From the IMG/VR virus record IMGVR_UViG_3300025071_000005, positions 1 to 34,157 of that record: a DNA stretch of 34,157 nt. The stretch is one strand, 5' to 3'. Positions 1 through 34,157 of the stretch are shown piece after piece. The notes below the pieces were generated by a model. The model worked only from the letters and a program-made list of their open reading frames with translations, did not search any database and had not been told where the DNA came from. Position 1 is the stretch's first letter; each line of letters opens with the position of its first letter. The DNA comes from a virus. A program made the translations under genes and the position numbers.

Positions 1-127
1 TACAAGAACCAGTTCGACAACCTAGACAAGAACCAGTTCGACAACCTAGAGAGGTAGATGGATTGTACCCTCAAGGTTCTGCATACACTCCAAGCAGACG
101 TGCTGAAATGGATGTGCTAGGTGTAGA
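1..127. repeat. Terminal direct repeat, left copy
   Basis: Bases 1-127 are identical to 34031-34157. The repeat lies inside a coding region that stays in frame across the join. This is what an assembler leaves when it closes a circular or circularly permuted molecule: 127 is a common maximum k-mer length. A genuine short terminal repeat is less likely, because it would cut a structural gene. It contains two tandem copies of a 24-bp unit (3-26 and 27-50). Confidence 0.95.
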
Positions 128-917
128 GCCACCTGTCGAAGAAGTGATAGACCCTCGTATACAACCACAAGTAGAACCACCTGTTGAAGAAGTGATTGAC
201 CCTCGTATACAACCACCTGTCGAAGAAGTAGACGACTTTCAATTTCAACCTTCAGTTGTAGAAAATGTAACACAACCATCTGTACAACTACAACCAATGG
301 CAACACCAATAGGCGATGCCTTACGTCAAGATTATAGAGAACGTAATGACTTACCCTTAGAACCAACACCAACACTACCACGTGAACAAGAAAACATGTT
401 TGTAGAGGATATGTTGGGTGCGTTTGAACCAACAAAAGTAGCTCCTAAAATTGATTACAAACAAGCATTTCTAGGTGTTCAATATGATACAACAGCAGTA
501 AAACAAAGACGTGCCTTAGAACTTATTATGGATGCCAAATCTCAGTTTGGAGCTACGAGTCCAGAGTATGAAAAGGCAAAGAAAGACATTTTACTTGAGT
601 TGAATAAAATTATAGATCCAAAAGAACATCGTAAGCAACAAAAAGTTGAACGGATTATGGACAAAAACCCTAAAAACTACATGGCATTGTCTAAGACTGT
701 TCGAGGTTTATCATCAGAAGATGCTGAATCAGTAATGCAATTGTTCCCAATCAGTAGTGATATGAAATTGGAAGAAATAGACATATTGTATAAAAATGCA
801 GAAAAAGAAATTTCAACAAATCCTAACTTAAACATAAAGCAACGTAAGAAGTCATTAGAGTTTTTAGAATTATACTACATTGCAGTAATGGATGAATACA
901 GTAACTTCGGGAAGTAA
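1..917 (+). CDS. Internal virion protein, C-terminal part of the gene that starts at 33079
   Basis: This is the 3' part of a 622-residue protein whose start is at 33079. The first full codon here begins at base 3. An internal TTG at 63 could be mistaken for a start but has no ribosome binding site. The segment opens with a Gln/Pro/Arg repeat (EPVRQPRQ), then a Pro-Val-Glu repeat in which PPVEEVIDPRIQP recurs with periods of 48 and 36 bp (near 129, 177 and 213), and ends in a helical, Lys/Glu-rich domain. It sits between another helical virion protein (32181) and the 2026-residue protein (920), where podoviruses keep their ejection proteins. The virion role is inferred from position and composition. 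No enzymatic motif was seen. Confidence 0.75.
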   Translation, partial: QEPVRQPRQEPVRQPREVDGLYPQGSAYTPSRRAEMDVLGVEPPVEEVIDPRIQPQVEPPVEEVIDPRIQPPVEEVDDFQFQPSVVENVTQPSVQLQPMATPIGDALRQDYRERNDLPLEPTPTLPREQENMFVEDMLGAFEPTKVAPKIDYKQAFLGVQYDTTAVKQRRALELIMDAKSQFGATSPEYEKAKKDILLELNKIIDPKEHRKQQKVERIMDKNPKNYMALSKTVRGLSSEDAESVMQLFPISSDMKLEEIDILYKNAEKEISTNPNLNIKQRKKSLEFLELYYIAVMDEYSNFGK

Positions 918-919
918 CT

Positions 920-3900
920 ATGGGCATGTACGAAGATTTAATACAGTATGGTATTGTTGACCCACCGAGTGAACAAGAACTTGCGCAGTTGCCTATAGAT
1001 GTGTATCAACAACTTGCAAAGACACTAGAACAATCTGGACTAACCAGTGGTCAGTTGGAGCGTACAGAAGAAGAGAAAGAACGAAGGAATCAAGAGATAC
1101 AAAACATCCTTGGTTATGGTCAGCTACCACAGTATGGTAGTGGTGCAGAACGTCGTAGAAAAACAGCACCACCACTTACAACACAAAGAGAAGGCACAGA
1201 GCCAATACCAGCAACAACAGCACTTCTTAGACAACAAGATACGACTGGTCAAACATTAAGAACTGAAGCAGCAAACGTCAATCAGTATATAACTGAGCAG
1301 TTTCCACAGTCATTGGCAAAAGCCGGTATTGATGCAAAACAGATTCCACAAGAAGTACAAGCATTTCAAAGATTGTTTTCTCAAAAGCAAATTGAAAACC
1401 AACAAAGCGAAACTCGTAAGACTCAAGCTGAGGTATTGCAAGATGCCCTACAAGAGTATCAAGACTTATTGAATGGCAACATACCTATTATATCTGAAGA
1501 AGAACTTGATCCAGATATGCAGTCCTTGAGTTCAACACCATTTGTCAATGCTTTCTCACAGCAGATTAAGCCTGGTAGTATTCCAAATTATACTCCAGCA
1601 CAACTTGAGTATCTTAAACTTAGAAACACACAGAAGGTTGATAGGTACGTTGAGCAAAACTACTCTGAAAAAATCCGTAGTGCTCCACGAATGTACTATG
1701 TAACGATTGATGGGAAAAAACGAACCATTACTCAACCAGTACTTGATCACATTACTTCTAGTCCGACTGCTGCTATCATTTACTCTCCCGAAATAGATGA
1801 CTCTATACGTAAGCAAGTAGATGATACTTACTTTGGGCTAATGCCACTCAAATTGAACAATCAAGACTATGGTGTAAAAACACATCATGCCAAACGCATG
1901 ACAAAAGTAGAAGCGATTGATCGTCTTGGAGCTGGTCAATGGTTCCAAGATCCAGAGCAAAAGAAACGTGTACTTAAGAATCTAGACAAGTTTAAAGAAG
2001 AAGGTTTTTTTGAATCCAAAACAGGACTTGGTGGTACAGCAGAATCAGATTTTGGTTATTACACAAGACTTGCTTTCTCTCCATTAAATGCGTTTGCAGC
2101 AGTTGCTCAAAAGTCTGTAGAACGTGAAGTAAGTAACGTGATGGGTCTTGCGTTTGAAGGTGCATCTTATGTTGGACTGACAGGTGATTTACCCGAAGGC
2201 GAATCATACTTTGATCAAGACATGGGTACACGTCAACGCATGAAAGAACGTGAAGAACAAGCGTCGTTGTATACAGCTCCAGTAACGTTAGCCGGTGTTG
2301 AGTTTGCGCCCGATAGTCTATTGGGAGAAATGGTAGATGCTGTTGCTCGTAATCGTGGACACTTAGACTTTAATACAGCTGTAGCAGATGGATTGAACAT
2401 AGATGGTGCGTTGAAGTTGGGTATGCAAGCCGGGGGTCTGAGTGCAGACTTCCTTTCACCCGACATGGCTATTTTTGCTGGGGCAATGAAAGGTGGTAAA
2501 AACGCAATCAGTATGTTTAATGCTCAAAAGGCTGTTTATGGTGCAGACAACTGGTATGCAACAAAGAAAGCATTGCAACAGTTTGATAGAACATTTACTT
2601 CAGAAGTTGTAAACGACTTTAACTTTATTGGGTTGACACAGGACCTTGTAAGTAAGGGTACAAAAAAGAAGTTAGATACAATAGCAATGGGCGATGTTCG
2701 TTTGTATATGTCAGATGATATGGCACGTAATCTAGAAGCACGAAACATATTAGAATCAAGCTCCAATCCGATTACAGATTTAGAACGTGCTGGACTCGAA
2801 GATACGTTGTATGGACAAACATTTAAAGAAGTTGGCAACGTCAATCAAGCAGATGAAATCTTTACAGCCAATATACGTAAGAATCCAAAAGCATCAGACA
2901 TGTTCGACGAGTACGTTGAAATGCAAAAGATTCTAAAAGAAGCAGAGAACTTTGGTTTAGATGATGCAATAAGGTTTGCTAGAGAACGTAAAGTTAAAAC
3001 CAACTATGCCAGGTTAGAACGCATACACAAACAGGCATCCAAGATGCCAGACGTGGGTGATGATTTACAAAAGATTAAGAATACACAACGTGTACTTTCT
3101 ACAGTATATGGTCGTGGTATATTCTTTGAAACAGCACCAAAGATAGCCGGACTTGATAACATTGTTGCTATTTCTAGAAACACGTTTGGAACAAAAGAAG
3201 CTCGTGTAGACCTATTGTCAACAGCCAGTCGAACCAAACTGGCAAAGAGTATTCAAGATGTGCGTAACTTACCGGCTAGTCGTCAAATAAAACCAGCAGA
3301 GTTTGCATCGTACAAATTGTATGGTGATGATGTAGTTGGACAACAGGGTCGTGTAGAGTTGTCGTATGACTTAACCAACTTGGATTCTAAAAGTAAAGAC
3401 TTGTTGTATCAAAACATAGATGAGTTGGATGGTACAAATACTTACAAGCAATACCTTCGAGATCAAGTCGACAACAATAGATTCTTTGAATCTGACATCA
3501 ATAGTTTGGTGATGAAGAATCGTGATGATGTTGCACTTGGACGTAGGGACATCTTTACAACAGAAGAAATCAATGCACTACCATTGAGACAGCAAAAGTT
3601 GTTACTTGAGCCACAAGGTTCACAGGCACGTCTAGACTTCAAGGATGGTTTGTTTGCACAAGCGATTGATAAGTTGGGTGAAGGTGTAAACTTTTTCAGT
3701 CAAAAGGCTTTAGGGCGCAAGGTGCTTAATAAGACACAAGAACCATTGAGTACACGTGTCAACACCTTTGAGCAAACACGTATGATTGAAGAAGTACAGA
3801 AAGAAATGGGTGTATTGGATACACAGTTCAATCGTGACTTCAAAGAACTCACAGGTAATAGTGTTGGTGTTCGTGCTAAATATGTAAATGATCCAGAAGT

Positions 3901-6900
3901 AAAGTTAACTAAGTCAGAAGCACTTGGAGCTTTGATTGTTGGACAAAAGCAAATGGGTGCTGGTAAAGTTGTTCAACAACAGGAACTGGAAAACACATTA
4001 ACCTGGATGCTCAATCGTTGTTTCTATGAAAGCAAAGAGCGATTGGTAACCAATGGAGCAGTGGATGACATTAGTGGTATTAGTACTGTGCTTAATGCTA
4101 AGATTTTCACACCCCAAGCATCTGAAATAATAGATTCTGAACTGGCTGAAATAGCATCGAAGTCTATTGGGAATCCACGTTTAATGTGGCAAGAATTCCA
4201 AGCATATGTTGATGACTTGGACCAGCTGTTAGAGTTTGATCCATACAAAGAGTTGATCAACCCAGAAACAGGTGAAATGTCAAGGGTGCGTTTGGTTACT
4301 CCAGACCTTCAATATCACAAGTTGAAAACCGTTTCCAATGTAGAACTTGAATCTATTATGGAAGAACTTACATTGGGTGCATACTTCCATGCAGAAGGTA
4401 TTCGTATCAATCACAGATACTTGACACAGGTAGTGGATAAAGAGTTGACACAACTGAATGTAGACAACATCCTTGAAGGTGTTGATATAGATCAAAAGAT
4501 GTGGGAGAACACTGTAAAGCACACTGCATCTGTTGTATGGAGAAATGACAAACCATATGCTTCTATGTTGACTGAAGTGCAAAGGGTAGTACAAGATACT
4601 TTCTTTGAACGTCAGTTGCGTAATCTATCAGAGGAGTATCCAGATATAGAAGTAATGGACTTGCACAAGGCTATTGAGAAAGACTTTAAAAAAGAACTCA
4701 AAACAGTAAGGGATTCATTTGTTGAAGAATACAAAGCAGTAGTAAAAGACATTAATGCCAATGTTGTACAAGAATATAAAGACGTAAGACAAGCCGCTAA
4801 AGATACTTTTGACGAAGCAATTGAAGAACTACAACGTAGACAGAAGTTAGGTGAAAAACAACTGTCAGAGAGAATACGTAAGCAAGCTAAAGATGCAATT
4901 GACAAAGTTGGTTTTAGAAGCGCACAAGCAACAAAAATACGTGCATCACGAGATGCTACTATAAAAAGGATGCGAAAAGATTCAAGTAATGAGTATTTAA
5001 AACGAAAGAAAAAACTGCAAGAACAAAAGAAGAAAACAGCAGACGATGCAATTGAAAACATACGTACTCGTACAAAAGATGAAAAGGCAAATTTACGTCA
5101 ACAAATAGATGATTTAACAACTGGATCATTTGAGAACTTTCAACAAAACATGGCTGGAAAGAACGTCAAAGAAGCATTGGATTGGTACACACGAAACTAC
5201 GACAATGCAGACAAGCAGTTAAGTGAGATACTCCAAAAGTTAGATGATGCTGCTATGAGTTCAACAGACATAGACAAAACAGCCAGAGCATCTATTGATT
5301 ATGCAGAAGTAGTTTTGGCGAATCAAAACATCCGTATTGATCCAAGTGCTAGCCTTGATGAAATTAATGAACAATTAAGCAAGATGTTTGGTGCTGACAA
5401 TGGCGACTTTGCAAAGATGATGTTGGGTGATCAATATGAAAGTATACGCAACACATATGTTCAAATGGGTATTACAAAGGTACAAGAGAACATTAAAGAC
5501 CTTATACGTAGCGAGCCTAATTTACTGGGTGGTGTCAAAAAGATAATGGGCATGTCCAGCAATATCTTCTATTTCTTTATACTTGGTGTACGTAGTCGTT
5601 TTCATGGTATGAACTTTTTAACTGCACCACTTATTACGTATCAAACATTGGGACGATTCACTAATCCTATACCTGGTATACAAACTGTATGGAAGGGTGG
5701 TCGTGTTGGTGCTAAAAATGCAGATGCTGTTGCTGTACGTAGTCCGGATGGATTGACGTTTACAAACCGACAGATATATGAGATTATTGAAAAGACAGGT
5801 GTAAAGTCAGAATACAACTTTATTAAACAAGCATTGAATGATGGTTCAATGATGCGTTACTTAAAGAACTTTGAACGTCCTGGTGTAGGATTCAAAGGTG
5901 GGGCTAAAAAGTTTCTACAATGGTCACTGACAACCACTGACAACATAAACCGATTGGGTGTACAATCTGATATGGCATGGCGAGCTTCGGTGTTTATTGA
6001 TGCCATCAAAGGCGGTAGCAGTGTAGAAGAAGCCAGTGGTATGGCCCGTAGATCATTGTTTGACTACAACGACTTGACTGATAGAGAACGTAAGGTTGCT
6101 ACAAGTGTTTTTGTATTCTATAACTTTCAACGTCAAAACATTGTGTCCATGACAAAGTCTTTGTTTGACCCAAAACAACTTAAACGATTGGCACGTATTT
6201 TAACCTTGAAACGTGATGTTAATGCTGTGTTTCAAGAGTTTAATGATGGTAAGCGATACCCATATGAAATGTACATGCCAGAGTATGCACAAACTCGTAT
6301 TGTCTTTGACCGACAAGAAAACTATAATAGACAAACGTTCTTAAAGACTTCACCCTCTATCCCTGTTTTAGATGCAGTTATGTTTGCAACAGACATAGCT
6401 GGGAAAGGTGCGATACAGGCTGGTTCAGAAAGAGTTAAACAACTACTTCGACCTGGTTTAAAGTATGTACTTTCTACCAAAGAAGACAAGTATAAGTCAC
6501 GTACAGTTGATACAGAAACAATCAATAGTCTAGGTGCATACTATGACAGTCCTCAGAATATAGCCGATGCACTATCATTGCAGTTAGGTTCTAGAGTTGA
6601 TCCAAAGTTTGTTGGTCATACAGCTATTGGAAATGTCAATGGGTACATCTACCCACTCAATGAACACCAACAGAAAGATTTTGCTAAGGTTCGTGATGTT
6701 GTTGCTCTACTTGGTATGACTACATTTTTTAATGATTATGCAAGACTTTTGTTTCCAGAAGGAACTACCTATGAAGTGTTGACACCAAGAGAAAGGGCTG
6801 CTGCATCAATTGGTTTATTGACTCCGATGCGACAGAAACGCATTGTAGACCAACAGATTATGAATCTACAACGTATACGTTCGGATTTACGCAAGCAAGA

Positions 6901-7000
6901 AAACATAGATGCAAGTCTAAGTAAAGGTGATATACTTAGTGGTGTCAATAGACAAGAACCCCCATTAGATGAAGGAGAAGAAGATGGCAAAGACAGGTAA
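920..7000 (+). CDS. Giant internal virion (DNA-ejection) protein, 2026 aa
   Basis: This is the largest gene of the genome. Its size and its place after the tail and internal protein genes match the large internal virion protein of podoviruses (the role of T7 gp16), which is ejected to make a DNA conduit through the envelope. Visible parts are a Gln/Glu-rich N-terminus (residues 1-130), a long mixed alpha region, a highly charged coiled coil (about 1230-1410, very rich in Lys, Glu and Arg), and a hydrophobic stretch near 1548 (FYFFILGV) that could insert in a membrane. I saw no convincing lytic transglycosylase or peptidase motif. The start ATG is 2 bp after the previous stop; an in-frame ATG two codons later (926) is possible. 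It overlaps the next gene by 17 bp. The role is inferred from size and synteny. Confidence 0.8.
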   Translation: MGMYEDLIQYGIVDPPSEQELAQLPIDVYQQLAKTLEQSGLTSGQLERTEEEKERRNQEIQNILGYGQLPQYGSGAERRRKTAPPLTTQREGTEPIPATTALLRQQDTTGQTLRTEAANVNQYITEQFPQSLAKAGIDAKQIPQEVQAFQRLFSQKQIENQQSETRKTQAEVLQDALQEYQDLLNGNIPIISEEELDPDMQSLSSTPFVNAFSQQIKPGSIPNYTPAQLEYLKLRNTQKVDRYVEQNYSEKIRSAPRMYYVTIDGKKRTITQPVLDHITSSPTAAIIYSPEIDDSIRKQVDDTYFGLMPLKLNNQDYGVKTHHAKRMTKVEAIDRLGAGQWFQDPEQKKRVLKNLDKFKEEGFFESKTGLGGTAESDFGYYTRLAFSPLNAFAAVAQKSVEREVSNVMGLAFEGASYVGLTGDLPEGESYFDQDMGTRQRMKEREEQASLYTAPVTLAGVEFAPDSLLGEMVDAVARNRGHLDFNTAVADGLNIDGALKLGMQAGGLSADFLSPDMAIFAGAMKGGKNAISMFNAQKAVYGADNWYATKKALQQFDRTFTSEVVNDFNFIGLTQDLVSKGTKKKLDTIAMGDVRLYMSDDMARNLEARNILESSSNPITDLERAGLEDTLYGQTFKEVGNVNQADEIFTANIRKNPKASDMFDEYVEMQKILKEAENFGLDDAIRFARERKVKTNYARLERIHKQASKMPDVGDDLQKIKNTQRVLSTVYGRGIFFETAPKIAGLDNIVAISRNTFGTKEARVDLLSTASRTKLAKSIQDVRNLPASRQIKPAEFASYKLYGDDVVGQQGRVELSYDLTNLDSKSKDLLYQNIDELDGTNTYKQYLRDQVDNNRFFESDINSLVMKNRDDVALGRRDIFTTEEINALPLRQQKLLLEPQGSQARLDFKDGLFAQAIDKLGEGVNFFSQKALGRKVLNKTQEPLSTRVNTFEQTRMIEEVQKEMGVLDTQFNRDFKELTGNSVGVRAKYVNDPEVKLTKSEALGALIVGQKQMGAGKVVQQQELENTLTWMLNRCFYESKERLVTNGAVDDISGISTVLNAKIFTPQASEIIDSELAEIASKSIGNPRLMWQEFQAYVDDLDQLLEFDPYKELINPETGEMSRVRLVTPDLQYHKLKTVSNVELESIMEELTLGAYFHAEGIRINHRYLTQVVDKELTQLNVDNILEGVDIDQKMWENTVKHTASVVWRNDKPYASMLTEVQRVVQDTFFERQLRNLSEEYPDIEVMDLHKAIEKDFKKELKTVRDSFVEEYKAVVKDINANVVQEYKDVRQAAKDTFDEAIEELQRRQKLGEKQLSERIRKQAKDAIDKVGFRSAQATKIRASRDATIKRMRKDSSNEYLKRKKKLQEQKKKTADDAIENIRTRTKDEKANLRQQIDDLTTGSFENFQQNMAGKNVKEALDWYTRNYDNADKQLSEILQKLDDAAMSSTDIDKTARASIDYAEVVLANQNIRIDPSASLDEINEQLSKMFGADNGDFAKMMLGDQYESIRNTYVQMGITKVQENIKDLIRSEPNLLGGVKKIMGMSSNIFYFFILGVRSRFHGMNFLTAPLITYQTLGRFTNPIPGIQTVWKGGRVGAKNADAVAVRSPDGLTFTNRQIYEIIEKTGVKSEYNFIKQALNDGSMMRYLKNFERPGVGFKGGAKKFLQWSLTTTDNINRLGVQSDMAWRASVFIDAIKGGSSVEEASGMARRSLFDYNDLTDRERKVATSVFVFYNFQRQNIVSMTKSLFDPKQLKRLARILTLKRDVNAVFQEFNDGKRYPYEMYMPEYAQTRIVFDRQENYNRQTFLKTSPSIPVLDAVMFATDIAGKGAIQAGSERVKQLLRPGLKYVLSTKEDKYKSRTVDTETINSLGAYYDSPQNIADALSLQLGSRVDPKFVGHTAIGNVNGYIYPLNEHQQKDFAKVRDVVALLGMTTFFNDYARLLFPEGTTYEVLTPRERAAASIGLLTPMRQKRIVDQQIMNLQRIRSDLRKQENIDASLSKGDILSGVNRQEPPLDEGEEDGKDR

Positions 7001-7400
7001 TTTTAATCATTCCAGCACCAACACTACAACAGTAACAGGTATTACAACTACGTTTGCTGTTGGACGTGTACACAAGCACACTCTATTGGCGACAGACCCA
7101 CTATCAAGTGCAAAGTATGTCAACAAGATAGAAGGTATATATGTACGAATCAACAGTCTTACTGGTAGTGGAACTGCGTTATCATGCAAGGGTACATTTG
7201 ATGCTGCTGGTGATGACATTTGGTTTCCAGATACAGAAGGAACTTTGGCATTGGGTATAACAACTGCTACCAAAGGTGCTGCTGTATTTGAGTTTAAGCT
7301 TCCAGTACATATTGAAGTAGGCAGTGACGTGTACTTGTTCTTCAAGATGTCTCCAGCAGGTTGCGTAGTGGACAAGACCACGATTACGTGGAGTGAATAA
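6984..7400 (+). CDS. Small beta-rich virion-type protein, 138 aa
   Basis: The ATG at 6984 was chosen because a GAAGGAG stretch precedes it. It overlaps the end of the giant gene by 17 bp and shares TAATG with the next gene, so translation is coupled. The protein is rich in Thr, Gly and Val with alternating hydrophobic residues, as in a beta-sandwich, and has no signal peptide or catalytic motif. Between the ejection protein and the tail fibre it is probably a minor tail, capsid-surface or fibre-attachment protein. I do not recognise a named family. Confidence 0.7.
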   Translation: MAKTGNFNHSSTNTTTVTGITTTFAVGRVHKHTLLATDPLSSAKYVNKIEGIYVRINSLTGSGTALSCKGTFDAAGDDIWFPDTEGTLALGITTATKGAAVFEFKLPVHIEVGSDVYLFFKMSPAGCVVDKTTITWSE

Positions 7401-7654
7401 TGCCAGTCGCATCCCCATTTGAAACAGGTGGGGGTGGAACTGTCAATCTTGAGTATGAGGATATATCCACACAGACTGATGGTTCTACCCAAAGTTTCAC
7501 AGTAAGTAAGGCGTACCAAACTGGAACATTACAGGTATATTGGAATGGACTACTACAGTTGTTTACGGACATTGTAGAAACGTCATCTCGAACTTTTACA
7601 ACTTCATTCACACCCGAAGATAACGACAACTTAGTCGTCATTTATATTATTTAG
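7400..7654 (+). CDS. Small fibre-tip-like protein, 84 aa
   Basis: The start overlaps the previous stop (TAATG). The protein is a compact beta-type sequence in which a short YWNGLLQ segment is followed by a run of Asp and hydrophobic residues ending VVIYII. The last 80 residues of the neighbouring tail fibre have the same pattern (FRNGLAMG, then a hydrophobic end IMYFSL), so it may be a free-standing copy of the fibre-tip fold. A structural role at the tail or fibre is inferred from this likeness and from the location. Confidence 0.65.
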   Translation: MPVASPFETGGGGTVNLEYEDISTQTDGSTQSFTVSKAYQTGTLQVYWNGLLQLFTDIVETSSRTFTTSFTPEDNDNLVVIYII

Positions 7655-7663
7655 GAGCCTATC

Positions 7664-9262
7664 ATGGCAGTACAAATTGGCAAAGAGCAGATTAAAAACA
7701 ATGCAGTAGATTCAACCAAACTGGATGGTTCATCGAACTACTCCTTCTCTGGACAAATGCGATACACTGGTTCAGATGCTAACACACAAGCACTTGCAAC
7801 TCGTGGATACGTAGATTCAGTTGCTGCTGGACTTGACCCAAAGGACAGTTGTAAAGTAACGACAACTGGAAACATCACATTGAGTGGAACTCAAACTATT
7901 GATGGTGTATCGGTTAGTGCTGGAGATAGAGTATTGGTTAAAGACCAAACAACTGCTTCACAAAACGGTATTTATATTGCCAATGCTTCTACTTGGACTC
8001 GTTCATCGGATATGGCTGTTGGTAGTTCTGCTGCCGGTGCTTCAATGTTTATTGAGCAAGGTACTCTGAATGGCGACATGGGTTTTGTTTGTACATCAAA
8101 CAAAGGTTCTGACGTTGTTGGTACTAATAACTTGAGCTTTAGCCAGTACACAGGTGCTTCTAACATTACAGCTGGTTTAGCTCTGAGCAAGACTGGTGAC
8201 ACGCTAAATGTTGAGGTCGATGATTCTACAATTGAAGTATCATCAGATGCACTTCGATTGAAGGATGCTGGTATTACCAATGCTAAGATAGCAGATGGTA
8301 CAATCTCCAATGGTAAGTTGACGAACAGTTCAATCAGTGGAGTTCAACTTGGTGGCACATTGGCTGCTTTGACTGCTGGTTCTACTGGTGGTATCGTAAT
8401 GAGCAGTTACACCGGTACTAGTGCTGTAAGTAACCTGTCTATCAATCTGGATGGTGGTTCACTTGCTACTTCAGCAAATGGATTAAAAGTAGACACCAAT
8501 GGTATCGCAACCTTGATGATTCAAGACGATGCTATTACTTCAGCAAAACTTGCTGATGGTTCAGTATTGACAGCCAGCCTTGCTGGCTTAGCAGTAACTG
8601 ATGCCAAACTTGCAGCAAATGCTGTTGTAACATCAAAGATCAATGATGGTGCTGTAACTACAGCAAAGATAGCAGCCGATGCTATTGATGCCAGTAAGAT
8701 TGCTGATGCTGCAGTACAACGTGAGCACTTGAACTCTAATGTTGTTAATGCTGCTGGTGCTGTTGTATTGGATGGAACTAACAACGACTTGAAAGTCGTT
8801 GTTGATGGTTCATCTATTGAGATCAACTCTAACGCTCTCCGCGTTAAGGCTGGTGGTATTGCTACTGCAATGGTAGCTGATGATGCTATCACTCAAGCTA
8901 AGATTGCCGATGCTGCTGTTGGTGGATCACAACTTGAAGATGGTTCAGTTTCTGGACAGAAGGTAGCTGATTCTACTTTGGCATCTGCCAAGTTGAACTT
9001 CGTTGCTTCTTACGAAACATTGTCTGCTGGAAATGGAGTCCTTACCACATTTGATACATCTGCTGCTGCTGATGGAAACATGTTGGGTGGTTCTATTGTA
9101 TTCAGAAATGGTTTGGCAATGGGTTTAGTTGGTTCTTCTCCGTCTGGACAGGACCAGTACACATTGTCTGCTACAGGTGGAAGTGGTGGAAATTGTCGCG
9201 TAACATTCGGAACAGCTCCGAGTAGTGGCGATCAAATTACCATCATGTACTTCTCGTTGTAA
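7664..9262 (+). CDS. Tail fibre protein with short repeats, 532 aa
   Basis: A GGAG site precedes the ATG. The N-terminal third carries the GDRVLVKDQTTASQNGIY region that I recognise from many phage tail fibres. The middle (about residues 275-450) is a series of short degenerate repeats such as DDAITSAKLADGS, NDGAVTTAKIAAD and DDAITQAKIADAA, a pattern typical of elongated trimeric shafts. The C-terminal 80 residues look like a beta-structured tip. It probably binds a host surface receptor. A terminator follows directly, so this gene closes the late structural run. Confidence 0.88.
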   Translation: MAVQIGKEQIKNNAVDSTKLDGSSNYSFSGQMRYTGSDANTQALATRGYVDSVAAGLDPKDSCKVTTTGNITLSGTQTIDGVSVSAGDRVLVKDQTTASQNGIYIANASTWTRSSDMAVGSSAAGASMFIEQGTLNGDMGFVCTSNKGSDVVGTNNLSFSQYTGASNITAGLALSKTGDTLNVEVDDSTIEVSSDALRLKDAGITNAKIADGTISNGKLTNSSISGVQLGGTLAALTAGSTGGIVMSSYTGTSAVSNLSINLDGGSLATSANGLKVDTNGIATLMIQDDAITSAKLADGSVLTASLAGLAVTDAKLAANAVVTSKINDGAVTTAKIAADAIDASKIADAAVQREHLNSNVVNAAGAVVLDGTNNDLKVVVDGSSIEINSNALRVKAGGIATAMVADDAITQAKIADAAVGGSQLEDGSVSGQKVADSTLASAKLNFVASYETLSAGNGVLTTFDTSAAADGNMLGGSIVFRNGLAMGLVGSSPSGQDQYTLSATGGSGGNCRVTFGTAPSSGDQITIMYFSL

Positions 9263-9273
9263 GTTGTTGATTG

Positions 9274-9304
9274 GGGGATGTCTGTCATGGGCATCCCCTT
9301 TTTT
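9274..9304 (+). terminator. Rho-independent terminator after tail fibre
   Basis: GGGGATG (9274-9280) pairs with CATCCCC (9292-9298) around an 11-base loop and is followed by six T. It lies 11 bp after the fibre stop and would separate the structural run from the lysis genes, unless it is read through. Confidence 0.88.
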
Positions 9305-9317
9305 CTAGGGGGTAGCA

Positions 9318-9647
9318 ATGGAAACAGAATTAATGCAACTACTCATGAGTGGTGGAGCGAATGTTGCTTTTGGTATATTTCTGTATAAACAGAATCAAGA
9401 CTTGCAGACGCGAGCGGATGAACGTGAGCGCAAAGCAGAAGAAAAAGAAACTGCATTGAGAGCACGGTACGATAAAGTCATTGATGATATGCAGATACGA
9501 GAAGCAGACATTCGAGAAACCATTGTGCAAGAAATGACAGACCTGGACAAAAGAATGTCATTGCTTGAGCAAAGTATGGGAGTATTGAGTACAATGATTA
9601 GTGAATTGAAAGGATCCTTATTGAGAGTAGATAACAATGCCAACTAA
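9318..9647 (+). CDS. Holin-like protein, 109 aa
   Basis: A GGGGGTAG site precedes the ATG. One hydrophobic N-terminal segment (about residues 6-23, LLMSGGANVAFGIFLYKQ) is followed by a long charged coiled coil with many Glu, Arg and Lys residues. This layout, at this length, is that of the BhlA/UviB-type holin-like family, which helps the endolysin cross the inner membrane. The candidate endolysin is far away at 24252, so lysis genes are split. It overlaps the next gene by 11 bp. An alternative is a membrane-anchored tail accessory protein; the family call is by pattern only. Confidence 0.6.
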   Translation: METELMQLLMSGGANVAFGIFLYKQNQDLQTRADERERKAEEKETALRARYDKVIDDMQIREADIRETIVQEMTDLDKRMSLLEQSMGVLSTMISELKGSLLRVDNNAN

Positions 9648-9915
9648 GCGCACCCCATCTAAAGGCAAACGTTTTGTTAAAGTGGTTAAGAATAAAAAGA
9701 CTGGTCGCACAAAGAAGGTGTCCTATGGGCAAGCGGGCAAGTCAAAGAGTGGAACGGATCGTATACAGGCTGGAACACCAAAAGGTGATTCGTACTGTGC
9801 CAGGTCAGCCGGCATTAAGAAGCGAGTGTCAGCCAAAAAACGAAACGACCCGAACACTCCAAACAATCTGTCACGAAAGAAATGGCGATGCCGGGGCAAG
9901 AAAAGCATGCGTTGA
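9637..9915 (+). CDS. Basic Cys-containing small protein, 92 aa
   Basis: A very basic protein with a Lys/Arg/Ser/Gly-rich first half and a conserved-looking second half (KGDSYCARSAGIKK, later PNTPNNLSRKKWRC). I recall similar short proteins next to structural genes of aquatic phages, where they are usually left as hypothetical. The charge suggests nucleic-acid binding, perhaps as a DNA-packing or virion protein. It overlaps the holin-like gene by 11 bp. Function unknown. Confidence 0.72.
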   Translation: MPTKRTPSKGKRFVKVVKNKKTGRTKKVSYGQAGKSKSGTDRIQAGTPKGDSYCARSAGIKKRVSAKKRNDPNTPNNLSRKKWRCRGKKSMR

Positions 9916-9956
9916 AGTTGTGCTTGGGATATACTTATATTGAAACGGAGAATACT

Positions 9957-10130
9957 ATGAACAATGAACTATTAAAACTCACTCCAGAACTGGTCCTGTT
10001 TGTTAAGAAGTTGATTCAGCACTCACGTGGTGGATTGACTAAAGATGAACGACAGGAGCTTGCAGCAGACTTAATCAACTTGTTGTACAAGGTATTGAAA
10101 GAACTGGTTGATACTGAAACTGAAGAATAG
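9957..10130 (+). CDS. Small helical protein, 57 aa, unknown
   Basis: The ATG at 9957 has a GGAG seven bases upstream; an upstream in-frame start at 9882 would lie inside the previous gene and lacks a site. The protein is one or two amphipathic helices with an acidic tail (ETEE). It has no membrane segment or metal site. It is the last gene before the strong terminator and lies with the lysis-side genes. Function not recognised. Confidence 0.7.
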   Translation: MNNELLKLTPELVLFVKKLIQHSRGGLTKDERQELAADLINLLYKVLKELVDTETEE

Positions 10131-10143
10131 AGAACACCAATCT

Positions 10144-10184
10144 GACCCTAGAGCTGGCCGGCACTAGGGTCTTTTTCTTTTTTT
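10144..10184 (+). terminator. Strong rho-independent terminator at late/early convergence
   Basis: GACCCTAG (10144-10151) pairs with CTAGGGTC (10164-10171) around a 12-base loop and is followed by a run of 12 T broken by one C. It stops plus-strand late transcription where it meets the minus-strand early operon. Its right arm overlaps the stop codon of the convergent HTH gene. There is no T-run on the minus side. Confidence 0.93.
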
Positions 10185-10439
10185 GTGCCAGCGTTCCTCA
10201 ATCATAATCATTTCGGGCAGAGTAACAACCGCTTCAAACATTATTTGAGTTGGGCTTCTGTCTTCAATGATAGAAATGACAGCGACTATGGCTATCAGAT
10301 TGCTCATGCGTGGTTCGTGGTCAGCACGTAGATACGCTTCAATACTGCCGACACTTAGACCACTGCGCTCTGCCAGGATCTCCTTGTGCAGTGCATTTCG
10401 ATTCATTACTTTATTAAGCCACTTGCTGAATCCTAACAC
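10164..10439 (-). CDS. Small HTH protein, 91 aa
   Basis: A GTG start at 10439 is preferred because GGAGG lies five bases upstream; an ATG at 10406 is the alternative. Residues about 19-40 (LHKEILAERSGLSVGSIEAYL) read as a Cro/C1-type helix-turn-helix, followed by a hydrophobic helical region and a basic tail. It has its own promoter (10517-10544) with a palindrome over the start point and a terminator-like hairpin in its leader, so it is controlled separately from the rest of the early operon. It is probably a DNA-binding regulator. Target unknown. Confidence 0.68.
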   Translation of the reverse strand: MLGFSKWLNKVMNRNALHKEILAERSGLSVGSIEAYLRADHEPRMSNLIAIVAVISIIEDRSPTQIMFEAVVTLPEMIMIEERWHKKRKRP

Positions 10440-10457
10440 CAGCACCTCCACTAATAG

Positions 10458-10483
10458 AAAAGGGTAGGGAACCACCCCTACCC
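10458..10483 (-). terminator. Minus-strand terminator or attenuator in the leader of the last early gene
   Basis: On the minus strand GGGTAGGG (10483-10476) pairs with CCCTACCC (10469-10462) around a 6-base loop and is followed by TTTTCTATT. It lies between the promoter at 10517-10544 and the GTG at 10439. It could therefore end the long early operon or act as an attenuator for the 91-aa regulator. Confidence 0.7.
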
Positions 10484-10484
10484 A

Positions 10485-10516
10485 AACCTACCATGTATAC
10501 GAAGTACAGGTAGGTT
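10485..10516. promoter_or_regulatory. Operator-like inverted repeat at the start point of the 10517-10544 promoter
   Basis: AACCTACC (10485-10492) and GGTAGGTT (10509-10516) are perfect 8-bp inverted arms, with TGTA/TACA as an inner pair. The element touches the -10 box, so a bound regulator would block initiation, or it could fold at the 5' end of the RNA. The half-site is the same AACCTACC that appears in the leader cassettes elsewhere. Confidence 0.6.
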
Positions 10517-10544
10517 ATTATAACATGTTTTTATTTATTGTCGA
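10517..10544 (-). promoter_or_regulatory. sigma70 promoter with extended -10
   Basis: On the minus strand TCGACA (10544-10539), a 16-bp spacer and TATAAT (10522-10517) preceded by TGT. The perfect extended -10 suggests considerable strength. It drives the 91-aa HTH gene. Confidence 0.75.
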
Positions 10545-10767
10545 GTCTGTCTTGATGCTGAGCATACACAAGCTCTGACCACATAACGTATGCCTGTTCC
10601 CAGTTGTCGGGGTAGAGATACTTGCAGAATGGCAACAGCTGTACGATTGTAGGTAATTGCTTACCTTGTTGCCAACGACAGATTGTATCTCTGTGGCATC
10701 CAACACTTCGTGCCAACTCAGATTTATTGACAGTAGATAGGGTTGCTTTCAATTCAGTTGCGAACAT
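10531..10767 (-). CDS. Cro/C1-type HTH protein, 78 aa
   Basis: The ATG at 10767 has AGGAG upstream and overlaps the end of the C5 methyltransferase by 14 bp. Residues about 14-40 (NKSELARSVGCHRDTICRWQQGKQLP) are a clear helix-turn-helix of the Cro/C1 kind, followed by two helices. It is short like Cro, with no peptidase or dimerisation domain as in CI. It is probably a transcriptional regulator of the early promoters; the operators near 14642 and 10500 are candidate targets. Confidence 0.78.
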   Translation of the reverse strand: MFATELKATLSTVNKSELARSVGCHRDTICRWQQGKQLPTIVQLLPFCKYLYPDNWEQAYVMWSELVYAQHQDRLDNK

Positions 10768-11665
10768 AACGTTCTCCTAGTATGTTTGATTTGATTATTT
10801 GTTGTCCAACCCATTCAGCGCACTGTGGGACGACTGCGTTTCCGAGTGATTTAAGTCGGTCCACCCGATTGGGAATCCCATCATTTCTTCCACGAACTGG
10901 GGATTGAGTCGGAAATCCTTGCCAGTAGTTTTGTTGAGTCCGTTCATCTTGGCTGCTTCCACATTCAGACTGCCGTTCCTGTCCCACTGACTGGCTCCAG
11001 ATGGGTTGTTTTTGGATTCGTTGACTGTTGGTGTTGGCAGTAGACCTTGCTTCTGAAGTTGCTCGTATATCACTACAGTCAAGTCCGGTCCTCGTGTACC
11101 TGTCACTGGGTGTTCTGCTGGTGCTCTTGGTCGCAGACACTTGTGTGTTTGTGCTGCTAATGGGGTAGGCAACGCAGAACCACCTACGTCTAAGGTGGGG
11201 TGCTCCACATTGTTTAGCAGATATAATCGTCCATTCGCAGTCATACCCGATTTGGGCAAGACTTCCAACAACGTCGGGTCCGCCCACTCGAATGATGTTT
11301 GGGACGTTTTCCAAGACCAAGATTGGCACTTCGTGTCCATTGGACTGAAACTCGCTAAGTATTCTGTGGACTTGCCACCAAAGACCAGATTTTTCTTCAT
11401 CAGATAACCCCTGTTGCTTGCCAGCAATAGAGATTGACTGGCATGGAAAGCCAGCACAAATTACATCTACTGGTTCCAAGTTGTGTGCGCCTACATCGAG
11501 CACGTTGTTGTATCGTTTTGCGTTAGACCAATGTCGCTCCAAAACAGAACGACAGAATGGCTCTTTCTCTACTTGCCAGGCTGTTTGGAGCTGACCTTTG
11601 AAGGCGCGTTCTAGCCCCAACTCTAGCCCACCGATGCCTGAGAACAAACTACCCATCTTTAGCAT
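10754..11665 (-). CDS. DNA cytosine-C5 methyltransferase, about 303 aa
   Basis: Family motifs are in order, counted from the ATG at 11665: FSGIGG (8-13, SAM binding), GFPCQ (72-76, catalytic Cys75), ENV (119-121), HLRRR (157-161), and GNAVVP (275-280). The target-recognition region (about 170-260) is Ser/Thr/Gln-rich. The start at 11665 is preferred over the longer frame because a GGGGG stretch precedes it and it overlaps the upstream gene by only 17 bp; 11668 and 11656 are alternatives. No restriction endonuclease is adjacent, so this is an orphan enzyme, probably protecting phage DNA from host restriction. A long second frame runs through its 3' two thirds (10795-11457). Confidence 0.93.
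   Translation of the reverse strand: MLKMGSLFSGIGGLELGLERAFKGQLQTAWQVEKEPFCRSVLERHWSNAKRYNNVLDVGAHNLEPVDVICAGFPCQSISIAGKQQGLSDEEKSGLWWQVHRILSEFQSNGHEVPILVLENVPNIIRVGGPDVVGSLAQIGYDCEWTIISAKQCGAPHLRRRWFCVAYPISSTNTQVSATKSTSRTPSDRYTRTGLDCSDIRATSEARSTANTNSQRIQKQPIWSQSVGQERQSECGSSQDERTQQNYWQGFPTQSPVRGRNDGIPNRVDRLKSLGNAVVPQCAEWVGQQIIKSNILGERYVRN
10795..11457 (-). CDS. Candidate overprinted ORF inside the C5 methyltransferase, 220 aa
   Basis: This is a 663-bp open frame on the same strand, shifted relative to the methyltransferase. Its product does not look random: it contains LPTPTVNESKNNPSG and ends with LNPQFVEEMMGFPIGWTDLN. I recall LNPxFVExMMGFPxGWT patterns from many phage proteins, often annotated beside or inside cytosine methyltransferase genes. 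The methyltransferase frame clearly holds its own conserved motifs over the same bases, so both frames may be under selection. No good ribosome binding site was identified, so translation is unproven. It may be a remnant of older gene architecture. Confidence 0.35.
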   Translation of the reverse strand: MLAFHASQSLLLASNRGYLMKKNLVFGGKSTEYLASFSPMDTKCQSWSWKTSQTSFEWADPTLLEVLPKSGMTANGRLYLLNNVEHPTLDVGGSALPTPLAAQTHKCLRPRAPAEHPVTGTRGPDLTVVIYEQLQKQGLLPTPTVNESKNNPSGASQWDRNGSLNVEAAKMNGLNKTTGKDFRLNPQFVEEMMGFPIGWTDLNHSETQSSHSALNGLDNK

Positions 11666-11945
11666 CATCGCCCCCAAACTCGTTGTCCCAGTCAGTCTTA
11701 ATCTTGGATGCCAACGCACCCAGATGCTTACACATGGACCCACGGTACTGGTGATCGGGACATGTACATGTGTATCCATTGTCATCAATCACACAGGTCC
11801 ATCGTGGTGTATGCCCAACCATGCTACCATCCGATAGCATGTTGGTCTTGAGTTCTTTCTGAACATTGTCTACTCGGTCATCATCGAAGAAGCCCTTGAG
11901 TTTCCAATGCTCTGTGATGTGCTCAATGGTTTCACTGATCTTCAT
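11649..11945 (-). CDS. SWIM-type zinc-finger protein, 98 aa
   Basis: The ATG at 11945 has GGGGA upstream and overlaps the previous gene by 14 bp; a longer frame to 11987 lies inside that gene. The SWIM signature CxCx9CxH is complete: C60-T-C62, then C72-K-H74. SWIM domains bind zinc and mediate DNA or protein contacts. The rest is charged, with an acidic C-terminal tail. It lies between replication genes and the C5 methyltransferase, so a role in DNA handling is likely. The exact function is unknown. Confidence 0.8.
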   Translation of the reverse strand: MKISETIEHITEHWKLKGFFDDDRVDNVQKELKTNMLSDGSMVGHTPRWTCVIDDNGYTCTCPDHQYRGSMCKHLGALASKIKTDWDNEFGGDDAKDG

Positions 11946-12411
11946 GGTCGCATCCCCAGTTCTTATCAATCCACAGCATGATTGCATCTAGGTTGACGTG
12001 CTCATAGAACTTCAGTTCTGGATGGTAGATGGAGACATGGAAGTATACGTTGTTCTCTAGGTCAGATTCGACGTAGAGTAGGTGATGATGTTCAACTGAC
12101 TGTCGTGCATAGTATGGGTGCATCCATCCACGTTCACCTGTGAAGTTTGGTGGTGTGGTGTCGGGGCAGTATACCCATCCATAGTCGCTCAAGATTTGGT
12201 TGATCTCCTCAATCTTAACACGGAGCTTCGCGAAGCTGGCTACGGTTCCAAATGGTTTAAGGTTGATACTGTGCCAGTGCTCTAACAGTTTGTCTATGTT
12301 CCGTGTCTCGTTCTGAGCCACAAGCATTGCAAACGTTTTCTCTAACGTTGCTCTGGTAGAGTTGTTGCTGGTGTTGGTAATGATGTATTGAAAGTCTTCT
12401 AAGAAAGACAT
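11932..12411 (-). CDS. Unknown early protein, 159 aa
   Basis: The start has GGAG six bases upstream and a full AACCTACCAACC leader copy (12427-12438). The protein is rich in aromatic residues and His, with no membrane segment. A helical N-terminal half is followed by a mixed region containing several Trp and Tyr. It sits directly after the helicase-loader-like gene in the early operon, suggesting a replication or host-takeover role. No family recognised. Confidence 0.72.
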   Translation of the reverse strand: MSFLEDFQYIITNTSNNSTRATLEKTFAMLVAQNETRNIDKLLEHWHSINLKPFGTVASFAKLRVKIEEINQILSDYGWVYCPDTTPPNFTGERGWMHPYYARQSVEHHHLLYVESDLENNVYFHVSIYHPELKFYEHVNLDAIMLWIDKNWGCDHEDQ

Positions 12412-12426
12412 GGTTTACTCCGTTGT

Positions 12427-12438
12427 GGTTGGTAGGTT
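12427..12438 (-). promoter_or_regulatory. Leader cassette copy (AACCTACCAACC) of the 12411 gene
   Basis: AACCTACCAACC, then ACAAC, then GGAG and TAAACC before the ATG. It overlaps the stop codon of the upstream gene. One of six matching leaders. Confidence 0.75.
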
Positions 12439-13172
12439 TACCAGATGCAATCATCTGGGTCAGTGTTATTATTGTAGTGTGTTGTCGTAGGTTGTGCAAC
12501 TGGTTGTACAGGTTTTGTTGGAAATCTCATTACACGTTTAGCATCCGGTGATACATGGATTCCCTGTGTAATGAGTTCAACGTACTTCTCATATGGGTTT
12601 GGAATACCCTCTGCTTTCTTCTCTGCCATGTGCTGAAGCATCTTGGTGTGGTTGTGTGGTTCACGTTGCTTCATGGTTAGAAACGGTTGTGAGCCATTGC
12701 TCTGATGCCATGCCACAATAGTCATGCTACCATCCAGATGTTTGCTGTTAGACAGTTCTTCTACACATTGCATCACAGGATACTTTGACTTCGCTCCAGT
12801 ACAGGTGCATCGGGCTATGCCTTTGTATGCCTTGAGTTTACCCGTTTCTCGAACCAGGTATTGATAGGCTACTTCGATGATGCCTTCTCTCTCAATGCAG
12901 TTCTCACAGAACCTGTAGTCATTGAGCACCAGCCCACTGCCACCCATTTCCTTGATGACTGCTTGGACTTCCTCGATGACATGACCGAGTGTTGGTGGGT
13001 ACACCCACTTCTTAGTACATACCCTCATCATTGAATCCCAAAGGACCTTGTCTTTCACCTTGTCTAGAGAGTGAGTCCATACTGGTGCAATGCTGTCCTT
13101 CCACTCTGGTTTTTTATTGAATGTGGCCATGAACATATCCATCGCCATGTCTATTCCTCTCTGTGTAGCCAT
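12438..13172 (-). CDS. Helicase-loader-like (lambda P-type) replication protein, 244 aa
   Basis: It follows the initiator-like gene with a TAATG overlap and GGAGGTGAG site, the same arrangement as lambda O-P. The N-terminal region (about 1-75) is helical and has PPTLGHVIEEVQ near 60-70, which resembles the PPT-x-G-x-F segment of phage loader proteins. Cys pairs near 88-91 (FCENC) and 122-124 (CTC) with a further Cys could bind zinc. The C-terminus is a Pro/Gln/Thr-rich tail. If correct, it recruits the host DnaB helicase to the origin inside the upstream gene. The call rests on synteny and weak sequence likeness. Confidence 0.5.
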   Translation of the reverse strand: MATQRGIDMAMDMFMATFNKKPEWKDSIAPVWTHSLDKVKDKVLWDSMMRVCTKKWVYPPTLGHVIEEVQAVIKEMGGSGLVLNDYRFCENCIEREGIIEVAYQYLVRETGKLKAYKGIARCTCTGAKSKYPVMQCVEELSNSKHLDGSMTIVAWHQSNGSQPFLTMKQREPHNHTKMLQHMAEKKAEGIPNPYEKYVELITQGIHVSPDAKRVMRFPTKPVQPVAQPTTTHYNNNTDPDDCIW

Positions 13173-13891
13173 TACTCACCTCCAACTAGGTTGCCATTCT
13201 CATCGAATGTAGGAATCGTAGAACGTCGTCTGACGCTCTTTGGTAGTGCTGGCAGTGTCTTGACCTGTGTAAGAGCATAGTTGGCATCCAGCTTCTTACT
13301 AGACACGATTACTGCCGGATTAACCATACCATTGTCACGTAGGTATTTGGCTCGATAGTGATCTGCCTTGAATACCCAGTCCATTACTGCTCTTGCCTTC
13401 TCAATCGCTCCAGTTCTAACCACACGAGCTAGAGTGCCTAGGTCGTATGCTGATACCAAACCATACTCCCCGCCATTGTCCTCCAGTAGGTCTATCCAAT
13501 AACCGAATAGAGTCAGTAGTGGTTGATTGGTTTTGCAGTAGTCGAACAGCTGTGGCTTCACGGATGTGTCTACTGGTATTGGCATATTATTCAGAAGGAG
13601 AACTTTACCTTCCCCAACAGCACCAACACTAATATTTTTAGTATTACTATTAGTGTTGGTGTTGGTTAAAGGAATTAAATTTTCGGCTACTATATTAGTA
13701 CTAATACTATTAGTAATATTAGTGCAACATCTGTGCCAAAGTTTGAACACGTCCTCCACACTCTCTAGAACGTCGAAGTTACCGTTGGATGTTGTCACCT
13801 TGCATCCCTTCAGATTGGGTGTCACTTGTACTATAGAGTTTGCACTACATATAGTGAGTTCTCTATTGGTACTGGTTAATCTGAGAATCAT
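13172..13891 (-). CDS. Replication-initiator-like (lambda O-type) protein, 239 aa
   Basis: The first 52 residues (MILRLTSTNRELTICSANSI, later VLESVEDVFKLW) resemble the small FlbD-like fold. The middle (about 55-95) is an Asn/Thr/Ser-rich low-complexity linker encoded by an iteron-like AT-rich cluster. The C-terminal half (about 110-215) is helical, with a KYLRDNGMVNPAV segment like the YLRP-x-TLF region of phage replication proteins. Origin repeats inside the gene and a loader-like gene downstream are the lambda O/P arrangement. The start overlaps the HTH stop (ATGA). It would bind its own gene and start replication. The function is inferred. Confidence 0.5.
   Translation of the reverse strand: MILRLTSTNRELTICSANSIVQVTPNLKGCKVTTSNGNFDVLESVEDVFKLWHRCCTNITNSISTNIVAENLIPLTNTNTNSNTKNISVGAVGEGKVLLLNNMPIPVDTSVKPQLFDYCKTNQPLLTLFGYWIDLLEDNGGEYGLVSAYDLGTLARVVRTGAIEKARAVMDWVFKADHYRAKYLRDNGMVNPAVIVSSKKLDANYALTQVKTLPALPKSVRRRSTIPTFDENGNLVGGE
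13621..13725. other. Candidate replication origin (iteron cluster inside the initiator gene)
   Basis: A 14-bp perfect inverted repeat (CACCAACACTAATA at 13621-13634, TATTAGTGTTGGTG at 13648-13661) is followed by an A/T-rich stretch. Next come a perfect palindrome TATTAGTACTAATA (13693-13706) and two more ATTAGT copies (13709 and 13718). ATTAGT/ACTAAT occurs six times in about 100 bp, and TACTATTAGT is a direct repeat (13645 and 13705). The bases encode a low-complexity linker, so they are free to serve as DNA sites. This parallels lambda ori within gene O. Confidence 0.65.
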
Positions 13892-14127
13892 TGCTCACCT
13901 GCCTGTTCCATGCTTATTGTGTTGAGCATAATGTTGTATCCTTGATTGGAAGCGGTTGGATATAGAGTATCAGCCAGTCGCATAACGTATTGTCGTTGGG
14001 GTACTTGAATACCGTCTACCCATGCTCTTAGAGTGTAGATGGATACACCACACAGTTCTGCAACCTCATGTGGTGTATGCTTTGAATCTTTAATGGCTCT
14101 AGTCAACATTTCTGTAAATAGAATCAT
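13888..14127 (-). CDS. Cro-like HTH protein, 79 aa
   Basis: Residues about 7-48 (LTRAIKDSKHTPHEVAELCG, then VSIYTLRAWVDGIQVPQRQY) form a Cro/C1-type helix-turn-helix. At 79 residues it has no room for a CI-type C-terminal domain. It overlaps the upstream gene (ATGA at 14124-14127) and the initiator (ATGA at 13888-13891). It probably regulates the early promoter at 14623-14651 or the divergent one at 14872-14900, which both carry palindromes. Confidence 0.78.
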   Translation of the reverse strand: MILFTEMLTRAIKDSKHTPHEVAELCGVSIYTLRAWVDGIQVPQRQYVMRLADTLYPTASNQGYNIMLNTISMEQAGEQ

Positions 14128-14279
14128 TGCTCACCTCCAACCAGTTCACACCATGTCCAATCCAGCATGTCATCGTGGTGGTAGTTGTCGACCACCCAGT
14201 CGACTGGGCAGTCGCAGAATACAATGTGCTGACGCACTCTGTGGTTGTTCATGGTTATGGTAATTACGTAGATAGTCAT
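14124..14279 (-). CDS. Small early protein, 51 aa
   Basis: The ATG at 14279 is chosen because it has GGAG seven bases upstream and an AACCTACCAAC leader. A longer frame to 14435 runs back through the leader and the upstream gene and is rejected. The product starts MTIYVITIT, as the neighbouring 87-aa protein starts MTIYIIQW, so the two may be diverged relatives. It is rich in Asp, His, Trp and Cys, and soluble. Function unknown, perhaps a host-takeover peptide. Confidence 0.65.
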   Translation of the reverse strand: MTIYVITITMNNHRVRQHIVFCDCPVDWVVDNYHHDDMLDWTWCELVGGEQ

Positions 14280-14290
14280 TCGTTTACTCC

Positions 14291-14301
14291 GTTGGTAGGT
14301 T
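14291..14301 (-). promoter_or_regulatory. Leader cassette copy of the 14279 gene
   Basis: AACCTACCAAC followed at once by GGAG and TAAACGA before the ATG. One of six matching leaders, and the one with the shortest gap. Confidence 0.72.
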
Positions 14302-14307
14302 GATGGT

Positions 14308-14571
14308 TTACAGTGGTAGGTCGATGGTTCGGGTTTTAAATGATATGTAGACGTTTTCTTCTCGTCTAGATGACGTGTACAGCGACCAATGGGATACGTT
14401 CCACATTGTGGCACTACACAACTCATGTTCTGCAAGCTCCGCAGCAGTTACGTTGAGGTCCTCAAGAAGCTCTAGTGCAAATGATTGGGCTTCGTGTTGG
14501 TCGCTGAATACTGAACTACTGGGGTCACCGTAGTCACGTCTGTCAAGCCATTGAATGATATAAATAGTCAT
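14308..14571 (-). CDS. Small early protein, 87 aa
   Basis: First gene of the minus early operon, with GGAG six bases before the ATG and a leader cassette upstream, directly downstream of the sigma70 promoter at 14623-14651. The protein is acidic in its middle (SDQHEAQSFALELLEDLNVT), soluble, and begins MTIYIIQW. No family recognised. As the promoter-proximal gene it is likely made first and most abundantly. Confidence 0.7.
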   Translation of the reverse strand: MTIYIIQWLDRRDYGDPSSSVFSDQHEAQSFALELLEDLNVTAAELAEHELCSATMWNVSHWSLYTSSRREENVYISFKTRTIDLPL

Positions 14572-14586
14572 GGTTTACTCCATATT

Positions 14587-14621
14587 GGTTGGTAGGTATG
14601 TACAGTTGTTGTGTACCTACC
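14587..14621 (-). promoter_or_regulatory. Leader cassette copy and inverted repeat at the start of the minus early transcript
   Basis: ACCTACCAACC (14597-14587) precedes GGAG and TAAACC before the 14571 ATG. The same bases form one arm of a perfect inverted repeat GGTAGGTA (14591-14598) / TACCTACC (14614-14621) that overlaps the expected start point, so the element can act as DNA operator or RNA hairpin. Confidence 0.7.
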
Positions 14622-14622
14622 T

Positions 14623-14651
14623 ATAGTATTCTATCTACATACGTATGTCAA
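14623..14651 (-). promoter_or_regulatory. Main early sigma70 promoter, minus strand
   Basis: On the minus strand TTGACA (14651-14646), a 17-bp spacer and TACTAT (14628-14623). A perfect 12-bp palindrome ACATACGTATGT (14637-14648) covers the -35 box and spacer and is a likely repressor operator. It drives the whole 14571-10531 operon. Confidence 0.88.
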
Positions 14652-14716
14652 ACAAATAAGTACAGTTTTTTTTCCTATACACCAACACCACCACTACTAC
14701 CGATACTAAAACTATT

Positions 14717-14746
14717 AAACACGCTCCAATGAAACACGCTCCAATG
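14717..14746. repeat. 15-bp tandem duplication
   Basis: AAACACGCTCCAATG occurs twice without a gap (14717-14731 and 14732-14746), between the divergent early promoters and next to the G-rich stem-loop. Confidence 0.95.
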
Positions 14747-14798
14747 AAGGGTACTCCAGCACTTGGGGTGGGGGGTCAGCTGGTGATGGCCTACCCTT
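14747..14798. other. Nested stem-loop with a G-rich loop
   Basis: AAGGGTA (14747-14753) pairs with TACCCTT (14792-14798), and inside it CCAGC (14756-14760) pairs with GCTGG (14779-14783), leaving a loop rich in G (GGGG then GGGGGG). No T-run follows, so it is not a simple terminator. It could be a protein-binding DNA structure or part of a small RNA. Confidence 0.5.
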
Positions 14799-14871
14799 TG
14801 GGTTCCTTCTATTGTTGCGGTTGCAGCGATGTCAACGAATTGTCAAAGGTTGTTTAAGTGCTCTTTTATTG

Positions 14872-14900
14872 TTGCATATGTAGATAGAACACTATAGAAT
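14872..14900 (+). promoter_or_regulatory. Divergent early promoter, plus strand
   Basis: TTGCAT (14872-14877), a 17-bp spacer and TAGAAT (14895-14900). A perfect palindrome ATACTAGTAT (14899-14908) overlaps the -10 edge and start point. The spacer region shares 20 of 21 bases with the opposing promoter. It drives the 14960-16199 operon. Confidence 0.75.
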
Positions 14901-14930
14901 ACTAGTATGAATTACAATTCTGTTGTTCAT

Positions 14931-14942
14931 AACCTACCAACC
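14931..14942 (+). promoter_or_regulatory. Leader cassette copy of the 14960 gene
   Basis: AACCTACCAACC, then CTATC, GGAG (14948-14951) and eight bases to the ATG. It is the plus-strand counterpart of the leaders in the minus operon. Confidence 0.78.
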
Positions 14943-14959
14943 CTATCGGAGTTACTACC

Positions 14960-15496
14960 ATGAAAAAATTTGAAATTGTCGATCTTATTGAGGATCTCGG
15001 ATTCCAATCCTTAGCAAATTGGTTAGATTCAAACGAATGTACTTATTCAGAGGCAATCAATCACATTCGCTATGAACGCACTATTCAATCAGAAGAAGAA
15101 TTTCCTATTGAAATTTTCAATCAAGTGTTTGATTTAATCGAACTTTTCTTTAACCTACCAACCAAAAAGGAGTCCATTATGGATTTAAACCAATATCAAA
15201 AAGTCCGCATGCTATGCGGTGTCAATACTCGAGTAATCACTTGCAAATATTTAGGACCTACGAATACCCAAGGGTCAAGAATTAAACTGTACGACCGCCA
15301 TTTTAAACAGTCTGTAACCATCTCTTACAACTATGAGTTCTCAAACGCTGTTGAAGGTGCTGTAGATTATTTATTGACCCTTGGATTTGATGTTGTAGGC
15401 ATGAATTCTAGTGCCATTAGAGAAGAGTACATTATCATTGTAAACAATTGGGACTGTGAACAACAGCTGGTAGAGCTGGTAGAGGTGACAAAATGA
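14960..15496 (+). CDS. Unknown early protein, 178 aa, with an internal start at 15179
   Basis: The first 65 residues (MKKFEIVDLIEDLGFQSLAN...) are helical and acidic. Then NLPTKKESIM is encoded by a complete leader cassette (15152-15163), a GGAG and an in-frame ATG at 15179. The 105-residue remainder (MDLNQYQKVRMLCGVNTRVI...) looks like a separate mixed alpha/beta domain. Either two ancestral genes have fused by loss of a stop, or a short second product is made from the internal start. The family is not recognised. Being promoter-proximal in the plus early operon, it probably acts early in infection. Confidence 0.72.
   Translation: MKKFEIVDLIEDLGFQSLANWLDSNECTYSEAINHIRYERTIQSEEEFPIEIFNQVFDLIELFFNLPTKKESIMDLNQYQKVRMLCGVNTRVITCKYLGPTNTQGSRIKLYDRHFKQSVTISYNYEFSNAVEGAVDYLLTLGFDVVGMNSSAIREEYIIIVNNWDCEQQLVELVEVTK
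15152..15163 (+). promoter_or_regulatory. Leader cassette copy inside the 14960 gene
   Basis: AACCTACCAACC, then AAAAA, GGAG (15169-15172) and six bases to an ATG at 15179 that is in frame with the surrounding gene. It marks a likely second translation start. Confidence 0.75.
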
Positions 15497-15861
15497 GCAT
15501 GACAAAAATGATACCGTACCTCGAATACAATACAATCGTAAATGATTATTTTAACCGTGTTGATTTGGAAATTACGGAGGTCTCAGAACATGACTACATG
15601 ATACCTACCACCCGTTATGAATTGCAGTTTGATTGGAGGGGCGTGTCTGTTGGAATGTCTGTTTTCGACGACCGTTTACAATTGATTCAATCTAACGGTG
15701 GCGGGTGTTCGATCTCGTTTACATGGTGTGCATTTCCTGACCATTGTTGTCCAGTGGGTGATTTTTCTTACAGTCGTTTTGATGATGTGAGCTTTCGATG
15801 TTGGTTTTCTAATACTGTTATTAGAATGATTAATGAGATGTTGAAGGGGGGTGAGGTATGA
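15493..15861 (+). CDS. Unknown early protein, 122 aa
   Basis: The start overlaps the previous stop (ATGA) after a GAGGTG site. The protein is rich in Tyr, Phe, Asp and Cys. No membrane segment or known motif is visible; the Cys-rich part (CSISFTWCAFPDHCCPVGDF) could hold a metal or disulfides. It is translationally coupled on both sides. Function unknown. Confidence 0.7.
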   Translation: MSMTKMIPYLEYNTIVNDYFNRVDLEITEVSEHDYMIPTTRYELQFDWRGVSVGMSVFDDRLQLIQSNGGGCSISFTWCAFPDHCCPVGDFSYSRFDDVSFRCWFSNTVIRMINEMLKGGEV

Positions 15862-16055
15862 ATGGAGTTACCATCTATTTTGGTTACCATCTTGAACACT
15901 TCACACACATTAAAATAGAATTGGATCCAACTTACGATTCAATTGAGAATTGTATATTGGATCACTTGATTGAGGAGTTTTGGATGCAAAATCAATACTT
16001 CCTGATCCTGATTGACGGGGTTCCTTACGAGTGGGAGGTGATAAGTGTTAAATGA
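15858..16055 (+). CDS. Unknown early protein, 65 aa
   Basis: The start overlaps the upstream stop (ATGA) after GGGGGTGAGG. It is a small acidic and aromatic soluble protein. Its last codons carry the GGGAGG site for the following tiny membrane gene. Function not recognised. Confidence 0.65.
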   Translation: MNGVTIYFGYHLEHFTHIKIELDPTYDSIENCILDHLIEEFWMQNQYFLILIDGVPYEWEVISVK

Positions 16056-16146
16056 TTGGATTGATTACGCAATATTCTTCTTGATTCCCTTTGCGGTATA
16101 TTCTGTTTTCTTGATACTCGGTGTCATTGCTAGGTGGATGTTATGA
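16045..16146 (+). CDS. Tiny membrane protein, 33 aa (GTG start)
   Basis: A GTG at 16045 has GGGAGG six bases upstream (16033-16038), inside the previous gene. The product is almost entirely one transmembrane helix (YAIFFLIPFAVYSVFLILGV) with an Asp/Trp N-terminus and an Arg/Trp C-terminal edge. Phage-encoded single-helix peptides of this size are often inhibitors of host membrane functions or superinfection-exclusion factors. That role is only a possibility. Confidence 0.55.
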   Translation: MLNDWIDYAIFFLIPFAVYSVFLILGVIARWML

Positions 16147-16199
16147 AGGATGAAACAATTATATTTTACATATTGTTATTTTTATTGATAGGTTGCTGA
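16143..16199 (+). CDS. Candidate 18-aa lipobox-like peptide
   Basis: An ATG overlaps the stop of the 33-aa gene (ATGA). The peptide is MKDETIIFYILLFLLIGC, a short hydrophobic helix that ends in LIGC, like a lipoprotein signal cut off at its Cys. GGTGGA lies upstream. It is so short that it may be chance, but the overlap with its neighbour and the terminator right after it fit a real last cistron. Confidence 0.3.
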   Translation: MKDETIIFYILLFLLIGC

Positions 16200-16223
16200 A
16201 ACAATCAAAACAATAAAACTCTG

Positions 16224-16257
16224 AAACTCTCATTACTTGCATAGTGAGAGTTTTTTT
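16224..16257 (+). terminator. Rho-independent terminator of the plus early operon
   Basis: AAACTCTCA (16224-16232) pairs with TGAGAGTTT (16245-16253), with a run of seven T from 16251. It ends the 14960-16199 operon. Confidence 0.88.
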
Positions 16258-16263
16258 GTGTAT

Positions 16264-16288
16264 ATTGTTTCTGTAACTATGAAACAAT
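16264..16288. promoter_or_regulatory. Operator-like inverted repeat before the 97-aa gene
   Basis: ATTGTTTC (16264-16271) and GAAACAAT (16281-16288) are perfect inverted arms separated by nine bases, 33 bp upstream of the 16321 start. It uses the array octamer, so the same protein may regulate this gene. A convincing promoter pair could not be fixed here. Confidence 0.55.
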
Positions 16289-16320
16289 TGATACTGTAAA
16301 ATCTCAAAGGATAGCACGAA

Positions 16321-16614
16321 ATGAGTACACACGACCGTAACACACCGAAACGAAACAATACCTACTTAATCAAACCACACAATCAAATAGCAAAGTGTAT
16401 AAAGACTGAATCTATAACGGGGTTACTATGGGCGTTTATACAACTTGCACAACATGAAATTAAACACACAGGAAAAACCGAAACATTCACAGGTTCTGAA
16501 CTCAATAAGTTTGTTACTCTGTTGCATACTAGGGAGGTAGAATCGAAACTCTCACAACCTGAAACAATGGACGTTTCGGCTGTTTCGGAATGGTTAGAGA
16601 AAACGAAACAATGA
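16321..16614 (+). CDS. Unknown 97-aa protein inside the GAAAC array; terminase-small-subunit candidate
   Basis: An AAAGGA site precedes the ATG. The N-terminus is basic (RNTPKRNNT), followed by helices and an acidic C-terminal segment (DVSAVSEWLEKTKQ). It is the last plus gene before the large terminase, though 815 bp away, and lies in a dense array of repeated sites. In many phages the small terminase subunit is a short helical DNA-binding protein coded here, with its packaging sites in or near its gene. That makes it a candidate, but I see no sequence signature. A plasmid-partition-like or regulatory DNA-binding role is equally possible. Confidence 0.55.
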   Translation: MSTHDRNTPKRNNTYLIKPHNQIAKCIKTESITGLLWAFIQLAQHEIKHTGKTETFTGSELNKFVTLLHTREVESKLSQPETMDVSAVSEWLEKTKQ

Positions 16615-16620
16615 CACACA

Positions 16621-16725
16621 ATGTGTTTCACCAAACACCCCGTAACACACTAAGTTTCGACACAATGAAACTGGACATGTTTCACCCAGCACCCCGAAAC
16701 TCATTATGTTTCGACACAATGAAAC
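16621..16725. repeat. Imperfect tandem repeat, 54-bp period
   Basis: Two 51-bp units (16621-16671 and 16675-16725) match at 43 of 51 positions. Both contain TTTCACC and CACCCCG, and both end in the identical TTTCGACACAATGAAAC. They directly follow the 97-aa gene in non-coding DNA. Confidence 0.92.
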
Positions 16726-16871
16726 AATGAAACTCTCAATCGTTGGGACGTTTTGGTTTGGGGTCCGTTGGCTGCTAACTATAAACAACTTAGATAAAAG
16801 AATAGTATCGCCCTATTGCTTTGATTCTATGATATCGCCGGTGTAGATTGGATGGGGTCGAATACGCCCGT

Positions 16872-16896
16872 ACACATACCTCGTATGTGTTACAGT
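16872..16896 (+). promoter_or_regulatory. Palindrome plus extended -10, copy A
   Basis: ACACATAC-CTC-GTATGTGT (16872-16890) is directly followed by TACAGT (16891-16896), preceded by TGT as in an extended -10. The upstream -35 is poor. It shares its layout with copy B 317 bp downstream. Confidence 0.5.
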
Positions 16897-16976
16897 ATGT
16901 AGACCTCTCCAACTACACAAGATAGCAGGTCGAACGTCATAGGTCTTTTATCGCGCCTTACTTAACAACATGGAAT

Positions 16977-17007
16977 AACCTATAGAGGAATCAATCCCCT
17001 ATAGGTT
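16977..17007. other. Stem-loop beside the 37-aa gene
   Basis: AACCTATAG (16977-16985) pairs with CTATAGGTT (16999-17007), and two more G-C pairs follow inside after one mismatch. It lies just past the stop of the minus-strand 37-aa gene, but no T-run follows on either strand. It may protect or process the transcript. Confidence 0.6.
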
Positions 17008-17013
17008 GAAGGT

Positions 17014-17127
17014 TTACGGTAAACGAGACATTGCTATAATCAATGCAATTAGTGTAGGTACTGTTAAGAGTGTAGGGATTATTACAATGCATAATAGTTC
17101 AATGAAATCATTGTTTGAGTTTTTCAT
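17014..17127 (-). CDS. Tiny membrane protein, 37 aa, with leader cassette
   Basis: On the minus strand, an ATG at 17127 is preceded by AGGA and a leader cassette copy (17141-17151). The product is a polar N-terminus (MKNSNNDF) and one transmembrane helix (IELLCIVIIPTLLTVPTLIA and a little more) ending SRLP. The leader shared with the early genes supports expression despite the size. It stands alone, opposite in strand to both neighbours. The role is unknown; small inner-membrane inhibitors of host or competing phages are one possibility. Confidence 0.6.
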   Translation of the reverse strand: MKNSNNDFIELLCIVIIPTLLTVPTLIALIIAMSRLP

Positions 17128-17140
17128 GTTGTATCCTGTG

Positions 17141-17151
17141 ATTGGTAGGTT
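17141..17151 (-). promoter_or_regulatory. Leader cassette copy of the 37-aa gene
   Basis: AACCTACCAAT on the minus strand, then CAC and AGGA before the ATG at 17127. It is the most diverged of the six leaders. Confidence 0.65.
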
Positions 17152-17188
17152 AATCCCTTTTGAATGGTAGGGAGTTGTATACGGCTGA

Positions 17189-17212
17189 ACACAAACCCTT
17201 TTGTGTTATAGT
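17189..17212 (+). promoter_or_regulatory. Palindrome plus extended -10, copy B (candidate late promoter)
   Basis: ACACAAA-CCCT-TTTGTGT (17189-17206) is directly followed by TATAGT (17207-17212), preceded by TGT. CTGAAC at 17185-17190 could serve as a weak -35. It is the nearest good promoter upstream of the large terminase, with about 210 bases of leader. Confidence 0.6.
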
Positions 17213-17379
17213 ATACAGAACTCACGCACAGGAAACAGGGGTAACCGGCTATCATTGTACCACTGTATAAGGCATCAATAACAGAATACTATTGCATGCT
17301 ATGTCGATTCGTTGTATGCTTTCTATAGGCTGCTATACAATACACCTTGTAGACGTTGTACCTAGTTCTTTAGTAGGGA

Positions 17380-17419
17380 GTCATGGGAGGGAGGGACATA
17401 CCAGCCCATGACACTTTTT
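17380..17419 (+). terminator. Terminator-like hairpin in the TerL leader
   Basis: GTCATGGG (17380-17387) pairs with CCCATGAC (17405-17412), then AC and five T, ending at the AAGGAG of the large terminase. It may attenuate late transcription or gate ribosome access. Confidence 0.65.
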
Positions 17420-17429
17420 AAGGAGTAGG

Positions 17430-18947
17430 ATGAACGATATACAAAAGCAACTATATACAGTATTCCAGGATCCATTTGAGTTTATCAGTAGACTTAACAT
17501 AGTATCCAAAGAGGGTCGTGTAGTACCTCTGAGACTCAATGCAGAACAGATAGACATCATCAACGCATTAGAAGAAGGTAGAGATACATTGGTATTGAAG
17601 CCTAGACAGATAGGTAGTTCTACAGTTGTCTGTGCTTACATGTTTTGGAAAGCTTATACATCAACAACACCACTAACATTAATAATACTATCTTATAAGA
17701 TTGCGAGTTCTAAGCACTTACTACATATCCATAAGAGATTCTATCAATACCTACCAGAGACATTGAAAAGACCATTAGATACTGACAATACAACAGAACT
17801 ATCTTTTAAGGGTGGTGGACGTATCATAGCCGCAGCAGCAACACAAGCTGGTGGTTTACGTAGTCAGACTTGTAGTATGCTACATATCTCAGAGTATGCC
17901 TTTGCAGAGAATCCTGAGGAACTTAAGGCTACTGCTATCAGTGCATTGAATGATGGACAGTTGGTAATAGAGAGTACTGCTAACTATTACAATGATGCAC
18001 TGTGGAAGGAAGTACATAAACATCAGATAGGAGAAGCAGATTGGAACTATCTATTCTTCCCTTGGTTTAGTCATAAAGAGTATTGTATGGATGACATACC
18101 GATAAGTCTTACAGATGAAGAACTGAAGTTACAGGAGCAGTATCATCTAACATTAGGACAACTATGTTGGAGAAGGGAGAAGATAAGTAAACTAGGATGG
18201 GAGAAGTTTGTACGTGAGTATCCGATGACATTGGATGAAGCATATCGTATCAGTGGTAATACATACTTTACGTATGATGACTTTGAGCATGTAGATGTAA
18301 TAACTGTAAGTCCTGTTGAGTGGGTAACCTTTGAAGCCCCGAATCCAGATGATACGTATGCGATAGGTGTAGATGTTAGTGGTGGTGTAGGTAGGGATTA
18401 TGCTGTAATATTCTGTATAAGTAGACTGACGTTACAAACAGTATGTATCTATAGAAGCAATACAGTAAGTCCGATACAGCTGGCAGATTACATATATGAT
18501 ATGAGTGTGACGTACAACAATGCACTGGTATTGGTAGAGAGTAACAACTATGGCCTGGCAACTATCCAGGAGCTATTGTATCAAGGGTTTCATAGGTTCT
18601 GGAAGGATCCACTTACTGGTAAAGACTTTCTTACAACGAGTAGAAGTAAGCCATTGTTATTTGAGAACTTGAAGAAGGGTATACAGACAGGAAGTATACG
18701 AATGATAGACAATGTAACGATGACAGAGTTAAGGTCTATTACAGTAGATGAAAAGGGCATCATAAGGTTTGGTGAAGACGTGGGTAGTCACTGTGACAGT
18801 GCAATGGCGATGACATTGGCTTATTGGTGTTTGAATAGTGTTAAGATAAAGCAGAGTGCATATTTACCGGATTGGATCATTAGTCAGAAAGCAGAGAAGC
18901 AATTGAGGACCAGTGGTGTTAGTCCAAGTTTGCATAGGAGGTATTGA
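17430..18947 (+). CDS. terL: Terminase large subunit, 505 aa
   Basis: The ATPase that pumps DNA into the prohead and the nuclease that cuts it. A Walker-A-like KPRQIGSST lies at 57-65 (Ser where Lys is usual), and a Walker-B-like MLHISE at 150-155 has the catalytic Glu155. The C-terminal nuclease has acidic residues in GVDVSGG (Asp315), LVESNNYG (Glu370) and HCDSAMA (Asp456). The length is normal for the family. An AAGGAG site lies four bases before the ATG. The stop overlaps the next start (TGATG). It opens the late head operon, with a hairpin in its leader. Confidence 0.93.
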   Translation: MNDIQKQLYTVFQDPFEFISRLNIVSKEGRVVPLRLNAEQIDIINALEEGRDTLVLKPRQIGSSTVVCAYMFWKAYTSTTPLTLIILSYKIASSKHLLHIHKRFYQYLPETLKRPLDTDNTTELSFKGGGRIIAAAATQAGGLRSQTCSMLHISEYAFAENPEELKATAISALNDGQLVIESTANYYNDALWKEVHKHQIGEADWNYLFFPWFSHKEYCMDDIPISLTDEELKLQEQYHLTLGQLCWRREKISKLGWEKFVREYPMTLDEAYRISGNTYFTYDDFEHVDVITVSPVEWVTFEAPNPDDTYAIGVDVSGGVGRDYAVIFCISRLTLQTVCIYRSNTVSPIQLADYIYDMSVTYNNALVLVESNNYGLATIQELLYQGFHRFWKDPLTGKDFLTTSRSKPLLFENLKKGIQTGSIRMIDNVTMTELRSITVDEKGIIRFGEDVGSHCDSAMAMTLAYWCLNSVKIKQSAYLPDWIISQKAEKQLRTSGVSPSLHRRY

Positions 18948-18950
18948 TGA
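18928..18950. repeat. 23-bp direct repeat, left of the methyltransferase
   Basis: Exact copy of 19567-19589, beginning GTTTGCATAGG and ending at the ATGA of the next start codon. It contains the ribosome binding site GGAGG. The two copies lie 639 bp apart and bracket the methyltransferase gene. Confidence 0.95.
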
Positions 18951-19576
18951 TTCAGTTGTTTAATGGTGATTGTATGGAAGCGTTTGCTGGTATGGAGGAC
19001 AACCAGTATGACATAGCAATTGTTGATCCACCGTTTGGTATTGGAAACTTTATTCAAACAACAGGCAAGCATCACAATGGTGTACAACGAAAAGCCAAAA
19101 AAGTTATATGGAATAACAGTACACCTACAGAGTTATACTTTGCGGAGCTTCGTCGGGTAAGTAAGCATCAGATTATATTTGGTGCGAATTACTACAACTG
19201 TTTTGATAAAAAGCATGGTGCGATTGTTTGGGTAAAGAATCAACCGATGCCCAACTTTAGTAAAGCCGTGATAGCCAGTTGTACGTTTCACAAGAAGATT
19301 GAGTTGTATCAGCAGACATGGACAAACTTTGTAGCTGATGGTCGATGTACAAAGCATCCATGTGAAATGCCAATAGACTTGTATATGTGGTTATTAGAAA
19401 GTTATGCTAAAAAAGGAAACAAGATACTTGATACACATTTAGGGTCTGGGTCTATTGCAGTTGCTTGTCACAACCTGGGATATAGTTTAGATGGGTATGA
19501 GATTAATGCAGAGTACTTTGATGCTGCACAGAAAAGATTACATGAACATCAACGTCAACTTCAATTGTTTGCATAG
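18947..19576 (+). CDS. DNA amino-methyltransferase (beta-class, N6-adenine or N4-cytosine), 209 aa
   Basis: DPPF (27-30, catalytic) comes before the SAM-binding DTHLGSGS (162-169), the order of beta-class enzymes that methylate adenine N6 or cytosine N4. The ATG at 18947 follows GGAGG and overlaps the TerL stop; a TTG three bases upstream is not needed. It is short, with a small recognition region (about 35-130). No nuclease partner is present. It is bracketed by an exact 23-bp repeat, so it looks like an inserted cassette. It probably protects phage DNA. Adenine is the more likely target but is not proven. Confidence 0.9.
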   Translation: MIQLFNGDCMEAFAGMEDNQYDIAIVDPPFGIGNFIQTTGKHHNGVQRKAKKVIWNNSTPTELYFAELRRVSKHQIIFGANYYNCFDKKHGAIVWVKNQPMPNFSKAVIASCTFHKKIELYQQTWTNFVADGRCTKHPCEMPIDLYMWLLESYAKKGNKILDTHLGSGSIAVACHNLGYSLDGYEINAEYFDAAQKRLHEHQRQLQLFA

Positions 19577-19589
19577 GAGGTATTGATGA
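19567..19589. repeat. 23-bp direct repeat, right of the methyltransferase
   Basis: Exact copy of 18928-18950. It covers the end of the methyltransferase gene, a GGAGG and the start of the next gene, so recombination between copies would remove the methyltransferase and leave a perfect junction. Confidence 0.95.
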
Positions 19590-19834
19590 GTAAAGATTTA
19601 TCAGTGTGTGGTGTCTGTGGGTGTGACCCATGTGATTGTCATGGTGTAGTAGAGCTGGTAGATTTAAAATACAAAGTCAAGGACAAGTATTTTAGAATCT
19701 GTGTACCCAAAAGGTTTGTAGACATTTATCGAAGCATGTATAGGTACATAGAGGTCATGGAAGCAGATGGAACTATGGTAGTGTATAATAGTGTTGTTGT
19801 TAAGAACAAGGATACTTCAAACAAGAGTATTTAA
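19586..19834 (+). CDS. Cys-rich N-terminus protein, 82 aa
   Basis: The start at 19586 follows GGAGG. The N-terminus has a tight Cys cluster (CGVCGCDPCDCHG, with Cys at 8, 11, 13, 16 and 18) that probably binds zinc; the rest is a small beta-like domain with basic and Tyr residues. Its 3' end runs 35 bp into the convergent Mom-like gene. In phage Mu a small zinc protein (Com) activates mom translation, but this sequence does not obviously resemble Com, so the parallel is only positional. Confidence 0.68.
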   Translation: MSKDLSVCGVCGCDPCDCHGVVELVDLKYKVKDKYFRICVPKRFVDIYRSMYRYIEVMEADGTMVVYNSVVVKNKDTSNKSI

Positions 19835-20456
19835 GAATCTTTCTCAGCTGTTTCTTTTGTTTCTTAGTGCCAAGTAATTTAATATATCTGTGTTTACAAA
19901 CATTTGATTTTTCTAGAGTCCATCCTTTTTCAAGGGCTTGTTTAACTGTAATGTTTTTACCTTGCTGTCTAGGATGTCGAATACAATTGTTTTTGTCTTT
20001 GTAGTAGGTTGTATATTTTCGAGTAGTACCACAATACAACCAAGACATTGCTTGATACACTCCTCCATGATGACCATGTTTGGTGTCAGCAAAAGAAATA
20101 ATTGCTTTGTATTTTGTTTTACCTTGTTGTATTCGATATGCCTGTAAAGCTTCAATACACTTAGAAACAATCTGGCTAGCAAGAGTTTTGCATGTTGGAT
20201 GCAAAACCAGTCTGCCAAGTTCAATAATATATTGTTTGTATTCAGCTCCGTATACGTTTTCTCGTATTTTTTCAGAACATGGTATTTGAAACGCAACAAC
20301 ACCAACCAGTATATTGTTTTCAAAAGCACCAAAACAAGAAGCATTGTTGCTGCATGACTTTAAGTAATGATACTTAGACAACAAAGTTCGTGCTTCTTTA
20401 ATGGTAATCTTTTGAATGTGTAAGACGTTTGTGGGAAATAATGACAATTGAATCAT
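19800..20456 (-). CDS. Mom-like DNA adenine modification protein (GNAT-fold), 218 aa
   Basis: SFADTKHGHHGGVYQA (121-136) followed by SWLYCG, with an upstream YHYLKS (29-34) and LGRLVLHP (80-87), is the pattern I recognise in the Mom family. Phage Mu Mom converts adenine to a methylcarbamoyl form and blocks many restriction enzymes. The C-terminus is a basic tail that could hold DNA. It is the only long minus-strand gene in the late region and its 3' end overlaps the Cys-rich gene, which suggests independent acquisition and control. Its upstream region shows no GATC, so Mu-style Dam control is not evident. Sure of family, less of the exact product. Confidence 0.82.
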   Translation of the reverse strand: MIQLSLFPTNVLHIQKITIKEARTLLSKYHYLKSCSNNASCFGAFENNILVGVVAFQIPCSEKIRENVYGAEYKQYIIELGRLVLHPTCKTLASQIVSKCIEALQAYRIQQGKTKYKAIISFADTKHGHHGGVYQAMSWLYCGTTRKYTTYYKDKNNCIRHPRQQGKNITVKQALEKGWTLEKSNVCKHRYIKLLGTKKQKKQLRKILKYSCLKYPCS

Positions 20457-20475
20457 AATCTACTATACTTAAAAT
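20448..20475 (+). promoter_or_regulatory. Possible promoter for portal, inside the mom-portal gap
   Basis: TTGAAT (20448-20453), a 16-bp spacer and TAAAAT (20470-20475), in an A/T-rich gap between the divergent Mom-like and portal genes. Transcription from here would restart the head operon downstream of the inverted gene. The same gap must contain the mom promoter on the other strand, which I could not fix. Confidence 0.5.
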
Positions 20476-20510
20476 ATATATTAGTGTAGCTGTTGTTGAG
20501 GGTAAAAGCA

Positions 20511-22148
20511 ATGAGAACAAATAAAGAGTGCGTTGCACTAATCAAGACAGTACTAGACGAGCACAATCATTTTTGGGACAGTCAACGTGCAGAGATGAAA
20601 CGATACAGAGATGTGTATGAGAATCGTTTTTGGCAGTCTGAGTATATGGACGACACGATGATACGGGTAGAAACCAGTGACTGTTTTAGTTATGTTGAGG
20701 GTTTTATTGCTTCTTTATTTAGTCGTAACCCTGCTGTGGTTATTGCAAAAGATGCGTCCATAATAGATGGAAATGCCAAGATGGCGCAAGCTGTTGTGAA
20801 TCGTTTTCTGTTTGACAAACGAGAGCAACTAGAGATAGCAAGTAGACTCGCATTAATTTATCCTTCAAGTTTCCTCAAACTTTCCCCAACGGATAGCACG
20901 GACATGCTTGAGAAAGTATCCATCCGTGCGATTCCGTGTTGGGAGATTATAGTAGACATGGATTCGAGTAGTTGGGAAGAACAACGGTATATAGCACATA
21001 CGTATTACTTGTCGATGCCAGAAGTAAGACAGAAGTTTGGGGCTAAGAAGTTTACGTCTATACCCAAAGTGGATTACTTTACACCCCAAGAGAAGTACAC
21101 AGGTGTATCTGAGGACTTGCCAGATGATTACTTGTACATCCAGGTAGTAGAGTTTTATGACCTTGCCTATGACAAGTTGTATTTTTGGAGTCCAAACTAT
21201 CGTGATGGTGGTGAACTGTTAGAGAAAAGTGAGATACCAATTCGAAGTTATGACGATAAACCAATGAGTCCTATCTGCCCATTGTTTTATGCACGTAAGC
21301 CAGAGAAGCCTATGTGTGGCATGAGTGCTGTGTGTAGGGTGTACGACCAGTTCTATGAAAAGAACATCCTTAGAACGTATTGGGCAAATGCTGTACGACG
21401 AGATTCTAGACAGTACTTGTACAAAGAAGGGTCATTGGATGAAGAAGCATTGGCTAAGATTACTGCTGGTGTAGATGGTGCAATGATACCGGTAGATGAA
21501 CCTGTGTTGGATGGGATTATACGTGCAGTCGGTGTTGAGCCATTGAGTGGAAACTTTGACAGGTATCTAGACTACATTGAGCAAGACATTAACCGTGGTA
21601 GTATTCTAGCCCCATTCTCTAGAGGGGAAGCAACTAAGGCAACTGCAACAGAAGTTACAGCCCTAGCCCAGTATTCAGCATCTGAGATTGGTAAGTTGGC
21701 ACGTGAAAGAGACAATGCGATTGAGGTTATGGCTATTACATACTTGCGTATCATTAGTTTGTTGGCTGAAGATAAAGAACAGGCTGTGATTGAAGTAGAT
21801 GGTTTGCCCAAAGTGATTACGGTAAAAGACTTGGATGCCAAGTTTAAGATTGTGGCATTGGATCAAAGTAGCACTCCACTTTCAGAAGCCTTGAAACGAA
21901 CCAATCTGGTACAGCTGTTGCCAGTACTTACACAACTTGGTGTACCACCGGAGAAGATCAAAGAGGAACTGATTCGGATTTATGACTTACCCGAATCCTT
22001 TTTAGAAGAAGTTGTTGCACCACCAGCACCACCACAAGGTATGGGTGGAGCACCACAAGAAGATATGCAAACCACACCAGGTGATATAGGCGCACAAGGT
22101 GAACTACCATCTGCCCAACTAGCACAAATGCTTAACAAACAGAGATAA
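20511..22148 (+). CDS. Portal (head-tail connector) protein, about 545 aa
   Basis: The ATG at 20511 has GAGG nine bases upstream; a TTG at 20493 would add six residues. The length, the acidic/aromatic N-terminal half and the long helical segment (about 335-430, with SRGEATKATATEVTAL) match podovirus portal proteins, where that segment forms the crown and barrel helices. The C-terminus is a Pro/Gly/Gln-rich tail. It is placed after terminase and before scaffold and capsid, the standard order. It forms the dodecameric ring through which DNA passes. Confidence 0.85.
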   Translation: MRTNKECVALIKTVLDEHNHFWDSQRAEMKRYRDVYENRFWQSEYMDDTMIRVETSDCFSYVEGFIASLFSRNPAVVIAKDASIIDGNAKMAQAVVNRFLFDKREQLEIASRLALIYPSSFLKLSPTDSTDMLEKVSIRAIPCWEIIVDMDSSSWEEQRYIAHTYYLSMPEVRQKFGAKKFTSIPKVDYFTPQEKYTGVSEDLPDDYLYIQVVEFYDLAYDKLYFWSPNYRDGGELLEKSEIPIRSYDDKPMSPICPLFYARKPEKPMCGMSAVCRVYDQFYEKNILRTYWANAVRRDSRQYLYKEGSLDEEALAKITAGVDGAMIPVDEPVLDGIIRAVGVEPLSGNFDRYLDYIEQDINRGSILAPFSRGEATKATATEVTALAQYSASEIGKLARERDNAIEVMAITYLRIISLLAEDKEQAVIEVDGLPKVITVKDLDAKFKIVALDQSSTPLSEALKRTNLVQLLPVLTQLGVPPEKIKEELIRIYDLPESFLEEVVAPPAPPQGMGGAPQEDMQTTPGDIGAQGELPSAQLAQMLNKQR

Positions 22149-22149
22149 A

Positions 22150-22635
22150 ATGCCCCTATATACATTTCGATGCCACGTTTGCACAAAGGTACACGAAGAA
22201 ATTGTTACCTTTGCAGACTATGAGAACGACAGCCTACCCAAAGTATGTGGTGCTGATACATACGAACAAGGTTGTGGTGGTGATATGTATCGTGTTTTAA
22301 GTGCACCAAAACCACACAGTAGCTGGGAAGGTACAGGCAAGCATGGTGCTGGTGGATACTTCTCGAAGGCATTGGGTAAACATGTGTCCAACAAGCACAC
22401 TGAGAAAAAGATTATGGAAGGAAGGGGCTTTGTTTGTGAAGCAGACTTACCGAAAGACCGATGGGAAAGTGCAGTAGAAACACAGAAAGAACGTGTACTG
22501 GTACAAGATAAATCTATAGAAACATATACAAGTGCCTTAAAAAGTGGTAAAACAAAAGAAGAAGCCGTTGTTGCTGCTTTTCCAGCAAAAGATGCAGTTA
22601 GTGGCAAACTAGACAAAACCTGGGGGAACAAATGA
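22150..22635 (+). CDS. Zinc-ribbon (FmdB-like N-terminus) protein, 161 aa
   Basis: MPLYTFRCHVC at the start, with a second Cys pair (Cys33 and Cys42) after Cys8 and Cys11, matches the FmdB-type zinc ribbon. The remaining 110 residues are Lys/Glu-rich and helical. It starts one base after the portal stop and overlaps the next gene (ATGA). Such proteins occur between portal and scaffold in aquatic podoviruses. A virion-assembly or regulatory role is inferred from position. Confidence 0.72.
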   Translation: MPLYTFRCHVCTKVHEEIVTFADYENDSLPKVCGADTYEQGCGGDMYRVLSAPKPHSSWEGTGKHGAGGYFSKALGKHVSNKHTEKKIMEGRGFVCEADLPKDRWESAVETQKERVLVQDKSIETYTSALKSGKTKEEAVVAAFPAKDAVSGKLDKTWGNK

Positions 22636-23147
22636 GAGAAGAAGATATGAACATGGGACAACCATCTATGGAAATAGATGTAGAGATTGATCGTGCAGAA
22701 GGCGATGAAGAAGCAGACTTTGAGGAAATGGCTCCCAAAGGTCGATTCACAGCAAAAGCATTGAACAACTTGGTCAAAGCCACTAATCGTTTGTTGCCAT
22801 TGTTTGATCAAACTCCAGACTATCCATCTTTTGATGGTGACATTACAGAATTCCCAACTGAGTTTGTACGAGTCTTGGCAATGTTTCAAGGTGCTGCTGA
22901 GGATGCTATCGAAGAAGGACTTGTCGATGACGAGTACAGTATAGACTTCGATGGTGTTACAGGTGATGCCAACGTACAAGTACTTGCTGGTAAGGTCAAC
23001 AAGTTAGCCACTGACAAAGCATTCAAAAGATACCTTAAGTCTATGCCAAGTGAAGAAGAAGAAGGTGAAGAAATGGGTGTGGCAGATGACATGTCAGAAG
23101 GAATGGCAGAAGGCGATATGGATGCCTTGTTTATGGATAGAATGTAA
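22632..23147 (+). CDS. Acidic protein between portal and scaffold, 171 aa
   Basis: A GGGGG site precedes the ATG at 22632, which overlaps the previous stop. Both ends are strongly acidic (EIDVEIDRAEGDEEADFEEM and SEEEEGEEMG); the centre (about 35-135) is an ordered helical region with PTEFVRVLAMFQGAAEDAIE. The layout resembles an assembly chaperone or virion accessory protein. No named family recognised. Its last base starts the next small gene (TAATG). Confidence 0.7.
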   Translation: MREEDMNMGQPSMEIDVEIDRAEGDEEADFEEMAPKGRFTAKALNNLVKATNRLLPLFDQTPDYPSFDGDITEFPTEFVRVLAMFQGAAEDAIEEGLVDDEYSIDFDGVTGDANVQVLAGKVNKLATDKAFKRYLKSMPSEEEEGEEMGVADDMSEGMAEGDMDALFMDRM

Positions 23148-23305
23148 TGCCAACAATAAAGCAGTTGGCTCAAAACCCTTTGTACTACGCACATAAACAA
23201 TTATTGGAAATACAAAATGACAAAAAAAGGACTATACGCAAACATTCATGCCAAGCGCAAACGCATCAAAGCGGGAAGCTCCGAAAAAATGAGAAAGAAA
23301 GGTAG
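23147..23305 (+). CDS. Candidate small protein, 52 aa, overlapping the next gene
   Basis: The ATG overlaps the previous stop (TAATG), which favours coupled translation. The first 25 residues (MPTIKQLAQNPLYYAHKQLL) look like a normal helical protein; the second half, rich in Lys, Arg, Gln and His, is read from bases that also code the 57-aa gene in another frame (23217-23305). Without protein data either frame could be secondary. Confidence 0.42.
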   Translation: MPTIKQLAQNPLYYAHKQLLEIQNDKKRTIRKHSCQAQTHQSGKLRKNEKER

Positions 23306-23390
23306 CAAGGGTTCACCATCTGCTGCTGACTTTAAGAAATCTGCAAAGACTGCAAAGAAACGTAAACCAACCACAAGAAAAAGGAAATAA
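23217..23390 (+). CDS. Small basic virion-associated protein, 57 aa
   Basis: The product begins MTKKGLYANIHAKRKRIKAG and continues with KMRKKGSKGSP, SAADF and a Lys/Arg tail. I recall the KKGLYANIHAKRKRI... pattern, followed by PGSKG and APTA-like segments, from short proteins in aquatic phage head operons. The ATG has no clear binding site, so coupling with the overlapping upstream frame is likely. It is very basic, so it probably touches DNA or the acidic scaffold. Confidence 0.7.
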   Translation: MTKKGLYANIHAKRKRIKAGSSEKMRKKGSKGSPSAADFKKSAKTAKKRKPTTRKRK

Positions 23391-23391
23391 A

Positions 23392-24243
23392 ATGAATAAC
23401 ACTACCTCCGGTACGGAGACTGTTGAGACTGTAGAAGAAAATGTAGAAACCAATGAAGTAGAAGCAAAAGAAGTAGAAACTGCTGAAACTGACACAGATG
23501 ATAGTGTTGATGTTGGTGAAGAAGAATTGATGACCATTGAAGAATTGTTGGGACTCAATGAAGAAGATTACGATGAATTTACTGAGGATGCCAACCACAA
23601 AGGCATGAAACCATTGCATGAGTGGATGCAACACATTCCAGAGGATGTAAGAAAGCATGTTGCCAACATACGGAGTAGTTATACTCGTAAAACGCAAGAG
23701 TTGTCTGAAATGCGAAAAGCACTTGATTCTGAACGGTCAGAACTTATGCGACAACAAGACCATGCAGTCAACAATCCCTTCCTTAAACAAGCTGAAAAAG
23801 AACTAGCCATTGATGAAGAATACGACTTGTATACTCCAGAAGGCATGCAGAAAGAGATTAAACGACAAGCAGCACAGATGCTTCAAGAAATGATGAAGCC
23901 AGCACAAGAAGAAATGCAAATCAAGCAACGTCGTATACAGCTAGAACAGTTTAAGACAGAAAACCCAGACCTTATGGATGACCAATATCGACTTCCAGTA
24001 GCACAGATGTTGCAAGAACGACCGGAGCTTAAACTTGAAGATGCTTTCTACATTGTAAAGTCAAAGGTAGATGCTCAAAAGTTAAAGGTAGAACGTGAGC
24101 AAGTTGCCAAACAACGGTCTTCTAGACGTGAAACCTTGCGCAAAACAAGTGGTGGCAAGTCCGTTACCCCAAAAGGTACTCCTCAGTTTCGTGATGCGTG
24201 GGAAGCCTTCCAATATCACAAATCCCTTAACTCGAAAAAATAG
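23392..24243 (+). CDS. Scaffolding protein, 283 aa
   Basis: The N-terminal 65 residues are extremely acidic (runs of Glu, Thr and Val), the middle is a long coiled coil (about 95-240) and the C-terminus is basic (SSRRETLRKTSGGKSVTPKG). This architecture, directly before the capsid region, is that of phage scaffolding proteins, whose basic tail binds the coat and whose coiled coil dimerises. The start is two bases after the preceding stop. It guides prohead assembly and is then removed. No protease motif was seen. Confidence 0.8.
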   Translation: MNNTTSGTETVETVEENVETNEVEAKEVETAETDTDDSVDVGEEELMTIEELLGLNEEDYDEFTEDANHKGMKPLHEWMQHIPEDVRKHVANIRSSYTRKTQELSEMRKALDSERSELMRQQDHAVNNPFLKQAEKELAIDEEYDLYTPEGMQKEIKRQAAQMLQEMMKPAQEEMQIKQRRIQLEQFKTENPDLMDDQYRLPVAQMLQERPELKLEDAFYIVKSKVDAQKLKVEREQVAKQRSSRRETLRKTSGGKSVTPKGTPQFRDAWEAFQYHKSLNSKK

Positions 24244-24251
24244 GTAAGACG

Positions 24252-24677
24252 ATGGCTAAAGGTAGACGCAACGTAAACAAAATTATAATCCATCACAGTG
24301 CTTCGCCACAAAGCACAACGGTTGATCAGATTCGTGATTGGCATGTCAATGGTAATGGCTGGTCTGACATTGGGTATCATTTTATAATACTTGCAGATGG
24401 TAGTGTAGAAGCCGGTCGTCATATCAACAGAACTGGGGCACATTGCAAAGGGCAAAACAAAGGTAGTATTGGTGTTTGTGTTGTAGGAAATACAAATTCT
24501 GAACCACCAACAGCACCACAAATAGAATCCTTGTGGGGTAAACTGAAGATGTTGATGGAAGATTACAATCTGGACAGACGTAACATCTATGGTCACAAAG
24601 ACTTTGGTGCAACCGAATGTCCAGGCAACATGTTGTACGCATTATTACAACAATTCAAACAAGGACTGTTGGCATAG
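24252..24677 (+). CDS. N-acetylmuramoyl-L-alanine amidase (endolysin), 141 aa
   Basis: A single-domain zinc amidase of the T7-lysozyme/PGRP type. IIIHHSAS (11-18) supplies the first His ligand, YGHKDF gives His115 and Lys117, and TECPG gives Cys123. At 141 residues it is about the size of T7 lysozyme, with no cell-wall-binding domain and no signal peptide, so it needs a holin (candidate at 9318). It cleaves the amide bond between MurNAc and L-Ala. Its place between scaffold and capsid is unusual for a lysis gene. The capsid promoter starts right after its stop codon. Confidence 0.92.
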   Translation: MAKGRRNVNKIIIHHSASPQSTTVDQIRDWHVNGNGWSDIGYHFIILADGSVEAGRHINRTGAHCKGQNKGSIGVCVVGNTNSEPPTAPQIESLWGKLKMLMEDYNLDRRNIYGHKDFGATECPGNMLYALLQQFKQGLLA

Positions 24678-24679
24678 GG

Positions 24680-24708
24680 TTGACAGTATAAGAATTACAA
24701 TTTACAAT
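24680..24708 (+). promoter_or_regulatory. Strong sigma70 promoter of the capsid unit
   Basis: Perfect TTGACA (24680-24685), a 17-bp spacer and TACAAT (24703-24708), three bases after the amidase stop. It gives about 90 bases of leader before the capsid ATG. With the terminator at 26344 it makes capsid and decoration genes a separate transcription unit. Confidence 0.88.
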
Positions 24709-24805
24709 GCCTATGTTGAAGGAACTCTTTTGAGCACTCCGACGACAACCATTCCACAGGAATACGGTTTAGGCAAAACACAAACTTAAACACATAGGTA
24801 AAACA

Positions 24806-25828
24806 ATGGCTATTAGTAATGATCTGTTGTCGTCGACCTTGTATTCCATCCGAGATGGTGAAGTTGACGAACTCTTTCAGAAAGTTGCGTTCTTAGATAA
24901 CGCAAAACGATTTAACGGTATTGAGTATGAAGATGGTGGTATTAAAATCCAACGTCCCCTTTCTATCGCTGAACATTCACAAATCACAAATCTTCCAACT
25001 GGATACGAAGCTGTAAACCTTGCAGTTAAAGACGTATTGCAACCTGCTATTTATGAGTGGGCTGACTTTACTGCTCCTATCGTTATCACCAAGAAAGAAG
25101 AACTTGAAAACAAAGGCGAGAAAGCAATTGTAAAGATTGTTGAAGCGCGTATGCGTTCTGTAATGGGTATGCTTCGACGTGAGTTGAACAAGCAAATCCT
25201 TCGTGGTAACTCTACAATCCTTACCAGTGTCAACACCTTAAACGGTGCAGCCAATGCAAACGGATTCTTAGAAGCAGAAACTAAAACAACACAGAACAAT
25301 GTTGTTGGTGGAGTTTCTAAGCAAACATACAATGTCAATGGTTGGACTAACCAAGTATTTGATGTTGGTGCTGCTTTTGGTACTAATGGTATCCGTGGGA
25401 TGCAACAGATTGCTATTCAAGCAAACACTGTAACTCACATGGGTGAAGTCAACTGTGTATTGTTGTCTGAAGCAGCAATGGCAAACTATCGTCGTGCTTT
25501 GTTTGCACAAGAACGATTCATCAACGAGAAAACTCTTGATGGTGGACGTATGCAACTTGCCTTTGGTGGTGCTGTTGTTGAGCAAGACCTTGAATTGGGT
25601 TTCTCATACAACTCTGCTACATTAGGTGGTGCTGCTCCATTGTCTGGGTACTTCTTAAACTTTGACGGTGTTAAAATCTGTATGCACAAAGATGCAGACT
25701 TTGCCGTTTCACCTTTCGAGCACATTTCGGGAACTACTGCACGGGCTGCACAATTGTATGTTAAAATGCAATTAATTGCTGACCATCTTGGTTCATGTGG
25801 AATCTTGTTCGATGGCGACACTTTTTAA
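24806..25828 (+). CDS. Major capsid protein, 340 aa
   Basis: Size, composition and position after the scaffold gene identify the major coat protein. The sequence has the feel of an HK97-fold coat: an N-terminal arm, a long helix with EEL/EARMRSVMGMLRRELNK (about 98-130), a loop domain, and a C-terminal beta part ending GILFDGDTF. It is preceded by its own strong promoter and a 97-bp leader, and is followed by a decoration gene. The fold is inferred, not shown by a motif. Confidence 0.85.
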   Translation: MAISNDLLSSTLYSIRDGEVDELFQKVAFLDNAKRFNGIEYEDGGIKIQRPLSIAEHSQITNLPTGYEAVNLAVKDVLQPAIYEWADFTAPIVITKKEELENKGEKAIVKIVEARMRSVMGMLRRELNKQILRGNSTILTSVNTLNGAANANGFLEAETKTTQNNVVGGVSKQTYNVNGWTNQVFDVGAAFGTNGIRGMQQIAIQANTVTHMGEVNCVLLSEAAMANYRRALFAQERFINEKTLDGGRMQLAFGGAVVEQDLELGFSYNSATLGGAAPLSGYFLNFDGVKICMHKDADFAVSPFEHISGTTARAAQLYVKMQLIADHLGSCGILFDGDTF

Positions 25829-25839
25829 GGAGGTTTATC

Positions 25840-26322
25840 ATGGCTACTCAAAATATAGTACAATACTTGGAAACAACTCAGTACTTTGCTGACCAACGTG
25901 ATGGTTCGACTACTTCTGTTGGCCCCGAAGCAATGAATCGTCGTCAGATCGAAACGTTTATTGCTGGTGGAGTTATCGCTGCTAATGACTTAGTTGCTTT
26001 GGACTTCTCTGCAACTGGTGATGGAACAATCGGTATAACCGTAGTTAAAGCTAATAGTGGATCTGTAGACAGCATTGCTGCCTTGGGTTTTGCTCTTAGT
26101 AGTGCTGCTGCTGCTGGAGAAACTGTTGATGTAACAATCGCTGGAATCCATGTAAGTGCAAACGTTGCTGGTGCTGTTCTTAAAGGTGACCGTTTGAGCA
26201 TTTCTGCTGTCGCTGGACAAGCAGATACTTATGTGAACTCAGACACTGTTCCTGTTTTGGCATATGCTCTAGAAGCAGATACTGCAAATGTTGCATCTGT
26301 GTTTGTAATCAAGCAAATGTAA
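25840..26322 (+). CDS. Capsid decoration (head-stabilising) protein, 160 aa
   Basis: The ATG at 25840 has AGGAGG seven bases upstream; a longer frame to 25795 lies inside the capsid gene and is rejected. The middle is Ala/Val/Gly-rich with repeated beta-strand patterns (GVIAANDLVALDFSATGDGT, AGIHVSANVAGAVLKGD). This is the style of small beta-barrel decoration proteins coded next to phage capsids. It shares the capsid promoter and is closed by a terminator, so equal abundance with the coat is likely. Confidence 0.75.
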   Translation: MATQNIVQYLETTQYFADQRDGSTTSVGPEAMNRRQIETFIAGGVIAANDLVALDFSATGDGTIGITVVKANSGSVDSIAALGFALSSAAAAGETVDVTIAGIHVSANVAGAVLKGDRLSISAVAGQADTYVNSDTVPVLAYALEADTANVASVFVIKQM

Positions 26323-26343
26323 TTCTTGTTTCTTATCAAGCCG

Positions 26344-26374
26344 AAGGGGTGGGTGTTTCGCCCATCCCTTTTTT
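26344..26374 (+). terminator. Rho-independent terminator after the decoration gene
   Basis: AAGGGGTGGG (26344-26353) pairs with CCCATCCCTT (26361-26370) with one G-T wobble and a 7-base loop, followed by T residues to 26374. It closes the capsid transcription unit. Confidence 0.9.
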
Positions 26375-26387
26375 CGTATGGTGACCT

Positions 26388-27890
26388 ATGGCTAATTTAA
26401 AAGCACTAAGACAAAAGATTAAGAACATCACTGACTACAGCCCAGAGTTGTCGCAGTTTGATGACCAGTTGGATGAACTTATCAATGATGCGTACTACAG
26501 TTTGTGGACCTTAAAACGATGGAGTTTTGCAACCGAGTTAGACACTATCAAGTTCCATACAGATATGTTGTCTACAACAGACATAGAGAATGTCACAGCA
26601 TTGGTTAAGCAAGTAACTGCCAGTGTGACTAAGGGTCAACGTAGAGTGTTGTTCAGTTCCAAAATGGATAGACTGCACAACAAAGGTATATGGGAAGGAC
26701 AACCCATAGAGATTGATACAATGGAATACACAATCTCAAAAGTCCTAGATGAAAACGAACTGTTTCTAGACCGGGCATTTGAAGGTACTACGAGTGCTAC
26801 AAATAGCAACTGGAAGATTAAGAAACGATGGTATGACCTACCCGAAAACTGTCTTGAACTGTTGTACTTAGGTCATCGAGATTACCCATATGTAAGTGTC
26901 AGTGGGTCACAAAATCCGTATGGTAAGTCAACAGCAATCTTACCTAGACGTGAAGAAGATTTAAACTTGCGTGTAGATTACACACAGTCATACGCAGAAG
27001 CATACATTACAAGTCCAGTACAAAATATAGCACCAGCTGAACAATTAACTATTACGTTGCCAAGTGTCAGTGGTCAGTTTCAATCTGGTAAGTTTTATGA
27101 GTTTGCATGGGTTTTCTTAAAAGATGGTAAGGTTGGTGCATTGTCCGAATCTAAAGAGATAGAGATTGTAGGAGATAATAAAACTGTCCGAATCAACTTT
27201 AAGGGATGGGATGACTTAGACATTGTTGCAGATACCTACAATACCAAAGACAAAGTAGCTCCTCAATGGGAAGGCTATCGTAAAATGATTGTGTGGAACA
27301 AGAACTACAATCAGACAACCGGTGAGCGCAAAGGACTTCCGTGTTGGTTGTATGTAGTCAATGGTGGTGCAAACAGAAATGAGTCTACTTACCTTGAACC
27401 AGTAGTTGCCGAGGATACACAAGAGTTTCAGAACATTACACATCTGAATCAACTAGACAATGGTTCTTCACGATACGTAGAGATAGATGGAAACCATCAA
27501 CAAATCCGACCATACCCACGTCCGATTGGATATGACTTTGAAGTAGCACAGGTGTTGGATGGTGAAACTGTAGATGTGTACCATGACTATGTACGTGAAG
27601 GTGTGATTCGATATATGGTGAAGCCACGAGATGTATTGTTGGCTACCGATGTACCACAGATGCCTTATGAGTTTCATCAACTAATTGTGTACAAGGCACT
27701 TGAGGACATCTATTTAAAACTGGGTCAGCAAGGATTGGCAGCAACATATGAAAAGAAATACATGAAAGAAATTAACAACTTAGCACGTAGATATGTTGAT
27801 AAGATTGATGCACGTGTAGTTCGTGGTCAATTCCATATAGCGCATGGTCGTCCAACGTATGATGGTTCATCACTTAGGAGACTTTCATGA
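26388..27890 (+). CDS. Head-tail adaptor / tail-tube A-like protein, 500 aa
   Basis: The N-terminus (LRQKIKNITDYSPELSQFDD, later YYSLWTLKRWSF) and C-terminal helices (residues about 425-480, ending LARRYVDKID) are typical of the gatekeeper/adaptor proteins that dock under the podovirus portal. The middle (about 200-360) is a separate beta domain beginning ITSPVQNIAPAEQ, perhaps Ig/fibronectin-like, inserted between the helical parts. It is after the capsid and before the nozzle-like gene, overlapping it (ATGA). The role is inferred from synteny with T7 gp11 and P22 gp4-type genes. Confidence 0.72.
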   Translation: MANLKALRQKIKNITDYSPELSQFDDQLDELINDAYYSLWTLKRWSFATELDTIKFHTDMLSTTDIENVTALVKQVTASVTKGQRRVLFSSKMDRLHNKGIWEGQPIEIDTMEYTISKVLDENELFLDRAFEGTTSATNSNWKIKKRWYDLPENCLELLYLGHRDYPYVSVSGSQNPYGKSTAILPRREEDLNLRVDYTQSYAEAYITSPVQNIAPAEQLTITLPSVSGQFQSGKFYEFAWVFLKDGKVGALSESKEIEIVGDNKTVRINFKGWDDLDIVADTYNTKDKVAPQWEGYRKMIVWNKNYNQTTGERKGLPCWLYVVNGGANRNESTYLEPVVAEDTQEFQNITHLNQLDNGSSRYVEIDGNHQQIRPYPRPIGYDFEVAQVLDGETVDVYHDYVREGVIRYMVKPRDVLLATDVPQMPYEFHQLIVYKALEDIYLKLGQQGLAATYEKKYMKEINNLARRYVDKIDARVVRGQFHIAHGRPTYDGSSLRRLS

Positions 27891-30070
27891 AACCACAACG
27901 GTTCAAACGCTTTGTTCCATGTGGTGGTGTCAATCAAGTATTGATGCCCAAACTTGGCGATGCCAACATCATTAACAACTGTCGATATGTAGCAGAGGAT
28001 GGATGGTTGGCTAACGTAGGGTTTGAGTCTTGGTGGAAGTTGCCTTCCTCATGGACTGTAACTGCTGAAGTTGCATTGAAGTATCTAGAAAAGAAAGTAG
28101 ATGCTGTGTACCAATGGAAGCGACAGGGTACAACTGACATCTACACTTTTGTAGAGCAGAATGGAAGTTTATATTATGTATTGGGAAATAAAGGACAAGG
28201 CGCAACGTATACTGGGTCGTTCTATGAAAACGACATTGTTGTGGTCGATAGTAATCGTCACGTTCCCAAGTTGGGTGATATTGGTTCTCAGTTTATCAAC
28301 CTGGGAAGCAATCTATTAATTATCAATGGTCGAGATAGAGCACTGTTGTTTAGTGGTGATAGAGTATGGCGTGACTTTGGTTTTGTATTGCAGACTCCAA
28401 GTTGTAATCCACTAGATGTAGACACAGGCTATCAAGATGGTGAAGTTCTTAGTGGTGGTGCTGCTGTATGGTTTGGTAAAAATAGTCAGTATGGATTAGG
28501 AGATGTAGAAGAAGAAACTCCATATACATACAACTACAAGATGTCGATGATTACAGACCTAGGTGCTGAATCTCCATTAAGTGCAATACAAAGTGTAAAC
28601 TGGTCTTTGCCAGCTAGTAGCCCAGATTACAGATACGGTGTAGCTTTAGACTTGCCTATAGGACAAGAAGGTGTAGTTGCTCGTAGAATATACAGGACCA
28701 AAGAGATAAACAACAATGGTGAACTGTACTACTTTGTTACACAAATCAGCGAGAACAGTAGTCGATTCTTTATAGATGCACTCCCCGACAAGTTTCTAGT
28801 TGATACAGCTCCTTCTTTTACAGCCAGTACACCTATTACAACCAACTTTCGGTTTGGGGAAGTATGGGACAATAGATTGTGGTTGGCAGAAGGTGCACGT
28901 ATTGTGTACTCAGATGGTGGTATCTTTGAGCAGTTTGGAGCATTGAACTACTTTGACTTAGGCAATCAAACAGGTGGTGACATTACCCAGCTGGTTGCAT
29001 TTTACAACAACCTTATTGTGTTTAGAGAAGATGCTATTAACATTATTTCGTTTGATGCCGGTTCATACAACATCAGTACCATTACAAACTCACTTGGTAC
29101 TACTGCTTCCAATGCTGTTGTCATTATTCCTCAGTTGGGTGTGGTTTTTCTCAACGAGCAAGGAATCTGGATGCTCACAGGTGGATTGAATGGTGGAGCA
29201 TCTATTCAGATACAGAAAATAAGTAAGCCAATAGACAAGCAGTTAAAACAACTGAATCGTCCAATGATACACAAATCAGTTGCTGCATACAGTTTCAGAG
29301 AGAAGGAAGTGTGGATTCATTGGCCAAGTGCAGATGCCACCACACCCGACACAGGGGTAGTTTTACACTTAGAGCCACAAACACCCATGTGGTCATTTAG
29401 AACTGACGTGACGACACCAGAGAACTCGTATTGGAGTGCAATGGCAACTACGGTCAATGGGTACTTCCTATTAGGCAATGACCCTAATTGGACACTTGCT
29501 GGAAGTGCAACCACAAAGAAGTTTGGTCCACTACAAGTTATGAGTGCTAATGCGTTTTGGGGTCAGTCTGCTACGGTAAGTTCGTTTGGGGACAATGCAA
29601 CCTTTACAGTGACAAATACAGCGCATCCAGGTCACAACTGGGAAAGTGCATGGTACGCATATCAAGACCAAAGTGTAAAGATACGATACTTCAGTGTAGA
29701 GATGCAGATAATGTCCTATGGTGACAACCCATTCAACTTCTACTATGGCATTGACTACTCGTATAAAGAGAACGCAACCAGCACACAGAAACAAGCAAAG
29801 AGTGAAACTGTGTATACACTGAATGAGGATTCAGTTTTTGGACCAACAGACCGTACCATAACCAAAGTGCCATTCAAGGTGAATGTAAGCAAACTGGCAG
29901 AAGGTAGGTTGATCACATTGCGATATGACGTAAACTCAGAGTTGTGTGACCAGTTCAAGTTTGGTATACGTACTACAAGTGGTCAACAATGGCATTTGGT
30001 ATCGTTTAACTTATTGTCTGATGCAGTTGCTATGCCAGCACTTAACCAGTCTACTAGGGTGTCACGATGA
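27887..30070 (+). CDS. Tail nozzle / tail-tube B-like protein, 727 aa
   Basis: A large beta-rich protein coded directly after the adaptor, as T7 gp12 and P22 gp10 are. The N-terminus (QRFKRFVPCGGVNQVLMPK) and repeated propeller-like segments (GSNLLIINGRDRALLFSGD, LVAFYNNLIVFREDAI) agree with a beta-propeller nozzle. It overlaps both neighbours by four bases. It probably forms the distal tail tube and helps receptor engagement. Confidence 0.74.
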   Translation: MKPQRFKRFVPCGGVNQVLMPKLGDANIINNCRYVAEDGWLANVGFESWWKLPSSWTVTAEVALKYLEKKVDAVYQWKRQGTTDIYTFVEQNGSLYYVLGNKGQGATYTGSFYENDIVVVDSNRHVPKLGDIGSQFINLGSNLLIINGRDRALLFSGDRVWRDFGFVLQTPSCNPLDVDTGYQDGEVLSGGAAVWFGKNSQYGLGDVEEETPYTYNYKMSMITDLGAESPLSAIQSVNWSLPASSPDYRYGVALDLPIGQEGVVARRIYRTKEINNNGELYYFVTQISENSSRFFIDALPDKFLVDTAPSFTASTPITTNFRFGEVWDNRLWLAEGARIVYSDGGIFEQFGALNYFDLGNQTGGDITQLVAFYNNLIVFREDAINIISFDAGSYNISTITNSLGTTASNAVVIIPQLGVVFLNEQGIWMLTGGLNGGASIQIQKISKPIDKQLKQLNRPMIHKSVAAYSFREKEVWIHWPSADATTPDTGVVLHLEPQTPMWSFRTDVTTPENSYWSAMATTVNGYFLLGNDPNWTLAGSATTKKFGPLQVMSANAFWGQSATVSSFGDNATFTVTNTAHPGHNWESAWYAYQDQSVKIRYFSVEMQIMSYGDNPFNFYYGIDYSYKENATSTQKQAKSETVYTLNEDSVFGPTDRTITKVPFKVNVSKLAEGRLITLRYDVNSELCDQFKFGIRTTSGQQWHLVSFNLLSDAVAMPALNQSTRVSR

Positions 30071-30786
30071 AAGTATTTACACAGGTAGGTCAAAAGAACC
30101 ATGACCAAGTTAAGCCGGAAAACATTAACGACAACACACGTACAGTTGTTGGTGAGTACAATGGTAGATTGGATGGGCAGAACTTTCCAGTAGATACAAT
30201 AGACAAACTTAAACTAGCACCATCAACACTAACATCACAAAGCACTTCTAATGTGTATGCTTTTAAACATGTTGGGCAAACACAGGACTACCACTTTGTA
30301 CGACGATGGAATACATATGAAGGCAGTATCAATATACACCTTCCACTTTATAACTTTGACCTTCAGAACAACAGTTGGTCAAGTGGATGGAACAATCTAG
30401 AAGATATAGATGTTGCTTTTAATGATTTAGTATTAGAGTTTGAAGCTGAAAGTGGTACTTTAAATGGATGCTTTGACATAAACTTTCGGCATGGGTTTGA
30501 TGTATTAGACTTTACACAAAACAATCCCGCAGTGTTTGGCAATGATTGGTGGAGTAGATGGGGCTTGTTTTGTAATGATGTGTTAATCGCAGAAACAGGT
30601 CGTGTTTATCCAAGACTCTCTAATCTTTCTGTCCCATATAAACTCTTTGTTGGTAGTCAACCTGTTAGATTGGAGCTTAGGTGGCAAACCAACAATACTC
30701 CACCAACAACAACTACACACGATACACCTTTTTCTAGAATGGAAATCTATGGTGCATCTATTTGGGCATGCAACACTAAGAGGTAG
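30067..30786 (+). CDS. Minor tail / fibre-like protein, 239 aa
   Basis: It overlaps the nozzle stop (ATGA). The N-terminus (QVGQKNHDQVKPENINDNTR) ends in VVGEYNGRLDGQNFP, a pattern typical of proteins that attach to the tail nozzle, and the rest is a beta-sandwich-like region with many Trp and Asn. First of three consecutive small proteins of similar size (239, 222 and 238 aa) that probably are tail appendages. No named family. Confidence 0.68.
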   Translation: MKVFTQVGQKNHDQVKPENINDNTRTVVGEYNGRLDGQNFPVDTIDKLKLAPSTLTSQSTSNVYAFKHVGQTQDYHFVRRWNTYEGSINIHLPLYNFDLQNNSWSSGWNNLEDIDVAFNDLVLEFEAESGTLNGCFDINFRHGFDVLDFTQNNPAVFGNDWWSRWGLFCNDVLIAETGRVYPRLSNLSVPYKLFVGSQPVRLELRWQTNNTPPTTTTHDTPFSRMEIYGASIWACNTKR

Positions 30787-30788
30787 CT

Positions 30789-31457
30789 ATGGGTAAGATT
30801 GGTAATCAATACTTTGTTGGTGGACAAGCACCAAGCGCATCAGAACTTAATGCTGTATATAATAGTGTTGCTGCTGATACAATACAAGATGTAAACCTAG
30901 ATACAGAATGGGCACAACGTAAACACTTTAGTAGTAGCAACAGTATTACAAGTTTATACACGTTTGATTATGATGGAACAGCCGATTGGCCTACAACCAG
31001 TACAACGTTTACAACTATTGAAAATGTTAGTGGAACAAAGAGTAAAGTTACTCCTAACTACAGTACACATGGAAATGTAGTTGTAAGAGTACATGCGAGT
31101 GGTTTAATAGCAGAAACGGTCTTAACAGCAAGTAATGATGGGAATGGGACAAGTGGTCAAATAAACTACAACACGTTTGCTTTTCGATTGTTAATGTCTT
31201 TAAATGGATCTGGAACTCCAACAACTGTTGACATGGCAAACTGCACATATAGTTTTACTCCAAAAGCAGCCATAACAAATCAAACATTGTCAACCACATT
31301 TAAAATGTATTATAGAAGTTTTTCTTTTAGTGGCTTGTATACACTTGCACCTGGCAACGTCATAGATTCTATTGAACTTCAAGCATGTGTTGGTTTAACC
31401 AATAATCGAATAAATATACAACACAATCATATACAAGCGATTGTTGTGGAGAACTGA
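30789..31457 (+). CDS. Minor tail protein, 222 aa
   Basis: A GGTAG site precedes the ATG. The N-terminus has SASELNAVYNSVAADTIQDV, an attachment-type helix, then a beta-rich domain full of Thr, Ser and Asn ending in a short His-containing strand. It shares layout with the genes on both sides and overlaps the next start (TGATG). Tail attachment or adhesion is inferred. Confidence 0.65.
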   Translation: MGKIGNQYFVGGQAPSASELNAVYNSVAADTIQDVNLDTEWAQRKHFSSSNSITSLYTFDYDGTADWPTTSTTFTTIENVSGTKSKVTPNYSTHGNVVVRVHASGLIAETVLTASNDGNGTSGQINYNTFAFRLLMSLNGSGTPTTVDMANCTYSFTPKAAITNQTLSTTFKMYYRSFSFSGLYTLAPGNVIDSIELQACVGLTNNRINIQHNHIQAIVVEN

Positions 31458-32173
31458 TGGGGTATACTAAACAATATACGTATGCTAACGACACTGTGTT
31501 GTCAGCAGACAATCACGCATCAAATGAGAAGGCACTTAAAGAATATGTCAATCAAGAAATCGTTGCTGGGGACTTGGCTACTGATACCGTTGTTGGAGAG
31601 AGTATTGCTACCCCTCGTCTTATTACTTCTGTACAAACTGCTGACTTTGTTTCTAAGACTATACAAGGTGTGGCAAAAATACGATTACCACAAGAATATA
31701 GTTGGTTCACCAGCACCACTAAAAGCAGTAATCAAGTCAGTGCTACAGTTCAAGACTACCAAGCTTTAAGCAACACTGGTGCAGAAGTAGTTATTGTTAA
31801 AGACAATACTAAAATTATGATTACTTTCTATGCCAAAGCACTAGGTCAACCAAACAGTACAGTTACTAAAAGTCCTGGACAAAATCTTTGGGATAATCAA
31901 TTTGTACTTCAATATGAAAAGAATGGATTGATTACAAGATTTGATGGCACAAGAGCATATGTATTTGAAAATGTATCTGTTACTCCTTCTGCTCCATTAC
32001 CAGCTGTTGATGGTGGAATAAGTGGTCAACCAGCAGGTCATAGAAGCATAATGATTACTCGTATGCTAACATTAAGTACAGGTAGATATAAGTTCTCAGT
32101 GGCAGTCAATGCAAAGATAGAGAAGGGCAATATCAACTGTCAAACTTTTACAATAGAAACTTTTCATGTGTAG
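31457..32173 (+). CDS. Minor tail protein, 238 aa
   Basis: The N-terminal region (TVLSADNHASNEKALKEYVN) parallels the attachment helix of the preceding protein; the body is beta-rich. It overlaps the upstream stop by one base. As last of the set of three it borders the ejection-protein genes. A tail appendage role is inferred from position and composition. Confidence 0.65.
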   Translation: MGYTKQYTYANDTVLSADNHASNEKALKEYVNQEIVAGDLATDTVVGESIATPRLITSVQTADFVSKTIQGVAKIRLPQEYSWFTSTTKSSNQVSATVQDYQALSNTGAEVVIVKDNTKIMITFYAKALGQPNSTVTKSPGQNLWDNQFVLQYEKNGLITRFDGTRAYVFENVSVTPSAPLPAVDGGISGQPAGHRSIMITRMLTLSTGRYKFSVAVNAKIEKGNINCQTFTIETFHV

Positions 32174-32180
32174 GTGAGAA

Positions 32181-33077
32181 ATGCCAGTAGGTGTAGGATT
32201 ATCAACGGCTGCTTTATTAGCAGCAAAAGCCGGTGGACTTTCATTAGCAGCAAAAGCCGGTGGACTTGGGGTTGGAAAAATGGCACTTGCTGCTGGTGCT
32301 GGTACTGGAATAGGCGCACTTCCAGACATTATTCCAAGTAGATACGAACGTGATCAAAAGAAAAGACTTCGTGAAATGCAACGCAAACAAGAGATGGGTG
32401 CGTTGGGATTGACGAAAGCCGAGCGTGATGCCATTGAAGGGCAGATGCGTGGAACACGTCAACAAGCACAGTCATATGCAGAAGCAGAAAGGGGAAGGCT
32501 TACACAGCCTTCTGCACAACCACAAATGGCATTGCTGGGTCAACAGATGGCTGATGAAGGAAGGCAACGTCTAGAAGCAGACTTGGCATCGCAAGTGCTA
32601 GGTATGGATTTATCACGTCAAGCAGAACAAGAGCAAGAAATAAAAGACCTTGAAGCAGCACAAGGTGAATACAGACGTAGAAGGTTTGAAGGTGCTGTAG
32701 CTCCATTCCAAGCTGGTGCTGAAACATATGTTGGGCAGTTAGGTATGGATCGAATGTTACGTGGAATGAGTCAGAATCAAATACAAAATGCAAGTAGCAT
32801 AGCAGCAGCACAAGAAGTCGGAACACAGGCTGCTCAAGCTCTACTGGCAAGTCCCAATAGACAACAGATTGCATCGGAAGAATACAATATAAACCCCGAA
32901 GAACAAGAAATGCTTGGAATGGCAACTAATATACCAGTACAAATGCCTACTGGAACTGATGCACAGTTATATGATCAGATGTATACTGGATATGACATGT
33001 CAACAATGACTCCAGAACAATTTGCATTACTTAAACGACAAGGATTATTAAACACCCTTCCAGGACAAGTGAGATAA
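32181..33077 (+). CDS. Internal virion protein with glycine/alanine N-terminus, 298 aa
   Basis: An AGGTGAG site precedes the ATG. The first 45 residues (LLAAKAGGLSLAAKAGGLGV, then MALAAGAGTGIG) are a hydrophobic Ala/Gly segment that could cross or enter a membrane, encoded in part by an exact 25-bp repeat. The rest is a Gln/Glu/Arg-rich helical protein. It precedes the 622- and 2026-residue proteins, the order of T7 gp14-gp15-gp16, so it may be the small ejection protein that forms the outer part of the conduit. Confidence 0.7.
   Translation: MPVGVGLSTAALLAAKAGGLSLAAKAGGLGVGKMALAAGAGTGIGALPDIIPSRYERDQKKRLREMQRKQEMGALGLTKAERDAIEGQMRGTRQQAQSYAEAERGRLTQPSAQPQMALLGQQMADEGRQRLEADLASQVLGMDLSRQAEQEQEIKDLEAAQGEYRRRRFEGAVAPFQAGAETYVGQLGMDRMLRGMSQNQIQNASSIAAAQEVGTQAAQALLASPNRQQIASEEYNINPEEQEMLGMATNIPVQMPTGTDAQLYDQMYTGYDMSTMTPEQFALLKRQGLLNTLPGQVR
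32216..32267. repeat. 27-bp-period repeat in the 32181 gene
   Basis: Two exact 25-bp copies (32216-32240 and 32243-32267) starting ATTAGCAGCAAAAGCC and coding the LAAKAGGL segment twice. The two-base gap keeps the reading frame at nine codons per unit. Confidence 0.95.
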
Positions 33078-33078
33078 C

Positions 33079-34157
33079 ATGGCTATTCAACAAGTAGGTG
33101 GACGTGGTGTATATGTCATCACAGGTAGTGGACGTGACCCTCGCAAAACCAGTAATGGACAATCCTGGGCAGACCTTGTAACGCAACAGAAGTACATGCT
33201 TATTAAAGAAGCACAAAAGGAAGCACTTCGACAAATAGAACAAGAACAGCTGTCGTTTCAAGATAGGCAACAAAGACAACAACAACTTCAGCAAGATTTA
33301 TTGAAGCAGATAGATGCAGAACGTCAAAACATTGCAGACTTGCGTGTTAAAGAGTTGACCATAAATGAAAAACGAGAACGTGACTTTCAATCATTAAGTG
33401 CTAGACAAAGAACTGGTGGTGGTGGTGGTGGTGGTGGTAGCACAAGTACTACTCAAAGTATCCCAACTAGACAAGGAGTAATAAAAGATTACCAAAACAG
33501 TATTAGTCGTTCTGAGAATACAAAAGCAAAATTGTTAAGAGAAAGAGCAAATTTAAAAGCAGCAGAAAAAGCCGGAACTAACTTACAACAATATGCCCCA
33601 TCTATTATTTCTGCTAGAGAAATGCAAGACTTACAAACATACAATGATGCTGTTGCTTTAGTTGATAAAAAGATAGGTGAGCAAAACACTTTTTCTTCAG
33701 AACAACAAACCGAACTAGATACATTCAATAGAACACTTCCTGGTGACATGGATGCAGAACTTAAAAGTCGAGCAAAGAAAACCATACGAACGTCATCTGG
33801 TAGTGGTGGTGGTGGTGGTAGTCAATCAAGTGAGCCGGTCGAGCCATTAGACCCTTTTTCTTTTGCGCCAGAAATTGAACTTAGACAACAACGTATGCGT
33901 GAACTCGAAGCAGAAATGGATGCCTTAGAGTTTGAGAAACGACCAACATTTAATACTACTAATAAGATGCGTCAAATCGCTAGTGAGGATTATGGTTTAG
34001 AAACGTCTTATCGTCCTCCACAGCAAGCAGTACAAGAACCAGTTCGACAACCTAGACAAGAACCAGTTCGACAACCTAGAGAGGTAGATGGATTGTACCC
34101 TCAAGGTTCTGCATACACTCCAAGCAGACGTGCTGAAATGGATGTGCTAGGTGTAGA
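33079..34157 (+). CDS. Internal virion protein, N-terminal part (continues at base 1)
   Basis: The ATG is two bases after the previous stop. Residues 35-110 are a Gln/Glu/Arg-rich coiled coil, then eight consecutive Gly (113-120), a second helical region, a second Gly/Ser linker near residue 240, and a Pro/Gln/Arg-rich stretch that runs off the window and continues at 1-917. The full protein has 622 residues. With its neighbours it fits the middle ejection-protein position. The poly-Gly linkers suggest domains that must move or unfold during ejection. Confidence 0.78.
   Translation, partial: MAIQQVGGRGVYVITGSGRDPRKTSNGQSWADLVTQQKYMLIKEAQKEALRQIEQEQLSFQDRQQRQQQLQQDLLKQIDAERQNIADLRVKELTINEKRERDFQSLSARQRTGGGGGGGGSTSTTQSIPTRQGVIKDYQNSISRSENTKAKLLRERANLKAAEKAGTNLQQYAPSIISAREMQDLQTYNDAVALVDKKIGEQNTFSSEQQTELDTFNRTLPGDMDAELKSRAKKTIRTSSGSGGGGGSQSSEPVEPLDPFSFAPEIELRQQRMRELEAEMDALEFEKRPTFNTTNKMRQIASEDYGLETSYRPPQQAVQEPVRQPRQEPVRQPREVDGLYPQGSAYTPSRRAEMDVLGV
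34031..34157. repeat. Terminal direct repeat, right copy
   Basis: Identical to bases 1-127; see the left copy. Remove one copy to obtain the circular 34,030-bp genome. Confidence 0.95.

Follow-up and report, generated by a model that had tools for sequence, protein, structure and literature searches.

An array of short repeats built on the word GAAAC lies within and around a gene for a 97-aa protein, just ahead of the gene for the terminase large subunit (TerL), in the DNA analysed here (an IMG/VR virus record of 34,157 bases, referred to as the window). The array is real and specific, and it is kept in place across a group of uncultured phages. What could such an array do? A packaging (pac-like) array best unites its place by TerL, the many short sites, their indifference to gene borders and the changing word. 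The full reading takes the array as a pac-like region of many sites on which the 97-aa protein would act as a TerS-like factor; it is the best supported of the readings, though slightly less likely than not. The features concerned are as follows.

16152..16738, + strand: GAAAC array with 21 YGAAAC(A) cores, 14 forward and 7 reverse, including direct pairs 8 bp apart and inverted pairs separated by 7-8 bp
16223..16254, + strand: intrinsic terminator of the upstream genes, its 5' arm being the GAAACTCTCA copy at 16223
16321..16614, + strand: gene for the 97-aa protein, inside the array, of a family of small helical proteins before TerL
16604..16726, + strand: imperfect tandem repeat with a 54-bp unit in 2.3 copies, on which the final third of the array lies
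17430..18947, + strand: TerL (PHROG 2 family, E 9e-32)

The earlier note on this DNA had described a dense GAAAC array at 16152-16738 that disregards gene boundaries, and the description holds. By word count, 14 GAAAC and 7 GTTTC cores fall inside these limits, and 92 GAAAC are found across the remaining ~33.5 kb of the window; when the whole window is binned, the densest 590-bp bin has 20 cores, whereas bins outside the array region have at most 5. The 21 cores in 587 bp compare with a maximum of 9 in 300 order-3 Markov genomes. Gene borders form no barrier, as eight cores lie within the 97-aa gene and the remainder on both flanks. Seven exact copies of GAAACAAT had also been reported, and these do start on the forward strand at 16152, 16198, 16281, 16352, 16561, 16605 and 16721; a reverse copy at 16264 brings the number in the array region to eight, and the rest of the window has two copies only (6515 and 20164). 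The octamer count that the note had envisaged against control genomes gave these eight copies versus a simulated maximum of three (the same 300 order-3 Markov genomes). Similarly, GAAACTCTCA is present three times as claimed (16223, 16545 and 16729) and nowhere else in the window. The 14 to 7 strand ratio of the cores is not significant in the window alone (p 0.19). Copies within 16604-16726 are not independent, because this segment is a 54-bp imperfect tandem repeat; it contains GAAAC-N7-GTTTC inverted pairs.

Is the array a peculiarity of one genome? Homologous loci were gathered from viral contigs, 58 for TerL and 25 for the 97-aa protein (44 by profile). A homologue of the 97-aa protein precedes TerL in 43 of 51 upstream regions, at a distance of 72 to ~1,580 bp, and the remaining eight regions are short contigs, cut off by contig ends. 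Most relatives have an array in and downstream of the 97-aa gene, but its word varies. GAAAC-rich arrays are found in the window and in three relatives (L009, L019 and L027); most other relatives carry a rigid 16-bp TGC site, TGnTGCAAnnnCAGCA; four have mixed arrays with both words (L012, L014, L033 and L062); L042, L044 and L037 show a few copies of AAGTGACA in place of the other words, and L053 and L065 have no clear array. A single GAAAC direct pair, YGAAACnnYGAAAC, occurs in 6 of 20 other records and lies inside the array in the loci read. Homologues of the 97-aa protein that are ~65-75% identical sit in arrays of different words, and the orientation of the array flips between relatives. 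In the TerL tree, GAAAC-rich arrays form two separate groups and TGC arrays are widespread, deep branches included. A single origin of the GAAAC state is all that the well-supported branches require; two origins appear likelier than one, short of proof. In the simplest history, a GAAAC element that was minor in ancestral TGC arrays would have been amplified.

No annotated phage was found with the 97-aa gene or with similar DNA, and a search of 84,980 bacterial and archaeal genomes with the profile of the 97-aa family brought up no copy in a host or prophage. Satellites that carry the array or its end box without the phage were also considered and rejected, as pattern scans of 2.9 million viral contigs returned only this group; the lone outside match (L165) was judged a chance one. 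A separate TGCTG-N6-CAGCA series in L138/L139 (G009), at 17789-18224, has a spacing of 30-210 bp and belongs to a seemingly repetitive coding region unrelated to the array. Could the sites act as a decoy that titrates a host DNA-binding protein? Their high number would suit such a role, and lineage-specific words could track differences between hosts, but the fixed position at TerL would be left unexplained, and the proposal is very improbable.

The words are organized with some precision. Logos over ten GAAAC-bearing relatives give the array word as (C/T)GAAAC(A); these ten have 23 direct GAAAC pairs 8 bp apart as well as inverted pairs of the form GAAAC-N7/8-GTTTC, and forward copies outnumber reverse copies 86 to 26. 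Of the TGCTG to CAGCA pairs within 26 bp, 36 out of 36 are exactly 11 bp apart, which is one helical turn. There is also an imprint on codons. The window's 97-aa gene has 8 cores, compared with a mean of 3.5 upon synonymous codon permutation (p about 5e-5) and with 2.3 for redrawn codons, and the permutation test for GAAAC is significant in L009, L019, L027 and L010 as well. The excess over codon permutation thus shows a DNA word imposed on protein-coding sequence. TGC sites also exceed codon expectation, with 4 vs 0.29 in L048, 4 vs 0.50 in L050 and 3 vs 0.31 in L054, and likewise in the coding sequence of L055. A folded RNA as the functional form of the array was ruled out: the array's last 135 bp have a fold z of -0.88, and TGC arrays flip orientation, which would break pairing on the + strand. 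With folding set aside, the array more likely acts as duplex DNA.

A different origin would be slippage or tandem duplication, with the array a by-product that has no binding function and is tolerated by coding tails. The 54-bp tandem repeat that makes up the last third of the array is in keeping with this, as are the differences in words between relatives and the protein tails, in many members of the 97-aa family, that are spelled by the array itself (e.g. ETPKQ). Slippage does not readily account for rigid spacing, for sites that recur without being simple tandem copies, for two different words imposed on codons, or for a place and an end box conserved across the group, and an origin without function is quite unlikely. 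The density, fixed spacing, codon imposition and same-place arrays in relatives instead support the earlier suggestion of many sites for one protein.

Which protein might this be? The 97-aa gene, proposed earlier as the binder, is the sole small gene directly upstream of TerL in every relative that covers that place. Only one other small gene recurs beside TerL, cluster 29 (83 aa, after TerL); since its product is zinc-ribbon-like, with C-x2-C motifs, and is missing in several genomes, the 97-aa protein is, by position and elimination, the best candidate for the small terminase (TerS). Its predicted model has four helices (pLDDT 70.7), and the N-terminus of the family is basic and disordered in two models (pLDDT about 70). 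No helix-turn-helix (HTH) is recognizable in these two models of modest confidence. Comparison of 31 family members with PHROGs and Pfam, and of the family profile with PDB sequences, gave nothing relevant, and no sequence similarity to TerS families was detected in these three collections. Structure searches with the two models yielded nothing informative beyond common helical arrangements, a result compatible with a TerS fold. As there is neither a TerS match nor a recognizable HTH, the 97-aa protein is a plausible binder of the array whose binding can only be inferred. An AT-hook-like start, GRPKGS or GRPKGT, is present in the homologues of L029, L034, L037, L040, L042, L053, L055 and L065, and the window protein does not have it.

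If the pac-like reading is right, the 97-aa protein, or a complex containing it, would be the small terminase, encoded next to TerL. It would bind the sites, assembling as a multimer on many short sequences in and around its own gene, and would recruit TerL; the first cut would be made nearby, in the array region, and the ~34-kb genome would then be packaged by a headful mode. The density, the disregard for gene borders and the fast turnover of words would all follow if the sites were many and weak instead of single and strong. The constant TerL neighbour, the codon-imposed word and the same-place arrays in relatives favour this reading. Three functions had been offered in the earlier note, i.e. 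a pac site, a partition-like site and an operator field; the pac site stands as the best of the three because the 97-aa gene is the sole small gene before a TerL that is probably of headful type (the TerL family includes T4-type enzymes) and because known pac repeats lie in or around terS.

The genome ends can be viewed in the same light. The window ends in a repeat of 127 bases, and a relative (G018) has an end repeat of identical length. Because the two are exactly equal in length, the repeat is probably the assembly overlap of a circular graph and not a biological repeat, and such an overlap of circular assemblies is as expected for permuted or concatemeric DNA. Near-complete contigs are broken at different places. 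Of 34 upstream contig ends, 26 fall within 2 kb before TerL, where they spread over ~1.7 kb with no single point, and downstream ends are spread evenly (loci L009-L066). The upstream clustering need not mark a cut and may be due to sequence that is rich in repeats or variable. Several findings weigh against the pac-like reading: the 97-aa family has no TerS match, HTH or informative fold match, the contig ends are dispersed over about 1.7 kb, the orientation of the array flips, which is odd for a directional start, and in L029 and L034 the end box and the RNA described below are upstream of the gene. If one protein reads both words of the mixed arrays, its specificity is hard to understand.

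Three DNA modification genes are present within the 34 kb: a C5-cytosine methyltransferase (10754-11788, - strand), a second DNA methyltransferase directly after TerL (18944-19576, + strand) and a Mom-like DNA modification protein (19800-20456, - strand). A methylation-controlled pac similar to that of P1 was considered and set aside, as the window's methyltransferase beside TerL clusters with no other protein in the genome comparison and therefore cannot account for the group's arrays.

Downstream, the array gives way to further elements.

16740..16750, + strand: array end box, TCGTTGGGACG in the window, consensus ATCGTTAGGCGGG in relatives
16828..16935, + strand: structured RNA copy 1, a long hairpin with covarying stems (100 bits; fold z -3.8)
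17146..17254, + strand: structured RNA copy 2 (47 bits; fold z -2.6)

The last array site leads directly into ATCGTTAGGCGGG in both dialects of the array; the junction in the window is ATCGTTGGGACG, and a junction scan of 2.9 million viral contigs found this phage group only. Beyond the box, mostly by 82-96 bp, is an RNA element of ~108 nt. Eleven sequences served to build a covariance model, which detects one RNA in nearly every module-bearing relative searched and two in the window. In 36 distinct sequences, whose alignment was fitted to the structure, 22 of 31 pairs have changed on both sides and 93% of cells are paired; none of 500 shuffles reached the observed covariation, and slid controls drop to 30-61%. 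In the unfitted alignment of 11 sequences the paired share is 94% and 12 pairs are two-sided, both values exceeding those of every shuffle. G-U pairs exceed A-C mismatches by 37 to 12, as expected for an RNA read from the + strand, and the fold z values are -4.9 in L019 and -9.8 in L054. Rfam gave no gathering-level match in the window and none up to E 1 in five relatives; the interval 16050-17450 showed sub-threshold chance matches only. The ~108-nt RNA matches no Rfam model and is new and undescribed. A dyad with TGnTATAGT downstream had been read as promoter plus operator, and this was replaced by the structured RNA on account of the four nested covarying stems and the excess of G-U over A-C.

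Some observations on neighbouring sequence may be added. RNA copy 2 has stems that more closely resemble those found in L012-type relatives, as might be seen after recombination between two lineages. Between the two copies is a minus-strand open reading frame for a hydrophobic 37-aa peptide, MKNSNNDFIELLCIVIIPTLLTVPTLIALIIAMSRLP (17014-17127), and beyond its end an inverted repeat (16977-17007); L012-type relatives have a similar inverted repeat and a minus-strand start signal between box and RNA. In three relatives without the RNA (L053, L065 and L037), the gap before TerL is short and contains runs such as GACCTTTGGGTACCCC or GGTTCCCCCGTAGGGGGAA, possibly a replacement element.

Going by its position, the most likely role for the RNA is that of a cis-acting leader for the packaging/late operon. 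This bears on the main rival to the pac-like reading, an operator or enhancer field, where a phage regulator on many sites would control the packaging/structural operon that starts at the structured RNA. This rival must be taken seriously, since the box at which the array stops opens onto a structured RNA heading the late genes. Array, end box and RNA come in a fixed order, and in L029 and L034 array sites precede a box and RNA that are both upstream of the 97-aa gene, which indicates that part of the module is tied to transcription and not to terS. The TGC site resembles a dimer operator, and small HTH-type proteins are encoded: the product of 13888-14127 has weak HTH profile matches, and that of 10531-10767 clusters with it by sequence. 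However, ~20 sites in 590 bp, some inside a gene and some upstream of a terminator, far exceed what a phage operator needs, no such cluster occurs elsewhere in the window, and no consensus promoter was found between box and RNA. An operator field is possible, though doubtful. A wider proposal would make array, box and RNA one control module for packaging and late expression, where an HTH-less terminase partner reads an array whose word has switched from TGC to GAAAC, probably twice, and the RNA couples late transcription to packaging; as a whole it is rather unlikely.

Little is understood of how a small terminase chooses its own DNA. Because the array keeps its place while the word switches between close relatives, the group provides natural swaps that bear on whether word, spacing or place alone is what counts, and the structured RNA, with strong covariation and no Rfam match, is a clear target for experiments.

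How does the array compare with known systems? In plasmid iteron and centromere arrays, a small protein from an adjacent gene binds direct repeats of fixed spacing, and the evenly spaced direct repeats found here in and beside a small gene resemble them. The array might then serve replication or partition, with a phage initiator or a ParB/ParR-like protein binding to it. But no Par or Rep gene is recognized here (no ParA-, ParM- or Rep-type match among the proteins scanned, several genes being unannotated), there is no GC-skew switch at the array, the location is tied to TerL, and the search of the 84,980 bacterial and archaeal genomes revealed no relative, hence no sign of a maintained prophage or plasmid state. 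The partition-like site of the earlier note, with no ParA/ParB-type gene among the proteins scanned, drew little support, and a replication or partition role is distinctly improbable.

The pac-like reading brings other comparisons. The R-sites of lambda cosB are several terminase-binding repeats next to the terminase genes, and the window likewise has several repeats, possibly bound by a terminase, close to its TerL gene. In contrast to lambda, no cos overhang or fixed end was found, TerL is of the T4-type family, and the circularized assemblies suggest permuted or concatemeric DNA. The pac of P1 has several hexanucleotide sites within about 160 bp; the similarity would be in multi-copy short words as a packaging signal near a packaging gene. 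The word of the window differs from that of P1, and there is no evidence of a role for methylation, although two DNA methyltransferases and a Mom-like protein are encoded.

In the pac regions of SPP1 and SF6, repeats occur in sets that extend across the promoter and into the beginning of the small terminase gene, and the repeats differ between the two phages although their small terminases are exchangeable (PMC4737164). Single DNA-binding domains of SF6 hardly prefer pac repeats (PMC4737164), and in phiH1 the pac end is inside terS, near the stop codon (PMC6210493). The window array is far denser than those of SPP1 and SF6 (about 20 sites in 590 bp), with one dominant word, and it runs through the whole gene and beyond; its candidate TerS is without an HTH, and a structured RNA lies between this gene and terL. 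What the array shares with SPP1 and SF6 is a repeat sequence that varies between relatives, with place and partner kept.
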